From Mesorhizobium sp. PAMC28654 (GTDB lineage Bacteria > Pseudomonadota > Alphaproteobacteria > Rhizobiales > Rhizobiaceae), in NCBI RefSeq assembly GCF_020616515.1, contig NZ_CP085135.1, forward strand, positions 6,123,001 to 6,187,000: DNA of 64,000 nucleotides, given 5' to 3'. The position numbers and the translations under genes were made by a program. Positions 1 to 64,000 of the stretch are shown in pieces. The notes beneath the pieces were generated by a model. The model made no database searches, was not told the origin of the DNA, and was given only the letters and a program-made list of their open reading frames with translations. Positions within the stretch are counted from its first letter, which is position 1; each line of letters starts with the position of its first letter.

Positions 1-2
1 GG

Positions 3-515
3 CTTCCCCGGCTAGGCTTCCAGCCCAAGCGGCGCACCGCCTTCCTGTTCGATCCGCCCGAAGGCACGGATATCAGCTCGTGGCCGCTGGTTGTCGACCT
101 GCACGAGAAATTCTACTTCAAGCCGGATGCCGGACGGCTGATCGGCTCGCCGGCCGATGAGACCAATTCCGAGCCCTGCGACGCGTATCCGGAAGACATC
201 GACGTCGCCATCGCCGTTGATCGCATCGAGAAGGTCACGTCGATGCGCATCGGCCGTCCGTCGACGCCATGGGCTGGGCTGCGCACCTTTTCGCCGGACC
301 GGTCGCCGGTCGCCGGCTTCGATCCGCGCCTGCCCGGTTTCTTCTGGCTGGGCGGGCAGGGCGGCTACGGTTTTCAGGTGTCGCTGACCCTGGCGCGTAT
401 TGGCGCCGCGCTGATACGCGGCGAGGCGCTGCCCGCCGATGTGGTAGACCTTGGCGTGACGGCGGAAGCGCTTTCGCCGGAGCGGTTCCTCAGCGGACAG
501 GCGGTGACGCCATGA
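3..515 (+). CDS. FAD-dependent oxidoreductase (D-amino-acid-oxidase family), C-terminal part
   Basis: The reading frame is open from the window edge and ends with TGA at 513-515, so about 170 residues of the C-terminus are present and the N-terminal FAD-binding Rossmann half lies outside. The visible part has the end of a DAO/glycine-oxidase fold: a stretch matching the substrate-side domain (FYFKPDAGRLIGSPADE), then RTFSPDRSPVAG and WLGGQGGYGFQ, which form the C-terminal FAD-contacting loop in this family. Such enzymes oxidise amino acids or amines to imino products. It lies 60 bases upstream of a peptide-type binding protein on the same strand, which may suggest linked uptake and oxidation, but the substrate cannot be read from the sequence. 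Confidence 0.85.
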   Translation, partial: LPRLGFQPKRRTAFLFDPPEGTDISSWPLVVDLHEKFYFKPDAGRLIGSPADETNSEPCDAYPEDIDVAIAVDRIEKVTSMRIGRPSTPWAGLRTFSPDRSPVAGFDPRLPGFFWLGGQGGYGFQVSLTLARIGAALIRGEALPADVVDLGVTAEALSPERFLSGQAVTP

Positions 516-574
516 GCCTCAGATCATTCCTTCAGCCGTGCCTACCCCCAACACTGTCATCCGGAGCGTTTGCG

Positions 575-2173
575 ATGAAATCTCTGCGCGCAGTCCTCAC
601 CTCGTCCCTTCTGGCTTCTTCCGTCCTTCTCGGCGGGCAAGCCTATGCAAAAACCCTGGTCTATTGCTCGGAGGCCAATCCCGAGACCTTCAACCCGGCG
701 ATCGGCATCGCCGATTCCACGATGGATGCCGCCGCCAAGACGATCTTCAACCGGCTGGTCGAGTTCAAGCCGGGCACGACCGAGGTCGGCCCGGCGCTGG
801 CCGAGAGCTGGGATGTCTCGCCGGACGGCAAGACCTACACGTTCCACCTGCGCCACGGCGTGAAATTCCAGTCGAACGAGCACTTTGCGCCGACGCGCGA
901 TTTCGACGCCGATGACGTGCTCTACACGTTCAACCGCCAGCGCGATGCCAACAACCCGTATCACAAGCTCGGCGGCGGCACTTACGAGTACTTCAATGCG
1001 CTGGGCATGGGCACGCTGATCGACAAGATAGACAAGATCGACGACTACACGGTGCGCTTCACGCTGACGTCGGCCAATGTCACCTTCCTGGCCGGCATCG
1101 CGCTCGATTATCTGTCCATCCTGTCGCTGGAGCAGACGCAGAAGATGGTGGCGGCCGGCACGCCGGAACTGATCGACAGCGCCCCGGTCGGCACCGGCCC
1201 GTTCGTGCTCGATGCCTATGTGCCCGACAGTCAGGTCCGCTATTCCGCCAACAAGGATTATTGGCGCGGCGCGCCCAAGATCGACACGCTGGTCTTCGCC
1301 ATCACGCCGGAGCCCACAACCCGCGTCGAGCGCATCAAGGCCAATGAATGCCAGGTCGCCGCACCGCCGCCGCCAAGTGCTGTCGCCGATCTGCGCGGTG
1401 ATCCCGACATCAACGTGCTCGACCTCAAGGGCCAGAACATCGGCATCCTCGGCTTCAATGTCGAGCACCAGCCGCTGGGCGATGTGCGCGTGCGCATGGC
1501 GCTGGCCAAGGCCATCGACCGCAAGGCGATCGTCGAGGCTGTCTATGCGGGCGCCGGCACCGTGGCCGGCAGCGTCGTGCCGCCGGCGCAGCTCGGCGCG
1601 GTCACCGATGCCGGCATCGACTATGATCCGGATGGCGCCAGGAAACTGCTGAAGGAAGCCGGCCACGAGAGCGACCTCAAGATCAGCCTGTGGGCGATGC
1701 CGGTGTCGCGGCCCTACAACCCCAACGCCAAGCGCATGGCCGAGATGATCCAGGCCGACTGGGCGGCGGTCGGCGTCAAGGCCGACATCGTCAGCTTCGA
1801 GTGGGGCGAGTACCTGAAGCGCACGGCGGCGGGCGAGCAGGATACGTTCCTGCTCGGCGGCAGCAGCGACAATGGCGATCCCGACAACATGCTGAGCTAC
1901 CTGTTGTCTTGTGACGGCGTGAAGGGCGGCTCCAACCGTTCGCGCTGGTGCGACAAGGATTTTGAAAAACTGCTGGATGAAGGCCGCGTCGCCGCCGACC
2001 CGAAGGAACGCGCCGCGATCTACCAGAAGGCGCAGGAAATCCTGAAGGTTGAGGTGCCGGTGGCGCCGATCGCCCATTCGATGGTGGCGATCCCGGTCCG
2101 CAAGAGCGTGCTGAATTATGTGCTCGACCCGTTCGGCCGGCAGAATTTCGCGGCCGTGGATATGGCGGAGTAG
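575..2173 (+). CDS. Dipeptide/oligopeptide ABC transporter substrate-binding protein (SBP_bac_5, DppA-like)
   Basis: A 532-residue periplasmic binding protein. The ATG at 575 is preceded by GGAG at 562-565 and followed by a clean signal peptide (about 25 residues, ending QAYA before KTLVYC). The family-5 hallmarks follow: SEANPETFNPAIG near the mature N-terminus, PALAESWDVSPDGKTYTF, and a late Cys pair in the region LLSCDGVKGG...RWCDKDF that is characteristic of DppA-type proteins. The length fits the family. Longer in-frame extensions upstream lack a signal peptide and were discarded. No permease or ATPase genes follow, so it must work with components encoded elsewhere or belong to an operon that extends upstream of the window. 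Confidence 0.93.
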   Translation: MKSLRAVLTSSLLASSVLLGGQAYAKTLVYCSEANPETFNPAIGIADSTMDAAAKTIFNRLVEFKPGTTEVGPALAESWDVSPDGKTYTFHLRHGVKFQSNEHFAPTRDFDADDVLYTFNRQRDANNPYHKLGGGTYEYFNALGMGTLIDKIDKIDDYTVRFTLTSANVTFLAGIALDYLSILSLEQTQKMVAAGTPELIDSAPVGTGPFVLDAYVPDSQVRYSANKDYWRGAPKIDTLVFAITPEPTTRVERIKANECQVAAPPPPSAVADLRGDPDINVLDLKGQNIGILGFNVEHQPLGDVRVRMALAKAIDRKAIVEAVYAGAGTVAGSVVPPAQLGAVTDAGIDYDPDGARKLLKEAGHESDLKISLWAMPVSRPYNPNAKRMAEMIQADWAAVGVKADIVSFEWGEYLKRTAAGEQDTFLLGGSSDNGDPDNMLSYLLSCDGVKGGSNRSRWCDKDFEKLLDEGRVAADPKERAAIYQKAQEILKVEVPVAPIAHSMVAIPVRKSVLNYVLDPFGRQNFAAVDMAE

Positions 2174-2231
2174 GGCTTGGCGCTCTTCCTTCTCCCCTTG
2201 TGGGGTAAGAGGACGGTTTGCCGGAGGCAAA

Positions 2232-2256
2232 TTGAAAGGTCCAGCGGACCTTTCAA
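2232..2256. repeat. Short perfect inverted repeat in intergenic spacer
   Basis: Two 11-base arms (TTGAAAGGTCC and its exact complement) separated by AGC form a strong hairpin between the binding protein and the serine hydrolase. No T-run follows, so it is not a typical intrinsic terminator. The surrounding spacer (2174-2347) also has a CTCCCCTTGTGGGG palindrome and resembles the mosaic intergenic elements seen elsewhere in the window. Confidence 0.7.
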
Positions 2257-2347
2257 AGGACTCGAACGCCCGGAGCCATAGCGAAGGGCCGGGTGGATGA
2301 AGAACTCCCTGCTTCCCATTTTGGGAAAAGGAAAAAGCGAGACCACC

Positions 2348-3448
2348 ATGCTGAAAGACCTCAACACCCTCCTCGATCGCTACCTCGCTGATGGCGCGGT
2401 AGGCGCATCGCTGGCCTATGCCAAGGGCGGCTCGGCGCCGGTGGCCGTCACCGCCGGCCTAGCCGACCGCGGGCAGGGCGTCACGGTGCTGCCCGACCGG
2501 CTGTTCAAGATCGGCAGCTGCACCAAGACCTTCGTGTCCGCCGCTCTCGTCAAGCTTGCCCAGGATGGCAAGCTCGATCTGTCGGCGCCGATCTCCGGGT
2601 GGTTTCCGGATCTGCCGGGCGCCGGGGATATCTCCGTGCGACAGCTGGTCAACCATCGCAGCGGCCTGCCGGAGTTCGAATATTACATCCCGATGGACCC
2701 GACCCGGCGGTGGACGCCGCAACAACTGGTCGACATTGCCTTCGCCTCCGAAAAGCCGAAGTCGCCGGGCGGCCCGGCCGTCTACAACAACACCGGCTAT
2801 GTGCTGGCCGGCATGCTGATCGAGGTCGTGTCGGGACAGTCGCTGGGCGGCTATGTCAGGAATGTCGTGCTGCAGCCGCTCGGGCTGAAGAACACATGGT
2901 CGCCGGCGACGGAAGCGTTTCCGGAAAAATCCATGGTGCGCGGCTACTACCACCGGCCGCCGCCAGCGGCGGGCGCGCCGACCGATCTCGCCTCCGGCGG
3001 CGAGATGTGGCGCATGGACGGCGTGTTGCCCTATTCGGACGAGTTGCAGGATTCGTCGGATTCGTTTCCGTTCAGCGGCGCCTATGGCTGCGGCGACATG
3101 GTGTCGACCCCGACAGACATGGTGGGCTTCATGCGCGGGCTGTTCGGCGGCCGGGTTATCTCGCCCGCCTTCTTCGCCGAGATGTTCGAGAGCCGCGCGC
3201 CGGTCAGCTTTCCGGGCACGCGCATGCGCGAGACGGGCGCCGGCCTGTTCCAGAGCGCTTACGCCGATCGCGCCTTCTACGGCCACCAGGGCAGCATCCC
3301 CGGCTATGTCTCGGTCATGCTGCACGATCCGCAATCGCACCTGACCATCGCCATGACCAGCAATGTCGGCTCCGGCAACCGCCTGTCCTTCCAGGCAAGC
3401 GGGCTGCACCCGGTGGTGGATGAGGCGATACGAATCCTGCTGGGGTGA
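2348..3448 (+). CDS. Serine hydrolase, beta-lactamase class C / D-aminopeptidase family
   Basis: A 366-residue protein of the PF00144 (beta-lactamase/DD-peptidase) family. The catalytic SxxK motif is SCTK at about residues 57-60, the YxN motif is YNN in PAVYNNTGY at about residue 150, and an HxG-type motif (GHQGSIPGY) is near residue 312. There is no signal peptide, so a cytoplasmic esterase or D-amino-acid peptidase role is more likely than beta-lactam resistance. The ATG at 2348 was chosen because the family alignment starts just after it; the upstream frame is spacer repeat. The position after a dipeptide-binding protein would fit processing of imported peptides, but this is inference. Confidence 0.85.
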   Translation: MLKDLNTLLDRYLADGAVGASLAYAKGGSAPVAVTAGLADRGQGVTVLPDRLFKIGSCTKTFVSAALVKLAQDGKLDLSAPISGWFPDLPGAGDISVRQLVNHRSGLPEFEYYIPMDPTRRWTPQQLVDIAFASEKPKSPGGPAVYNNTGYVLAGMLIEVVSGQSLGGYVRNVVLQPLGLKNTWSPATEAFPEKSMVRGYYHRPPPAAGAPTDLASGGEMWRMDGVLPYSDELQDSSDSFPFSGAYGCGDMVSTPTDMVGFMRGLFGGRVISPAFFAEMFESRAPVSFPGTRMRETGAGLFQSAYADRAFYGHQGSIPGYVSVMLHDPQSHLTIAMTSNVGSGNRLSFQASGLHPVVDEAIRILLG

Positions 3449-3643
3449 GGGGTAGGGGCCGGGCTTGTGTCACAGGCTGATCCGTCCGGCGATATTGAAC
3501 CCGCGACGCCGTCATCTTCGCGCCATAGGCATTGGCACCTTGACCGAAAACGGGATTCGACTTTTTCATTACCGTGCGGGGACGTGCCGGCTTTTTCGGA
3601 GCTTCTGCGAATCCGCTGGTGAGGACTCTTGAGGACGGGAATC

Positions 3644-4096
3644 ATGAGTCAGCAAGACTGGGGTCGGCAGGACTGGCGGTTGAATAGCGAGACGGAAATC
3701 GTCGTCGACGTGCCCGTCGCGAGGCTCTGGGCCGCGCTGACAGACGCCGAAGAGGCGCAACGCTACTTCATGGGCGCGCGCGTGACCACCGGGGATGTGG
3801 GCGAGGCCTATCGCGTGGAGCGTGGGGACGGATGGCGTGTGAGCGGCATAGTTCTGGTGAAGGATGCTCCGCACAGATTGCGTGTCACCTGGGGCATCAA
3901 AGCTCCGGCCGGCGTGGCAATGCCGAATTGCGAGGTGGAATATCGTGTTGAGCCTGCCGACGCGCTTCAGGTGGTGGTGCAGTCAAAGCTGACCATCCGC
4001 GAGTATATCGATGGTCCGCTGCCGCCGCATCTCGCCGATGCAGGCCGAAGTGGATGGGCGATGATTGCTCGGAACCTGAAAGCCTATCTTGGATGA
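3644..4096 (+). CDS. SRPBCC (START/AHSA1-like) domain protein
   Basis: A 150-residue single-domain protein. After a short polar N-terminus the sequence ETEIVVDVPVARLWAALTD is the typical first strand and helix of a polyketide-cyclase/START helix-grip fold, followed by alternating beta strands and a long C-terminal helix (GWAMIARNLKAYL). These proteins bind hydrophobic ligands; no ligand can be assigned. ATG 3644 is preceded by GAGGACGG at 3631-3638; a TTG at 3629 is in frame but lacks a good ribosome site. It faces the AraC regulator gene tail to tail. Confidence 0.75.
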   Translation: MSQQDWGRQDWRLNSETEIVVDVPVARLWAALTDAEEAQRYFMGARVTTGDVGEAYRVERGDGWRVSGIVLVKDAPHRLRVTWGIKAPAGVAMPNCEVEYRVEPADALQVVVQSKLTIREYIDGPLPPHLADAGRSGWAMIARNLKAYLG

Positions 4097-4118
4097 ACCG
4101 CCTCGGAGGCGAAGTTCG

Positions 4119-5110
4119 TCACGCCGCGTCGCGTCTGTCGGCCTGCGATGGCTCTGGGCCGGTTAGCGAGGGCGACGCCTCCTCCGGCAAGGGCAGCCGG
4201 GTTCCGCGACGGCCATATTGCCGGGGTGAGCAGCCCATGACGCGCTTGAAGGCCGTGCTGAAGGCGCTTTCGGATTCGTAGCCGAGCGACAGGGCAATGA
4301 CGGAGACGGGATCGCCGGAATTGGCCAGCCTGTCGCCGGCCAGCAGCATGCGCCAGCGCGTCAGATAGTCCATCGGCGAGAGCCCGACCGTCTCCTTGAA
4401 CCGCAGCGCGAAGGTCGATCGCGACATGCCCACGCGTTCGGCCAGCGCCTGCAATGTCCAGCCATGCGCGGGGTCGTCATGCATGGCTGATATCGCCGCG
4501 CCCATCTGCCTGTCGGCCAGCGCGAAGAGCCAGCCGACGCCGCCATGCAAACCCGTCATGTGCAGCCGCAGCGCCTCGATGAGGATCATGTGGGCGAGGT
4601 GCTCGACGATGAGAAAGCCGCCCGGTTGGGGGCGCGCAATTCCTGCATCATCCGCTCGACGGGCCAGCGCAGCGCCGAATGATCGGACTCCCCGCGGATG
4701 TGGACGATGGGCGGCAGCATCCGTAGCAGGATGCCGGCATGGTTGCCCGACAGGCCGAAGCGGCTGCTGACCAGCAGGAAATCGCCGCCGCCCTTGTGGG
4801 TGGTGATGCCGCCGGTGCGCGCCGGCGAAAACACCGCTGACGCCTCGACTGGCGTCACCGCCAGGTCGCTGGCGAGGCGGAAGGGGCGACCGCGCGGCAG
4901 CAGGAAGCAATCGCCCGTTTCCAGTTGCACCGCATCGGCTTCGCCCTCGACGGACAGCCAGCATTGGCCGGACACCACGGCGCCGCATTTGATGGCGGCC
5001 TGCTGGTCGGGGAACTGGATCGACCAGTCGCCGCCCGCGTCGAGTCCGGCGGACAGGTAGTTGCGCGGCTTCAGCAGCGACAGCACGTCTGACAAGGGAT
5101 CCATGGGCAT
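4119..5110 (-). pseudogene. AraC-family regulator with N-terminal cupin, broken by a 1-base frameshift
   Basis: Two overlapping frames encode consecutive parts of one protein. The first (from 5110) gives a cupin-type effector domain ending ...MMQELRAP; the second continues with QPGGFLIVEHLAHM and the double helix-turn-helix domain (WTLQALAERVGMSRSTFALRF, then IALSLGYESESAFSTAFKR). They join at the G run 4628-4632 (a C run on the coding strand), where one additional base restores a roughly 330-residue AraC_binding_1-type regulator. It is divergent from the SDR gene at 5231, its likely target. It may be a real pseudogene or a homopolymer consensus error; the DNA-binding half is intact. Confidence 0.85.
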
Positions 5111-5230
5111 TCCCGGACGATCGCGAAGATCATGCGGACTTTACAGCATGGATCGTATCACCTCAACCGCCTAACTTGATAGCAACGGGGCTGCCAATAC
5201 GGCCCTCAAGCGAAAGCGAGGAGATCTGTC

Positions 5231-6124
5231 ATGCGTGTATTCGTTACCGGTGCCACCGGATTTGTCGGTTCCGCCGTGGTGCGCGAACTCATCGGCGCGG
5301 GCCATCAGGTGCTCGGTCTTGCCCGCTCGGACGAGGGCGCCAAGGCGGTTGCCGCCGCCGGCGCGCAAGCGCTGCGCGGCGACATCGAGGACCTGGAAAG
5401 CCTGCGCCGGGGCGTCGCCCAGGCGGACGGCGTTGTTCACACCGCGTTCAATCATGATTTTTCGAAATTCGCTGCCAATTGCGAGGGGGACAGGCGGGCC
5501 ATCGAGACGATCGGCGCGGCGCTCGAAGGCTCCGAGCGGCCGCTGCTCGTCACCTCCGGCCTGGCGCTGGTCAGGAATGGCGGCGTGGCGACAGAAGACA
5601 ACGACCCGATGCCCGCCTCGGCCTCCTTGCCGCGCGCTTCGGAAGCGGCGGCCGAGGCCCTGGCGGCAAGCGGCGTGCGCGCCTCGGTGGTGCGTCTTTC
5701 ACCTTCCGTCCATGGCGACGGCGACCACGGTTTCGTGCCGATGCTGATCGGCGTCGCGCGCCAGAAGGGCGTTTCGGCCTATATCGGTGACGGGCAAAAC
5801 CGCTGGCCGGCGGTGCACCGGCTCGATGCCGCCAGCCTGTTTCGGCTGGCGCTGGAGAGAGGGGACGGCGGTGCGCGCTATCACGCGATCGATGATGAGG
5901 GCGTGCCGACCCGCGAGATCGCCGAGATCATCGGCCGTCGCCTGAACCTGCCGGTCGTTTCCAAGACCTTCGGGGAGGCCGCCGGGCATTTCGGCTTTAT
6001 CGGCCACTTCTTCGGCATGGATTGGCCGACCTCGAGCGCCAAGACGCGAGAGCTGCTAGGCTGGCAGCCGAAGCAGGCCGGGTTGATCGAGGACCTCGAT
6101 CATCCCCGTTATTTCGGCGGCTGA
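5231..6124 (+). CDS. NAD(P)-dependent SDR-type oxidoreductase / epimerase
   Basis: A 297-residue extended-type short-chain dehydrogenase. It starts with [14 protein letters not shown], giving the glycine-rich dinucleotide motif at residues 7-13. The usual catalytic YxxxK is not obvious: at the expected place the sequence reads [14 protein letters not shown], so it belongs to the atypical NAD(P)-binding group of nucleoside-sugar-epimerase-like proteins. The ribosome site GAGGAG ends at 5223. It is divergently transcribed from the frameshifted AraC gene with 120 bases between them, the usual arrangement for a regulator and its target. Confidence 0.85.
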
Positions 6125-6224
6125 AAAAAGAGCCGCGCGCTTTCGTGCCGTCGGCCTTTTCCCGGATGGAGTGATCAGCCAAGATGTGACACGCTGCGGC
6201 GAGCCCCCCACGGGAGACGCCGCA

Positions 6225-6902
6225 GTGAAACCCACGCTCCCGCTCTTGCTCAGCCTCAATGCCGGCTATGTCGATACGGCCGGGTTCCTGGCGCTGCAGG
6301 GCCTGTTCACCGCGCATGTCACCGGAAATTTCGTCACGCTGGGCGCCTCGCTGGTGCTGGGCATTTCCGGCGTGGTGGCGAAGCTCCTGGCGCTGCCGGT
6401 GTTCTGCGTCGTGGTGATGTTCTCGCGGCTAGCCGGCAATCGTCTGCGCCAGCGCAAGCTGCCGGCGCTTGGCATCCTGCTGGCGGTCAAGCTCGGGCTG
6501 CTGATCGCCGGTGCCGCGCTGGCGATAAGGCTTGGTCCGTTCCCCACCGGCGACAGCCTGGCCGCGATCGTCACCGGCATGACGCTGGTCGCCGCCATGG
6601 CGATCCAGAATGCGGTGCACCGCATCCACCTGTCCGCCGCGCCGCCATCGACGCTGATGACCGGCACGACGACGCAGATCGATCTTGGCGACCTGCTGGG
6701 CGGCGTGACGGCGGAGGCCCGGCCGGCCATTGTGACCCGCCTGAAGCGCATGGCGTCGGCCGTCGCGGTGTTCGCGGTTGGCTGTGGCGCGGCGGCGCTC
6801 GGCTTTGCCTTCGCCAGCGTCTGGTGCTTCGTCGTGCCGCCGGTCGTGGCGCTGGCCGCGCTGGTGCTGAAGCTGTCGGCGCCCGAGGAGGAGGCAAAGT
6901 AA
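6225..6902 (+). CDS. YoaK/DUF1275 family membrane protein
   Basis: A 225-residue integral membrane protein of the DUF1275 (YoaK) family with about six hydrophobic segments. The signature N-terminus LSLNAGYVDTAGFLALQGLFTAHVTGNFVTLG is present, followed by MTGTTTQIDLGDLL. The function of the family is not established. GTG at 6225 is preferred because GGGAG precedes it by 9 bases and the family alignment begins there; another GTG at 6171 would add 18 unconserved residues. Confidence 0.85.
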   Translation: MKPTLPLLLSLNAGYVDTAGFLALQGLFTAHVTGNFVTLGASLVLGISGVVAKLLALPVFCVVVMFSRLAGNRLRQRKLPALGILLAVKLGLLIAGAALAIRLGPFPTGDSLAAIVTGMTLVAAMAIQNAVHRIHLSAAPPSTLMTGTTTQIDLGDLLGGVTAEARPAIVTRLKRMASAVAVFAVGCGAAALGFAFASVWCFVVPPVVALAALVLKLSAPEEEAK

Positions 6903-6983
6903 TCGGCGGATTGCCGCTGGCCCAATGCCAAGCCCTGCTTGCAGGCTGGAACTGACTGCCGCGCTGCCTTAGACGGCGGTCCG

Positions 6984-7520
6984 ATGGTTGAACATGCAGG
7001 CGAAATCCTGATCCTGACCGGCCCGCCGGGGTCAGGCAAGACGACGACGGCACGGGCTCTTGCCAACGAGCTGGGCTCGCCGAAGGTGCATCTTCACTCC
7101 GACGATTTCTGGCATTTCATCAAGCATGGCGCCGTCGTGCCGTACCTGCCCGAAGCCCACGAACAGAACAAAGTGGTCGATGCGCTGGCCAAGGTGGCGC
7201 GGGCCTATGCCGAAGGCGGCTATTTCGTCGTAGTCGACGGCATCGTCGGCCCCTGGTTCCTGCCGCCATTCGCGGCGTTGCCCGTGCCGCTCCATTATGT
7301 GGTGCTACGCCCGCCGCTCGATGTCGCCATCCAGCGTTGCCGCGAGCGCGGCGGCGACACGCTGACCGATCCCGAGCCCATCACGGCGCTGCACCAGCAG
7401 TTTTCTTCGCTATCGGACCTTGAACGGCATGCCCTGCCAACGGGGACGCAGAGCCCCAAGGACGTGCTGCGCGAGGTGATTGCTGCCGTCGACGGCGAAG
7501 CGTTTCGCCTGTCGTCCTGA
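6984..7520 (+). CDS. AAA-family nucleotide kinase-like ATPase
   Basis: A 178-residue P-loop protein. Walker A is GPPGSGKTT at about residues 13-21, followed by HLHSDDFW, a shikimate/chloramphenicol-kinase-like acceptor region, and a hydrophobic strand YFVVVDGIVGPWF. The fold is that of small-molecule kinases related to gluconate or chloramphenicol phosphotransferases; the substrate is unknown. ATG 6984 was chosen because the conserved region starts immediately after it. It follows the DUF1275 gene by 81 bases. Confidence 0.75.
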   Translation: MVEHAGEILILTGPPGSGKTTTARALANELGSPKVHLHSDDFWHFIKHGAVVPYLPEAHEQNKVVDALAKVARAYAEGGYFVVVDGIVGPWFLPPFAALPVPLHYVVLRPPLDVAIQRCRERGGDTLTDPEPITALHQQFSSLSDLERHALPTGTQSPKDVLREVIAAVDGEAFRLSS

Positions 7521-7569
7521 TGGGTGCTCGATGCTTGCCGTCGGCCGTGCTGCCGAGGCGGGCGGTTCC

Positions 7570-8022
7570 TCAGTCTTCGTCCGTCCAGATCAGGCGAAGC
7601 AGGCGCAGCAGCGTCGTCCGTTCCTTCCTGGTCAGCCTGTGCAGAAATCGGTCCTCGTGGTGGCGGACTTGCCGCCGCCATCCTGGCATAGCCTGCCTTG
7701 CGGCAGGCGTCAGCGTGAGCACCCGCACGCGCTTGTCCTCGGCATGGTCGTCGCGCTCGACCAGTCCGCGCTCTTCGAGTTCAGCCAGCAGCGGCGCCAT
7801 GTTGGCGCTTTTCATACCGAGCAGGCGGCAGAGTTCGGCGGCACGGATGCCGGGCTTCTCGTCGATCAGCGCTAGCATGCCGTAGGTGACCGGGCGCAGC
7901 GACGCTTCCGCGAGTTCGACCGCGAAATCATTGAGTGCAAGGGACGAGGCTCGCCGCAGATTATAACCGATCTGCGCGTCAAGGGCGTCCTCTGGGCTGG
8001 TGCGAAGCCGGGTCTCATCCAT
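7570..8022 (-). CDS. MarR-family repressor, probable regulator of hydroxycinnamate catabolism
   Basis: A 150-residue winged-helix protein. A dimerisation helix precedes the helix-turn-helix (RAAELCRLLGMKSANMAPLLAELEERGLV) and the wing (ERDDHAEDKRVRVLTLTPAARQ). Translation from ATG 8022 gives MDETRLRTSPEDA; further upstream codons run into the operator region. The gene is divergent from ech and fcs, and two identical-type palindromes lie in the intergenic space. In characterised bacteria, MarR proteins in this position (FerR/CouR/HcaR type) are released by hydroxycinnamoyl-CoA thioesters. That ligand is inferred from the neighbours. Confidence 0.87.
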   Translation of the reverse strand: MDETRLRTSPEDALDAQIGYNLRRASSLALNDFAVELAEASLRPVTYGMLALIDEKPGIRAAELCRLLGMKSANMAPLLAELEERGLVERDDHAEDKRVRVLTLTPAARQAMPGWRRQVRHHEDRFLHRLTRKERTTLLRLLRLIWTDED

Positions 8023-8068
8023 GTTGCAACCGATCGCCGCGATCAATGCCCTTGTCAAGAGAAAAAGA

Positions 8069-8106
8069 CTATGCGACATAGCGGATGCGATAGCTATGCT
8101 ACATAG
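8069..8106. promoter_or_regulatory. Twin palindromic MarR operator
   Basis: Two copies of a 13-base palindrome CTATG-N3-CATAG occur at 8069-8081 (CTATGCGACATAG) and 8094-8106 (CTATGCTACATAG). Their centres are 25 bases apart. They sit between the divergent MarR gene (start 8022) and ech (start 8127), right up against the ech ribosome site, so a bound repressor would cover the promoters of both genes. Seen directly; the protein that binds is inferred. Confidence 0.8.
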
Positions 8107-8126
8107 CGATGTACGGGAGGACCACA

Positions 8127-8942
8127 GTGACCGAAGATACCGTTGCCTTCGACGTCGAGGACGGCATTGCCTGGGTGCGCTTCAACCGCCCCGAAAAACG
8201 CAATTGCATGAACCCGGCGCTCAACCAAAGGATGATGCAGGTTCTCGACGAGCTTGAATTCCGCGATGATATCGGCGTTCTCGTGCTGTCCGGCGAGGGC
8301 AGCGCCTGGTCGGCGGGCATGGATCTGAAGGAGTATTTTCGCGAGACCGAGGCCAAGGGCATCGGCGCGGTCCGCAAGGCCCAGGCGGAAGCCTATGGCT
8401 GGTGGCGGCGCTTGCGCTGGTACCGCAAGCCAACCATCGCCATGGTCAATGGCTGGTGCTTTGGCGGCGGCTATGGCCCGCTCTTCGCCTGCGATCTTGC
8501 CTTCGCCGCCGACGAGGCGCAGTTCGCTTTGTCCGAGATCAACTGGGGCATCCTGCCGGGCGGCGGCGCCACCAAGGTGGTTGTCGACCTGCTGTCGATG
8601 CGCGACGCCATATATCATGCGCTGACCGGCGAGCTCATCGACGGCAAGAAGGCGGCTGCGTGGAAGCTGGTCAATGAGAGCGTGCCGCTGGCTGGACTGA
8701 AGACGCGTGTCGCCGAGGTCGCCAACATCCTGCTGAAGAAGAACCCGGTGGCGCTCAAGGCGACCAAGGACGCCATCCGTCGCGTCGCCGAGATGACCTA
8801 CGACAATGCCGAGGACTATCTGGTGCGGGCGCAGGAGGCGGCGAATTCGCAGGACAATGAAGGCCGCAAGGAAGGCATCCGCCAGTTCATCGACGAAAAG
8901 AGCTACAAACCGGGTCTCGGCGCTTACGACAAGGCGAGATGA
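8127..8942 (+). CDS. ech: p-Hydroxycinnamoyl-CoA hydratase/lyase (feruloyl-CoA hydratase-lyase)
   Basis: A 271-residue crotonase-fold enzyme that hydrates feruloyl-, caffeoyl- or p-coumaroyl-CoA and cleaves the product to the aromatic aldehyde and acetyl-CoA. It has diagnostic HCHL stretches: RFNRPEKRNCMNPALNQ, AGMDLKEYFRE, TIAMVNGWCFGGGYGPL and the catalytic-glutamate segment SEINWGILPG, plus EDYLVRAQEA carrying the tyrosine region. GTG 8127 follows GGGAGG at 8115-8120 with six bases spacing; the upstream ATG at 8109 lies before this site and next to the operator, so it is rejected. It is followed after a short gap by the CoA ligase that makes its substrate. No vanillin dehydrogenase is in the window. 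Confidence 0.92.
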   Translation: MTEDTVAFDVEDGIAWVRFNRPEKRNCMNPALNQRMMQVLDELEFRDDIGVLVLSGEGSAWSAGMDLKEYFRETEAKGIGAVRKAQAEAYGWWRRLRWYRKPTIAMVNGWCFGGGYGPLFACDLAFAADEAQFALSEINWGILPGGGATKVVVDLLSMRDAIYHALTGELIDGKKAAAWKLVNESVPLAGLKTRVAEVANILLKKNPVALKATKDAIRRVAEMTYDNAEDYLVRAQEAANSQDNEGRKEGIRQFIDEKSYKPGLGAYDKAR

Positions 8943-8983
8943 CCAAGCCGAAAAGGTGTGATGCTCTAGGGGAGGAGGTGCGG

Positions 8984-10477
8984 ATGCCCTGGACGACGCC
9001 GGATCCCGTGGCCCTGCACGCCCGCGCGCCGGATCGCCTTGCCTGTGTTGATCTCGCATCCGGACGGCGCTGGACTTATGCCGCGCTCGACGGGGCCATC
9101 CAGCGCGCCATTGCCGTTCTCGAAAGTTACGGCATCAAGCCGGGGCAAAGGATCGCGACGCTTGCCCGCAACAGCGCCGACCTGTTGATCCTGCAGCAGG
9201 CGGCAATGCGGCTCGGCGCCATCTTCGTGCCGGTCAACTGGCGGCTCGCCGGTGCCGAGCAGGAGGCGTTCCTTGCCGATTGCGATCCGGTGTTGCTGTT
9301 GCATGACGCGGTATTGGCCGCAAAGCTGCCCGACGGCTGCATTCCAGTCGCGGTCGCGGCCTTCGCGGCGGCGGTCGAAGCGGGACAGCCGGCGCCGCGC
9401 CGCGCCTTGCCGGCCGATGATGCGCCGTCGATCATCCTCTACACATCGGGCACTTCGGGCCGGCCCAAGGGCGTCATCGTTACTGAGCGCAACGCCTTTG
9501 CCACCGCCGTCAATTTCGGCGTGCTGGGCCGGGTCGGCAATGCCAGCGTCTTCCTGTGTGATGCGCCGATGTTCCATGTCATTGGCCTCATCACCAATTT
9601 GCGTCCGCCCTTGCTGCAAGGCGGCACCGTGCTGATCTCGTCCGGCTTCGACGCTGGCGTCACCAACCGCCGCCTGGCCGATCCGGCACTCGGCGTCACC
9701 CATTACTTCTGCGTCCCGCAGATGGCGAGGATGCTGCGAGAAAACGCGGATTTCGCGCCGGCGCGGTGGACGGCGCTCACCGCCATCTTCACCGGCGGCG
9801 CGCCTAATCCCGCCGCCGACATCCTGTGGTGGCTGGGGCAGGGCATCAGCATGGTCGACGGTTTCGGCATGACCGAGGCCGGCACCGTGCTGGGCATGCC
9901 GGTCGAGGCGGACCGGATCGCCCGCAAGGCCGGCTCCGCCGGCCTGCCGGCGCCGTCCCTTGGCCTGCGTATAGTCGACGACGACGGCCGCGATGTCGCG
10001 GCCGAGGCGGCAGGCGAGATATGGCTTTCCGGCCCCAATGTCACGCCCGGCTACTGGAACCGTCCGGAGGAGACGGCGCGGGCTTTCACCGCCGATGGCT
10101 GGTTCCGAACCGGCGACATTGCGTGTCGCGATGAGGAGGGGTTCGTCATCCTGGTCGACCGCCGCAAGGACATGTTCATCTCGGGTGGCGAAAACGTCTA
10201 TCCGGTCGAGGTCGAGATGGTGCTGCTCGACCATCCCGACGTCGCCGAGGCAGCGGTGATCGGCATTGCCGACGAGCGCTGGGGCGAGGTAGGGCGCGCC
10301 TTCGTCGTGCTCAAGCCCGGCCGTGCCCTCGATCCGGAGGCGCTAGCGGGCCATTGCAGCGCTCGCATCGCCCGCTACAAGGTGCCGAAGGAGTTCCTAT
10401 CCAGCGAGGCGCTGCCGCGCACCGCGTCCGGCAAGATCCAGAAACACATTTTGCGCGGGTGGGCCAAGCCCGGTTGA
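8984..10477 (+). CDS. fcs: Feruloyl-CoA synthetase-like acyl-CoA ligase
   Basis: A 497-residue ANL-superfamily adenylating enzyme. The AMP-binding P-loop is YTSGTSGRPKGV at about residues 165-176, then FHVIGLI, the A5 motif GFGMTEAG, the hinge region GWFRTGDIA and DRRKDMFISGGENVYPVEVE, and the C-terminal catalytic lysine in TASGKIQK. ATG 8984 is preceded by a strong GGGGAGGAGG at 8969-8978; an ATG at 8939 overlaps the ech stop but adds an unconserved stretch. It would activate ferulate or coumarate to the CoA thioester for Ech. The assignment to hydroxycinnamates rests on the ech and MarR neighbours. Confidence 0.85.
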   Translation: MPWTTPDPVALHARAPDRLACVDLASGRRWTYAALDGAIQRAIAVLESYGIKPGQRIATLARNSADLLILQQAAMRLGAIFVPVNWRLAGAEQEAFLADCDPVLLLHDAVLAAKLPDGCIPVAVAAFAAAVEAGQPAPRRALPADDAPSIILYTSGTSGRPKGVIVTERNAFATAVNFGVLGRVGNASVFLCDAPMFHVIGLITNLRPPLLQGGTVLISSGFDAGVTNRRLADPALGVTHYFCVPQMARMLRENADFAPARWTALTAIFTGGAPNPAADILWWLGQGISMVDGFGMTEAGTVLGMPVEADRIARKAGSAGLPAPSLGLRIVDDDGRDVAAEAAGEIWLSGPNVTPGYWNRPEETARAFTADGWFRTGDIACRDEEGFVILVDRRKDMFISGGENVYPVEVEMVLLDHPDVAEAAVIGIADERWGEVGRAFVVLKPGRALDPEALAGHCSARIARYKVPKEFLSSEALPRTASGKIQKHILRGWAKPG

Positions 10478-10526
10478 GGCCGATAGACGAAGGCCGACGC
10501 TCTGGGCATCGTGCCGATAGCGCTCG

Positions 10527-11252
10527 TCAGCCCGCCGGCGCGCCGCGAAAAACCGCCACGGCAGCCGCAACGATTTCCGCATTGTCCTTCGCCACCATTC
10601 CATCGGCACGCTCCTTGCCGTCTTCCAGCCCGACCCGCGTCGACCATCGCCCTTGATGCGCGAGCGTGACAAACGGCCAGACGGTCGCGTCCATGCCGTG
10701 GAGCAGGATGGGGCGTCTGACCGAGGCGCGCTCGAGCACGGCGGCGATGCCGTCCGCGACCTTCAACGCGACAGAAAGGTCCTGCTCCTCGATCTCGATG
10801 AGGATGCGCAGCACCCGGTTATGATCGGCCAGGCCGACGAAGCGCTCCGCATCGGCGATGGAGGCAAGCCCGGCCTCAATGCCGACGCCGCGCTGGCGCA
10901 GCAGGCCCATGACCGCAGGCGCGTCTTCTTCCGACAGGTTGACCGAGGCATAATCGGGCAGTTCGCGCCAGCCGGCGATCGCGGCGCGGGTGCGTTCCTT
11001 GTCGTTCTCGATCCAGGCGCCGGTCGAGACGCCGATCAGCGTGCCCGGACAGGAACGGCGCACGGCCAGCACGGTTTCGTCGACGGAAGCGAGGCTTTCG
11101 CGCCCGTCCGCGTCGCGCGGATGGATATGCAGTTCGGCGGCGCCAGCAGCGACGCAGGCGGTGGCATCGCTGGCCATGGCCTGCGGTGTGAGCGGCAGCT
11201 TTGGGTGGAAGCCGCTGGGGCGTGCTCCGTTGATGCAGGCCTGGACGATCAT
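10527..11252 (-). CDS. BKACE family protein (DUF849, 3-keto-5-aminohexanoate cleavage enzyme-like)
   Basis: A 241-residue TIM-barrel protein of the beta-keto acid cleavage enzyme family, which condenses a beta-keto acid with acetyl-CoA. The metal-binding motif LHIHPRDADG follows the first strand MIVQACINGARP, and GVSTGAWIE and SVNLSEEDA are typical. It is shorter than the canonical members (about 270-310 residues), belonging to a compact subgroup. It converges on fcs with a 49-base gap. Substrate unknown; a role in aromatic or acyl side-chain turnover is only a possibility. Confidence 0.85.
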   Translation of the reverse strand: MIVQACINGARPSGFHPKLPLTPQAMASDATACVAAGAAELHIHPRDADGRESLASVDETVLAVRRSCPGTLIGVSTGAWIENDKERTRAAIAGWRELPDYASVNLSEEDAPAVMGLLRQRGVGIEAGLASIADAERFVGLADHNRVLRILIEIEEQDLSVALKVADGIAAVLERASVRRPILLHGMDATVWPFVTLAHQGRWSTRVGLEDGKERADGMVAKDNAEIVAAAVAVFRGAPAG

Positions 11253-11372
11253 GGGTGTTCCTCGGGCAGGGGGCTAGTCTAGCCGCGCGTGGCGGAGCGG
11301 CAAGGGTGGGAGGGTGAGACTGCTGACAGTGGACTGTGGCGGCGGCGAAGGAAGATAGCGTTGCGCTCTACG

Positions 11373-11531
11373 GCGCCCCCCTCTGTCCTGCCGGACATCT
11401 CCCCCTCAAGGGCGGAGATTGGCAGCTTTCACGCTCCGTTCACTCCTGCAACGTTGAACATTGGCTGAGACCGGGGCGACAGCCAATCTCCCCCTCGAGG
11501 GGGAGATGTCCGGCAGGACAGAGGGGGGCGC
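11373..11531. repeat. Large mosaic palindromic intergenic element (copy 1)
   Basis: Imperfect inverted arms of about 50 bases (11373-11423 and 11482-11531) start with GCGCCCCCCTCTGTCCTGCC and its complement, and end in GGAGATTGGC/GCCAATCTCC. Each arm also contains a smaller CTCCCCCTCnAGGGnGGAG palindrome. The spacer between BKACE and the peroxidase (11253-11585) holds this element and no credible gene. The same outer arm recurs at 15582-15820, so it is a dispersed family like the rhizobial RIME-type repeats. Confidence 0.85.
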
Positions 11532-11585
11532 TGTCCCGCCGACGTCAAAGTTGTTCAGCGCACTGCCGTCATCGCCCCCAAGACC

Positions 11586-12860
11586 TCACTTCTCCGCTTG
11601 CGCACCCGCCACCTGATCCGCATCCGTCAACGTGCCCAAAAACACCACGATGTCATCGATCTCGGCATCCGTCAGCGCCGGTTTGTCGCCGGGTTTCTTG
11701 CCGAAGGGCGGGTCCTGGTTGAGGTTGGGCCAGTACGCCTTTGGCAGGTCATCGTTCACCCGCACCGTGCCGTCGGTGTTCTTCGGATACCAGTGGCCGG
11801 GATCGGTGTCGCGAGTGGCGTAGAAGGCAACGGCGTCGCGCAGTGTGTGGAAATAGCCGTTGTGGAAGAAGCTCTTGCGCAGCGCCACATTGCGCAGCGA
11901 GGGCGTGCGGAACAGGCCGCAATACTCGGCCCGGTCCTTGAAATCCGTCCGTAGCGGGCCGCACAGGCCGAGGTCAAAATAGGTGGGATCGGCGTTGGCT
12001 GCAATCGCGGGGTTGCGTGGTGCGCTGACGCCGATCAGGCCGAAATCGGTGAATTGCGGCGGCTCGCCGTCATTGGCGGGGCGGCTCAGATGGCAGCTGG
12101 CGCAATTGCCCTTGGCCTCGTCCTCGAACAGGTCGAGGCCATGCATTTCTTGGGCTGTCAGCGTCGCCTTGCCGGCGAGGAAGGCGTCGTAGCGGCTGGA
12201 ATAGGGGTAGAAATCGGCGCTGCCCTGCTCGAACGTGCCGAGCGCCTCGGCGGCGGCGTCGAATGCATCGTCAGGGTGGTCGAACACCGTGTCGCCGAAG
12301 GCCGCCCTGAATTCGTCGGCATAGGCGGCCTTGCGCAGATTGGCGGTGATTGCGCCGGCATCCTTGTTGGCCATCTCGAAAGGCGACAGCAGCGGGATTT
12401 TTGCCTGGTCCACTCCGTGGTCGACGCGGCCGTCCCAGGTCAGGCCGCCGGTCGGCCCGTTGTCGACGCTCTCGTCGCCCTCGTCGTCGGAATCGTAGAA
12501 ATGCTGGTTGAACGCGGGCACCGCCTGGATGTAGCGCAGCGACGGCACGGCGCGCAGCCCGGGCTGGTCGAGATGCGGCCCGCCCATCTCGACGGGTGCG
12601 GTCGAGGCCGGGCCGAAGGCATGATGCGGATCATGGCAGGACGAACAGGCCTGCTTGCCCGACGCCGACAATGACGGATCGAAGAATAGCTTTCGGCCAA
12701 GCTCGGTCAGGGCAGCGGCCCGGGCATAGGCGTCCGCGCGCGACATCGGGCCAGGGTGAAGAAGATCGGTTCCGGCGGAGAGGGATGTGCCCGGCAGCAT
12801 CGCGACGAGGCTGAGCAATGATGCGATGATCGCGTGTCTCTTCCATTGTCGCGCTGTCAT
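11586..12860 (-). CDS. Periplasmic dihaem cytochrome c peroxidase (MauG/CcpA family)
   Basis: A 424-residue exported protein with an N-terminal signal sequence (hydrophobic residues 10-28) and two haem c attachment motifs, CSSCH at residues 72-76 and CASCH at 253-257. Surrounding stretches (LGRKLFFDPSLSASGKQACSSCH, FRTPSLRNVALRKSFFHNG) match bacterial dihaem peroxidases, which reduce hydrogen peroxide in the periplasm or, in MauG relatives, modify partner proteins. It is divergent from the secreted acid phosphatase gene at 13024; both products act outside the cytoplasm. Confidence 0.92.
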   Translation of the reverse strand: MTARQWKRHAIIASLLSLVAMLPGTSLSAGTDLLHPGPMSRADAYARAAALTELGRKLFFDPSLSASGKQACSSCHDPHHAFGPASTAPVEMGGPHLDQPGLRAVPSLRYIQAVPAFNQHFYDSDDEGDESVDNGPTGGLTWDGRVDHGVDQAKIPLLSPFEMANKDAGAITANLRKAAYADEFRAAFGDTVFDHPDDAFDAAAEALGTFEQGSADFYPYSSRYDAFLAGKATLTAQEMHGLDLFEDEAKGNCASCHLSRPANDGEPPQFTDFGLIGVSAPRNPAIAANADPTYFDLGLCGPLRTDFKDRAEYCGLFRTPSLRNVALRKSFFHNGYFHTLRDAVAFYATRDTDPGHWYPKNTDGTVRVNDDLPKAYWPNLNQDPPFGKKPGDKPALTDAEIDDIVVFLGTLTDADQVAGAQAEK

Positions 12861-13023
12861 ACCACCCGGTCCGGTTTTCGCTTTGCCGATTAGGGATGTG
12901 GATTGCTACGGATTGATGACCGGTCCTTCCAGGCGCTATCCTGTAGCCCTGTCACAAAGCTGACAAGTGCCGGTCCTAGCGTCAACAAGCTCCTCTAGCC
13001 ATACCCCCAGCCATGAGGCTCCC

Positions 13024-14556
13024 ATGATCAGGTCAGTTTTCTCCCTTTGCCTCGCGTCAACCGCGCTGGCATCGCTCGCCCCGGCCGCGAACGCCGCGCC
13101 TCCCGGCTACGACAAGATCGACACGGTCGTCGTTCTCTATGCCGAGAACCGCAGCTTCGATAATCTCTACGGCGGCTTCCCGGGCGCCAACGGGCTGGCC
13201 AATGTCAGCACCGACCAGGCGCGCCAGCTTGACCGCGACGGCCAGCCGCTGGCCGAACTGCCGCCGACCTGGGGCGGCCTGACCGCCAAGGGTGTGACGC
13301 CTGTCGTGACCGAGGCGCAGTCGGCGCATCTGGCCAATGCCGTCTTCGCCATCGACGATCCCAAGGGCTTCAACGAGAGCACCAGCGTCATCACCCATGA
13401 TCTCTGGCATCGTTTCTACCAGGAGCAGATGCAGATCGACGCTGGCCGAAACGACAAGTTCGTCGCCTGGGCCGATTCCGGCAACCTCGTCATGGGCCAC
13501 TATGACGGCTCCAACCTGCCGATGTGGGCGGTCGCCAAGAAGTACGTGCTGGCCGACAATTTCTTCCAGGGCGCCTTCGGCGGCTCCTTCTTCAACCACA
13601 TCATGCTCGCCTGCGCCTGCGCGCCATATTATCCCCATGCCGACACCAGCCCGATCAAGGGCCAGATCGCCGTCGTCGAGCCGGATGGGGTGACGCTCAA
13701 GGTGGCCGACAATTCGCCGCCCTCGGCACTGGGCGGCGTGCCGAAATTCGTCAATGACGGCGCCATCACCCCCGATTTCTACGCCGTCAACACGATGCAG
13801 CCGGCTTACCAGCCGAGCGCCAACAAGCCGGCGGCGGGCGGCGATGCGGCGCTCGCCGACCCGGCACAACCCACCACGCTGCCGCCGCAGCATGAGGTGA
13901 CCATCGGCGACCTGCTGTCTCTGAGGGGCATCGACTGGGCCTGGTACGCCGGCGCCTGGCAAGCGACGCTCGACGGCAAGAACGCCACCCCGGTGCCGAA
14001 CTTCCAGTTCCACCACCAGCCCTTCAACTATTTCGCCGCCTATGCGCCGGGCACCGCTGCGCGCGCCGAGCATCTGCGCGACGGCGGTCTCGGTGGCACG
14101 GAGTTCATCAAGGCGATCGACGATGGCAAGCTGCCCGCCGTTTCCTTCTACAAGCCGCAGGGCAATCTCAACGAGCACAGCGGCTATGCCGACGTGAACA
14201 GCGGCGACCAGCATCTGGCCGACCTCGTTTCGCATCTGGAGAAAAGCCCGCAATGGAGCCATATGCTGGTCGTCGTCACCTATGACGAGAATGGCGGCTT
14301 CTGGGACCATGTCGCGCCGCCGAAGGCCGATCGCTGGGGGCCGGGCAACCGCATCCCGGCCTTCATCATCTCGCCCTATGCCAGGATGGGAACCGTCGAC
14401 CACACGCAATATGACACGACGTCGATCCTGCGCTTCATCACCGCGCGCTATGATCTGCCGGTGCTCGCGGGCATCGTCGCCCGCGACAAGGCGCTGCGCG
14501 ACAACGGTGAGCCGCCGATGGGCGATTTGAGCGCGGCGCTGGATCTCAGCCGGTAG
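13024..14556 (+). CDS. Secreted acid phosphatase / phosphoesterase (AcpA-like, phospholipase C superfamily)
   Basis: A 510-residue exported enzyme of the PF04185 family. The signal peptide MIRSVFSLCLASTALASLAP...ANA is followed by DTVVVLYAENRSFDNLYGGFPG, whose ENRSFD carries the catalytic and metal-binding residues, and late by VVTYDENGGFWDHVAPP with the second metal site. ATG 13024 starts the signal peptide; the in-frame codon at 12967 gives a longer, non-signal N-terminus. The last 11 bases overlap the tail of the convergent tetR gene. Likely role: release of phosphate from organic phosphates in the periplasm. Confidence 0.9.
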   Translation: MIRSVFSLCLASTALASLAPAANAAPPGYDKIDTVVVLYAENRSFDNLYGGFPGANGLANVSTDQARQLDRDGQPLAELPPTWGGLTAKGVTPVVTEAQSAHLANAVFAIDDPKGFNESTSVITHDLWHRFYQEQMQIDAGRNDKFVAWADSGNLVMGHYDGSNLPMWAVAKKYVLADNFFQGAFGGSFFNHIMLACACAPYYPHADTSPIKGQIAVVEPDGVTLKVADNSPPSALGGVPKFVNDGAITPDFYAVNTMQPAYQPSANKPAAGGDAALADPAQPTTLPPQHEVTIGDLLSLRGIDWAWYAGAWQATLDGKNATPVPNFQFHHQPFNYFAAYAPGTAARAEHLRDGGLGGTEFIKAIDDGKLPAVSFYKPQGNLNEHSGYADVNSGDQHLADLVSHLEKSPQWSHMLVVVTYDENGGFWDHVAPPKADRWGPGNRIPAFIISPYARMGTVDHTQYDTTSILRFITARYDLPVLAGIVARDKALRDNGEPPMGDLSAALDLSR

Positions 14557-15121
14557 TTCCGCGCGGCCGTCTGGTCGCCACAAGGAGATGGTCGCGCAGT
14601 CGCGCGTCGTTTCCCGATGGAATTCCCGACATGTCGGCCAGCCAGACGCCATCGGCCGCCAGCCGCACGACCGCGAGGTCGAGGCCGCTGTCGGTCGCCT
14701 CGTGGCGTGCCAGACGCGCCTTCAGCCACCGCGCCCACAGAGCGCGCAGGCCCGCATCCGTCAGCATCGAGATCGACAGCGGAGCCCAGGGCCCGCCGGC
14801 TGCATCCGTGCCGATATGGAAGACCGCCTCGACATAGGCGCGCGTAAAGGCGCCGTTGGGTTCGGGGTCGGCCGCGATGCGTTCGTCCAGATCGCGGTCG
14901 ATCGTATCAAGCAGTTCCGCGAACACCGCATCGATCAGGGCTTGCTTGCTCGGGAAGTGGTGGATGAACCCGCCCTTGGTGACGCCGGCCGCGTCGGCCA
15001 CGGCCTGGACGGTGACGGCGGCCAAGCCCTGCTCGACGGCGAGCCTTGCCGCTTCATCGAGCAGGGCGCGGCGGACGCGCTCAGGCTGCTTGGCGCGGGT
15101 GTAGCCGCCAGCGGTGCTCAT
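14546..15121 (-). CDS. TetR-family regulator of the adjacent SMR pump
   Basis: A 191-residue TetR protein. The N-terminal helix-turn-helix is AVTVQAVADAAGVTKGGFIHHFPSKQALIDAVF and the C-terminal domain belongs to the TetR_C_37/YcdC-like group. ATG 15121 shares one base with the stop of the upstream SMR gene, so the two are one transcript. The palindromic operator overlapping the promoter at 15484-15531 is the probable autoregulatory site. Confidence 0.92.
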   Translation of the reverse strand: MSTAGGYTRAKQPERVRRALLDEAARLAVEQGLAAVTVQAVADAAGVTKGGFIHHFPSKQALIDAVFAELLDTIDRDLDERIAADPEPNGAFTRAYVEAVFHIGTDAAGGPWAPLSISMLTDAGLRALWARWLKARLARHEATDSGLDLAVVRLAADGVWLADMSGIPSGNDARLRDHLLVATRRPRGTTG

Positions 15122-15465
15122 CAATGCGCGACGCTGTTCGAAAAGACGTTCATCACGACAACGCCGGACACAATGAGGGCGATGCCGACGAGCGCTGCGG
15201 CGTCGAGCGTGAAGCGGAACACGAAGACGCTGACGAGTGAGGTCAGCACGATGCCGAGTCCGGCCCAGATCGCATAGGCGACACCCAGCGGAATGAGCTT
15301 CAGCGCCTGCGACAGGAAGAAAAGCGCCGCGACGAAGCACAGTGCCATGGCCAGGGTGGGCATGAGCCGGCTGAACTGCTCGGACTTCTGCAGAAGCGAC
15401 GAGCCCGTGACCTCGCAGATGATGGCGAGGGCAAGGAAGCCATAGGCGACAAGGGAGGGGCTCAT
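15121..15465 (-). CDS. Small multidrug resistance (SMR/EmrE family) transporter
   Basis: A 114-residue protein with four transmembrane helices. The SMR signature includes the membrane-embedded glutamate in LALAIICEVTGSSLLQKSE (E18-equivalent of EmrE's E14) and GVAYAIWAGLGIV. It exchanges protons for cationic drugs or quaternary amines such as guanidinium. It is the first gene of a two-gene operon with tetR and lies 40 bases below a -10 element. Confidence 0.93.
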   Translation of the reverse strand: MSPSLVAYGFLALAIICEVTGSSLLQKSEQFSRLMPTLAMALCFVAALFFLSQALKLIPLGVAYAIWAGLGIVLTSLVSVFVFRFTLDAAALVGIALIVSGVVVMNVFSNSVAH

Positions 15466-15483
15466 CAGGACGGGTCCATCTTA

Positions 15484-15531
15484 GGTTGACTTTGGAAGAT
15501 ACCATACGGTCGGTATCTTTGGAAGTCAACC
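15484..15531 (-). promoter_or_regulatory. SMR-TetR promoter with overlapping TetR operator
   Basis: On the minus strand TTGACT (15524-15529) and TATGGT (15501-15506) are spaced by exactly 17 bases, a near-consensus sigma70 promoter. The same region is an imperfect palindrome with 20-base arms (15484-15503 and 15512-15531), of which AAGATACC/GGTATCTT is perfect. A dimer pair bound here would cover both -35 and -10. Direct reading; the binding protein is inferred to be the TetR of the operon. Confidence 0.85.
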
Positions 15532-15581
15532 GACACCGATGAAATGCGTTGCGACTTCGCGACGCGCAATCTCTCCAAGCT

Positions 15582-15820
15582 CAGCGATCCTTCGCGCCCC
15601 CTCTGTCCTGCCGGACGTTCGTCATTTGGAAAGCCAAGCAATTGGCTTTCCATCCGCTTCGTGGACCACTCCTCAACCCCCACGAGGGGGGAGATTGGAT
15701 GTCGCCTCGGCTTTCGCCACTGGCCAACGTCTCAAAAAAGGCGAGGCGGCAGAAGCTGCCAATCTCCCCACCTGTGGGGGGAGATGTCCGGCAGGACAGA
15801 GGGGGCGCGAAGGATCGCTG
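15582..15820. repeat. Large mosaic palindromic intergenic element (copy 2)
   Basis: Perfect 34-base inverted arms at 15582-15615 and 15787-15820 (CAGCGATCCTTCGCGCCCCC... and complement) enclose about 170 bases containing GGAAAGCCAAGCAATTGGCTTTCC, itself a palindrome, and further CTCCCC/GGGGAG hairpins. The outer arm shares CCCTCTGTCCTGCCGGA with copy 1. The 414-base gap between the SMR gene and the DUF922 gene contains this element plus the promoter above and no gene. Confidence 0.85.
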
Positions 15821-15879
15821 CGTCGCACCACCGCCATGGCGCCTGTTGACGCCAATACTGCTTCCTCAGCCTTCGTCGA

Positions 15880-16476
15880 CTATCCACCAATCAACAGGTC
15901 GCGGATGAGCATCTGCAGATTGCCGCCCTGGCCGAATTCGACGCGGTCGAAATCCCGACTGCCCTGCACCCGCGCCTTCGAGATCGCATCGAGCCGCCTG
16001 ACCACCTCGTCGCGAATCTTGCTGCATTTGGGATCGTCGGGAACGGTGAGGCCGATCGTTGCCGCCTCGATGTCGTGGACCATCTGGATCATGCTGGCGC
16101 CATGCACCTTCTCATGCGCGGTGACGCCGGCGATGAAGACGTCCCAACTCTTCTGGACGGCCGGCGGCAGCGGGCCGGCCGCCTTCGGCAAGGTGTAGGT
16201 GACGATGAGCTTCGGCTTTGCCGACGCCAGCACGCAGTCCTTGCCCCTGTGCTGATAGTCCCTGACCCAGGTGAGCTTGAAATTGGTGTAGGCGATGGTG
16301 CGTGTCTTGGCGCCGCGGATCAGCGGCCCGTTCTCGCCGATCGAACGGTACAGTTGCTCTCCGGTCTGGCCCGAGATGGCGTAGGTCTCGACCTTCTCGA
16401 CCGGCCCGGCATGCGCCGGAATTGACGGGATCACCAACCCGGCCGCCAGCCAGAACAGTCGAACATATGAACGCAA
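15880..16476 (-). CDS. DUF922 family putative secreted zinc protease
   Basis: A 198-residue protein with a signal peptide ending ...IPAHA before GPVEKVETYAI. It has an HExxH zinc-protease motif in AHEKVHGASMIQ at about residues 120-124 and matches the DUF922 family throughout (YAISGQTGEQLYRSIGENGP at the start). Predicted to be periplasmic or secreted; the substrate is unknown. It is divergent from the small secreted protein at 16605. Confidence 0.82.
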   Translation of the reverse strand: MRSYVRLFWLAAGLVIPSIPAHAGPVEKVETYAISGQTGEQLYRSIGENGPLIRGAKTRTIAYTNFKLTWVRDYQHRGKDCVLASAKPKLIVTYTLPKAAGPLPPAVQKSWDVFIAGVTAHEKVHGASMIQMVHDIEAATIGLTVPDDPKCSKIRDEVVRRLDAISKARVQGSRDFDRVEFGQGGNLQMLIRDLLIGG

Positions 16477-16604
16477 GCCACTCTCCCAGACAGCAGACTG
16501 AAATCCCTGGGCATCTCGCCACGACAGGCAATGCCACGAGGCCGTTCGTCCTATATGCTCAGGACGGATGCGGCAAATGCCTGGGATTGTCGGGGAGGGA
16601 AATC

Positions 16605-17108
16605 ATGGGGACCAGCGCGGTGAAGGTCGTGGTCGGGAGCGCCGTCCTGGCATTGCTGGCGGGGCAACCGGCGTTTTCCGCGTCGTGCGGCTGGAACGCC
16701 AGGATGGAGGAAGACGAGGGCGGCAGCGTGATGACGGCCTCGGTCTGCGGCGGGCCGAAAGGCGATGCGCAGCTGATGCTGACCTGCTTCGCCATGCCGG
16801 TGCTGAGCTATGATCTCGGCGATGCCGGCCAGCAGCTGGAGCCGGGCATCAGCGCCTCGTTCGAGTTCAAGGCCGGCGGCAGGACCGTGAAGAAGAAGCT
16901 CCAGCTCGAAGCCATGTACAATTATTTCACCGTCGACCTGACGCGCGCCGACCCGTTGCTGGACCTGCTGCGCTCGAAAGGCGAGATCACGGTCAGCGCC
17001 GACAAATATGGCGCGAACAGTTTTCCGCTCGCCGGCTCCGGTGCCGCCATTGGCAAGATGCTGGCGCAATGCGGGAAGGCCAAGCCCGCCGGCGGCGACG
17101 GTGATTGA
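16605..17108 (+). CDS. Secreted protein of unknown function
   Basis: A 167-residue protein with a signal peptide (VVVGSAVLALLAGQPAFSA) and a mature domain with four Cys that could form disulphides (SCGW, VCGGP, LTCF, AQCG). The pattern recalls invasion-associated-locus-B-like periplasmic proteins but I cannot assign it securely. ATG 16605 follows GGGGAGGG at 16592-16599. It stands alone between two transcription units. Confidence 0.7.
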   Translation: MGTSAVKVVVGSAVLALLAGQPAFSASCGWNARMEEDEGGSVMTASVCGGPKGDAQLMLTCFAMPVLSYDLGDAGQQLEPGISASFEFKAGGRTVKKKLQLEAMYNYFTVDLTRADPLLDLLRSKGEITVSADKYGANSFPLAGSGAAIGKMLAQCGKAKPAGGDGD

Positions 17109-17316
17109 ACGGCTGTTGCCGCGACTGCTGATCCTGCGAGGCTGAATCAGGATCGGCCTCCAACCTGCTGTTCCGGCTCGAACATTGCCGAGGGCAATCC
17201 GCTGCTTTCGATACCAGGGCAAGAACCGGAGTTTGGCTGCCTCGAGCGCAGGCTAGTGATCGATCAGGCCCAGCCATCAGGGCGGGCCAATTCCAATGAC
17301 AGGAAAGAGATCGATC

Positions 17317-17766
17317 ATGTCCAAAGAGAGCGACAACAAGGCCATTGTCGGCCGTTGGTTCACCCATTTCTGGGGCGAGACCTGCAACCTCGATATCGTC
17401 GACGAACTGGCGGCGCCGGACATGCTCCTGCACTATTCCCTGCATGAGCCGCGCCGGGGCCGCGACGACATCAAGGCTTTCATGAGTGATTTTCGCGCGG
17501 CGTTCCCCGACCTGCATTTCTGGGGCGCGGCCGAGCTGATCGCCGAGGGCGACTATGTCGTGGGCCAGTGGGACGGCGGCGGCATGCATACCGGCCCGGC
17601 CTTCAGCGACTTCCTCGTGGGGTCGCTGCCGGCAGCCAGCGGCCGCAAGATGCGGTTCACCGGCACCACCGTGCTGAAGATCGAGGATGGCAGGATCGTC
17701 TCGGAGATCGGCCTCGACGACGGCGTCAAGGCGCTGACGCAGCTTGGCCTGATCAAGCAGGCGTAA
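17317..17766 (+). CDS. SnoaL-like ester cyclase / NTF2-fold protein
   Basis: A 149-residue protein of the SnoaL-like polyketide-cyclase family (NTF2 fold). The family pattern is clear: an N-terminal helix VGRWFTHFWGE, then LLHYSLHEPRRGRDDIKAFMSDFRAAFPDLHFWG, VGQWDGGGMHTG and a final strand KIEDGRIVSEIGLDD. The catalytic function of most of these proteins is unknown. ATG 17317 follows AGGAAAGAG; an ATG seven codons upstream is possible. A dispersed repeat follows directly. Confidence 0.8.
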   Translation: MSKESDNKAIVGRWFTHFWGETCNLDIVDELAAPDMLLHYSLHEPRRGRDDIKAFMSDFRAAFPDLHFWGAAELIAEGDYVVGQWDGGGMHTGPAFSDFLVGSLPAASGRKMRFTGTTVLKIEDGRIVSEIGLDDGVKALTQLGLIKQA

Positions 17767-17775
17767 GTTTTACTT

Positions 17776-17847
17776 GAGCATGATCCCTGGCCAAACGGGA
17801 ACCGTTTGTCCGGGAAAACCGGTTCCCACGTTTCGGGATCATGCTTC
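17776..17847. repeat. GAGCATGATCC-type dispersed intergenic repeat (copy 1)
   Basis: A 72-base imperfect palindrome starting GAGCATGATCCCTGG and ending GGGATCATGCTT, with a central AACCGTTTGTCC...AAAACCGGTTCCC. A second copy is at 32681-32756. Elements of this sequence are common between rhizobial genes. It lies just past the SnoaL gene stop and may fold as a transcript end, but has no T-run. Confidence 0.8.
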
Positions 17848-17965
17848 AGTACCCGCACGCACATCCGTTTCCGGCCGGTTTGGCAGGAAACGGGTGGTTC
17901 GCGCGGGCCGTTCCGCCCATTTTGAAGGATAACCCTGAGCGACATCATCGAAGAGGTGAACGATC

Positions 17966-19049
17966 ATGAACATGGCACTCCGCGACATTCCGCAGCCAGT
18001 CACCGACGATCCGCGCTGGGCGCTGATCGTTACGCGCGACCGTGGCGCCGATGGCCAGTTCTGGTATTCGGTCTCGACCACCGGCGTCTATTGCCGACCG
18101 TCCTGCCCGTCGCGCGCGGCCAACCCACGCAACGTCGCTATCCACGCTTCGCTGCAGGCCGCGAAGGCGACCGGCTTCCGGCCGTGCAAGCGCTGCAGGC
18201 CGGACGGCCTGGCACTCGACGGCGAGAACGCCGCCATGATCGCCACGGCCTGCCGGCTGATCGAACAGAGCGAGGAGGAGCCGTCGCTGGCCACGCTCGC
18301 CGCCTCGGTCGGCCGCAGCACCAGCCATTTCCACCGCCTGTTCAAGGTGACGACCGGGCTGACACCGAAGGCCTATGCCGCCGCGCAGCGCGCGGCCAAG
18401 GTGCGGCAGGGGCTGGAAGCCGGCGCCAGCGTCACTGCCGCCATCTACGATGCCGGCTTCAACTCCAGCGGCCGCTTCTACGAGAAGTCGACGGACATGC
18501 TGGGCATGACGCCCTCGCGCTACCGCGCCGGCGGCGAGAACGAGGAGATACGCTTCGCTGTCGCGGAGTCGCTGGGCGCGGTGCTGGTGGCGTCAAGCGC
18601 CAAGGGCGTCGCCGCCATCCTGCTCGGCGATGATCCGGGCGAACTCGTTTGAAGACCTGCAGGACCGTTTTCCCAGGGCGCGGCTGGTTGGGGCCGACCG
18701 GGAGTATGAGGCGCTGGTGTCCGGTGTGATCGGGTTTGTCGAGGCGCCCGGTCTCGGCCTCGACCTGCCGCTCGACGTGCGCGGCACCGCCTTCCAGCAG
18801 CGGGTCTGGCAGGCGTTGCGCGACATTCCGGCCGGGCGGACTGTCTCCTACGCCGAGATCGCCCGCCGCATCGGCGCGCCAGGAGCCATGCGCGCCGTTG
18901 CCGGCGCCTGCGCCGCCAACAAGCTTGCCGTGGCCATCCCTTGTCACCGCGTGGTCCGGAACGATGGTGCGCTGTCCGGTTATGCCTGGGGAGTCGAGCG
19001 CAAGCGCTGTCTGATCGACCGCGAGGCGGCGCCCGGCGCCGCACGCTGA
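17966..19049 (+). pseudogene. ada: Ada bifunctional regulator/O6-alkylguanine-DNA methyltransferase, split by a 1-base insertion
   Basis: The first frame (17966-18652) encodes the Ada N-domain with zinc/methyl-acceptor cysteines C43, C47, C74 and C77 (VYCRPSC, RPCKRC), the AraC-type DNA-binding domain (SLATLAASVGRSTSHFHRLFK) and the linker to GDDPGELV, then TGA. The second frame continues with EDLQDRFPRARLVGAD and the complete O6-methyltransferase domain with IPCHRVV. Dropping one T from TTT at 18648-18650 gives a continuous Ada of normal length (about 360 residues). The alkB gene overlaps the stop by one base. Either a true frameshift leaving two separate half-proteins or a consensus error. 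Confidence 0.88.
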
Positions 19050-19699
19050 TGAGCGACCTGTTCGACAGGCTTGAGCCTCGGGATCCACCACGCCAGGCGA
19101 TGGCCGAAGGCGCCGTGCTGTTGCGCGGCGCCGCACTGCCGTTTGAAGCCGCCATCCTTGCCGCGCTGGATACGATCACGGCGCGGGCGCCGTTCCGCCA
19201 CATGACGACGCCCGGCGGCTATGTGATGTCGGTGGCGATGACCAATTGCGGCGCCGCCGGCTGGGTGACCGACCGCAGTGGCTATCGCTATGACCGCATC
19301 GACCCGGACAGCGGCCTGCCATGGCCGGCGCTGCCGGATTGCTTCGTCGAACTCGCCGTCGCCGCCGCCACCGAGGCCGGCTATCCCGATTTCGTGCCGG
19401 ATGCCTGCCTGATCAACCGCTATGAGCCCGGCGCTCGCCTGTCGCTGCACCAGGACCGCAACGAACGCGATCTTTCGTGGCCGATCGTCTCCGTGTCGCT
19501 CGGCTTGCCCGCCGGCTTCCAGTTCGGCGGCCTGAAGCGCACCGACCCGGTGCGCAAATATGCGCTGCGCCACGGCGACATCGCCGTCTGGGGCGGGCCG
19601 TCGCGGCTTTGCTTCCACGGTGTCTCGGAACTGAAGGATGGCGAGCACGAGATGCTCGGCCGCATGCGCGTCAACCTCACATTTCGCGGCGCGCTGTAG
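19049..19699 (+). CDS. alkB: AlkB, Fe(II)/2-oxoglutarate DNA dealkylase
   Basis: A 216-residue dioxygenase that oxidatively removes methyl groups from 1-methyladenine and 3-methylcytosine. The iron ligands are H and D of LHQDRNERD and the distal H of CFHGVSEL; the 2-oxoglutarate-binding arginines are in RMRVNLTFR at the C-terminus. The substrate lid region MTNCGAAGWVTDRSGYRY is typical of E. coli-type AlkB. The ATG overlaps the ada stop (TGATG), so the pair is translationally coupled, as in many Ada regulons. Confidence 0.94.
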   Translation: MSDLFDRLEPRDPPRQAMAEGAVLLRGAALPFEAAILAALDTITARAPFRHMTTPGGYVMSVAMTNCGAAGWVTDRSGYRYDRIDPDSGLPWPALPDCFVELAVAAATEAGYPDFVPDACLINRYEPGARLSLHQDRNERDLSWPIVSVSLGLPAGFQFGGLKRTDPVRKYALRHGDIAVWGGPSRLCFHGVSELKDGEHEMLGRMRVNLTFRGAL

Positions 19700-19710
19700 C
19701 CGGGGAGGGG

Positions 19711-19959
19711 ATGATGCCGCCGACAGGGGTGCAGGGGATGAAGCATGGCAGCAAACCCGGCAGCACCATGGAGGCGCCTGAGCCCATCGCGAAGTCGTCA
19801 GCTGACCGTGCCAAGGCCCTGGTGATCGCCGGTATCGGCCGGCTTGTTGATGACGGCCACGCCAACTGGCGCCTGTCCGACACTGGCGATGTCGAGCTGC
19901 GGCTGGTGACCGGTGAAGTCTTCCTGCTGGGCTCAACGACGATGACCCGCATCGCCTGA
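19711..19959 (+). CDS. Small hypothetical protein downstream of alkB
   Basis: An 82-residue protein (or 81 from the second ATG at 19714, which is better spaced from GGGGAGGGG at 19701-19709). The C-terminal half reads as alternating beta strands (ANWRLSDTGDVELRLVTGEVFLLG). Not recognised. Its position 11 bases after alkB makes it a probable member of the alkylation-repair transcript. Confidence 0.6.
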   Translation: MMPPTGVQGMKHGSKPGSTMEAPEPIAKSSADRAKALVIAGIGRLVDDGHANWRLSDTGDVELRLVTGEVFLLGSTTMTRIA

Positions 19960-20603
19960 CGGCCGCTCTTTTCCAGCGGCCGGCTATGCCAACCAAAATC
20001 GATTTGAAAGCAAGGACCGGAGTGAGCGCGGATAGCTGAAATCCTAATGTCGGGCATCAACAGTCCACAAGGAGTGAAGCAGATGGAACGCCTCGACCTC
20101 GATACTATCAACACCGCGAACATCGCTGGTTACCCGCCGCGGCCGACAAGGCGCTCGGGCGCTTCGCACGAGATCGCCTTCGCAATCGGAAGGAGCGCGC
20201 TCGGCGCGGTCCTGGTTGCCCGCGGCGCCGTCGGCGTCTGCGCCATCCTGATCGGCGGCGATGCCGATGAACTGATGCTCGACCTTGCCGGCCGTTTCCC
20301 AGGCATGCGGCTTCAGCGCGACGAGGTGGGGCTTCGCCAGGACCTGGCCAGCACCATCACCTTCATCGCCAATCCCAGTGAGGGGCTCGATCTGCCGCTG
20401 GACATGAGCCGGGGCACGCCGTTCCAGCGGCGCGTGTGGGATGAACTGCGCACCATCCCGATCGGCGCCACGATCAGCTATGGCGCGCTCGCGCGGCGCA
20501 TCGGCAAGCCCGGCGCGGTGCGCGCGGTCGCCAATGCCTGCGCGGCCAATGCGATCGCCTTGGGCATTCTGGACTTGCTTCGGTAAAGTGGAGAGCGGGT
20601 TGC

Positions 20604-21464
20604 TCATTCGGCGGCGTTTCGCTCGAACTGCATCGGGCTGATGTAGTCGAGCGCGGAATGCCGCCGGATGGGATTGTAGAAGCCGTCGATATATCGGGCA
20701 ATGGCGGCTTGGGCATCGGCGCGGGTAAGGAAAGAGGTGCGCCAGATCAGTTCAGTTTTCAGCGTCTTGAAGAATGTTTCGACCATGGCGTTATCAAAGC
20801 AATTGCCCTTGCCTGACATTGAGATGATGACGCCGGCGGCACGCAATTCGGCTTGGTAGTCGATAGAACAATATTGGCTGCCGCGGTCGGAGTGGTGAAT
20901 GAGGCCGGGTTCCGGCTGCCGCATGACGAACGCCTTGTTGAGCGCTGCCAGAGCCAGGCTGCGGTGTAGCCGGTTGCCAGCAGCCCAGCCAACGACCTTG
21001 CGGGCAAACAGATCGATGACGACAGCAAGGTACAACCAGCCCTCCCGCGTCCAGATGTAGGAGATGTCGGCACCCCATTTCTGGTTGGGACCAGTGGCGG
21101 CAAAATCCTGGTCGATGACATTGGGGGCAACCGGAAAGGCGTGTTCGCTGTCCGTCGTGCGCTTGAACCGCCGCTTCTGTCTTGCCTGGAGGCCATTCTC
21201 CCGCATCAGACGCGCCGTTCGTCGCCGGCCAATGGCAAAGCCATTGTCTTGCAGTTCCCGCGTCATGCGCGGGCTACCATAGGTTCCGTTCGACAGCGCG
21301 AACGACGATCGCACATGCGCCAGCATTATCATGTCGTCGCGCTGCCGGCGGCACGCCGGCCGGCGCCCCCAGGCAAAGTAGCCGCTCGGGCTGACACCCA
21401 GCGTCGCGCACAAACGGTCCACAGGGAAATCCTTCTTCGCCTGGTCGATGAGCGCGAACCTCAC
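20604..21464 (-). CDS. IS3-family transposase OrfB (DDE integrase)
   Basis: A 286-residue catalytic subunit with HTH_21 and rve integrase core. DDE residues can be placed: D in [11 protein letters not shown] in [13 protein letters not shown], and E in [15 protein letters not shown] 21464 overlaps the orfA stop (GTGA), but the usual product is an OrfAB fusion made by -1 frameshifting on the T6 run upstream. Full length and apparently undamaged. Confidence 0.95.
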
Positions 21465-21754
21465 CGACTTCCCTCCTTGACGAAAAAAGCCGTCGCCCGT
21501 TTCAAGATATCCCGCTCCTGCCGAAGGATTTCATTCTCCCGCCGCAGCCGTTTCAATTCAGCGGCGACATCAGCATCAGGCGGACGCCCAGGATCGCCCA
21601 TCTCACGATCCAGCTGCCGACCCATCCATCGCGTCAGCGTCGAGAAACCAACACCAAGATCCTCCGCGATCTGCCGCTTCGTCCGACCGCTCGTTCGCAC
21701 AAGGCCAACCGCCTCCGCCTTGAACGCATCCGTAAACTGTCTCTGTTTCGTCAT
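21461..21754 (-). CDS. IS3-family transposase OrfA (HTH subunit)
   Basis: A 97-residue HTH_Tnp_1 protein ([30 protein letters not shown]...) followed by a leucine-zipper coiled coil ([20 protein letters not shown]), normal for IS3 OrfA. Near its end the coding strand has a TTTTTTC heptamer (A run at 21483-21488 on the + strand); the -1 frame from there is open into OrfB. Confidence 0.93.
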
Positions 21755-21973
21755 CGAGGTCGCCTTTCATCAGAAGGAAACTCTCCACTTTTTCGGGGCA
21801 AGTCCATTCCGTGCCATCGGGTCGTTCACGAGGACGGCACGTTGTCCGGCTATCGCTGGGGCGTCGAGCGCAAGCGCGCCTTGCTTGAGAGCGAGATCGC
21901 GGCACGGGAGATCAAGGCATGACCATGCATTCGACAGGCACGGCGGTGCAATCGGCGCCGGGCCTGATTGATG

Positions 21974-23278
21974 CTATTGCGCGCGCGCCTTCGCCACGTC
22001 GGCCGGCGTGATCGCCGATTGCTTGCCGCTGAAATGGCCGAGAACGTAGTTGCCGAGTGCCGCGATCTCGACGTCCGAATAGGCGTTGGCGAAAGCGGGC
22101 ATCGCCTGCGTGCCCGTCGCCGTTGTCATGTGCGCCCCCTTGAGGATGACCTGGATCAGATTGGTCCCGTCGGGGTCGTTGACCGTGCGGCTTCCGTGCA
22201 AGGCGGCATAGGGCGTCTGCAGCCCTTCGCCGTTCCAGCCATGGCAACTGGCGCAGGCGCCCTGGAACAGCTTCAGGCCAAGCCCGCCTTGCGCGGCAGC
22301 GTCCGGAGCGGGGGCATAGGCTGTCGACGCCTTGAGCGTGGCCGGTTCAGCCTCGACGATGGCCTGGTCGGAACTTGCCTGCGGCGGCACGGTTCTCACA
22401 TAGGCGACGATCGCCTTGATGTCTTCCGGCGTCAGATGGCGCAGGCTGTAGTCGACCGCTTCGCCCATGCTGCCCGTCGCCGAACCGCGCCCTTCGGCAT
22501 GGCCCTTGGACAGATAGTCGGCCAGTTGCTCGTCGCTCCAGCCGCCTATGCCCGAGCGCTTGTCTGAACTGATATTGTAGGCCTTCCAGCCCTGCAGTTC
22601 GGCGCCGGCGAATTTCTTGCCGCTGTCGAGCGCGTAGAGCAAATTGCGCGGCGTGTGGCATTCGCCGCAATGCGCCATGGCCTCGACCAGATAAGCGCCA
22701 CGGTTCCAGTCCGCTGTCTGCTGCGGATCGGGTTGCAGCGGGCCGCTCGGCACGAACAGCAGGTTCCAGAAGCGCATCACATAACGCTGGTTGAACGGGA
22801 AGATGAGATCGTTCTTCGGCTTGTCCGCGTGCACCACGGGCAGGCTGAACAGATAGGCCTTGATCGCCAGCGCGTCCTCCGTCGTCATCCGCGCATAGGC
22901 GGCATAGGGGAAGGCCGGATAGAGATTGCCACCTTGCCAGCCGATGCCCTGGTGCAGGGCGCGCACGAACTGCGCGTCGGTCCAGTCGCCGATGCCGGTT
23001 TCCTTGTCGGCCGTGATGTTGGGCGAGTAGAGCGTGCCGAACGGCAGCTTGAAGGCGAGGCCGCCCGCATAGGGCTTGCCGCCAGCCGTCGTGTGGCAGG
23101 CGACGCAGTCGGCGGCGCGCGTCAGATACTCACCGCGATCGATCAGCGCCTGGCCGGTGGGCAGTGCCGCCTGTGCCACGGAGACATCCGGCAGCGATGC
23201 CGGCTTGAACAGGAATACCGCGACGGCAGCAACAATGATCACAACGGCGGCGAGAACGATGAGGCCCAGCCGTTTCAT
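21974..23278 (-). CDS. Membrane-anchored tri-haem cytochrome c subunit of a molybdenum hydroxylase
   Basis: A 434-residue protein with an uncleaved N-terminal anchor (MKRLGLIVLAAVVIIVAAVAVFLF) and three CxxCH haem sites: CVACH, CGECH and CASCH. This architecture is that of the cytochrome subunit of periplasmic alcohol/aldehyde and isoquinoline-type dehydrogenases, which passes electrons from the enzyme to the respiratory chain. The ATG is two bases from the stop of the upstream Mo subunit, so the three genes form one operon (2Fe-2S, Mo, cytochrome). Confidence 0.92.
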   Translation of the reverse strand: MKRLGLIVLAAVVIIVAAVAVFLFKPASLPDVSVAQAALPTGQALIDRGEYLTRAADCVACHTTAGGKPYAGGLAFKLPFGTLYSPNITADKETGIGDWTDAQFVRALHQGIGWQGGNLYPAFPYAAYARMTTEDALAIKAYLFSLPVVHADKPKNDLIFPFNQRYVMRFWNLLFVPSGPLQPDPQQTADWNRGAYLVEAMAHCGECHTPRNLLYALDSGKKFAGAELQGWKAYNISSDKRSGIGGWSDEQLADYLSKGHAEGRGSATGSMGEAVDYSLRHLTPEDIKAIVAYVRTVPPQASSDQAIVEAEPATLKASTAYAPAPDAAAQGGLGLKLFQGACASCHGWNGEGLQTPYAALHGSRTVNDPDGTNLIQVILKGAHMTTATGTQAMPAFANAYSDVEIAALGNYVLGHFSGKQSAITPADVAKARAQ

Positions 23279-23280
23279 CG

Positions 23281-25584
23281 TTACGCCGCCTCGGGCTTGG
23301 ATTCGGCGGGTTCGTCGCTCACGGCCAGCGCGGCCAGAACAGGCACGCTGAGCGGCGGCATCATCGAGACGCTGGTCTTGTCGGCGCCGTCGCTCTTCAG
23401 CTGGTTGCGGTCGAAGGGCAGGCTGCGCAGGCGCTTTCCCGTGGCGGCGAAGATCGCATTGGCAAGGGCAGGGGCCGCCGACACCGTAGCCGTCTCGCCG
23501 ATGCCGCCCGGCGATTCCAGGCTCTTGACGTGATAGACCTCGATCTTCGGCGCCTCGTTGTTGCGCAGGATGCGGTAGTCGTGAAAATTGCTCTGGTCGA
23601 CGCGGCCATTGGTGAAGGTTATGCCGCTGTAGAGCGCGGCCGACAGGCCGAAGATGAGCCCGCCTTCGATCTGCGCCTCGACGGTGTTGGGGTTGATGGC
23701 GATGCCGCAATCCACCGCCACCACCGCCCGGTGCAGCGTGATCTCGCCGGTCGATGCCACCGAGATTTCCAGAACCGCCGCCATATAGCTGCCGAAGGCA
23801 TCGTGCAGGGCAATGCCGCGTCCCGAGCCGACCGGCATGGGCGTGCCCCAGCCGGATTTTTCGGCCACCAGTTCCAGCACGCCCGCCGCGCGCGGCTGGT
23901 TCTTCGTCAGCGCCCGGCGATACTCGACAGGGTCCTTGCCCGCCGCGTTGGCGAGTTCGTCCATGAAGCTTTCGACGACGAAGACATTGTGTGTGGAACC
24001 GACGCCGCGCCACCAGGTGATCGGCACCGGCGGATCCTGGCGCACCCAGTCGACCTGGATGACCGGCAGGTCATAGGGCGGCTTGACCGCGCCCTCGACG
24101 GCGTCGTCGTCAAGCTTGTCGTCCGGCCAGCCGCCGGGAATATAGTTGCCCAGCACCGAGCCGCCGGCGACATGGTCGATCCAGACCACCGGCAGACCAT
24201 CCGGGCCGAGCCCGGCGGAGATCCGGTCGTAATAGGCGGGCCGGTAGAGGTCGTGCTGGATGTCTTCCTCGCGGGTCCAGATCACCTTGACCGGGTAGCT
24301 CACCTGCTTGGCGATCGCCACGGCCTGCGCAACCGATTCAGCGACCAGCCGGCGGCCGAAGCCGCCGCCGATCAGATGGTTGTGGACGATGATCTTGTCG
24401 AGCGGGAAGCCGGTGACCTGTGCCGCGCCGGCCTGAGCCTGGGTTGGCACCTGCGTGCCGACCCAGATCTCGCATTCGTCGGCGCGAACATGCACGACGC
24501 AGTTGATCGGCTCCATCGGCGCATGGGCGAGGAACGGCAGTTCATAGGCCGCCTCGACCGTCTTCGATGCCGATTTCAACTTGCCTTCCACGTCGCCTTC
24601 CTTGCGCGCCATGATCGGCGTCTTGTGCTCGGACGCGGCCTTCAGGGCTGTCATGATATCGGCGCTGCCGAGTTTTTCATTGGCGCCATCGTTCCAGGTG
24701 ATGTCGAGCGCCGCCAGCCCCTTCTTAGCGGCCCAGAAATGATCGCCGATGACGGCCACGGCGTTGGGCAGCCGGACAATATCGCGCACGCCGGGAATGG
24801 CGCGCGCGGCCTTCTCGTCGACATCCCGCAGCGTGCCGCCAAGGACTGGGCAGGCGGATACGGTCGCCACCTTCATGCCGGGCACGCGCACGTCGATGCC
24901 GTAGATCACCGCGCCATTGACCTTGCCCGCCGTGTCCACCCTGCGCAGCGACTTGCCGATCAGTTCGAAATCCTTGGGATCCTTGAGTTTTACGTCGCTG
25001 GGTACCGGCTGCTTGCCCGCCGCATCGGCGAGTGCGCGATAGGCAAGCTGCCTGCCGGTCGGCTGGTGCGTGACAACACCCAGTTTGGCCACGCATTCCG
25101 ATGCTGGAACCGACCATTGCGCGGCCGCTGCAGCAACCAGCATCATGCGCGCCGTGGCGCCGGCCTTGCGCAGCGACTCCCAGGTGGCACGCATCGAGGT
25201 GGAGCCGCCCGTCGCCTGGCCGCCAAGAGCGGCGGTGGCATAGAGCTTGTCGTTGGGCGGTGCGTCGACGACGCTCACCTGATCGAGACCGACTTCCAGT
25301 TCCTCGGCGATCAGCGTGGCCTCGCCGGTATGCGTGCCCTGTCCCATTTCGATGTTGGGCAGGATGAAGGTGATCTTGCCGTCGCTGCCGATGCGGATGA
25401 AGGCATCGGGTGCGAAGGCGGCGGAGACGTCGCCCTCGACAGGGTCGGTCGAGGCAAGCACCGGCCTGATGCCGGCGCCAAGCATGGCGAAGCCCAGAAG
25501 AAGGCCGCTGCCTTGCAGGAAGGCCCGGCGCGAGCGGCCTGGTTTCGCTGGAGAGGTCGGGGAGGGGGAGAATGGCTTGCTCAT
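23281..25584 (-). CDS. Molybdopterin-binding subunit of xanthine-oxidase-family dehydrogenase (isoquinoline 1-oxidoreductase beta type)
   Basis: A 767-residue catalytic subunit. A twin-arginine signal (SRRAFLQGSGLLLGFAML) predicts folded export to the periplasm, as in IorB. Typical stretches include GSDGKITFILPNIEMGQGTHT, GGGFGRRL, WWRGVGSTHNVF and, near the C-terminus, SPGGIGETATVSAAPALANAI with the conserved glutamate that acts as base in this family. It oxidises N-heterocycles or aldehydes; the substrate is unknown. It lies between the iron-sulphur and cytochrome genes. Confidence 0.92.
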   Translation of the reverse strand: MSKPFSPSPTSPAKPGRSRRAFLQGSGLLLGFAMLGAGIRPVLASTDPVEGDVSAAFAPDAFIRIGSDGKITFILPNIEMGQGTHTGEATLIAEELEVGLDQVSVVDAPPNDKLYATAALGGQATGGSTSMRATWESLRKAGATARMMLVAAAAAQWSVPASECVAKLGVVTHQPTGRQLAYRALADAAGKQPVPSDVKLKDPKDFELIGKSLRRVDTAGKVNGAVIYGIDVRVPGMKVATVSACPVLGGTLRDVDEKAARAIPGVRDIVRLPNAVAVIGDHFWAAKKGLAALDITWNDGANEKLGSADIMTALKAASEHKTPIMARKEGDVEGKLKSASKTVEAAYELPFLAHAPMEPINCVVHVRADECEIWVGTQVPTQAQAGAAQVTGFPLDKIIVHNHLIGGGFGRRLVAESVAQAVAIAKQVSYPVKVIWTREEDIQHDLYRPAYYDRISAGLGPDGLPVVWIDHVAGGSVLGNYIPGGWPDDKLDDDAVEGAVKPPYDLPVIQVDWVRQDPPVPITWWRGVGSTHNVFVVESFMDELANAAGKDPVEYRRALTKNQPRAAGVLELVAEKSGWGTPMPVGSGRGIALHDAFGSYMAAVLEISVASTGEITLHRAVVAVDCGIAINPNTVEAQIEGGLIFGLSAALYSGITFTNGRVDQSNFHDYRILRNNEAPKIEVYHVKSLESPGGIGETATVSAAPALANAIFAATGKRLRSLPFDRNQLKSDGADKTSVSMMPPLSVPVLAALAVSDEPAESKPEAA

Positions 25585-25603
25585 GCTGGCTGTCTCCCGT
25601 TCC

Positions 25604-26056
25604 TCAGGCCTTGGCGGCCTGTTTTATCGCCGCTCGGATCCGCGTGTAGGTGCCGCATCGGCAGATGTTGCCGGACATGGCCGCGTCGATGTCGCTGTCG
25701 CTCGGATCGGGCGTGCGGTCGAGAAGCGCCGAGGCGGACATGATCTGCCCGGACTGGCAATAGCCGCACTGGATCACTTCGAGGTCGAGCCAGGCCTGCT
25801 GCACTTTCTTGCCAGAGGGCGTCGCGCCGATCGCCTCGACGGTGGTGACATGCCGTGAACCGACCGAAGCGACAGGCAGGACGCAGGAGCGGACGGGTTG
25901 CCCGTCAAGCTGCACCGTGCAGGCGCCGCACTGAGCGATACCGCAGCCGAACTTGGTGCCGGTCAGGCCGATGACGTCTCGCAACACCCACAGCAGCGGC
26001 ATGTCGTCGGGAACATCGACGTTGCGGTCCTGGCCATTCACGTTCAGCGCAATCAT
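25604..26056 (-). CDS. 2Fe-2S subunit of molybdenum hydroxylase (IorA/CoxS type)
   Basis: A 150-residue ferredoxin-like subunit. The plant-type cluster is [12 protein letters not shown] plus SCVLP, and the second cluster is [11 protein letters not shown] with [11 protein letters not shown] 26056 starts at the conserved MIALNVNG; longer frames upstream are unconserved. It is the first gene of the operon and would pass electrons from the Mo centre to the tri-haem cytochrome. Although it lacks a signal, it is thought to be co-exported with the Tat-bearing large subunit. Confidence 0.94.
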
Positions 26057-26326
26057 CGGCCGATCCTCGCTTGTCCACATCCCCCGCGTGCACAATTGGC
26101 ATCGGCTCGCGCGATGTGTCCAATCAAATGGAATGTGTTCCGACGGCGGCAAGGGAGGCTGTGTCTTTTCCGTAGGAAAATCTGGGAACAATCCGGCCGG
26201 TGATAGCCTGGGCAAGCCCGGCGTCGGCATCGGCCTCCCGGTCTGCGCCACTCACGCAGGAAACGGGTGGCTTGCCGGCGCCGTTTCGACGACGCTCAAG
26301 TTGGAAAAACCGCAGGAGGCAAGGCC

Positions 26327-27064
26327 ATGACCATCCATTCGATAAATGTCGCTGCCCGGCTGACCGAGGACCGTGTCGCCCGATATGACTGGGCGGCTCT
26401 GGGTAGCGAATTGAGCGGCCATGGCTGCGCGGTGATGGAAAAACTCCTGTCACCTGACGAGTGCCGGCAGATCGCCGGCCTCTATCCGGAGGAAGGCCAT
26501 TTCCGCAGCCATATCCACATGGCCCGGCACGGCTTCGGCAAGGGCGAGTATCGCTATTTCCGCTATCCGCTTCCCGACCTGATCGGGAGCCTGCGCAGCG
26601 CGCTCTATCCTCGTCTCGCTTCGGTCGCCAATGAGTGGAACGAGCGCATGGGGCAGGCCCAGCGCTATCCAGCCGAGCACGCCGCGCTCCTGAAACAATG
26701 CCGCGACCAGGGCCAGACAAGGCCGACGCCGCTTTTGCTGCAATACGTGCCCGGCGACTTCAACTGCCTGCACCAGGACCTCTATGGCGATCTCGCCTTT
26801 CCGCTGCAGGTGGCGATCCTGCTGTCGGAGCCGGGCGAGGATTTCACCGGCGGCGAGTTCGTGCTGACGGAGCAGCGCCCGCGCATGCAGAGCCGGGTCG
26901 AGGTGGTGCCGCTCAGGCAGGGCGATGCCGTGGTCTTCGCCGTCCACAACCGCCCGGTGCAGGGCACGAAGGGCAATTATCGGGTGAATTTGCGGCACGG
27001 CGTCAGCCGCCTGCGATCGGGCATGCGGCATACTGTGGGGATTATTTTTCACGATGCGAAGTAG
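26327..27064 (+). CDS. 2OG-Fe(II) oxygenase (PF09859-type, DNA-damage-associated)
   Basis: A 245-residue dioxygenase. Iron ligands are H and D in CLHQDLYGDLAF and a distal H in FAVHNRPV; the 2-oxoglutarate arginine is in NYRVNLRHGVSRL. The region HIHMARHGFGKGEYRYF and the overall length match the oxygenase family annotated as acting on alkylated DNA. ATG 26327 follows AGGAGG. It is divergent from the Mo-hydroxylase operon and within 8 kb of ada, alkB and ogt, consistent with a shared role, although the activity of this family is poorly tested. Confidence 0.85.
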   Translation: MTIHSINVAARLTEDRVARYDWAALGSELSGHGCAVMEKLLSPDECRQIAGLYPEEGHFRSHIHMARHGFGKGEYRYFRYPLPDLIGSLRSALYPRLASVANEWNERMGQAQRYPAEHAALLKQCRDQGQTRPTPLLLQYVPGDFNCLHQDLYGDLAFPLQVAILLSEPGEDFTGGEFVLTEQRPRMQSRVEVVPLRQGDAVVFAVHNRPVQGTKGNYRVNLRHGVSRLRSGMRHTVGIIFHDAK

Positions 27065-27211
27065 TGGGCACGACGCGAAGTAGCGGGTCCGGCAAGGGGC
27101 CGTCGCACGACTCCAGGTACGCCACGGCTTGTTATTGTGCGGTGCAGCAACGATATTGCTGCAAGTGCGTTGTGCGCGGACATCCGCCATTCCGGCGGCA
27201 AGGGTACCGAG

Positions 27212-28375
27212 TTGCGAAACATATCAGACACGATCGCTCGCCTGAGCGCGATGAGCGGCCGGCAGGGTGCTTCGCACTCCAATTATCCAGACCGTTTGTC
27301 GGACGTGACCGGATTCGGCTCCAATCCCGGCGCCTTGCGTGCACGCGCCTACATTCCCGGGAATATTCCCGGGAATGCGGCACTCGTCGTCGTGCTGCAT
27401 GGCTGCACTCAGAGCGCGGCCGCTTACGATCATGGTTCCGGATGGTCACAGCTCGCGGACCAGGAGGGTTTCGCGGTCCTGTTTCCCGAGCAGCAACGCG
27501 CCAACAATGCCAATCTCTGCTTCAACTGGTTCGTGCCCGGAGATATCAGCCGTGACAGCGGCGAAGCGCTTTCCATCCGCCAGATGATCGAAGCCGTGGT
27601 CGTCGCCCATGGTCTCGACCGCAAGCGAATCTACATCACCGGCCTGTCGGCGGGCGGCGCCATGGCGACGGCGATGCTGGCTGCCTATCCGGAAGTGTTC
27701 ACCGGCGGCGCAATAATCGCCGGACTTGCCTATGGCAGCGCTTCCACGATCCCCGAGGCGTTCGACCGCATGCGCGGCCATGGCGGTCAGTCGATAGCCG
27801 AACTGCAGATGCGCTTGCGCGAGGCCTCGCCGCACAAGGGTTCCTGGCCGAGGATTTCGGTCTGGCAGGGCTCGGCCGACACGACCGTCGTGCCGTCCAA
27901 CGCGGATGCAATCCTCGCTCAATGGCAAGGGGTGCATGGCCTGGGCGCCAAGCCCACACGCGTGGAAACCGTCGACGGACAGAAGCGGCAGGTCTGGTGC
28001 GACGCCGATGGCCGCGAAGTGGTCGAGCGCTATAGCATTGTCGGCATGGGCCATGGCACGCCATTGAAGACGAATGGCGATGACGGAATAGGTCGGGCAG
28101 GGCCATTCATGCTGGATGTGGGGATATCCTCCACACATCATATCGCCAGCTTCTGGGGTATTGCGAAAGCCGGCGCACGTCGCCCGGCGCAAACAGACGC
28201 CGCCTCGGCAGTGCCCGCGTCCGGCACGGCTATTCGAGCCTACAGCTCGAAGGAAAAGCCGCGCGCGGTCCGCCTGGACCCGACGGACGAACAGCGGCCT
28301 GAGGCACGCGGTTCGTCCGCCGGCATAACCAAGGTCATCGAGGATGCCTTGCGTGCGGCAGGCTTGATGCGCTAG
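27212..28375 (+). CDS. PHB-depolymerase-family esterase (PhaZ/LpqC-like)
   Basis: A 387-residue alpha/beta hydrolase. The nucleophile elbow is GLSAGGA, the oxyanion region is VVLHGCTQSAA, and HGTPL with a catalytic His lies late. TTG 27212 is preferred because the product MRNISDTIARLSAM matches the usual start of the family; no signal peptide. The frame contains a 24-base perfect palindrome encoding IPGNIPGN. It ends three bases before the stop of convergent katE. Substrates could be short polyhydroxyalkanoates or feruloyl-type esters. Confidence 0.85.
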   Translation: MRNISDTIARLSAMSGRQGASHSNYPDRLSDVTGFGSNPGALRARAYIPGNIPGNAALVVVLHGCTQSAAAYDHGSGWSQLADQEGFAVLFPEQQRANNANLCFNWFVPGDISRDSGEALSIRQMIEAVVVAHGLDRKRIYITGLSAGGAMATAMLAAYPEVFTGGAIIAGLAYGSASTIPEAFDRMRGHGGQSIAELQMRLREASPHKGSWPRISVWQGSADTTVVPSNADAILAQWQGVHGLGAKPTRVETVDGQKRQVWCDADGREVVERYSIVGMGHGTPLKTNGDDGIGRAGPFMLDVGISSTHHIASFWGIAKAGARRPAQTDAASAVPASGTAIRAYSSKEKPRAVRLDPTDEQRPEARGSSAGITKVIEDALRAAGLMR

Positions 28376-28378
28376 CCG

Positions 28379-30490
28379 CTACATCTTCACCTTCGGCTCG
28401 CGCGCCCAGAAACGCAGCGCGCCCAACTTCGTCAGAAATTCGGCCGTGTCCTTGGGGCCGGAGAGGTGCGCAAAACCATCGTCGAGCATGCCGGCGATGC
28501 CAGCCTTTTCCAGCAGCGGCATGGCGGCATCGACATAGCCGATGAACTTGCAATGGGCGAAAGCGTCGGCCACGAAATCGCGCGCGGTCGCTTCCTTCAC
28601 CAGTCCTGGCACGGCGCTTGTAGCGGGCAGCAATGCAACCGCGTCATAGAGCACCGACGGACCGCCGCCGATCATCTGGTGCGCCTCGATCAGGCTGCCG
28701 TCGCTGGCCTTGGCGCCGCCGACCTTGGGGGCGATGATCTCGAAACTGGCTCCGGCCTTTGTCAGCGCTCCGGTCAACGCCTTGAGCAGCGCCGCATCGG
28801 TGCCGTCGGTGACGAGGATGCCGAGCTTGCGGCCCTCGAACCGCTCCGGCCCCTTCGCCAGTATGCTGAGCGACGGCGCTTCGGCCAAATCCTGCCGGGT
28901 GGCGACGGCGGCATCGGCGGGCTTGGGCATCGCCTTCAGCCCAAGACCGTCGCTGACCTTGGCCGCCAGGCCATCGTCGATGTTGAGCAGGTGAGACACC
29001 ATCCGTTCGCGGATGACCGGTGTCTGCACCTTGCTGAGCTCGAAGGTCAGCGCATCGGCGATATGGCCTTGCTCCGGCGGCGTCTGGCTGATGTAGAACT
29101 GCCGTGCCTGGCTGTAATGATCGGCAAGGCTCTCGGCGCGGATGCGCTGCTTCTGGCCTTGCTCTGCCTCGGCAAACGAGCGGAAGCCGCGCTGCGGCGA
29201 TTCCCTTGGGCCTTCGCCGAAGGAGTTGGGTTGGTAGTTCACGCGGCCTACGGGATTGCGCATGGCCATATGGCCATCCTGCTGGAAATTGTGGAACGGG
29301 CACTTTGGCGCGTTGATCGGGATATGCGTGAAGTTCGGCCCGCCCAGCCGCTTTATCTGCGTGTCGAGGTATGAGAAATTCCGGCCCTGAAGCAGCGGGT
29401 CGTTGGAGAAATCGATCCCTGGCGGCACGTTCTGGGTCATGAACGCGACCTGCTCGGTCTCGGCGAAGACATTGTCGGGCATGCGGTCGAGCACGAGGCG
29501 GCCGACCGGGACCGGCTTCAGGATTTCCTCGGGGATCAGCTTGGTGGCGTCGAGGACGTCGAAATCAAAACTGTCGGCGAACGCCTGGTCGAACAGTTGC
29601 ACCTGCAGTTCCCATTCCGGGAAATTGCCGGCCTGGATCGCTTCCCACAGGTCGCGGCGATGGAAGTCAGGATCGGCGCCGTTGATCTTCACCGCCTCGT
29701 TCCAGGCGACGGACTGCATGCCGAGCTTGGGCTTCCAGTGGAATTTCACGAAGGTGGATTCATCCTTGGCGTTGATCATGCGGAATGTGTGGACGCCGAA
29801 CCCTTCCATGAAGCGCAGGGAACGCGGGATGGCCCGGTCGGACATGACCCACATGATCATGTGCATGCTCTCGGGGGTCAGCGAGATGAAATCCCAGAAA
29901 TTGTCATGCGCTGATTGTGCTTGCGGGAAGCCGCGATCGGGCTCTTCCTTTACGGAATGGATGAGGTCGGGAAACTTGATTGCGTCCTGGATGAAGAACA
30001 CCGGCATGTTGTTGCCGACGATGTCCCAGTTGCCTTCCTTTGTGTAGAGCTTGACGGCAAACCCCCGCACATCGCGCGCCAGGTCGGCCGAGCCCTTGTT
30101 GCCGGCCACGGTGGAGAAGCGGACGAAGGCCGGCGTCTTCTCGCCGGCGCGCTGGAAGATGTCGGCGCGCGTGTATTTGGACAGCGGCTGGTAGGTTTCG
30201 AAATAGCCGTGTGCACCGTAGCCGCGCGCATGCACGACGCGCTCGGGAATGCGTTCGTGATCGAAATGAAAGATCTTTTCGCGGAAATGGAAATCCTCCA
30301 GCACGGTCGGGCCACGCGCGCCGATCTTCAGCGAATTCTGATCATCGGAAACCGGGCCGCCCTGCGCGGTCGTCAGCACAGGGGTGGATCCGCCGGCATG
30401 TTGGTGCAATTCGCCTCCTTCGCCTCGAACCAGTTTCTGGTCATGAATGACGGCTTGGCTGCCGGCATTTCGGCTTGGAGACTTGGCCAT
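28379..30490 (-). CDS. katE: Catalase HPII, large-subunit clade 2
   Basis: A 703-residue haem catalase. Distal-side [12 protein letters not shown] carries the catalytic His, [25 protein letters not shown] the haem pocket, and the proximal tyrosine region is [13 protein letters not shown]. The extra C-terminal flavodoxin/GATase-like domain ([17 protein letters not shown] to the end) marks the large-subunit HPII class. ATG 30490 was chosen by homology; upstream frame is non-conserved. A GGAAC-N16-CATT promoter lies 44-68 bases upstream, pointing to control by the EcfG general stress sigma factor. Confidence 0.95.
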
Positions 30491-30533
30491 GGCTTGTTCC
30501 TTTCCGGGTTTTGGAGATGACGATCTCAGCCAC

Positions 30534-30558
30534 AATGTCCGCCAGGCCATGAGGTTCC
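30534..30558 (-). promoter_or_regulatory. Candidate EcfG-type general-stress promoter of katE
   Basis: Minus-strand GGAAC (30554-30558), 16 bases, CATT (30534-30537). Alphaproteobacterial EcfG/RpoE2 promoters read GGAAC-N16/17-CGTT, with the last TT best kept. The distance to the katE start is 44 bases. The motif is read directly; the sigma factor is inferred. Confidence 0.7.
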
Positions 30559-30698
30559 GACATGTCATGGGGTATTGGCCGGGCTTTGGCGATGTCTCAA
30601 AGCCCTGCGAAATCAGACCTTGCCAGCCGCCGCACGAGGAGACGACCGCGTCTTTCAGCAACTAAGGACGCTCGCTAAACGACGCCTGGTGATGGCGC

Positions 30699-30723
30699 GG
30701 AACAATTCACTGGACCGCTCATT
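30699..30723 (+). promoter_or_regulatory. Candidate EcfG-type general-stress promoter of the DUF892 gene
   Basis: GGAAC (30699-30703), 16 bases, CATT (30720-30723), 34 bases before the DUF892 start at 30758. The hexamer pair and spacing are identical to those in front of divergent katE. Confidence 0.7.
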
Positions 30724-30757
30724 GTCCCTGCGAGGGTAAGTCCCACAGGAGAACACA

Positions 30758-31255
30758 ATGGCCAGACAGAAAATGCTCGCAGACCTTTTTCATGACACGC
30801 TGAAAGACATCTATTTTGCCGAGAAGAAGATACTCGCAACCTTGCCCAAGATGGCCAAGGCGGCCCAGAGTGCCGACTTGAAGGCCGCCTTCGAGAAGCA
30901 TCGCACCGAAACCCAGGGGCACGTCGCCCGCCTCGAGAAAGTGTTCGCCATCATCGACAAGAAGCCGCAGGCCAAGACCTGCGCGGCGATCGTCGGCATC
31001 ACCGACGAGGGCGCGGAAATCATGGAAGAATACAAGGGGTCGCCAGCGCTCGACGCCGGGCTTCTGGCAGCCGCGCAGGCGGTCGAGCACTATGAGATTT
31101 CACGCTACGGCACGATGCGCACATGGGCCAACGAGCTTGGCCTGAAGGACGCGGTGGCGCTGCTTGACGCGACGTTGAAGGAAGAAAAGGCGACCGATGA
31201 AGCCCTGACGGGCATCGCCATGACAGTCGTCAACCAGCAAGCGGAAGCAGCCTGA
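30758..31255 (+). CDS. DUF892 (YciE/YciF) ferritin-like stress protein
   Basis: A 165-residue four-helix-bundle protein. Family pattern: LFHDTLKDIYFAEKKILATLPKMAKAA, then EKHRTETQGHVARLEKVF with carboxylate and histidine ligands typical of rubrerythrin-like di-iron sites, and AVEHYEISRYGTMRTWA. YciE/F proteins are general-stress proteins in many bacteria; the reaction is unknown. ACAGGAGAAC gives the ribosome site. It is divergent from katE with a shared type of stress promoter and is followed by a hairpin and a 53-residue gene. Confidence 0.93.
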   Translation: MARQKMLADLFHDTLKDIYFAEKKILATLPKMAKAAQSADLKAAFEKHRTETQGHVARLEKVFAIIDKKPQAKTCAAIVGITDEGAEIMEEYKGSPALDAGLLAAAQAVEHYEISRYGTMRTWANELGLKDAVALLDATLKEEKATDEALTGIAMTVVNQQAEAA

Positions 31256-31265
31256 GCGAACAGGA

Positions 31266-31294
31266 GGCCCGCCGGCGTTCGGCGGGCCCCTTTT
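31266..31294 (+). terminator. Intrinsic terminator or attenuator after the DUF892 gene
   Basis: GGCCCGCCG (31266-31274), loop GCGTT, CGGCGGGCC (31280-31288), then CCTTTT. The next small gene's ribosome site starts right after, so partial read-through is possible. Confidence 0.75.
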
Positions 31295-31304
31295 GGAGGT
31301 TTCA

Positions 31305-31466
31305 ATGGCAAATACCCCATCGAAAGACCATCGCATTTCCGACCAGGAGGCTTTGCGTATAGCCGAGCAAACCGACGTCTCGCCACGGCAGGCCAAGGAA
31401 CTCGCCAAGGAGCATGGCAAGGCCAAGGGCGAGCAGGAAGCCCGGAAAACCAAGAATGAAGGTTGA
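31305..31466 (+). CDS. Small basic/acidic hypothetical protein, 53 residues
   Basis: A short frame beginning MANTPSKDHRISDQEALRIAE and ending GEQEARKTKNEG, preceded by GGAGGT at 31295-31300. It has a helix-rich, highly charged composition and a DQEALRIAEQTDVSPRQAKELAKEHG segment that looks like a small helical domain similar to DUF3606. The clear ribosome site and position behind the DUF892 gene support it as a real stress-linked small protein. Confidence 0.75.
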   Translation: MANTPSKDHRISDQEALRIAEQTDVSPRQAKELAKEHGKAKGEQEARKTKNEG

Positions 31467-31595
31467 CGACTGAACCAGTTTCGAATCGACAATGATCGAG
31501 ACGAGCGAGCAACCCGCGCCGCACGGACAAGGTGTAGGCGAAATCCAAACAAATGATCGAGACAGGAAGCTAGGCCCCGAGTTCACAGGTTTCCA

Positions 31596-32639
31596 ATGGC
31601 ACGCACTTCGATAGTCGTCATCGGTGCTTCCGCAGGGGGCGTAAGCGCGCTGCGTCTGCTGGCAGGCGCACTGCCGGCGGATTTTCCGGCGGCTATTTTG
31701 GTCGTCCAACATATCGGCGCCCACAAAAGCGAGTTGCCGGCGCTTTTGACCGCGGCTGGGTCGATGCCGGCTAAGCACGCCGAGGACGGCGAAACGATAG
31801 TTCCAGGCCACATCTACCTTGCACCGCCCGATCGCCATCTGACAGTCAACGACGGTAGATTGCACCTCTCGCGAGGCCCAAAGGAAAACTGCTCCCGGCC
31901 GGCCATCGATCCGCTATTCCGCAGCGTTGCCGCAAACTATGGTGCGAAGGCCGCGGGCGTTATCCTGACGGGCAATCTGAACGATGGGACGCTCGGCCTC
32001 CTGGAGATAAAACTGCGGGGCGGCGTCGCCATCGTGCAGGATCCCGAAGACGCGGCCCATCCTGACATGCCGAGAAGCGCCGCCGCCCATGTCAGGCCGG
32101 ATTATTGCCTACCACTGACGGCTATCCCGAAGTTGCTTGTTGAATTGGTCAACGGATCAGACAGAAAGGCAGCGGCCATGCCAATCTCCCCTTCACAACA
32201 GAATGCCGGGGCGGAGCCCGAGAAAATCAACGGCAACAGATTCGAGCGGCCGCTGACCGTCACCTGTCCGGAATGCGGCGGAGCTCTAAAGAGACGGGTG
32301 GTTGGGTCAATCGTCAAATTCGACTGCCACATCGGGCACACCTACACCGCCGAGGTCATGGCGGCCGCACAATTTGAAGAGATGGAAAAGGTCATGCGCG
32401 CCGCGGTGAGGTTCCTCAATGAGCGAGCCGAATTCTGCCTGCAGATGGCCGAACATATCCGTACCGCTGAACCTGTCGCCGCCGCCGAGTGGCATGCGGC
32501 TAGCAAGCAGGCGATGGATCGGGCCTACAAGCTCCGCGACCTCGTTGAGCAGGACTGGATCACGCCGGAGTCCTCTGGAATTGCGCCGGTTGGGAATGGT
32601 CGAGACCGGGCTGTCAGCGATAACGCTATCGAAAACTAG
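31596..32639 (+). CDS. Stand-alone CheB-type methylesterase-like protein with C-terminal zinc-ribbon-like segment
   Basis: A 347-residue protein. The N-terminal 190 residues are a CheB methylesterase domain without receiver: catalytic Ser12 in GASAGG, His39 in VVQHIGAH, and Asp in GNLNDGTLGL. The C-terminal part carries CPECGGALKRR...FDCHIGHTYT, a possible zinc-binding knuckle, followed by a helical region rich in Glu and Met. Such proteins are widespread in rhizobia apart from chemotaxis operons; their substrate is unknown. It points towards the sensor-kinase gene in the opposite orientation. Confidence 0.85.
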   Translation: MARTSIVVIGASAGGVSALRLLAGALPADFPAAILVVQHIGAHKSELPALLTAAGSMPAKHAEDGETIVPGHIYLAPPDRHLTVNDGRLHLSRGPKENCSRPAIDPLFRSVAANYGAKAAGVILTGNLNDGTLGLLEIKLRGGVAIVQDPEDAAHPDMPRSAAAHVRPDYCLPLTAIPKLLVELVNGSDRKAAAMPISPSQQNAGAEPEKINGNRFERPLTVTCPECGGALKRRVVGSIVKFDCHIGHTYTAEVMAAAQFEEMEKVMRAAVRFLNERAEFCLQMAEHIRTAEPVAAAEWHAASKQAMDRAYKLRDLVEQDWITPESSGIAPVGNGRDRAVSDNAIEN

Positions 32640-32680
32640 CTCCATCCCGATGGAATCGGGATGCGGCTCTATCTTGTTGT

Positions 32681-32756
32681 TTGATCATGATCTCTGGACA
32701 AACCGGGAGACCGTTTGTCCGATAAAACCGGTTCCCACTTTTCGGGATCATGCTCT
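32681..32756. repeat. GATCATGAT-type dispersed intergenic repeat (copy 2)
   Basis: A second copy of the element at 17776-17847: TTGATCATGATCTCTGG ... GTTTGTCCGATAAAACCGGTTCCC ... GGGATCATGCTC. It fills the gap between the CheB-like gene and the response regulator; the last nine bases overlap the response regulator's final codons and stop. Confidence 0.8.
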
Positions 32757-33116
32757 AATCCAGGCAGCCTCCGCGATCAGTCGCTGCAGTTCTTCCGGTT
32801 GATACGGCTTCTGCAGTGTTGGCTCATCACGGTATCCGTCCACCAGCCCTGCCGAGCCGTAGCCCGTTGCGAAGATAAAAGGGATGCCCCGTTGTCTCAG
32901 GATGTCGGCGACAGGGAACGTTTGTATTCCCGCCAAATTGAGGTCGAGAATCGCGAAGTCGATGTCGGCTCGCAGGGCAAGTTCCACCGCTGTCGGCACG
33001 CGAGTGGCCAGGCCCACCACTGTGTGTCCCATTCCCGCCAACAAATATTCAAGGTCCATGGCGAGCAGGAATTCATCTTCGACGATCAGGATTCTTCTGG
33101 CTGTGTGGTTCGGCAC
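32748..33116 (-). CDS. Single-domain response regulator
   Basis: A 122-residue CheY-like receiver: acidic pocket in RILIVEDEFLLAMDLEYLL, phospho-acceptor Asp in FAILDLNLAG, conserved Thr/Tyr switch region FIFATGYGS and Lys in LQKPYQPEEL. GTG 33116 gives VPNHTARRILIVEDE and follows GCGGGGA; an ATG at 33158 would extend into the kinase reading frame. It overlaps the 3' end of the hybrid kinase, so it is the likely phosphotransfer partner of that HWE-type kinase. Confidence 0.87.
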   Translation of the reverse strand: MPNHTARRILIVEDEFLLAMDLEYLLAGMGHTVVGLATRVPTAVELALRADIDFAILDLNLAGIQTFPVADILRQRGIPFIFATGYGSAGLVDGYRDEPTLQKPYQPEELQRLIAEAAWIRA

Positions 33117-36100
33117 CCGGTTTCCCCGCCTGTTCTGTTCGCTCGGGCAACGGCGCATCTATCGTGCACACAACACCGGACGATCCATATGAAACGCGGA
33201 CCTCGCCACCAAGTTCCGACGCGAGTGCTCGTTCGATCAGCCGCGACCCAAAACCCTTGCTTTTCGGAGTAACCACGGCTGGGCCACCGCTTTCGGTCCA
33301 GCTGAGATTCAAGCGCCGATCAGCGCCGCTCCCCGGCAGGTGCCACACAATGACAACGTGCCCCTCATCGCGCGACAGCGCGCCATATTTCGCCGCGTTG
33401 GTGGATAGTTCGTGCAGCGCCATCGAGACGGCGAGTGCCGCACCGGGCGAAAGCTTCACGTGCGGTCCATCGATACGGAAGCGATTTTCCCCGCCGGCAT
33501 GCGGCTTGACCGTATCGAGGATGATCTCGGTGAGGTCGGCGCCCGCCCAGCTTTCACGGGTCAGCACGTCGTGCGCCTGCGCCAGGTTCAGCAATCGCGA
33601 GCCGAAGGCTTGGCGCGCTTCCTCGATCGTCGCCGCATGACCAAGTGTCTGTGATGCGATCGACTGCACCACCGCCAGCGTGTTTTGACACGGTGGTTGA
33701 GTTCGCCGACCATGATCTTTCGGTGCTCGTCGGCGCGCCTGCGCTCGGTCATGTCCCGCGCGATCTTCGACGCGCCGATGATCTTGCCTTCGGCGTCCTT
33801 GAGCGGCGATACGCTCAACGACACCCAGACGTGGCTGCCGTCCTTGCGCAGGCGAATGGTCTCGAAATGGTCAATGTGCTCGTCGCGACGGATGCTTTCG
33901 AGAATATCCACTTCCTCCTCGTGTCGGTCGGTGGGGATCAGCAGCATGATGGATTTGCCGATGATCTCATCGGCCGTGTAACCGAAGAGCCGCTCCGCGG
34001 CCTTGTTCCAGCTGGCGATGATGCCATCGGTGTTCTTGCTTATGATCGCGTCATCGGAGGAACCGACGATCGCTGCCAGCTGCTCGCCTGCCGCCTCCGC
34101 ACGCTTGCGTGCGGTGATGTCCTGGAAGATGACCGCAAGCCGTCGCCGCCGGATACCCTCAAGGGGAAACGCATAGAGCTCCAATACGCGTCCGTTCGTT
34201 ATGAGACCGCGCTCGAACCGGATTGGCTCCCCACTTTTCAAGACAGCATCATAGGTCTTGAGCCATTCTTCCGATTCTCCCGGAACGACGTCCCGGATGG
34301 TTTTGCCCACAACATCGGCGATGCCACTTTGACTTTCGAAGGCAGGATTGGCCTCGATATATCGAAAATCGATTGGCGTGCCCGGCTGGGTGTCGGTCCT
34401 CTCGATGATGCAGAACCCCTCGTCGATCGAATCGAAAAGAGCCCGGTATTGGGTTTCGCTCTCGCGGAGCGCGGCTTCACTGCGCCTGTGCTCCGTGGCG
34501 TCCTCGATGGACAGCAGGATCAAATTGTCGCGGCCACCGTTGCGCGCCAGCCGGCGCGCATTGAACAACAGGGATCGCGATCCGATGTCACGATAGTCGT
34601 GCTCGATCTCGAAATCCGTGACTTGCTCGTCCTTGGGAATAACCGCCTCGAGCAGCGTTCGCAGCGCCGGTATGTTCCATTGACTGCTTCCAATTTCGTA
34701 GATCAAACGGCCTTCGGCCTCGTTCTTCGCAACCTTGAACAGATTGTAGAAAGCACTGTTGGCGGACTGAACGCGCAGATCCCCGTCGAGAACCAGAAGT
34801 GGCTGCCTTACCGTCTGGACAATGGCTTCAGCATAGATGCGCGCCTCATTGACCGCGTCGGCGGCCTGTTTCTGCGCGGTGATGTCGCTGAAGGCAATGA
34901 CAACGCCGGCTATGTGGTTGTCCAGCGTGCGATAGGGAAGCATGCGCCGCAGATACCAGCGGCCGGAGTCGCTGGGGACTTCGGCTTCGATGGTGGTGAG
35001 TTTCCTCAGCACCGTTTCAGCATCCGTCAAAAGCTCCTTGTCGGAAAACTTTCGAGCGAAGTGGCCGATAGGGCGTCCTATGTCGGATGACACGAGGTCG
35101 AACTGCGCTTTGGTGGCGGGGGAAAACCATTTGACGCGGAAATGGGTGTCGAGAAAGAGGGTTGCCGTATCGGACCCGGCCAGCAGATTGTTCAGATCGT
35201 TGGTGGCGTGCTCCAGTTCGCCGATCTTGTGCTGAAGCTGGCTGTTGACGGTGTTCAACTCCTCATTGAACGACTGCAACTCCTCCTTCGACGTCTCCAG
35301 TTCCTCATTCGTGGATTGAAGCTCCTCGTTCATCGAGGTGGCTTCTTCATTCGAGGCCTTCAATTCCTCGTTGGTCGTTTCCATCTGTTCAATGGTGGTC
35401 CGCAATTCGGCGCGCGAGGCCTTCAATTCATCCAGCAGCGCGCGTTCGCCAGCCGACGCATCAGCCGCATTCTCGCGGGCGAGCGTCGGCCGGCTCCTGC
35501 GGTGACGGTGCGGGCGCGAAGCTTACCAGCAGGAACCGTCCGTCGCGGGAAGACTCCGGCAGCGGCATCACCGTCATCACCACGGACCGACCCGACTTGC
35601 TCTCCCGCATGCGGGCGCTGACGGTCACGCTCTTGTCGTCCTTGACCGCTTCGCGCAGCGCCACGCGAAGTTTGGAACCCAGCCCATCGCGGGCCATGGT
35701 CAGCAAATCCCTGGTCGGCTCGCCCGGCGGCTGCTCCAGATAGTCCCGGGTCCTCCCGTGGAAATAGAGAACGCGGCCCTGGTGATCGATCAAAACCGAC
35801 GCGGGTGCATAGCGCTCAAGCAATGCGCGGCGTGCCATTTCGGCCGCCGGAACGTTTTGCTCGGTTGCAGGCGAAAGAATCTTGTCTATGGCGTGTCGCT
35901 CCCTGGAACCGTTCGGCGCTGGATAGTTGATGAGATCGTGCCGGGTCGGTCCCAGGCGTCGAAAAATACGCCATTTCTTCGACGCCGTCTCGAACAGGTC
36001 TTCATACCGGCCGATCGTTTCGGCATTGCCAAGAAACAGATGGCCGCCCGGCCGCAGGGCGAAGTGGCAAAGGGCAAGGATTCTCTGCTGCGCTTCCGGT

Positions 36101-37503
36101 TCCAGGTAGATCAGAACGTTGCGGCATGAGACCAGGTCCATGCGGGAAAACGGCGGATCGCGCAGCAGATTCTGTGCCGCGAACACGACCATGTCGCGAA
36201 GCGCCTTGCGCACCTGCCAGGTTCCGTCGAGCTTCTCGAAGAAGCGGTGCAAGCGAGAGGCGGGGAAACCGGCTATGGCGGCGGCCGGGTAGATACCATC
36301 GCGGGCCTTGCGCAGATTGACTTCCTGGGCATCCGTCGCGAAGACTTTCAGGTCGAAACGCTTTCCGGCCGCTTCAGCCAGTTCGGTCACCAGCATGCCG
36401 ATGGAATAGGCCTCCTCGCCTGTGGAACAGGCTGGCACCCAGACCCGGATCGAACCGCCGGTCGTGCGTTCCGCGACCAATGGCGCGATTACCAGTTCGG
36501 CAAGTGCCTCCCACGCTTCAGCGTCGCGGAAAAATGCGGTGACGCTGATCATCAGGTCTCCGGACAGTGCGTGGACTTCCTCCGGTCTGGTGCGCAAGTC
36601 ATCGATATATTCGTCCAGCGTCTCGATGTTCCGCAGACCCATACGGCGGTGAACGCGGCGCTTGAGCGTGCTTCGCTTGTAGGTGCGGAAATCAGGCCCG
36701 CCGTGAGCCCGCACGAGGTCCAGTACCTGCTCGATCGTCGCATGGCCGTCCGGCGAAGCGGCCTCGATCTCTGTTTCCGGGGAGACGTAGCCGTGGCGCA
36801 TGTAGGCAAGCAGAACCTCCGGCATTTTTTCCGCAGATAGAATATGATCGGCCATGCCAGCCGCGATCGCACTTCGAGGCATGCCGTCGAATTTGGCTGT
36901 CTCGGGCGCCTGCACCAGGCTCATGCCACCCTCGGCCCGGATGTCCTTGAGGCCCTCGGTGCCGTTGCTTCCGGTGCCGGAGAGCACGATGGCAACGGCT
37001 CGTCGGTGCTGGTCCGCGGCCAGTGAACTGAACAGCACATCGACGGGATGCCCTTGGCCGCGTGGGGCGACCGGCTTCGACACGTGCAAGGCGCCGTCGC
37101 CAATCCGCAGGTCGGAATTGGGTGCAATCACATAGACGTGGTTGGGTGCGATCCGCATGCCATCGATGACCTGAACAACCGACATCGCCGTGCGGGCACC
37201 CAGCACATTCGCCATCTCGCTTTCGCGCTTCGGATCGAGATGCAGAACAACCACGAAGGCGCAGCCGCTGTCTGCCGGCATGGCGTCGAAGAAGTGGCTG
37301 AGCGCCTCGATGCCGCCGGCCGACGCGCCGATGCCTATGACCGGGACGGTCGAAATGCCATGGGAGACGTTTCCGGTGGCGCTGGCGGCGCGCTTCCTGT
37401 TGGCCAGCAGGAGACTGTTCTTGCCGTCATGGCGAGCCCGTGGCCGCTTCTGGTTCGGCCCGGTTCCGGGCTCGTCGATTTTCTTTATGGGGTCGTCCGT
37501 CAC
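33073..37503 (-). pseudogene. CheB-CheR-PAS-HWE histidine kinase hybrid, broken by two 1-base indels
   Basis: Three consecutive frames form one protein of about 1,470 residues. First frame (to 35461): CheB domain (GIGASAGGIEALSHFF), CheR N- and SAM-binding domains (RVWVPACSTGEEAYSIGML, LVSCRNVLIYLE) and a PAS domain, ending in PADARPRECG. Second frame (35426 region to 33588): coiled coil of METTNEELKASNEE repeats, then four PAS/PAC domains and ELNHRVK. Third frame: VVQSIASQTLGH and the HATPase (HELSTNAAKYGAL). An extra C near 35470-35480 and a missing A in the A4 run around 33685 explain the breaks. Such fusions are typical rhizobial signalling proteins. Confidence 0.85.
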
Positions 37504-37776
37504 ACCAGCCCAGCCTCTCACCCAAATTAACGCCGGATCGCTCGAAACGATCCCGAACTTGATGAGCGCTAGATACAATAGGGTCCGAGAAGCTTTGCAT
37601 GCGCCGCACCAGCCCACAAGAAGCGCAGGCGCTGGGCGCTGCCAACGACGCCCGGTCGCGGCCCGTCAGGAGCGGCTTTTTCGCGCGGGAGCCGTTTGCA
37701 AGCTTTCGCGCACGCCGCCGATCGCGTAAGGGCCCGGGGAAAATCCCCTTCAATTTCCAGACCTCCCCGGAAAATC

Positions 37777-39399
37777 ATGATTCGTCTCGAAAGCATCGGC
37801 AAGCAGAACGGCCGACAGATTGTCTTTATCGAAGCCTCGGCTGCCCTGCAGAAGGGCGAGAAGGTCGGACTCGTCGGCCCCAATGGCGCGGGCAAGACCA
37901 CGCTGTTTCGCATGATCACCGGGCAGGAGCTGCCCGACGAGGGCCAGGTGCAGGTCGATCGCGGCGTGACCATCGGCTATTTCAGCCAGGATGTCGGCGA
38001 GATGGGCGGCCGCAGTGCTGTGGCCGAGACCATGGACGGCGCCGGTCCAGTGAGTGAGCTGATCCGCGAGATGAGCGAGCTGGAGGTCGCCATGGGCGAC
38101 CCCGACCGAGCCGACGAGATGGATGATATCATCCAGAAATATGGCGAGGCGCAGCACCGCTTCGAGGAACTGGACGGCTATGCGCTGGATGGCCGCGCGC
38201 GCGAGGTGCTGGATGGCCTGGGCTTCTCGCAGGAAATGATGGACGGCGATGTCGGAAAACTGTCCGGCGGCTGGAAGATGCGCGTGGCGCTGGCGCGCAT
38301 CCTGCTGATGCGCCCCGACGCGCTGCTGCTCGACGAGCCAAGCAACCATCTGGATCTCGAAAGCCTGATCTGGCTGGAATCCTTCCTCAAGAACTTCGAC
38401 GGCGGGCTACTGATGACCTCGCACGACCGCGAGTTCATGAACCGCATCGTCAACAAGATCGTCGAGATCGACGGCGGCTCGCTGACCGCCTATTCCGGCA
38501 ATTACGAATTCTACCAGCAGCAGCGCGCGATCGCCGACAAGCAGCAGCAGGCGCAGTTCGACCGCCAGCAGGCGATGCTGGCCAAGGAGATCGCCTTCAT
38601 CGAGCGCTTCAAGGCGCGCGCCTCGCATGCAGCCCAGGTGCAGAGCCGGGTGAAGAAGCTGGACAAGATCGACAAGGTGGAGCCGCCCAAGCGCCGCCAG
38701 ACCGTGTCGTTCGAGTTCCAGCCGGCGCCGCGTTCGGGCGAGGACGTGGTGACCTTGAAGAACATCCACAAGCGCTATGGCAACCGCACGATCTATGAGG
38801 GGCTGGATTTCCAGGTCCGCCGGCGCGAGCGCTGGTGCATCATGGGCGTCAACGGCGCCGGCAAATCGACGCTGCTGAAACTGGTGGCCGGCGCTTCCGA
38901 GCCCGACGACGGCACGGTGGCGCGTGGCCCGAGCGTGAAGATGGGCTATTTCGCCCAGCACGCCATGGACCTCTTGGAAGGCGAACGCACCGTGTTCCAG
39001 ACGCTGGAGGACGCGTTTCCGCAGGCGGGCCAGGCGCCGCTGCGCGCGCTGGCCGGCTGCTTCGGCTTTTCCGGCGACGAGATCGAGAAGCGCTGCCGCG
39101 TGCTTTCAGGAGGCGAGAAGGCGCGGCTGGTCATGGCGCTCATGCTGTTCGATCCGCCCAACCTGCTGGTGCTGGACGAGCCGACCAACCATCTGGACAT
39201 CACCACCAAGGAAATGCTGATCACAGCACTTTCGCAGTATGAAGGCACGATGCTGTTCGTCTCGCATGATCGGCACTTCCTGGCGAAGCTCTCCAACCGC
39301 GTGCTGGAACTGACGCCCGAGGGCGTCCACACCTATGGCGGCGGCTATACGGAATATGTTGAACGCACGGGGCACGAGGCGCCGGGATTGCGGAGCTAA
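37777..39399 (+). CDS. ABC-F family ATPase (Uup/EttA-like ribosome-associated factor)
   Basis: A 540-residue soluble protein with two ABC domains and no membrane segments. Walker A motifs GPNGAGKTT and GVNGAGKST, signatures KLSGGWKMR and LSGGEKARL, Walker B with LLLDEPSNHLD and LVLDEPTNHLD, and the inter-domain helix-rich linker (QQQRAIADKQQQAQFDRQQAML). ABC-F proteins act on the ribosome during elongation or stalling. ATG 37777 begins directly with the first strand MIRLESIG. Monocistronic. Confidence 0.94.
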   Translation: MIRLESIGKQNGRQIVFIEASAALQKGEKVGLVGPNGAGKTTLFRMITGQELPDEGQVQVDRGVTIGYFSQDVGEMGGRSAVAETMDGAGPVSELIREMSELEVAMGDPDRADEMDDIIQKYGEAQHRFEELDGYALDGRAREVLDGLGFSQEMMDGDVGKLSGGWKMRVALARILLMRPDALLLDEPSNHLDLESLIWLESFLKNFDGGLLMTSHDREFMNRIVNKIVEIDGGSLTAYSGNYEFYQQQRAIADKQQQAQFDRQQAMLAKEIAFIERFKARASHAAQVQSRVKKLDKIDKVEPPKRRQTVSFEFQPAPRSGEDVVTLKNIHKRYGNRTIYEGLDFQVRRRERWCIMGVNGAGKSTLLKLVAGASEPDDGTVARGPSVKMGYFAQHAMDLLEGERTVFQTLEDAFPQAGQAPLRALAGCFGFSGDEIEKRCRVLSGGEKARLVMALMLFDPPNLLVLDEPTNHLDITTKEMLITALSQYEGTMLFVSHDRHFLAKLSNRVLELTPEGVHTYGGGYTEYVERTGHEAPGLRS

Positions 39400-39400
39400 T

Positions 39401-39441
39401 GCCATTTCAGAAAAGTGAAACGGTTTTCCTGAAATTGCGTC
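39401..39441. repeat. Short dispersed palindrome (CAGAAAAGTGAAACGGTTTTCCTG type)
   Basis: ATTTCAGAAAAGTGAAACGG and the complementary half TTTTCCTGAAATTGCG form an imperfect palindrome directly after the ABC-F stop. A related element lies at 52896-52946 (AATTCCGGACGGAAAACCG...). No T-run; possibly a repeat that also serves as transcript end. Confidence 0.65.
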
Positions 39442-39496
39442 AGACGAAGAGATGAAGCGGTTCCGCGTTTCGGGGAAACGATGGACCGCTCCAGAC

Positions 39497-40417
39497 TCAG
39501 AAATCGTTGAAGATCCGCCCTTCGACACCGCCGAGATAGGTTTTCCAGATATAGGTCGACAGCCGCTTGCCGTAGCCGTCAATATTGACCGTCGACTTCT
39601 TGTCCGCCGCACCCAGGACGTGGAACAGCTTCCCATCGACCATCTGGTGGCCGCCCTCCGTGCCTTCGGCCTGGACCGTGACGAGCGTTTCATACGCTTC
39701 CGCGATATCATCCAGCTTCACGTGGGAATAAAACACCGGCCAATTCCCACCCCCGGTGTCCATTCCCCACTCCATGCGAGGCGTGAAATCAAGGTCGAGA
39801 CCTTTCACGGCCGAGAACTTCAGGAAACAGAATCCGGGCCAGAAATACCACCCGGCTTCGTTCGGGCCGGCCGTGTACAGATAGTTGCTGTTGGCGTCGC
39901 GTTTCACGCCATAGCCGATCTTGTCCGCAAGCTGGCTTGGTATGTCCAGCGGTGCGACCGGAATGCAGTCATGATCGAGGAAGCCGAACAGGTCAGGCTC
40001 GAGGCGGCAAATCAGGTGATGGAAAATCCAGTTCAGCGCCACGCCATGGGAACGTGAGGGGTGACGCTCCGGGTTCTTGTGGAGGGCGAAATACTTGATT
40101 CCCCTTGAGGCGCAGATGCGGCCGATGGCATCGCGGGCAGCGGCGTTCGATGAATTGTCGATGACCACGAGTGTCATGCTTTTGGAGTACATCAACCAGG
40201 CCTTTGTCATCGCATCGATGACCCAGGGGGTGTTGAAGGCGACCACAAAGCAGAACTGCTTCGAACCGGTCTGTTTCAGTGCATCCGCGAAAGCCGCGCC
40301 TTCAGCCGAAGATCTTGAACGGAAATAGTTTCTCCTGACGACGTCGCGAACGGACTTTACGCGCAGGACCAGCGGGTTCCTGTTGAGCGCCCGGACCAAA
40401 GGCTTGAATAATCGCAT
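39497..40417 (-). CDS. Glycosyltransferase-like protein (GT-A fold)
   Basis: A 306-residue protein. The middle has a nucleotide-sugar-binding type pattern: hydrophobic strands FCFVVAFNTPWVI and MTLVVIDNSSN, then FGFLDHDCIPV, where DHD corresponds to the metal-binding DxD of GT-A enzymes. Basic N-terminus (MRLFKPLVRALNRNPLVLRVK) without a signal. The family is not one I can name; acceptor and donor unknown. It lies alone between repeats. Confidence 0.6.
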   Translation of the reverse strand: MRLFKPLVRALNRNPLVLRVKSVRDVVRRNYFRSRSSAEGAAFADALKQTGSKQFCFVVAFNTPWVIDAMTKAWLMYSKSMTLVVIDNSSNAAARDAIGRICASRGIKYFALHKNPERHPSRSHGVALNWIFHHLICRLEPDLFGFLDHDCIPVAPLDIPSQLADKIGYGVKRDANSNYLYTAGPNEAGWYFWPGFCFLKFSAVKGLDLDFTPRMEWGMDTGGGNWPVFYSHVKLDDIAEAYETLVTVQAEGTEGGHQMVDGKLFHVLGAADKKSTVNIDGYGKRLSTYIWKTYLGGVEGRIFNDF

Positions 40418-40616
40418 CGTGGCAACCCATTGGAATAGCCGGAATTGGCCTCAGGACATTGGCTGCAGCCGACGATCCTTGCATTCGAGCCGATATCGCT
40501 CAACGCACTTGTCGAAGGCAAGCGATAATATTCCGGATAGTCCAATCGCCTTTATCGGCAGGGCCGGGGGCGCTGTCCCCGTAACCTTTTCGATCAATGC
40601 CCTGACGCTCCGGGGC

Positions 40617-41504
40617 CTACTTGCCGGCCATGTGATCGGCAAGTGCCTGCGCCTGGGCGAGAAGCGCGGGGAAGACCGGGTCGCCCGGCAGGTTCTGGGA
40701 CATGCAGGCGCGGTAGTCGCCGTCACCTTTTTCCCAGGCGGCATTGGCGGTGTCATACGCCTTTTCGTCGTTTTGCTCGGAAGCCTGGGCGGCCAGCTTC
40801 TGCGCGGCGTCGTTGGCCGAGGTCCACAGGGCGTCGCAGGCGGCGATCCTGGGAACAGCGGGGGCCGCGGGCGCCGAGGCGATCATGACGCTCTTGCCCT
40901 TGACGAGCGTGACGACGACCTGCTGCTCGTAGATCGGCCCCACGTCCTGCGTCCAGCCGCCAAGTCGGGCAATGGCAATATCGGCGCCTTCGGGCTTCTT
41001 CAGCGGAAGGTCGAGCGTTCCCGAGAAGGCGGCGTCGCTGTTGATCGCCTGGGTGTAGAAGGCATCGAGCTTCAGCGCCTCATCGATGCCGGTGGGCAGC
41101 CTGAGGCCCGCATCCGTATCGGCGGCCCTGGACTGGAGCCAGCGCTGAAGGAGCCCCCGCGTCGTTGCCACGATGCTCGGGCTGTCGTCGCTCTTGGCGT
41201 ATCTCAGCCCGTCGAGCATGCCGTATCCGACATCGGCGTCGCTCAGGCTTTCCAGATTGATGGTGCCGGTTGCCGGGAAATCCGTAACCGCCAAGGGGCC
41301 GAGAAGGATGGAAAGGCGCCCTTCGAGGTCGGCCCGCGCCTTCGCATCGGCCGCATCGAGCGTTTCCACGGGAGCGTTCGCGCTGTTGAGGGCGGCGATG
41401 GCTGAAATCGCCTTGTCGCGCGCGGCGATGTAATCGTCCTCGGGCGAGGCCGCGAAAGCAGCGCTGCTTGCAAGCGCGAACATGATCGTCCAGATCAACC
41501 GCAT
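40617..41504 (-). CDS. Secreted/periplasmic protein of unknown function
   Basis: A 295-residue protein with signal peptide MRLIWTIMFALASSAAFA and a long alpha-helical mature part containing two Cys near the C-terminus (IAACDALW, YRACMSQ). No known motif was recognised. Neighbours do not suggest a role. Its clear signal peptide and conserved-looking codon use support a real gene. Confidence 0.75.
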   Translation of the reverse strand: MRLIWTIMFALASSAAFAASPEDDYIAARDKAISAIAALNSANAPVETLDAADAKARADLEGRLSILLGPLAVTDFPATGTINLESLSDADVGYGMLDGLRYAKSDDSPSIVATTRGLLQRWLQSRAADTDAGLRLPTGIDEALKLDAFYTQAINSDAAFSGTLDLPLKKPEGADIAIARLGGWTQDVGPIYEQQVVVTLVKGKSVMIASAPAAPAVPRIAACDALWTSANDAAQKLAAQASEQNDEKAYDTANAAWEKGDGDYRACMSQNLPGDPVFPALLAQAQALADHMAGK

Positions 41505-41793
41505 GATCTAACCCTCCGATTTCGAATGCATATCGCTTGGCTTGGTGGCTATTGTGCGGCGGCCCCCATGCGAACGTGCCCCATTAACCATCAATTAACT
41601 ATCCAGTCGCCTTTGATTCAAATTTGCAGGATACTGGTTTGGTCAGAGGGCTCTTCGGGGAGCCTGGATACACGAGATCTACTGGCGCGCCGCTTCGTCC
41701 GTGCGCGACAGGCTGAATTCCAAAAAAAGAAGCGGCGGAACACCGTCGCCAAACGGGGAGGCGTCAGCATCATTTTTGATGAGGAGCGCCAGA

Positions 41794-42075
41794 ATGAAGA
41801 TCGAAGAAGCAGTTACGGCAGTGACAGCCGAAGCGAATGCCCTGCTGTCGTGCCTCGGCCAGCCCGTTGTCGCCTACCACGTCACGGCAATCATGAGCGA
41901 GGCGGACTTCGAGCACGCCCGGGAGATGCAACTCGCCTTGATGCGGCGAAGCATCGAGGCGCTGGTCGATGACGGCTTGGAAGACGTCGCCGCCGAACAT
42001 TTCGCGGCGCGGTTCCACGGTTGCGTCGGCTCGACCTGGAGGCTGCTGCATCGGTCCGAGGCCGCGTCGCACTGA
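41794..42075 (+). CDS. Small hypothetical protein, 93 residues
   Basis: A short helical protein (MKIEEAVTAVTAEANALLSC ... VGSTWRLLHRSEAASH) with GAGGAG at 41781-41786 as ribosome site. The preceding 289 bases (41505-41793) contain no gene. Not recognised; helical, with one Cys in the centre and one near the end. Confidence 0.6.
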   Translation: MKIEEAVTAVTAEANALLSCLGQPVVAYHVTAIMSEADFEHAREMQLALMRRSIEALVDDGLEDVAAEHFAARFHGCVGSTWRLLHRSEAASH

Positions 42076-42159
42076 TCTCGCCCGAACGGCCTTGGTTGGG
42101 CTTTGGCGATGTCCGCGTCTGGGGCAGGGCGGAGTTGTTTTCCACTCTTCCGGCTTGCT

Positions 42160-43809
42160 TCAGGTCCGCTTGCGCTTCTCCACCTCCGCCTTGCGCAGCA
42201 AGAACCGCTGGATCTTGCCGCTCGGTGTCTTCGGCAATTCGCTGACGAAATCGATCTCACGCGGATAGGCGTGGGCCGAGAGCCGCTTTTTCACGTGCTG
42301 TGCCAGTTCCTTGGCGAGTTCGGGGCTGCCCTTGAAGGCGGGTGCCAGCACCACGAAGGCCTTGACGATCTCGGTGCGTTGCGGATCGGGAACGCCGACG
42401 ACGGCGGCCTCGTTGACGGCCGGATGCTCGATGAGCGCGCTTTCGACGTCGAACGGGCCGATGCGGTAGCCGGACGAGGTGATGACGTCATCGGCCCGGC
42501 CGATGAAGGAGATCGAGCCGTCCGGCTCGAACTCTACCGTGTCGCCGGTGCGGTAATAGCCCCCCGATATGGCTGGGGTTTCCGACCGGTGATAGCCGTC
42601 GAACCAGCGCAGCGGCGAGTTGGCGATGTCGACGGCGAGGATGCCCGGCTGGTTGGGGCCAAGCTCGCGGCCGGCGTCGTCGAGCACGACGATGCGGTAG
42701 CCCGGCATGGCAAAGCCGGCCGAGCCGACGCGCACCTTGTGCGACAGGCCGTGGTGGTTGTTGACCATCATGCCGTTCTCGGTCTGGCCGTAATGGTCGT
42801 GGATGGGAGCAGCGAGATGAGCGTGGAACCAGCGGATCACTTCCGGGTTGAGCGGCTCGCCGGCGCTGCTCACGACGCGGAGCCGCCCCTTGACGCGGGC
42901 GGCGGACGCCGCGCCTTCGGCGAGCAGCAGCCGGAAGGCGGTGGGCGAACCGGCGAGGCTGGTGACGCCCAGGCGCTCGATGATGTCGTAGGTGCTTTGT
43001 GCGTTGAAGGCGCCTTCGTAAAGCGTCGTCGCGATGCCGAGCAGCAGGGGCCCGGTGATGGCGTAGTAGAGGCCGTAAGCCCAGCCGGGATCGGCGATGT
43101 TCCAGAACACATCATCGGAGCGCAGCCCGATGGCATCGCGCATATAGGCGCCGAAGGCCAGCAGCGCGCTGAGCGGCACCGGCACGCCCTTGGGGAAACC
43201 GGTGGTGCCCGACGTCGACATCATCATGAACAGGTCGTCGCCCTTGCGAAGGACGGGCTCGCAGTCGGACGAGGCGGCGGCAAAGGCGGCGCGGAAATCG
43301 ATGTCGCCGGCCGGCAGGGCTTCGCCGGGGGCAAGGATGGTCGCCACCCGAGCGCAGTCCTCCACCTCGTCGAGCTTGCCGCGATTGGCCGTGTTGGTGA
43401 CGACGAGTTTCGCCCCGCTGGTCTTCAGCCGGTGGTCGATGGCTTTCGGGCCGAATGCAGTGAACAGCGGCTGATAGACCGCGCCGATGCGCCATGTGCC
43501 GAGAATGACAGCCACCAGTTCGGGAATGCGCGGCAGCATGCCGGCCACCACATCGCCGGGACCAACGCCGGCGGCTTTCAGCATAGTGCCGACACGCGCC
43601 GACATCTCGCTGAGCTGGTCGAAGGTGAATTCGCGCAGCTGGCCGTCGGCGGAGATCGCGCGCAACGCCAGCCGGTTCTGCCCGGTGTGGCGATCGCAGC
43701 ATTCGATGCAGGCATTGATGCCCGTCGCGGGATCGCCCTGAAGTCTTGCGATTTCATCCTCGATGCGAAAGCGGGCGAGGGCGTCGTCATAGCGCGGCGT
43801 CTTGGTCAT
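42160..43809 (-). CDS. Acyl-CoA synthetase (AMP-forming, medium-chain/acetyl-CoA-synthetase-like)
   Basis: A 549-residue ANL ligase. P-loop STSGTTGFPKGVP, A5 region HYGQTENGMM, hinge GYYRTGDTVEFEPDG followed by FIGRADDVITSSGYRIGPFDVE, and catalytic lysine in TPSGKIQRFLL. The pattern NIADPGWAYGLYYAI is typical of the AcsM-like/medium-chain group. It would activate a short or medium acyl or aromatic acid. Monocistronic; flanked by an intergenic repeat upstream. Confidence 0.9.
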   Translation of the reverse strand: MTKTPRYDDALARFRIEDEIARLQGDPATGINACIECCDRHTGQNRLALRAISADGQLREFTFDQLSEMSARVGTMLKAAGVGPGDVVAGMLPRIPELVAVILGTWRIGAVYQPLFTAFGPKAIDHRLKTSGAKLVVTNTANRGKLDEVEDCARVATILAPGEALPAGDIDFRAAFAAASSDCEPVLRKGDDLFMMMSTSGTTGFPKGVPVPLSALLAFGAYMRDAIGLRSDDVFWNIADPGWAYGLYYAITGPLLLGIATTLYEGAFNAQSTYDIIERLGVTSLAGSPTAFRLLLAEGAASAARVKGRLRVVSSAGEPLNPEVIRWFHAHLAAPIHDHYGQTENGMMVNNHHGLSHKVRVGSAGFAMPGYRIVVLDDAGRELGPNQPGILAVDIANSPLRWFDGYHRSETPAISGGYYRTGDTVEFEPDGSISFIGRADDVITSSGYRIGPFDVESALIEHPAVNEAAVVGVPDPQRTEIVKAFVVLAPAFKGSPELAKELAQHVKKRLSAHAYPREIDFVSELPKTPSGKIQRFLLRKAEVEKRKRT

Positions 43810-43960
43810 GGCAGTCCTCCCTGGCGGCGTGCTGTCTCCTCATGGCGCGCTGTCCGGGTACTAGATGCCTGAAATCGTTGTCGTGGTCGATGCGGCGAAA
43901 GTTGGTGGGGCAGCGCGCGCTCCGTCGCGCCTGTTCCGCCGACGTTGCGGCCAGCGTCTT

Positions 43961-44013
43961 TCTCCCCGTTCACGGGGAGAAATGCCCGGCAGGGCAATGA
44001 GGGGCAGCGTGGA
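43961..44013. repeat. Palindromic intergenic element with CTCCCCGTTCACGGGGAG core
   Basis: TTTCTCCCCGTTCACGGGGAGAAA is a perfect palindrome around TTCA, followed by TGCCCGGCAGGGCAATGAGGGGCAGCG. Pieces of the same element occur at 46424-46458 and 50536-50575. The gap 43810-44062 shows no gene. Confidence 0.75.
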
Positions 44014-44062
44014 GGCTGATAATTTGGTGGTCAACTCCTGTGTTGCCGAAGGTCGGCGGCGC

Positions 44063-44998
44063 TCAGGACACCGGGCCGAACTGGAGCAATTTGAAGCAAT
44101 CACCGGTGCCTGGCGTCAGCTGCGTCAGGAAGAGTTTCGACCGATCAATCCATTCCTGGTGCGACCTTGCATCGGCTTCGATCTCCTTGACCGGTGCAAG
44201 GTTCACGAAGCCGCGCCCGTTGCTGAAAAGCCAGCACGCACGGCCGAGAAATCTCCTGGCCCGTTGGCGCAAGAGGTCGGTATCATAAAAGATGTCGAGC
44301 ACCTTCTGCTTGATCTTCCGCTCCCCTTCAGGATTGGCGATCGCAACCTCGATTGGCTCGCCGCCAATTGCATCCGCCAGGTCCTTGTAGTCCAGGCTGA
44401 GCTGGGTGGTGGCATATTTGATGTCGCTCTCATCCCGCACGATGTTGAACCACAGCGTCGGGTTGAGTTCGTTGATGACGAATGACGATTCGAAATCGCG
44501 AGACAGGTTCAGGATGTCGAACTCGTGAACATCAACGTCGCGCTCGACCAGGCGGATCTTGGCGACCTGCTCGCCGAGTTTTGTTCCGTGCGCGCTGATC
44601 GCCGCGTTCGTTCCACCAAGTTCCGGACTGACATAGGGCCCACCATCATCCAGCAGCGCATCGAATTCGCCAAGGAAGCCGACGGCGGCGCTGCCGCGCG
44701 CAATGCGTGCCGCCAGTTTGGCCAGAACCTGCTGGAGCTCCGTTTCGCGTTTGCGCTGGTCCTGATAATTCTGCTGAAAAAAGAAGATGAACAGCGACAC
44801 GCCGATGCCGATCATGATCACGCCCAGCTGCGAAAATATGTTGCGATAATATTCCAGCAACTTTTCACGATGGCGGACATCGTCGCGCACACTCTTGGCC
44901 ACGCGAAGATTGACGATCAGCGACAGGGTCAGCAGCCCGGCGCCGACCAGGATGAGGCCGCCGATGAGCAGGTAGCCGTGGCCTGAGCTGAAATCCAT
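44063..44998 (-). CDS. Membrane protein of unknown function with two N-terminal helices
   Basis: A 311-residue protein. Two transmembrane segments near the N-terminus (YLLIGGLILVGAGLLTLSLIV and LGVIMIGIGVSLFIFFF) bracket a charged loop; the remaining 230 residues are soluble and include a coiled-coil stretch (RKRETELQQVLAKLAARI). ATG 44998 is preferred; an in-frame GTG at 45052 directly follows a stop codon. Not recognised. Possibly a signalling or scaffolding protein with a large cytoplasmic domain. Confidence 0.7.
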   Translation of the reverse strand: MDFSSGHGYLLIGGLILVGAGLLTLSLIVNLRVAKSVRDDVRHREKLLEYYRNIFSQLGVIMIGIGVSLFIFFFQQNYQDQRKRETELQQVLAKLAARIARGSAAVGFLGEFDALLDDGGPYVSPELGGTNAAISAHGTKLGEQVAKIRLVERDVDVHEFDILNLSRDFESSFVINELNPTLWFNIVRDESDIKYATTQLSLDYKDLADAIGGEPIEVAIANPEGERKIKQKVLDIFYDTDLLRQRARRFLGRACWLFSNGRGFVNLAPVKEIEADARSHQEWIDRSKLFLTQLTPGTGDCFKLLQFGPVS

Positions 44999-45120
44999 TC
45001 GCTTGCCCTGAAACCCCAGACTGCGCAGAGTAATGCCATTTTGCTCCAACACCTAAGGTTTCGTGCGGTCGGAGCTCATTCCTGGGCCCGCGCTTTCTTT
45101 GTGGTGATCGCATTTGGAAA

Positions 45121-45159
45121 GTCCCCCTGGCTCGGCGAAGCCGAGACGCAGAGGGGGAC
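45121..45159. repeat. GGCTCGGCGAAGCCGAG palindrome flanked by GTCCCCCT/AGGGGGAC
   Basis: GTCCCCCT ... GGCTCGGCGAAGCCGAG ... AGGGGGAC forms a two-level hairpin in the gap before the radical-SAM gene. The core recurs at 48520-48545 and 50775-50800. Confidence 0.8.
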
Positions 45160-45272
45160 TTGTTCTGATGCCGCAACCCTTGGCAGGGACAATCCGCAGC
45201 AAGCGCGGCTGTTGACCGAAACCCGCTTCCGCCCGATAGGTCCGCCCCAAGCATACCCACCCCGAGAAACCG

Positions 45273-46397
45273 ATGACGTCAAACTCCAACCTCCTTCACG
45301 CACCAAACGCCGCGCAGAGCGCAGACGCCGACGCAGCCTGGCAGGCCGATGTCCGCGCCGGCGTGCGCCATGTCGGTGATCTCGCGTCCCTGCCGCTGTC
45401 GCCAGCCGAGCGCGCCGCAGCGCAGGCGGCGGCCGCGAACCACAAGGTGCGCGCCCCCAAAGCCTATCTCGACCTGATCGACTGGAACGACCCCGCCGAC
45501 CCGATCCGGCTGCAGGTCATCCCGCAGCCGCAGGAACTCATCGAGCAGGAGGGCGAGCTTGACGATCCGATCGCCGACCACGGGTTCAGCCCGGTGCCGC
45601 GGCTGACGCATCGCCATGCCGACCGGGTGCTGCTGTTCCCGACCTATCAATGTGCCGTCTATTGCCGGTTCTGCTTTCGCAAGGAGTCGCTGACCTCGAT
45701 CGGCCGTGGCTATTCGCGCGAAGCGCTGGAGCCGGCCTTCGCATACATCGCCGCGCATCCCGAGATCCGCGAGGTGATCCTGACCGGCGGCGATCCGCTG
45801 TCGCTACCCGACAAGGCGCTGGCCGAGATCCGCGCCCGCATCGAGGCCATCGCCCATGTGCGGCTGCTGCGCATTCACACGCGCGTGCCGGTGGCGCTGC
45901 CCTCGCGCATCACCGCCGGGCTGATAGCTGCCCTGCAGGGCCGGCTGATGGTCACCGTCGTCACCCATTTCAACCACGCACGCGAGATCACCGACGCCAC
46001 CGAAACGGCGTGCCGTACGCTCAGGCAAGGCGGCTTCATGCTGCTCAACCAGAGCGTACTGCTGAAGGGCGTCAACGACACGGTCGAGGTGCTGGAGGAA
46101 CTGTGCCGCGAGCTGATGTACCGGCTGGGCGTCAAGCCATATTACCTCCACCACGGCGACCTCGCGCGCGGCATGGCGCACCGGCGCACGACGATCGCCG
46201 AGGGCCAGGCGCTTGCCGCCGCGCTGCGCGCGCGCCTCTCGGGCATCTGCAACCCGGTCTATGTGCTGGACCTGCCCGAGGGTGGCGGCAAAGTGCCGCT
46301 TGGGCCGTGTTATGTCGAGGCGCGGGACGGGGAGGACTGGCGCATACGCGGGCTGGATGGACAGGTGAGGGCGTATCGGGAGGTGGTGGGGGAGTAG
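45273..46397 (+). CDS. Lysine-2,3-aminomutase-like radical SAM protein (KamA/EpmB family)
   Basis: A 374-residue radical SAM enzyme. The 4Fe-4S motif is C127-x3-C131-x2-C134 (CAVYCRFC); GGDP in ILTGGDPLSLPD binds SAM; the C-terminal GGGKVPLGP carries the lysine that binds PLP. It lacks the N-terminal and C-terminal extensions of clostridial lysine 2,3-aminomutase (about 416 residues) and is of EpmB-like size. EpmB beta-lysylates elongation factor P with EpmA and EF-P; neither is next to it here, so a different substrate is possible. Monocistronic. Confidence 0.9.
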   Translation: MTSNSNLLHAPNAAQSADADAAWQADVRAGVRHVGDLASLPLSPAERAAAQAAAANHKVRAPKAYLDLIDWNDPADPIRLQVIPQPQELIEQEGELDDPIADHGFSPVPRLTHRHADRVLLFPTYQCAVYCRFCFRKESLTSIGRGYSREALEPAFAYIAAHPEIREVILTGGDPLSLPDKALAEIRARIEAIAHVRLLRIHTRVPVALPSRITAGLIAALQGRLMVTVVTHFNHAREITDATETACRTLRQGGFMLLNQSVLLKGVNDTVEVLEELCRELMYRLGVKPYYLHHGDLARGMAHRRTTIAEGQALAAALRARLSGICNPVYVLDLPEGGGKVPLGPCYVEARDGEDWRIRGLDGQVRAYREVVGE

Positions 46398-46645
46398 GAA
46401 ACGCTTTTGCAGGCCTCTGCGCTGCCCCTTACCTGCCTGCCGGGCGATGAGGGGCGGCGCCGACTTTGGCGATTGAAACGATTGCCCTGGGCGTGACCGC
46501 CGATTGCGTTGCGCCAGCCCCTAATTCCCCCTCTCAAAAAAATCTCGCCACGCCCGGGAATAAAGCGCGGCCCTCCCGGGTCTTGCTCTGTAGCGAGGCC
46601 ATTCTTCCGGCACGCACCCAGGAAACAGAACAAGGACCTACCGAC

Positions 46646-46891
46646 ATGACCAAGCTCGCTCTCAGCGTGGCTGCGATGATGCTTGCCTCGAGCACTGCCT
46701 TCGCCGGCAGTGACCACTTCTCGAACGACTTCAATCAGCCGCTCGCTTCAGTCGATGGCAATGCCACGGCTTCGATCCCTTACGGGGCGCACCACAAGAA
46801 GGTCGACACCAAGGTGACGACCGGCCCCAGCCAGACGGCTCCCCAGACTGATGCGGGCGACTTCGTTGGCCCGCCGATCCCGGGCAACTGA
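46646..46891 (+). CDS. Small secreted protein, 81 residues
   Basis: Signal peptide MTKLALSVAAMMLASSTAFA followed by a 61-residue polar mature part (GSDHFSNDFNQPLASVDGN...). Not recognised. It precedes an exported MBL hydrolase, TPR and DoxX cluster and could be part of it, but the 109-base gap allows an independent transcript. A GGGAATAAA element lies 82 bases upstream. Confidence 0.7.
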   Translation: MTKLALSVAAMMLASSTAFAGSDHFSNDFNQPLASVDGNATASIPYGAHHKKVDTKVTTGPSQTAPQTDAGDFVGPPIPGN

Positions 46892-47000
46892 GTTCACGGG
46901 TCGGGGCTCACCCTCAAGGTCCCACCCAATCCGCATCAGGACGGAGGGCCATGTGGCGTGGCCCTCCGTCACCTCCCATCACCTTCACAAGGAGATCACC

Positions 47001-47972
47001 ATGTTCAGCATGACACGTCGCACATTGCTTGGTTCGGCCGCCGCCGCTGCCGCCTTCGGCCTTGCCGGCAAGCTTGAATTCACCCAGGCCGCCTTCGCGC
47101 AAACGCCGGTGGAACCCACTGTCGGTTTCTACAGATACAAGGTCGGCGATATCGAGATCACCGCCATCTATGACGGCATCTGGCGCAAGCCGCACGACCC
47201 CGCCTTCATCGCGAACGCCTCGGTCGACGACACCAAGGCGGCACTCGCCAAGGCCGGCCTGACCACCGACTTCATGCCCATTCCGCTCACCGTCGTCGTG
47301 CTGAAGATGAACGGCCGGCTGATCATGATGGATGCCGGCTCGGGCGTTGGCCAGTGGCAGACCAATGCCACGCACCTGCCGGCCAACATGGCCGCCGCCG
47401 GCATCGACTACAAGGCGATCGACACCATCATGATCTCGCATTTCCACCCTGACCATGTCTGGGGCCTGATGGAAAAGGGCACCAGCGCGCCGGTGTTCCC
47501 CAATGCCGAGCTCATCGTCAACGCCACCGAATACAATTGGTGGACCGACCCCAGCCGGCTGGGAAAACTGGCGGAAGGCCGCAAGCCGGCGGGAAAGCGC
47601 ATCGCCGACAATTTTCCAAAGTGGAAGAACTGGAAGCTGGTCGAGGACGGCGCCGAGGTCGCGCCCGGCATCCAGATCATCGCCGCCCCCGGCCACACGC
47701 CGGGACATTCGGTGTACCTCGCCAACTCCGGCAAGGAGCAGATCATGATTTCGGCCGACACCATGTATGTGCCGGCCCTTCTGGCGCCGCATCCGGAATG
47801 GCAGGGCAGCTACGACCAGGACGGGCCGACGGCCATCGCCACGCGCCACAAGATCATCGACCGGGTGATTGCCGACAACATCCGCATTTCCGGTTCGCAC
47901 TTCCCATTCCCGGGCACCGGCACCTTCGTCAAGGACGGCAATGCCTACGGCTTCTCTCCCGTTCAGATTTGA
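47001..47972 (+). CDS. Exported metallo-beta-lactamase-fold hydrolase
   Basis: A 323-residue MBL-fold enzyme with a twin-arginine signal (MTRRTLLGSAAAAAAFGLAG). Metal motif H147-x-H149-x-D151-H152 (SHFHPDHVWG), further His in PGHTPGH, Asp in MISADTMY and His in SGSHFPFPG: a dinuclear site of the quorum-quenching/AhlD-related group. ATG 47001 follows AAGGAGAT. It is cotranscribed with the TPR protein (31-base gap). Substrate unknown. Confidence 0.9.
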   Translation: MFSMTRRTLLGSAAAAAAFGLAGKLEFTQAAFAQTPVEPTVGFYRYKVGDIEITAIYDGIWRKPHDPAFIANASVDDTKAALAKAGLTTDFMPIPLTVVVLKMNGRLIMMDAGSGVGQWQTNATHLPANMAAAGIDYKAIDTIMISHFHPDHVWGLMEKGTSAPVFPNAELIVNATEYNWWTDPSRLGKLAEGRKPAGKRIADNFPKWKNWKLVEDGAEVAPGIQIIAAPGHTPGHSVYLANSGKEQIMISADTMYVPALLAPHPEWQGSYDQDGPTAIATRHKIIDRVIADNIRISGSHFPFPGTGTFVKDGNAYGFSPVQI

Positions 47973-48003
47973 ACGGGTAACTCCAACCCAAGCGAGAAAG
48001 ACA

Positions 48004-48483
48004 ATGAAACAGTTCCTCTACAGCAAGCACGCCCTGTTCGGCCTGCTCGGCGCCATCGCCGTGCTGACCGTGGTTCCCGTCGTCACCGTCATGCCGGCCT
48101 ATGCCGTCGACGACATCGAGGGCGACGACGCGCCCGACCTCACCGCCGTGAAAGCCAAGATCGACGCCAAGGATTATCAGGGCGCGCTGGCCCAATTGCG
48201 CGACATCGCGCAGGACACGCAGCAGGCCGACGTCTACAACCTGCTCGGCTTCACGCTGCGCAAGACCGGCGACTACAAGACCGCGCTGACCTACTACAAC
48301 AAGGCGCTGGAGCTGAAACCCGACCACAAGGCCGCCCGCGAATATCTGGGCGAGCTCTATGTCGAGACCGGCGACATGCCCAAGGCCAATGAGCAGCTGG
48401 CATCGCTGCAAAAACTCTGCCCCGCCGGCTGCGAGGAACTCGAAGACCTGCAGAAGGCCATCGACACCAAGGTCACGAAGTAG
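48004..48483 (+). CDS. Periplasmic TPR-repeat protein
   Basis: A 159-residue protein with a signal peptide (ALFGLLGAIAVLTVVPVVTVMPAYA) and about two to three TPR units (ADVYNLLGFTLRKTGDYKTALTYYNKALELKPDHKAAREYLGELYVETGD is the consensus region). Probably a protein-binding partner of the MBL hydrolase in front of it or the DoxX protein behind. Confidence 0.88.
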   Translation: MKQFLYSKHALFGLLGAIAVLTVVPVVTVMPAYAVDDIEGDDAPDLTAVKAKIDAKDYQGALAQLRDIAQDTQQADVYNLLGFTLRKTGDYKTALTYYNKALELKPDHKAAREYLGELYVETGDMPKANEQLASLQKLCPAGCEELEDLQKAIDTKVTK

Positions 48484-48489
48484 GGCTTG

Positions 48490-48560
48490 GCATTTCCTCT
48501 CCCTCCGCAAAGCGGGGGGAGAGGTGGCTCGGCGAAGCCGAGACGGAGTGGGGGGCCTTG
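48490..48560. repeat. Mosaic palindromic element (CTCTCCCTCCGCAAAGCGGGGGGAGAG plus GGCTCGGCGAAGCCGAG)
   Basis: Two adjacent hairpins directly after the TPR gene. The second, GGCTCGGCGAAGCCGAGACGGAG, also occurs at 45121-45159 and 50775-50800. It may act as a transcription boundary before the DoxX gene. Confidence 0.8.
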
Positions 48561-48744
48561 GCGCCAACCTCACCCCCAACGCACCACAGCTTCGGGCGCG
48601 CGTGGCTGGCGCCCCTTGCCGGAGCCGGCATCGTCCCCCAATGCGCCGGATCCGGCCCTTTCAAACACCAGACATCGGCAGCGCCATTGCGCGCGCCCAC
48701 CCGGACGCGCCGCGCCTGCCTGTCTTCAAAATCGGAGCCTGACC

Positions 48745-49266
48745 ATGACACCGACAGAACTCACTACGAAGCTGCACGCCTTCGCCACCAGGCTACACGT
48801 CAAGGACATCACCCTGCTGGCCGGCCGCCTGCTGCTTTCCCTGCTGTTCCTGCATGAAGGCGTGACACTGGCCACCCATTTCGACGCCGCCGCCAAGGCC
48901 ATGGCCGCCCAGGGCGTCGGCCTGCCTCTGTTCATCGCGACCATCGCGCTGCAGCTCGGAGCAGGGCTCTCCATCGGCCTTGGCCTGCTGACCCGCCTCG
49001 GCGCGGTTGGTCTCGGCCTGTTCTGCCTGGCAACGGCAACGCTCTTCCACACCAACTTCGCCAGCCAGAACGAACTGCTGCATTTCGAGAAGGACCTGGC
49101 GATCGCCGGCGGGATGTTCGTGCTGGCGATTGCCGGGGCGGGGAGGGTGTCGCTGGATGGGGTGGTGGCTGGGTATGTGAAGCAGCGGCAGCGGGAGAGC
49201 ACGGTGGTGGAGACGCTGATGGCGGAGAACCAGATGTCGGTGGGCGAGCTTAAGTTGCCGGTTTGA
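48745..49266 (+). CDS. DoxX-family membrane protein
   Basis: A 173-residue protein with four predicted membrane helices. The DoxX pattern is visible: LLAGRLLLSLLFLHEGVTLATHF, GAGLSIGLGLLTRLGAVGLGLF and HFEKDLAIAGGMFVLAIAG. DoxX members act in terminal oxidase or thiol-redox functions. It follows the exported MBL and TPR proteins on the same strand; the 261-base gap with repeats may separate it. Confidence 0.87.
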   Translation: MTPTELTTKLHAFATRLHVKDITLLAGRLLLSLLFLHEGVTLATHFDAAAKAMAAQGVGLPLFIATIALQLGAGLSIGLGLLTRLGAVGLGLFCLATATLFHTNFASQNELLHFEKDLAIAGGMFVLAIAGAGRVSLDGVVAGYVKQRQRESTVVETLMAENQMSVGELKLPV

Positions 49267-49421
49267 GGGGCGCGCTGACATTCCGGTTTGGCGCACCGGC
49301 GTGGCCGGCCAAGTGCCGCTCAGCGCTTCGTACTACCCCACCCACCCAACGATCACGCAGATGTTCCGGATCGTTCGGCTGCGCGCGGCGTTCATCCGTC
49401 ACACAACCGGAGGAACCGACC

Positions 49422-49745
49422 ATGGGCGACGAACGGCACGAGAAGACCCAGCAGCGCGCATATGAGATCTGGGAACGCGAAGGCGGGGTTCATGGCGATC
49501 CCGAGCGGCACTGGCATCAGGCGCAGGCGGAGATCGACAGGGAGTCGGCTTTGCCGCTGACGGCTGATGATGCGCTGCCGGAAACCCGCGAGATCGCCAG
49601 CGCCGATGTGCTCACGGTCGAGGAACTGGCGGTGCGCACCGGCATATCGGGCGACGAGGCGCAGGAGCTGATGGACAGGCTGGGCAGCGACCGCGCGGCG
49701 GTCGAGCAGGCGGCGCGGGGTCTCAAGGCGAAACGGCGGAGCTAG
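49422..49745 (+). CDS. DUF2934 domain protein
   Basis: A 107-residue protein. The N-terminal 40 residues ([28 protein letters not shown]) are the DUF2934 motif; the C-terminal half ([38 protein letters not shown]) is a helical segment resembling DUF3606. CGGAGGAAC gives the ribosome site. Genes of this family are often members of the rhizobial general-stress regulon. Confidence 0.82.
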
Positions 49746-49754
49746 GCTGCACGG

Positions 49755-49829
<75 letters not shown>

Positions 49830-49956
49830 ATCTGGCTGTCCTCGGCTGGCATCTGTTTGTCGGTTTGCAAGCTATCTTGTTGCCGTCCGCCTGCCTGTCG
49901 CCGGCCTTGCCGGTTATAGGTCCGGCCCAGCTGGATAGCCTCCGCCAAAATGCTTC

Positions 49957-49981
49957 GGAACCCTTCGCCGTCTCCCAAGTT
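49957..49981 (+). promoter_or_regulatory. Candidate EcfG-type promoter of the PRC-barrel gene
   Basis: GGAAC (49957-49961), 16 bases, AGTT (49978-49981), 30 bases before the ATG at 50012. It fits GGAAC-N16-NGTT, the general-stress sigma EcfG consensus, better than the two sites at katE. Confidence 0.72.
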
Positions 49982-50011
49982 GCTCCTGTCCCAACCCAAG
50001 GAGATGCACTC

Positions 50012-50296
50012 ATGGACCATACTAACCACGTCAGGCTTACCGATGCCGAGTTGACCCCGGATACGCTCGACGGCGCAACCATCTACGGCCCCGATGACGA
50101 GAAGATCGGTTCCGTCGACCATGTTCACGGCAGCCAGATCATCGTCGATGTCGGCGGTTTCCTGGGCATCGGCGCCAAGCCGGTGGCTGTCGCGTCGCGG
50201 GAACTGGATTTCATGCGCGACGAGGACGGTGATGTCCACGCCGTGACCAGTTGGACCAAGGATCAGCTGAAAGCCATGCCCGAACATCGCGACTGA
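50012..50296 (+). CDS. PRC-barrel domain stress protein
   Basis: A 94-residue PRC-barrel ([57 protein letters not shown]). PRC barrels of this type are short stress-associated proteins in rhizobia. AAGGAG at 49998-50003 precedes the ATG; a GGAAC-N16-AGTT promoter and a following terminator mark it as its own transcript. Confidence 0.88.
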
Positions 50297-50302
50297 AAGA
50301 CA

Positions 50303-50332
50303 GAGAGGGGCCGAAAGGCCCCTTCTCCTTTT
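50303..50332 (+). terminator. Intrinsic terminator after the PRC-barrel gene
   Basis: GAGAGGGGCC-GAAA-GGCCCCTTCTC followed by CTTTT. Stable GNRA-loop hairpin. The next small gene has its own ribosome site just after. Confidence 0.85.
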
Positions 50333-50348
50333 GCGAAAGGAGAGACCG

Positions 50349-50498
50349 ATGATCAGGAAACTCAAATCAGGACAATACCGGCTCTATTCGCGCAAGAAGG
50401 ACGAAAAGACCGGCAAGCGCCGCAACCTCGGCACCTTCGACAATCGCGAGGCGGCTGTGAAGCACGAACGCGAGGTGCAGTATTTCAAGCGGCATTGA
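50349..50498 (+). CDS. Small basic protein, 49 residues
   Basis: A short frame [20 protein letters not shown] ... [17 protein letters not shown], preceded by AAAGGAGAG. The composition (many Lys/Arg, one Gly near the start) and the [21 protein letters not shown] pattern resemble a small, conserved basic protein of rhizobia. It lies behind the PRC-barrel transcript. Confidence 0.75.
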
Positions 50499-50535
50499 GG
50501 GTTGATTGTCCTTAGGGTCAATCGCAAAGGCCGGC

Positions 50536-50815
50536 GCTGCCCCTCATTGCCCTGCCCGGCATTTCTCCCCATTTAACGGCTGCGTTATCCACATATCTTC
50601 CGTGACTGGCGTGACTGATCGGCCCGAGGCTTGATTGCCACGTGGTTCCCCCAATCCGTCGCTGCTACGCAGCGCCACCTTTCCCCCCTCCGGAGGGAAA
50701 GGAAGGAGCGTTGCTGGACGAGCGTTGGCGGCAAAAATCCTGGCGCCTTTCCTCTACCCCGTCGATCGGGGGAGAGGTGGCTCGGCGAAGCCGAGACGGA
50801 GTGGGGGTCGACAAG
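50536..50815. repeat. Cluster of mosaic intergenic palindromes
   Basis: The 450-base gap 50499-50948 has no credible gene. It holds CTGCCCCTCATTGCCCTGCC (shared with 43961-44013), a CCCCCTCCGGAGGG palindrome, CCCCGTCGATCGGGGG, and GGCTCGGCGAAGCCGAGACGGAG (shared with 48490-48560). Confidence 0.75.
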
Positions 50816-50948
50816 CGCAGCATAAGACAATGCATGCGCCAAGCTGCCATGCACGCCATCGCCAAAGACCAGCGCTTGGAAATGTACGCATTCCGTAGCC
50901 GTGAACGGGGAGGAAGAGGCGGAGGGGCGCCCTCGAACTTGGCTTCCC

Positions 50949-52337
50949 TTAATCCACCGAGACAATCTTGCCCGGGTTCATCACATTGCCGGGGTCGATC
51001 ATCGCCTTGATCGATCGCGCCAGCGCCTGTTTCACCGGGTCGGCGTGGCGCTCATAGGCGTCGCGCTTTTCCAGGCCGACGCCGTGCTCGGCCGAAAACG
51101 AGCCGCCGGCTTCGTTCAGGCCTTCATAGAGCACGTCCTCGATCGCTTCGTGCAGCGCGTGCGAAAGCGGTCCGTCGGTATTGATCGAGATGTGCAAATT
51201 GCCGTCGGCGAGATGGCCGAACACATAGGGCGCGTAGGACACGTCGATCTTCTTCAGCCTGGCCTCGATGCGCTCGACATAGGCATCGAGCGCGCCACCG
51301 GGCACCGATACGTCGAAGGAGGGCGGCAGATGGTGCATGCGCTCGATCTCGCCGGTCTCCTCGCGTAGCCGCCAGATCGCTTCGGCCTGGGCCTGCGAGG
51401 TGGCCACCAGCCCGTCGATGATGCCAGCGTCTTCCCACACCGCCGCAAGCCCTTCCTCCAGTGCCGATTGCGCTGCCTCGACGCTGTCGGCGCCGAGCCC
51501 GAGCACCAGCAGGCAGGGCGCCTCCAGCGGCAACTGTCCGGTGGGGTAGCCGAGCGCGCGCTGCATGGCGGTGGCAAAGCGCTGCCACAGGATCTCAGCG
51601 GCGGTGAGCCGGGCCCCTGTCGAGGACAGGAAATGCCGGACGATGCGCTGCGCGCTCGCCGCATCGGGCACGCCGACCAGTGCGGTGGCGCTGGCGCCTG
51701 CCACCGGGTCGAGCCGGATGGCGACGCGGGTGACGATGCCCAGCGTGCCCTCGGCGCCGATGAACAGGTGTTTCAGGTCATAGCCCGCGCTGGTCTTCAG
51801 CACGCGGGTGAGATCGGAGAATATCCGCCCATCGGGGAGCACCGCTTCAATGCCCAGCACGCGGTGGCGCATCGTGCCGTTGCGAAAGGCCATGATGCCG
51901 CCGGCATTGGTGGAAACCATGCCGCCGATGGTGGCGCTGCCGCGCGCGGCAAGGTCGATGCCGGGGTCCAGCCCATGCACCGCCAGCGCTTCCTGCAGCA
52001 CGCCAAGCGCGGTGCCGGCCTGGACGATCGCCACGCGCGCGAACGGGTCGATTTCTTCTATCCGGTTCAGCCCGCCGAGGTCGCAGATGATCTGGCCGGG
52101 CAGGGTGGCAGCGCCGCCCGCAAGCCCGGTGCGCCCGCCCTGGGCGACGAGGCTCAATCCACGCGCGGCGCAGAACCTGACCAGCGCCGCGACGCCTTCC
52201 GTGTCCCTCGGCCGCACCAGCGCCGAGGCGCCGAAATTGCGGCCATCAAAGCCCGGATCGCGCGTTGCCAGCTCAGCCTCGTCCCAGATGGTGGCGTTGG
52301 GACAAGCGGCGCGAAGTTCGGCGATCAGGGAATGCAT
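50949..52337 (-). CDS. FAD-linked 2-hydroxyacid dehydrogenase (GlcD/D-lactate dehydrogenase family)
   Basis: A 462-residue VAO-family flavoprotein. FAD-binding stretches SLVAQGGRTGLAGGA and ARGSATIGGMVSTNAGG, and the C-terminal FAD-oxidase region HLADGNLHISIN and SAEHGVG...KRDAYE. ATG 52337 starts at MHSLIAELRAAC; longer frames upstream are unconserved. It would oxidise D-2-hydroxyacids (D-lactate, D-2-hydroxyglutarate, glycolate); no partner subunits are adjacent. Confidence 0.9.
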   Translation of the reverse strand: MHSLIAELRAACPNATIWDEAELATRDPGFDGRNFGASALVRPRDTEGVAALVRFCAARGLSLVAQGGRTGLAGGAATLPGQIICDLGGLNRIEEIDPFARVAIVQAGTALGVLQEALAVHGLDPGIDLAARGSATIGGMVSTNAGGIMAFRNGTMRHRVLGIEAVLPDGRIFSDLTRVLKTSAGYDLKHLFIGAEGTLGIVTRVAIRLDPVAGASATALVGVPDAASAQRIVRHFLSSTGARLTAAEILWQRFATAMQRALGYPTGQLPLEAPCLLVLGLGADSVEAAQSALEEGLAAVWEDAGIIDGLVATSQAQAEAIWRLREETGEIERMHHLPPSFDVSVPGGALDAYVERIEARLKKIDVSYAPYVFGHLADGNLHISINTDGPLSHALHEAIEDVLYEGLNEAGGSFSAEHGVGLEKRDAYERHADPVKQALARSIKAMIDPGNVMNPGKIVSVD

Positions 52338-52504
52338 TTGAAGCTCCGGGGAGGGGATCGCGGCAAGATATAGAGGCAGCGCGGCGCTGGAGTCACGCAA
52401 TGACTTGCGGCTCCGTCATGCTCGGTTCGCGCGAACACGCTCACGCACTTTCCTGTGGAGCCCGCTTGATGGTCTTGGGAGAATCACGAACCAAGCGCTA
52501 ACAC

Positions 52505-52834
52505 ATGGACAGGGGGATCATGCGCATGTGGCTTCGATCGGCGGACCATCTCATCTCGGAACTGACCCGGGCTTCCAGCGAAATCGACGGGCTGACCAAG
52601 TTCGAGCGCGGCAGGCTGCTGCGCCGCGCCGCTTCGGCGATCAAGGCGCGTCGCGACGAGTTCGGTCATTCCGCCGCATCCATCGACGGCGACCAGCCTG
52701 TCGACATCGTCTTCGATCTGGAATCGATGGCGAGCCTTGTCGATATCTTCCCGGCGGCCAAGGTTTCATCGCTGATGCTCGAGGCGGTGGATTGCATCAA
52801 GCCGGTGCGGGCAACGGATTCGGTTCGTATCTGA
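52505..52834 (+). CDS. Small hypothetical protein with helical N-terminus
   Basis: A 109-residue frame. The part from WLRSADHLISELTRASSEIDGLTKFERGRLLRRAASAI onward is strongly helical. Three start codons are possible (52505, 52520, 52526); AGGGGG at 52511-52516 is best spaced for 52526, giving 102 residues. No family recognised. Confidence 0.55.
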   Translation: MDRGIMRMWLRSADHLISELTRASSEIDGLTKFERGRLLRRAASAIKARRDEFGHSAASIDGDQPVDIVFDLESMASLVDIFPAAKVSSLMLEAVDCIKPVRATDSVRI

Positions 52835-52895
52835 TTGCTGTTTGGGGAAGCCTCTGCCGGGATGAACCCGGCGAGGCGCCGGCCATCACGGTTGA

Positions 52896-52946
52896 CGCAA
52901 TTCCGGACGGAAAACCGTTTCACACTTTTCCTGGAATTGCTCTGAG
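52896..52946. repeat. Dispersed palindrome (CGGACGGAAAACCG... AATTGC type)
   Basis: GCAATTCCGGACGGAAAACC followed by the partial complement GTTTCACACTTTTCCTGGAATTGC, between a small gene and the convergent GGDEF-EAL gene. Related to 39401-39441. Confidence 0.65.
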
Positions 52947-52952
52947 CCTGCC

Positions 52953-54560
52953 TCAGGCCGATACTCGGGCCACGGCTCTTTGACCAAGCAGCCGGATCGC
53001 CTCTTCCTGCGACACGGCTTGGCTGAAACGGAACCCTTGTCCCTCCGAGCCGCCGCCCTCGTAAAGCTGCTCGATCAGCGCTTCGTCTTCGATGCCTTCG
53101 GCGGTCACGGGCAGACCGAGTGCCTTGGACAGGCCGAGTATGGCGTTGACCAGTGACGTCGCCTCAACGGAGCCGGCCATCGACATGACGAACGAGCGAT
53201 CGATTTTCAGACGATCGAAATGACATGTGCGCAGATGCTGGAGGCTGGAATTGCCGGTGCCGAAATCATCGAGCGCGATGCGCACGCCCGCCGCATGGAA
53301 GGCCGCGAACGCTTCCTTCGCGGCAACGATGTCGCCGACCAGCACCTGCTCGCTGATCTCGACCTCAAGCCGTGTCGGGCTGAGGCCGGTTTCGCCGAGA
53401 ATCTGGAGAATGCGCAGCACCATCAGCGGATCGGCAAGCTGCACCCGGGAAATGTTGAAACAAAGCTTGGTGTCCACGGGCCATTGCGTGGCATCGCGCG
53501 CCGCGATCCGCAGCAGATGGGCGGAGAGCGGGATGATCAACCCGCCATCCTCGGCGATGCCGATGAACTGCTCCGGCTCCAGCTGTCCGAATTCGGGATG
53601 ATCCCAGCGCGCCAGCGCCTCGAAGCCGATGATGAGGCCCGACTTCAGGTCGACGATCGGCTGGTAGTGCGGCCGCACCGTGCCGTCGGCGATTGCCTTG
53701 CGCAGATCGCGTTCGATCCTGGCGCGCTTCTGCACCTGGGCATCCATGTCGGCCTCGAAGAAGCAGAAACTGCCGCGGCCGTTCATCTTGGCCCGATAGA
53801 GGGCAATGTCGGCCCGCCGCACGAGCTCTTCCGAATCCGTCGCATCCTGCGGCGCCATGGAGATGCCGATCGAGGCGCCGAGCGTCACCTGCACGTCGTC
53901 GATGTCGAACGGCCGCTCGAACAGCGCAAGCAGCCTGCGGGCGACGCGCGCCGGCTCATCGGTGTCGGCAGCCGGCAGCAACAGCGCGAATTCATCGCCG
54001 CCGAAGCGGGCGAGCATTGCTCCGGTCCCGACAATCGCCGAGGCCCGCTTGGCGAATGCGATCAACACCTTGTCGCCGACGCCATGGCCAAAAACGTCGT
54101 TGACCGGCTTGAAGCGATCGAGGTCGATCATCATCAGCGCGAAGCTGTCGTTTCCGCCAGGACCGCCAGGGCCGTCAAGCGATGCCAGGAGACGGCTGCC
54201 GAACTGGCGCCGATTGGGGAGGCCGGTGAGGGCATCGGCGAGCGCGAGATGCTGGGCCCGGTCCTCGGCATGCTGGCGAGCCTTGATCTCGCGCCGCATC
54301 TCCTGAAGCCGCCGAACACCGAAGAGGATGAGGCCGACGAAACCCAGCAATACAGCCAGGACGATCTCATCGAACAGCGAATCCGAATAGAAATCCAGTC
54401 TGCGGTCGATCTCTCCGAGCAGGGCATGGGCATCAAAGGCCTGCGCTATCAAGAACACAAGCAGCAGGCCGCCCACGATCGCGATCGTGTCGAAGGCCGC
54501 GCGCCGCTGATCATGGATAGCCGAAGCCAGATGCCGCCGCTCCGGCAGTCGAAAGCGCAT
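52953..54560 (-). CDS. Membrane GGDEF-EAL bifunctional cyclic-di-GMP protein
   Basis: A 535-residue protein. Two membrane helices (about residues 24-42 and 65-82) enclose a short periplasmic loop. GGDEF at 187-191 is intact (RFGGDEF) and the EAL domain is complete (FEALARWDHPEFG, DDFGTGNSSLQHLR, AEGIED), so both synthesis and breakdown of c-di-GMP are possible. No sensor domain other than the short loop. Monocistronic. Confidence 0.93.
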   Translation of the reverse strand: MRFRLPERRHLASAIHDQRRAAFDTIAIVGGLLLVFLIAQAFDAHALLGEIDRRLDFYSDSLFDEIVLAVLLGFVGLILFGVRRLQEMRREIKARQHAEDRAQHLALADALTGLPNRRQFGSRLLASLDGPGGPGGNDSFALMMIDLDRFKPVNDVFGHGVGDKVLIAFAKRASAIVGTGAMLARFGGDEFALLLPAADTDEPARVARRLLALFERPFDIDDVQVTLGASIGISMAPQDATDSEELVRRADIALYRAKMNGRGSFCFFEADMDAQVQKRARIERDLRKAIADGTVRPHYQPIVDLKSGLIIGFEALARWDHPEFGQLEPEQFIGIAEDGGLIIPLSAHLLRIAARDATQWPVDTKLCFNISRVQLADPLMVLRILQILGETGLSPTRLEVEISEQVLVGDIVAAKEAFAAFHAAGVRIALDDFGTGNSSLQHLRTCHFDRLKIDRSFVMSMAGSVEATSLVNAILGLSKALGLPVTAEGIEDEALIEQLYEGGGSEGQGFRFSQAVSQEEAIRLLGQRAVARVSA

Positions 54561-54695
54561 TGCTCAATCCTCTTTGGCCGAGAATGGACGCAACCGATTA
54601 ACAAATTCCGGACGCGGGCGGGCAGGACGTCATGCGCGCGGCAATCGAATCCAGCCAACATGGATTGGTTTGGCTACCGGTGTCTCGCTGGCCGA

Positions 54696-55946
54696 TCAGT
54701 TTTGACCGGCCAGCGCCGACAGGCTGCCGAGAAGCTTCGTCTTGTCCTTGCCGATCATCAGCACACCGCTGTCCGGGGCCAGCAGGGCGGAGAACGGCAA
54801 CATCGCCGCGCCGATCGGCGAGGCCTCGGGTCCGAACTGCCCCGACACGATTTCCGGCGCCACGATGCCTATGGCGCTGATCCGGTTGAACTGGGTCTGG
54901 ACCCTTGCCAGAAGTTCGAGATGGATCTGCCGCGGCAGGATGCTGTCGAGAACGATCGCCTCGATGTCGATGACGGAGGTGATGGCGATGATTGCCTCGA
55001 CCAGCGCGTTCGCGCAATCGTCGATCCATTCGAACAGCGGCTCGCGCGCGCCCGGCGGCAGCGGGTCCAGTTCCCGCACGCGATTGATCTCGACGCCGCG
55101 CGACTTGAGATGATTGACCAGCACATAGATCGAGGCGCGATGCAGCAGGCTCTGGTAGCGCGCCGGCTTGGCCGCCACCGAATCGAGGCTTGAAGGCGAG
55201 ACCGGCAGAGGGCCGAGCGCGGCGCTGTTGCCGTGCGGTCCGGTATGGACCCTGCCGCCTTGCACCAGCCCGCCGCCGACGAAAGTGTCGATCGAAATAT
55301 GCATGAAATCGCGGAACCGGGCGCCGGCCCCTTGGATCAGTTCGGCGAGCGCCGCCGATGACGCGTCGTTTTCCACGAAGACCGGCGTCTTCGGCCTCGT
55401 GGCGAAGAATGCTGTCAGGTCGATTGCTTCCCAGCGGTTGCCAAGATCGTCGGGAAAGCCGAGTTCCTCGCTCCAGCCGCCGAGGAAATAGGGCGAAGCG
55501 ATGCCGACGCCGACGATGCTGGCATCGTCAAGCCCGTCGACCAGCTTTTCGAAATTAGCCAGCGACATGTTGCCGGCCTTGAGCACCAGATCGGGATCCG
55601 GAAAGCGGTACTCGTGCGACTCGCGGGCACGGACCTCGCCGGCGAAGTCGACGAGCACTGCTTCCAGCGCGCGTCGGCCGATCTTGATGCCAACGCTGTA
55701 GATCCGCTCCGGCGCAAGCCTGTAGAGAGTGGACGGCGATCCACGCTGTCCGAACCTTTTTCCCACTTGCTTTACAAATCCAGACGACTCCAGCCCGTCA
55801 ACAATGGCGGCGACCGCAGCCGGGGTCAGATTCGCGGCGCGTGCCAGGTCCGGCTTCGATGCCTCTTTCAGGCGCCGAATGGCATCAAGCACGAAGCGCT
55901 CATTGTAATGCCGGACTTTGACTGAATTGCTGCCTTTTCCAGACAA
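54696..55946 (-). CDS. ROK-family transcriptional regulator of the adjacent sugar transporter
   Basis: A 416-residue protein: N-terminal winged helix (residues 10-70; ASKPDLARAANLTPAAVAAIVDGLESSGFV) followed by a ROK sugar-kinase-like fold (FVENDASSAALAELIQGAG, FMHISIDTFVGGGLVQGGRVHTGPHG). The zinc motif CxCGxxGC of most ROK proteins is missing. It is divergent from the transporter operon at 56145, with about 200 bases between; it probably represses it in the absence of a sugar or derivative. Confidence 0.9.
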   Translation of the reverse strand: MSGKGSNSVKVRHYNERFVLDAIRRLKEASKPDLARAANLTPAAVAAIVDGLESSGFVKQVGKRFGQRGSPSTLYRLAPERIYSVGIKIGRRALEAVLVDFAGEVRARESHEYRFPDPDLVLKAGNMSLANFEKLVDGLDDASIVGVGIASPYFLGGWSEELGFPDDLGNRWEAIDLTAFFATRPKTPVFVENDASSAALAELIQGAGARFRDFMHISIDTFVGGGLVQGGRVHTGPHGNSAALGPLPVSPSSLDSVAAKPARYQSLLHRASIYVLVNHLKSRGVEINRVRELDPLPPGAREPLFEWIDDCANALVEAIIAITSVIDIEAIVLDSILPRQIHLELLARVQTQFNRISAIGIVAPEIVSGQFGPEASPIGAAMLPFSALLAPDSGVLMIGKDKTKLLGSLSALAGQN

Positions 55947-56144
55947 AACTGGCGTCTCCCTAACTATTCTCGCGGAGCGAGGCTGGCCGCCCGCAACCTT
56001 GAAACGGCTACGATCGAGGCACTCCGGCCGCCCCTGTCCGCGAGGCGACAGTGCGCGCCGGGATCGTGGAAGTCAATTTTCCTGTTGCGACTTTCGCCTA
56101 TTTAATATAGCAAATTGAAAAAATAACTACCCCAGGGAGGGAGA

Positions 56145-58709
56145 GTGCTGCACGTGGGCGCATATGGCGAAACCGATGCCGCGATGGAGAGGGCGGCCGT
56201 TCCCGTTGCCCTGGTTCAGGTGACAAAGGCCTTCGGCGGCACGATCGCCCTCAAGGACGCGTCCTTCGAATTGCGCTCCGGCGAGGTGCTGGCACTGCTT
56301 GGCGAAAATGGCGCTGGCAAGAGCACCTGCGTGAAGCTGCTGGCCGGCGTGCACTCCCCAACCGACGGTCATGTCGAAGTCGACGGCAAGCCCGTGGTTT
56401 TTCGTTCCCCTCACGACGCTCAGGCCGCCGGCATTGCGGTCATGCACCAGCATCCCGGCCTGTTCCCGGATCTTTCAGTCGGGGAAAATATCTATCTCGG
56501 CCACATGTTGCGCGACCGCTTCGGCGGCATCGACAACGCCGCCATGCTTGCTGGCGCGCGCAAGGTGCTTGCGACGGTCGGCCTGGACGTTCCTGCCGAA
56601 ACGCGGCTAGGCGCGCTGCGCACCTCCGAACAACAACTCGTCGAGATCGCCCGCGCGCTATCGCTCAACGCGCGCGTGCTGATCATGGACGAGCCCACGG
56701 CGGCCCTCTCGCAGCGCGAGGTTGAGCGGCTTTTCACCGTCGTCGCCGATCTGAGGTTGCACGGCGTGGCGATGATGTTCGTCGGCCATCGCATGGACGA
56801 AATCTTCCGCATCGCCGATCGCATCGCGGTGCTGCGTGACGGGCGCCTCATCGGCGTCAAGCCGAAGGCAGAGCTTGGTCGCGCCGCAGCCATCAGCATG
56901 ATGGTCGGCCGCGAAGTGACCGACCTCTATCCCGAACGGCGCCACGCGCCTGGCGCGCTGGTGCTGGAGGCGAGGGGGCTTTCGCACGCCGGCGGGTTTT
57001 CCAACATCGACCTCAAGCTCCATGCCGGAGAAGTGCTCGGGCTTGGCGGCCTGGTCGGCAGCGGGCGGACCGAGATCGCGCGCGTGCTGTTCGGCATCGA
57101 CCGGCAGGATGCCGGCGAAATTCTCATCGACGGCCAGGCCATGCGCTTCGCATCGGCGCGCGACGCCATGAACGCGCGCATCGCCTATGTCTCGGAAGAC
57201 CGCATGGGCCAGAGCCTGGTGATGGATTTCTCCATCCTCGACAATGCGGTGCTGCCGGTTCTAGACAAGGCCGCCCATTTCGGATTCTACGGCACGGATC
57301 GTGCCATCGATCTGGTCTCGGATTGGCTGAAGCGCATGAAGCTGCGCTTCTCCGGTTATGGGCAGCCGGTCAAGGAATTGTCCGGCGGCAACCAGCAGAA
57401 GGTCGTGCTGGCCAAATGGCTGCGCACCGAGCCGCGCGTACTCATCCTCGACGAGCCGACACAAGGCATCGACGTCGGCACCAAGGCGGAAGTGCACGCG
57501 ATGATCGCGGACCTTGCCGCGCAAGGCATGGCGATCATCCTGATCTCCTCCGAGATGCCCGAGCTCATCGGCATGTGCGACCGCATCGTCGTTCTGCGCG
57601 AAGGACACCAGACGGCCGAATTCGCCAGGGAAGACGCCACCCAGGAAAAAGTGCTGGAGGCGGCGACCAAGACCAGCGAGCGCGTCGATGCGTCAGCGCG
57701 GGCGGAGCGTGCCGCCTTCAAGGAGAAGAAAAAAGCACCGCTCGATTTCCTCAAGCGGCGGGAGTTCGGGCTGCTCGCCGCGATGCTGGCGGTCGCCATC
57801 CCGGTTACCATCATCAATCCGCGCATGGTGAGTGCGGCAAACCTGACCGCCATCTCGATGGATGCCGCGCTGCTGATCGTCGCGGCACTCGCCCAGATGC
57901 TGGTGCTGATCACGCGCAACATCGACCTTTCGATCGCCGCAGTGATCGGCCTTTCGGCCTACATGGCGGCCAGTATGGTTCAAGCCTATCCAGGGCTCGA
58001 CATCGGCGTCGGTCTGGCGACCGCTTGCGCGGTCGGTGGCGTCGCCGGGCTGCTCAACGGCCTTGTCGTCACCAAGGGAAGGATTCCGGCCATCGTCGTC
58101 ACGCTGGGCTCGATGTCGATCTTTCGCGGCTTTAATTCGCTGTGGGCGGCCGGCAACCAGATCAGTGCCGACGAGGTTACGCAGGCCTGGCTTGACATGA
58201 CCGGACTGAAGATCGCCGGCGTGCCGCTGATCGTCGTCATTGCCATGGTCATTCTGTGCGCCGGCTATGTGCTGCTCTATCGCACGGCCATCGGGCGCGA
58301 ACTGTACGCCACCGGCTCCAACCCGGATGGCGCGCGCCTTATCGGTATCCCCGTCGACCGGCGCATCCTCCTGGCCTTCGGCGTGGCTGGAGTGCTCGGC
58401 GGCCTGTGCGGGGCGCTCTGGGCATCCCGCTACGCCACCATAGATGCCCGCGTCGCGGTCGGCTTCGAACTCACGGTGATCGCTTCGGCGGTCGTCGGCG
58501 GCGTCGCCATTCGCGGCGGTTCGGGCACACTGCTCGGTGTTATCCTCGGCGCGCTCACCCTACTGGTCATTAAGAACGGCCTGACGCTGGTGCGCGTTGA
58601 CCCGCTGTGGCTGCAGGGCGTCTACGGCCTGGTGATCCTGGCCGCCATAGGCATCGATAGCTTCATTGTCCGGCGTGCGGAGCAGGCAAGACAGGCGAGG
58701 GCGAGATGA
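56145..58709 (+). CDS. Sugar ABC transporter: RbsA-type double ATPase fused to RbsC-type permease
   Basis: An 854-residue fusion. The first 510 residues are a complete RbsA-like pair of ABC domains: Walker A GENGAGKST at 53-61, Walker B LIMDEPTAAL, then a second, degenerate domain (LGGLVGSGRTEIA, ELSGGNQQKVVL, ILDEPTQGIDVG). From about residue 530 it continues in frame as an RbsC-like permease with eight or more helices (LTAISMDAALLIVAALAQMLVLITRNIDLS ... RIPAIVVTLGSMSIFRGFNSLW). Start GTG 56145 follows AGGGAGGGAG. A second permease overlaps by four bases. Sugar unknown (ribose/rhamnose/autoinducer-2 class). Confidence 0.93.
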   Translation: MLHVGAYGETDAAMERAAVPVALVQVTKAFGGTIALKDASFELRSGEVLALLGENGAGKSTCVKLLAGVHSPTDGHVEVDGKPVVFRSPHDAQAAGIAVMHQHPGLFPDLSVGENIYLGHMLRDRFGGIDNAAMLAGARKVLATVGLDVPAETRLGALRTSEQQLVEIARALSLNARVLIMDEPTAALSQREVERLFTVVADLRLHGVAMMFVGHRMDEIFRIADRIAVLRDGRLIGVKPKAELGRAAAISMMVGREVTDLYPERRHAPGALVLEARGLSHAGGFSNIDLKLHAGEVLGLGGLVGSGRTEIARVLFGIDRQDAGEILIDGQAMRFASARDAMNARIAYVSEDRMGQSLVMDFSILDNAVLPVLDKAAHFGFYGTDRAIDLVSDWLKRMKLRFSGYGQPVKELSGGNQQKVVLAKWLRTEPRVLILDEPTQGIDVGTKAEVHAMIADLAAQGMAIILISSEMPELIGMCDRIVVLREGHQTAEFAREDATQEKVLEAATKTSERVDASARAERAAFKEKKKAPLDFLKRREFGLLAAMLAVAIPVTIINPRMVSAANLTAISMDAALLIVAALAQMLVLITRNIDLSIAAVIGLSAYMAASMVQAYPGLDIGVGLATACAVGGVAGLLNGLVVTKGRIPAIVVTLGSMSIFRGFNSLWAAGNQISADEVTQAWLDMTGLKIAGVPLIVVIAMVILCAGYVLLYRTAIGRELYATGSNPDGARLIGIPVDRRILLAFGVAGVLGGLCGALWASRYATIDARVAVGFELTVIASAVVGGVAIRGGSGTLLGVILGALTLLVIKNGLTLVRVDPLWLQGVYGLVILAAIGIDSFIVRRAEQARQARAR

Positions 58710-59695
58710 AAAAGCTCCTCCGATCGATCGATTTCTGGGATCTGCTGCTGGCGAGCGCCTGCCTCGCCATCTTCCTCTACGCGGCGATCTTCGTGCCGAA
58801 TTTCGTCTCGGGTTTCAACCTCTCGCAACTGGCCGCGAGTGCCTCGGAAAAGGCCTTGCTGATCCTGCCGATGACGCTGCTCATCATTACCCGCGAGATC
58901 GACCTGTCGATCGCCTCGATGCTGGCGCTGACGTCCGTGGTCTTTGGCCTGCTTGTCCAGGCCGGCATGCCGACGCTGGCGGCAATCCCGCTGACGCTCG
59001 TCGCCGGAGGCCTGCTCGGCGCCTTCAACGGCTATCTGGTCTCGAGGCTGGGGTTGCAGTCGCTGGTGGTGACGCTCGGCACCATGGCGCTCTATCGCGG
59101 TGTTGGCTACATCCTGCTCGGCACCGGTTCGGTCAATATCCTGCCGCCGGCGGTCGTCGATTTCGGCATCAACAACCTGCCGGGCACCGAGATACCATGG
59201 ACCATCGTGCCCTTCCTGCTGCTGGCGCCGGTGTTCGCGGTCGTCCTGCAGAAGACGCCGACCGGCAAGCGCATCTACGCGCTCGGCGGCAGTCCCGAAG
59301 TGGCGCGCTATTCCGGCATCAACACGCGCCGGATGGTGTTGAACCTGTTCGTCGTCTCGGGCGTGGTCGCGGCGATCGCCGGCATCGTCTATACCGCGCG
59401 CCTTTCCAACGCCCGCGCCAACAATGCGCTTGGCATGGAGCTCGACGTCATCACCATCGTGCTGCTCGGGGGCGTCAGCGTCTTTGGCGGCAAGGGCCGC
59501 TTGACAGGCGTTATGCTGGCGCTGGTCTTGATCGCCATCATCCGCAACGTGCTGGCGCTCAACCAGATCGGCGGTGACGCGCAGGGCATGATCATCGGCA
59601 TGCTTCTGATCGGCTCGCTGCTGGTCGGCAATTACTGGCGCTCCGCACAGGAGAGGCTCTCAAGATCGCGCGTCTTGCGCGAGACCAAGGGGTGA
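58706..59695 (+). CDS. RbsC-type sugar ABC permease, second subunit
   Basis: A 329-residue permease. ATG overlaps the stop of the fusion gene (ATGA), so expression is coupled. Family pattern: LLIITREIDLSIASMLALTSV, GLQSLVVTLGTMALYRGVGYILLG, ALGMELDVITIVLLGGVSVFGGKG. It would pair with the fused permease as a heterodimer, as RhaP/RhaQ or LsrC/LsrD do. Confidence 0.93.
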   Translation: MKKLLRSIDFWDLLLASACLAIFLYAAIFVPNFVSGFNLSQLAASASEKALLILPMTLLIITREIDLSIASMLALTSVVFGLLVQAGMPTLAAIPLTLVAGGLLGAFNGYLVSRLGLQSLVVTLGTMALYRGVGYILLGTGSVNILPPAVVDFGINNLPGTEIPWTIVPFLLLAPVFAVVLQKTPTGKRIYALGGSPEVARYSGINTRRMVLNLFVVSGVVAAIAGIVYTARLSNARANNALGMELDVITIVLLGGVSVFGGKGRLTGVMLALVLIAIIRNVLALNQIGGDAQGMIIGMLLIGSLLVGNYWRSAQERLSRSRVLRETKG

Positions 59696-59743
59696 TGTCG
59701 GGCCCCTTCCTTCAAGCCCGAATTTTCAGACGGAGGAGTCACA

Positions 59744-60745
59744 ATGAAAGCGTTTAGACTAGCCCTGCTCGCATCCGCGGTTCTCCTGGCGCCTGCCTCG
59801 CTGGCCTTCAGCCAGGAATGCGCCAAGGCACCGGTAACGGTCGGCTTCCTGCCCAAGCTCGACACCGATCCCTACTTCAAGGTTGCCCAGCAGGGCGCCG
59901 AGGAGGCCGCGAAGGAAATCGGCGGCAAGGCAATTCAGGTCGCGCCCTCGCAGGCAACGGCGGAAGCGCAGATCGATTTCATCAACAGCCTGGTCTCGCA
60001 GAAGGTCGGCGTGATCGCGATTTCCGCCAATGATGCGAACGCCGTCGCCCCGGCGCTGAAGCGAGCCGCACAGCAGGGCGTCAGGGTCATCTCTTACGAT
60101 TCCGACGTCGCCGGCGACGCCCGCTCGATCTTCGTCAACCAGGCCAAGGGCGACAGCCTGGCCGAGATGATGCTGGAAAGCGCCTACAATCTGACCGGCG
60201 GCGACGGTGAGTTCGCGATCCTCTCATCGACGCCGACGGCCACCAACCAGAACGCCTGGATCGACTTCATGAAGAAGAAGATGGCGGCCGAGCCGAAATT
60301 CGCCAAGATGAAGCTGGTCCAGGTCGCCTATGGCGAGGAGAGCGAGCAGATCAACCAGCAGCAGGCGCTGGCGCTGGTGCAGGCTTTCCCCGACCTCAAG
60401 GCGATCATCGTTCCGGCCGGCATAGGCCTGCCCGCGGCGGCGCGCGCACTGGAGGAAGCCGGCATGATCGGCAAGGTCAAGCTGACCGGCCTCGCTCCGG
60501 CCACGCTGATCTCGAAATACATCAAGGACGGGGCCGCGCAGGACATCTGGTGGAACGTCTCCGATCTCGGCTACCTGACCTACCAGGCCGCCCAGGCGCT
60601 CGCCCAGTGCAAGATCACCGGCAAGGAAGGCGACAAGTTCACCGCTGGCCGGCTCGGCGAATACACGATCGGCGCCGGCGGCGAACTGATCCTGGGGCCG
60701 GCCAAGATCGTAACCCCCGCCAATCTGGCTGAGTTCAAGTTCTGA
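59744..60745 (+). CDS. Sugar ABC transporter substrate-binding protein (RhaS/LsrB-like)
   Basis: A 333-residue periplasmic binding protein with signal peptide ending SLAFS before QECAKAP. Peripla_BP_4 pattern: VTVGFLPKLDTDPYFKVAQQGAEEAAKE, VGVIAISANDANAVAPALKRAAQQGVRVISYDSDV. Its closest groups are rhamnose-type and autoinducer-2-type binders; the ligand cannot be set from sequence alone. Third gene of the operon. Confidence 0.92.
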   Translation: MKAFRLALLASAVLLAPASLAFSQECAKAPVTVGFLPKLDTDPYFKVAQQGAEEAAKEIGGKAIQVAPSQATAEAQIDFINSLVSQKVGVIAISANDANAVAPALKRAAQQGVRVISYDSDVAGDARSIFVNQAKGDSLAEMMLESAYNLTGGDGEFAILSSTPTATNQNAWIDFMKKKMAAEPKFAKMKLVQVAYGEESEQINQQQALALVQAFPDLKAIIVPAGIGLPAAARALEEAGMIGKVKLTGLAPATLISKYIKDGAAQDIWWNVSDLGYLTYQAAQALAQCKITGKEGDKFTAGRLGEYTIGAGGELILGPAKIVTPANLAEFKF

Positions 60746-60828
60746 TCTCAGACCTCGAAACCCCGGCGGGCGCCGGCTCCATCCGGCGCCCTCTCTCAAC
60801 TCTTTCATTCGAACATGCGAGGGCGACA

Positions 60829-61590
60829 ATGAAAATGTTGCTTGCAGGCGAAACCTTCGCGGCGACAACATCGGTCGCCATCGGCGGCGATGTGCTCACA
60901 AGCGCGACCTGGACAAATGGTGCGACGGCCTTCAACGCCGCGCTGGCCATCGAGGGCATCACCGTCACGCAGATCGGTGGCGAGCGCTGCGCCGCGGAAT
61001 TTCCCTATGACCTTGAGGCGCTCGCCCACTATCAGGCTGTGGTGATCTCCGATGTCGGCGCGCTGACATTGCTGGTCACGCCGGATGCCCGCGCCGGGCG
61101 TGTCGGCGTCAACCGCTTCGAGGTCCTGAAAGCCTACGTCGAAGGTGGCGGAGGGCTGATGCTGGCCGGCGGCTACATGGGCTTTCAGGGCATGTTCGGG
61201 ACAGCGCGGTTCTATGACACCCCAGTCGAGGATGTGTTGCCCGTCCGCTGCCTGCCGTTCTGCGACGGCATGGAGGTGCCACAAGGCCTGCAGGCCTCCA
61301 TCCTGCAATCGTCCCATCCGATTTTTGCGGGCGTGGAGGGGCCGTTGCCGCCGATCCTCGGTATGAACAAGCTGGATTTCAGGCACGACGGTTCGTCCCG
61401 GCTTCTGGCGACCTGTCACCATCGCGGCACGGACTGGCCGCTTCTTGCCGTTCGCAACCATGGTCGTGGCCGGACGGTCGCCTGGGCGACCGACATCGGC
61501 CCGCACTGGCTGTCGCAGGATTTTCTCGCATGGCCGCTTTACGGCAAGCTGATGGCCAACATCGTCCGCTGGCTGGCCGGGGACGAATAG
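60829..61590 (+). CDS. GATase1-like (PF07090-type) protein of the transporter operon
   Basis: A 253-residue class-I glutamine-amidotransferase-like fold. The place of the nucleophile elbow reads GGGLMLAGGYMGFQGMFG, with no cysteine, so glutaminase activity is unlikely. Later DWPLLAVRNHGRGRTVAWATDIGPHW is typical of the PF07090 (STM3548-like) family. It is the last gene of the operon and probably acts on or binds the imported sugar or a derivative. Function unknown. Confidence 0.82.
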   Translation: MKMLLAGETFAATTSVAIGGDVLTSATWTNGATAFNAALAIEGITVTQIGGERCAAEFPYDLEALAHYQAVVISDVGALTLLVTPDARAGRVGVNRFEVLKAYVEGGGGLMLAGGYMGFQGMFGTARFYDTPVEDVLPVRCLPFCDGMEVPQGLQASILQSSHPIFAGVEGPLPPILGMNKLDFRHDGSSRLLATCHHRGTDWPLLAVRNHGRGRTVAWATDIGPHWLSQDFLAWPLYGKLMANIVRWLAGDE

Positions 61591-61638
61591 GAAGGCTTTC
61601 CGTGACTCCAGCGCATGGCTGCGCCGGGCGAAAACCCC

Positions 61639-62041
61639 TTATGCACCTTTGCCGGAATTGCTCGCGGGCACAGCCACGCACTTGTCGCACAGGCCGCGAA
61701 TCTCGATTGTCGTGCTCGCGGCCCAGAAACCCGATTGCCTGCACATGTCCTGTATCAGCGGGCGGAGATGGCCGACGTCGATTTCGGCGACTGTCATGCA
61801 TTGTTCGCAGATGGCGTGGCCGGGCAGATGGTCGATGGCGCCGGGGTGCGCAGGCAATGAAGGCCTTCAGGCTTTCCAGCCGGTGCGCCAGGCCGCTGGT
61901 GCACAAATGGTCGAGCGCGCGGTAGATTTGCATCGGTCCGCGAAGTCCGCGCGGGCGCAGTCTGTCGAGGATCTGGTATGCGCTGAGTGGCGCCGTCGCC
62001 TGGGTGAGTACGCCGAGAACGAGTTCCTCGTTCCTGGTCAT
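61639..62041 (-). pseudogene. zur: Zur-like Fur-family zinc regulator, broken by a 1-base frameshift
   Basis: The first frame (from ATG 62041) encodes a Fur winged-helix domain (LSAYQILDRLRPRGLRGPMQIYRALDHL) up to SLKAFIAC; the next frame continues with HPGAIDHLPGHAICEQCMTVAEIDV and ends in IRGLCDKCVAVPASNS, which carries the structural zinc Cys pair (CEQC and CDKC). They meet near 61850 where one base too many separates them; removing it gives a Zur of about 134 residues. The gene is the last of the znu operon. Real loss or consensus error. Confidence 0.83.
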
Positions 62042-62096
62042 TGCAATGCCTTCAGCGGGCAAGACTTCAGCGGGCCAATCTTCACCGGGCCAGTCT

Positions 62097-62969
62097 TCAT
62101 CGGAGTTGGCCGCTGTCCTCGAGCGTTTCCGTCATTCGCGGTTCACCGGCCGTCGGGCGGCCCATGCGGCGCGATGCGGTGAGGCGCTCGGCGTAGCCGC
62201 TTGCGAGATAGGCCGCTGCACCCAGTGCGGTGATCCAGAAGCTTGTCGGCCAGTCGGTCCGGTAGGCGAATGCCAGGCTGATCCAGGCGATGGCGACGGC
62301 AAGCGCCATGGACACCAATATGCCGGCGAAGACGCCGCGCGTCAGTCTGAAGGCGGTTGCCGCCGGGGCCACCATCAGCGCGAAGACCAGCAATACGCCG
62401 ACGATCTGGGCGGCTTCCGCCGTGGCGAAGGCGACGAGGACCATGAACAGGGTCGAGACCAGGGTGACCGGCACGCCGCGCGCCTCGGCAAGCTCCGGCT
62501 GCAGGCTGGCGAACAGCAGCGGTCGGGCGATCACCACCAGCACCACCAGGATCGCCACGGCCAGCACGGCAAGGATGATGACGGTGCGCAGGCTGATGCC
62601 CAGCACATTGCCGAACAGCACATTCGTCGCCTGCCCGGCGAAGGCGGTGTAGAAATGCAGGAACAACAGCCCAAGGCCAAGCGAGAGGGTGAGCACGATG
62701 CCGATGGCGACGTCGCGATGCGCGCGCTCGCCGAGCAGGCCGATGCCGATGCCGGCGATGACGGTGAACACGGTCAGGCCGAGGAACGGCGACAGGCCGA
62801 TGAGGCCGGCCCCCGTGGCTCCAGAGAAACCGACGTGGGTGAGCGCGTGGCCAGCAAAAGTCTGGCCGCGCAGCACCAGGAAATAGCCGACAGCACCTGC
62901 GACGATGCCGACCACCGTGCAGGCATAGAAGGCGTTGCGCATGAACTCGTAGTCAAACATCGTGGACAT
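62097..62969 (-). CDS. znuB: Zinc/manganese ABC permease (ZnuB-like)
   Basis: A 290-residue permease of the ABC-3 family with eight or nine helices (YFLVLRGQTFAGHALTHVGFSGATGAGLIG, ERAHRDVAIGIVLTLSLGLGLLFLHFYTAF, GVLLVFALMVAPAATAF). The start overlaps the chimeric ATPase gene by 17 bases; a start at MFDYEF (62960) is equally possible. Complete and apparently functional. Confidence 0.92.
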   Translation of the reverse strand: MSTMFDYEFMRNAFYACTVVGIVAGAVGYFLVLRGQTFAGHALTHVGFSGATGAGLIGLSPFLGLTVFTVIAGIGIGLLGERAHRDVAIGIVLTLSLGLGLLFLHFYTAFAGQATNVLFGNVLGISLRTVIILAVLAVAILVVLVVIARPLLFASLQPELAEARGVPVTLVSTLFMVLVAFATAEAAQIVGVLLVFALMVAPAATAFRLTRGVFAGILVSMALAVAIAWISLAFAYRTDWPTSFWITALGAAAYLASGYAERLTASRRMGRPTAGEPRMTETLEDSGQLR

Positions 62970-63762
62970 GGGCGGCGCCCTCCAATTCGATATCGTCGGC
63001 CATGACGAAGATCCTGCCCGCGACGCGCATCACAGTGATCGGCGTGCCGTAGAGCCGCGACAGGACGGGGCCGTTGATGACCTCGTCGACGCTGCCGATC
63101 GCCGCCTTGCCGTTGCCGAGATAGAGCACGCGGTCGACGGCGCGCATGAGCGGGTTGATCTCGTGCGAGCAGAACAAAATTGCGATGCCGAGCCGCTGCG
63201 CGACCTCGTGCACGAGGTCGATGATGACGCGCTGGTGCGCGGCGTCGAGGCTGATCAGCGGCTCGTCGAGCAGCAGGAGCCTGGGGTCGCCGATCAGCGC
63301 CTGGGCAATGAGGATGCGCTGGCGCTCGCCGCCGGAAAGCTCCGCCAGCGGACGCCGGGCAAGGTCGGCGGCACCGACCTCCTCCAGCGCCTTCCAGGCG
63401 GCCTCTCTCTCGGCGGCGTTGGCGACCGGCCAGCCCCAGCGATGGCCGCCGGCGGCGGTGAGCACGAAGTCGACGCCGCTGATGCCGGGATGGGGCAGGG
63501 CGCGGCGCGCCTGCGGCATGTAGCCGATGGTCGGATTGCCGCGCGTCGGCGGCCGGCCAAGCACGGAGATCGCTCCACCAGCCGGCCTGACAAGGCCAAG
63601 GATCGCGCGCAGCATCGTCGTCTTGCCGGCGCCATTGGCGCCGAGGTCGCCGTAGAAGTTCTCGGCCGCAACGATGTTTATCTTCTCTTCGGCCCTGGCG
63701 GCATTGCCAGCCAAAAGCGGCGCTGCAACGAGCAGTGCCGCCAGCAATGGAACGGAACGCAT
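62953..63762 (-). CDS. Chimera: ZnuA signal peptide and N-terminus fused to a ZnuC ATPase lacking its N-terminus
   Basis: A 269-residue product. Residues 1-40 are the start of a ZnuA binding protein: signal peptide MRSVPLLAALLVAAPLLAG ending NAARA, then EEKINIVAAENFYGDL, the first strand of ZnuA. From there the chain continues directly with GANGAGKTTMLRAILGLVRPAGG: ZnuC from its Walker A onward, with Q-loop YMPQ, signature LSGGERQR, Walker B LLLLDEP and switch SHEINPL. The ZnuC part before Walker A (about 30 residues, including the A-loop) is absent. GAGGAG precedes ATG 63762. The product would be sent to the periplasm and cannot work as an ATPase there. Confidence 0.88.
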   Translation of the reverse strand: MRSVPLLAALLVAAPLLAGNAARAEEKINIVAAENFYGDLGANGAGKTTMLRAILGLVRPAGGAISVLGRPPTRGNPTIGYMPQARRALPHPGISGVDFVLTAAGGHRWGWPVANAAEREAAWKALEEVGAADLARRPLAELSGGERQRILIAQALIGDPRLLLLDEPLISLDAAHQRVIIDLVHEVAQRLGIAILFCSHEINPLMRAVDRVLYLGNGKAAIGSVDEVINGPVLSRLYGTPITVMRVAGRIFVMADDIELEGAAHVHDV

Positions 63763-63816
63763 TCTGGTCTCCTCAGCAATCGGGAAGTTGCGTGCGCGGG
63801 GAAGTCCACCCACTGG

Positions 63817-63836
63817 TGTTATGTAATACTATAACA
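63817..63836 (-). promoter_or_regulatory. Candidate Zur operator upstream of the znu operon
   Basis: TGTTATGTAATACTATAACA: 6-base perfect arms TGTTAT/ATAACA around an AT-rich core, 54 bases upstream of the operon start. It stands out in AT content from the surroundings and resembles alphaproteobacterial Zur boxes (GTTATA-type palindromes). Confidence 0.7.
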
Positions 63837-64000
63837 TTTGTGTTCGAAATGTGGCGCGTGCCTGGGCTGGCGCAAGCGTGCATACACGAAGCCGTGAGGC
63901 GCTTGACGAGCCGCCATTGTCTCCGGGGTGTTCACCCGGTTATGGGGCCGTTGATTTGCACCGCTGACCTTCCCGGCCAGCCGCGCACCTCGACGCCCTG
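63837..64000. other. Window edge, no gene recognised
   Basis: No convincing reading frame or RNA gene in the last 164 bases. It may hold the promoter of a divergent gene beyond the window, a common arrangement at znu loci. Confidence 0.5.

Follow-up and report, generated by a model that had tools for sequence, protein, structure and literature searches.

What became of the first gene of a metal importer operon in Mesorhizobium sp. PAMC28654, which begins like the gene for a ZnuA-type binding protein and ends like the gene for an ABC transporter ATPase? It occupies positions 62953 to 63762 on the minus strand of the window (the whole stretch of 64,000 nucleotides that was analyzed) and forms a single open frame of 269 amino acids (aa), from an ATG at 63762 to its stop codon. 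From the comparisons below, we consider it highly probable that the recent loss of some 863 bp, private to this strain's lineage, fused two genes of an accessory and probably zinc-type importer, that the change was probably inactivating, and that the loss can be tolerated.

The two parts of the gene were delimited by comparison with relatives. Residues 1 to 40 of the fusion (MRSV...INIVAAENFYGDL) match the N-terminal 40 residues of the binding protein (293 aa) of L033, the closest relative, and residues 41 to 269 correspond to codons 36 to 264 of the 264-aa L033 ATPase, from the Walker A motif GANGAGKT onward. The binding-protein remnant (63643 to 63762, minus strand) comprises a signal peptide recognized by eye, the mature N-terminus, and the first strand, and it retains its start codon, preceded by what appears by eye to be a ribosome-binding-like site, GAGGAG. 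The ATPase part (62953 to 63642, minus strand), defined by Pfam, alignment, and structure models, lacks the N-terminal hairpin ahead of Walker A and keeps the motifs that we take to be Walker A, the Q-loop, LSGGERQR, Walker B, the D-loop, and the H-loop, with its key motif residues in invariant columns of the alignment with relatives. The fusion scored 84.6 bits against PF00005 (cut-off, 25), as an ABC importer ATPase with the core motifs should. The complete N-terminal beta subdomain is missing, since the ABC_tran match starts only at residue 40, at position 17 of the 137-position profile, and the hairpin was not predicted with confidence. A search of the fusion for the ZnuA-type binding-protein domain PF01297 gave no match, whereas the intact binding protein (L033:3336-4217:-) was identified as a PF01297 ZnuA protein with 183 bits.

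The permease of the operon was used to find relatives. With E values up to 1e-60 and one genome per species, it was detected in 19 of 146 genomes of the genus, including that of the window. All 18 others had a separate binding-protein open reading frame (ORF), of 292 to 293 aa in the 12 relatives for which it is listed from the MR start and listed from an earlier start codon in the other 6, and 17 of the 18 had an intact ATPase ORF, the exception being L044. A second set of 42 permease-related loci from named genomes, which partly repeats the genus relatives, had both genes in series in 34 cases. The remaining eight, which are uninformative or distant, comprise five truncated where the stretch ends (L076, L078, L086, L093, and L094), one second copy that is only partial (L090), and two distant loci (L096 and L097). 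The fusion joint occurred in none of the 42 loci. The relatives thus carry intact genes (18 of 18 for the binding protein, 17 of 18 for the ATPase, and 34 of the 42 loci). The stretch absent from the window measures 863 bp relative to L033 and to 10 of the 18 relatives, with a range of 863 to 909 bp over all 18. The sequence-only reading had proposed an in-frame ZnuA-ZnuC deletion chimera that had lost roughly 0.9 to 1 kb; the separate genes of the 18 relatives, together with the removal of most of the binding protein and of the ATPase N-terminus, bear out the chimera, and the proposed length comes close to that found here.

L033 belongs to genome G046, which was narrowly the closest to the window genome over a 1,437-base fragment of rpoB (2362 bits versus 2344 for the next two, all at 96% and with 141 other genomes matched). 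The operon of G046 lies at the matching locus: the BLAST pieces run colinearly from the permease and ATPase genes through the promoter to the upstream gene, with a gap at the joint. That upstream gene, of 371 aa, is presumably a cation antiporter. The intact accessory operon of G046 resembles that of the window in its binding protein-ATPase-permease order, its location, and its DNA (92% identity over the ATPase and permease genes), and the window differs from it by the absence of 863 bp spanning the first two genes. The comparison with related Mesorhizobium recommended in the sequence-only reading therefore yields an intact operon at the same locus in G046 and the fusion in none of 18 relatives. 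The genomes next in the rpoB ranking (G134, G021, G036, and G029) had no permease at E values up to 1e-60, so the operon is patchily distributed. One further relative, G051 (L044), has the same operon with its ATPase gene likewise disrupted; the lesion in this single-contig genome differs in being the loss of one base in a G run at the start of the ATPase gene, with no deletion, and is possibly a sequencing error. Separately, in L032 (G102:C2:56254-56619) and L090, a second, partial permease match (122 residues, 89% identical) lies about 12 kb away from the full operon. All that precedes it in L090 is the C-terminal 55 residues of an ATPase, which makes it a truncated second copy. A closer copy of the operon was sought among plasmid records and rejected, as the best record has three separate genes and matches 65% of the query, with 78.9% identity.

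Downstream, the fusion gene overlaps the gene for the permease of the same operon (62097 to 62969, minus strand), which is intact at 290 aa and matches PF00950 (ABC-3) with 160 bits. This is followed by a zur-like regulator gene (61639 to 62041, minus strand) that is frameshifted at 61849, where codon 65 is reduced to one base relative to the 133-aa homologue P0241. The gene now runs in two frames, with residues 1 to 64 being 94% identical to P0241 and residues 66 to 131 being 84% identical in the other frame; this frameshift may stem from a sequencing error. The contigs that carry P0241 and the ATPase P0004 are both 16,009 bases long, and from these equal lengths we infer that an intact sister operon that includes the zur-like gene probably exists.

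We then considered how widespread and how old the deletion is. In a collection of 5.8 billion entries, 7,998 candidates sharing the most words with the fusion were scored, and 120 of the 6,306 matches were listed. The fusion is represented by one protein on one contig and is unique among these 120, the other 119 covering 84 to 89% of it. Of 32 listed hits aligned with the fusion, 30 start with the ATPase N-terminus and 2 (P0098 and P0109) start inside the ATPase. The fusion was thus absent from other genomes as far as these 120 listed of 6,306 matches, the 18 relatives, and the 42 loci are concerned, and the idea of a fusion family was dropped, since neither the 120 matches listed nor the 42 named-genome loci contained a member. 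The deletion is known from one strain, and each species of the genus set is represented by a single genome; further strains of the species may exist, as the permease cluster P0121 has 9 member sequences. Substitutions since the split from L033 were polarized by the state that most of the other 17 relatives share, with no tree and with a relative standing in for the ancestor. The comparison extended to 225 codons of the ATPase gene and 235 of the permease gene, with one difference per gene being ambiguous. On the window branch there were 14 synonymous and 5 nonsynonymous changes in the ATPase gene and 23 and 6 in the permease gene, and on the L033 branch there were 15 and 2 and 14 and 14, respectively. 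The window branch looks purifying and gives no indication of relaxed selection after the deletion. Both the fusion and the zur-like frameshift are therefore taken as recent, and long-standing decay is unsupported by the substitution counts. The same pattern would also fit genes that are still in use. In the L033 permease, the nonsynonymous changes on the G046 branch cluster at residues ~120 to 139 of the compared stretch, as if that protein were diverging or relaxed.

The joint itself (63642 to 63645, minus strand) consists of CTCG, common to both parent genes, at the point where 863 bp are absent relative to G046. It reads ...GGCGACCTCGGCGCC... in the window, ...GGCGATCTCGCCC... in the binding-protein parent of L033, and ...GGCCTGCTCGGCGCC... 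in the ATPase parent. Of the 18 relatives, 9 have exactly CTCG in common between the two sides, 2 have TCTCG, and 7 share no more than the G. At random pairs of breakpoints in the two L033 genes, the probability of sharing at least 4 nt is 0.030, and CTCG microhomology at the joint is suggestive only. The GGC-GCC microhomology put forward from the sequence alone did not hold up: that motif is missing from the binding-protein side, which reads CTN-GC(C/T) in 18 of 18 relatives, and CTCG is what the two sides share. The longest exact word common to the two L033 parent genes has 11 nt and lies away from the joint. With only 4 nt at the joint, this speaks against a repeat-driven collapse of the assembly and fits a deletion by short homology.

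These data bear on the strongest of the competing explanations, according to which the genes of the living strain are intact and the assembly lost the 863 bp through misassembly or a consensus error, or represents a rare culture variant. Such an origin would suit a fusion that is unique among the 120 listed of 6,306 hits and gene parts that bear no sign of long decay. Overlaps of 4 and 11 nt are, however, too short for repeat collapse, and misassembly across a repeated motif, which the sequence-only reading had left as an option, is unlikely given that the 11-nt word lies away from the joint of a single 6.7-Mb contig. The assembly, at 6.70 Mb, is 99.99% complete, none of 150 scored ATPase-domain matches (296 candidates) contained a stop codon, which is a weak test for frameshifts, and the same operon carries a second lesion, the zur-like frameshift, itself possibly a sequencing error. 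Taken together, these results make an artifact or culture variant improbable.

A deletion that keeps the reading frame might also have produced a working protein. The ATPases of the relatives start with an N-terminal hairpin that holds a conserved tyrosine (consensus, VTLxYGGRRVLSDVSF), and in the model of the intact ATPase P0002 this region forms strands at residues 2 to 13 and 16 to 27 (block pLDDT, 88 to 96). In the model of the fusion, residues 1 to 30 have block pLDDT values of 37 to 43 with a low-confidence strand at residues 10 to 16, residues 121 to 240 have values of 82 to 94, and a strand is formed at residues 36 to 41; both models were built from alignments of the same 33 sequences, in which the N-terminus of the fusion is aligned with ATPase N-termini. 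Since the signal peptide is kept, the hairpin is lost, and the binding protein is gone, metal import by this operon should fail: the fusion should be directed to the Sec pathway by its signal peptide and should not power the permease. The opposite proposal is that the first strand of the binding protein replaces the ATPase strand ahead of Walker A, so that the permease is powered or regulated anew by a form that is made without the signal peptide or escapes export. It draws on the preserved frame, on FYGDL-GANGAGK retaining the F-x-G-x-L spacing of FVGLL-GANGAGK, on the modeled strand at residues 36 to 41 besides the low-confidence one at 10 to 16, and on the purifying pattern of the window branch. 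Against it stand the retained signal peptide, the loss of the hairpin with its conserved tyrosine, an operon left with no binding protein at all, and the absence of such a chimera from every relative examined (18 relatives, 42 loci, and the listed hits). From the codon after the start to the joint, the frame also contains two TTG codons but not a single ATG. We regard a working chimera as very improbable, and an inactivating deletion remains our preferred explanation.

The identity of the parent importer was assessed with NCBIfam equivalog profiles. The fusion scored 115.7 bits against AztA (cut-off, 220) and 95.5 against ZnuC (306), and the permease scored 131.4 against AztB (280) and 63.8 against ZnuB (284). 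The intact L033 proteins were also below the cut-offs, with 95.1 of 350 for the binding protein against AztC and 135.3 of 220 (AztA) and 128 of 306 (ZnuC) for the ATPase. As the sequence-only reading had proposed a search of the rest of the genome for another znuA/znuC, the genome was examined, and an intact AztABC-type operon (L051) was found at 1.64 Mb, with AztA at 261.4 bits (cut-off, 220), AztB at 318.6 (280), and AztC at 360.3 (350). It contains the only PF01297 match of the genome, which has three PF00950 matches. Zinc uptake as such therefore need not be lost. The claimed loss of the zinc system stands insofar as the deletion is private and probably inactivating, and it must be narrowed to an accessory operon (19 of 146 genomes) that falls below the ZnuABC and AztABC cut-offs. 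The window operon belongs to the same type of metal ABC importer as AztABC (NF040873, NF040871, and NF040870), of which the genome has this intact copy; it differs in that the window and L033 proteins score under the cut-offs and in that the core operon has the order ATPase-permease-binding protein. PMC3668242 describes zinc-repressed znuCBA genes in two Mesorhizobium isolates. By gene order alone, the C-B-A arrangement of Mesorhizobium metallidurans (PMC3668242) is that of L051, whereas the broken operon of the window, in A-C-B order, is a second system. In Sinorhizobium meliloti, znu deletion mutants were fully complemented by that species' own znu genes, according to PMC3360030.

Sharing of an ATPase is known in other ABC importers, and the window permease, intact and with a purifying pattern, might work with an ATPase and a binding protein borrowed from the complete related system in the same genome, leaving the operon only partly lost, but the two systems are divergent (131.4 bits to AztB, with a cut-off of 280, versus 318.6 for the core permease), and this is the least credible of the explanations.

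The preferred explanation, a tolerated inactivating deletion, can be set out as follows. The parent operon, an accessory one with the gene order binding protein-ATPase-permease, would probably have served zinc import under Zur control, as suggested by the zur-like gene at the end of the operon and by a Zur-box-like imperfect palindrome upstream of the fusion gene (TGTTATAGTATTACATAACA in minus-strand reading; 63817 to 63836; 14 of 20 positions self-complementary), to which Zur may bind. A 25-nt box around this palindrome matches L033 at 23 of 25 positions and the other 17 relatives at only 13 to 17 of 25; a Zur box common to all relatives was rejected, as only L033 gave a good match and the best in the core operon was 15 of 21. 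A recent, lineage-specific deletion of ~863 bp would then have joined, at the 4-nt CTCG, the first 40 codons of the ZnuA-like gene to codons 36 to 264 of the adjacent ATPase gene. The product, with a signal peptide and with neither the body of the binding protein nor the N-terminal hairpin, would leave the permease unpowered. That the zur-like gene of this very operon is frameshifted suggests that the locus is being lost. This loss would be tolerable through the intact AztABC-type importer and a second zur-like gene, which has an open frame at 5.017 Mb; the N-terminus of the window zur-like gene, used as a query, found matches in all 146 genomes of the genus.

The lesion looks like ordinary gene decay, and the general picture is unchanged by it. 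It provides an example of how a single lineage is apparently losing an accessory metal importer, through an in-frame deletion and a broken regulator. It is also a warning for annotation, in which "metal ABC transporter ATPase" would be the name given to a fusion that is probably non-functional. Two features of the surroundings were recorded. On the side of the operon away from the promoter, about 7.5 kb of the window (~54630 to 62183) had no matches in the corresponding 19-kb stretch of G046; besides the zur-like gene, this segment contains a PF13407 transporter cluster and a GATase1-like gene. Between the permease and zur-like genes, positions 62050 to 62103 hold 3.6 copies of a 15-bp tandem repeat, CTTCAGCGGGCCAGT.
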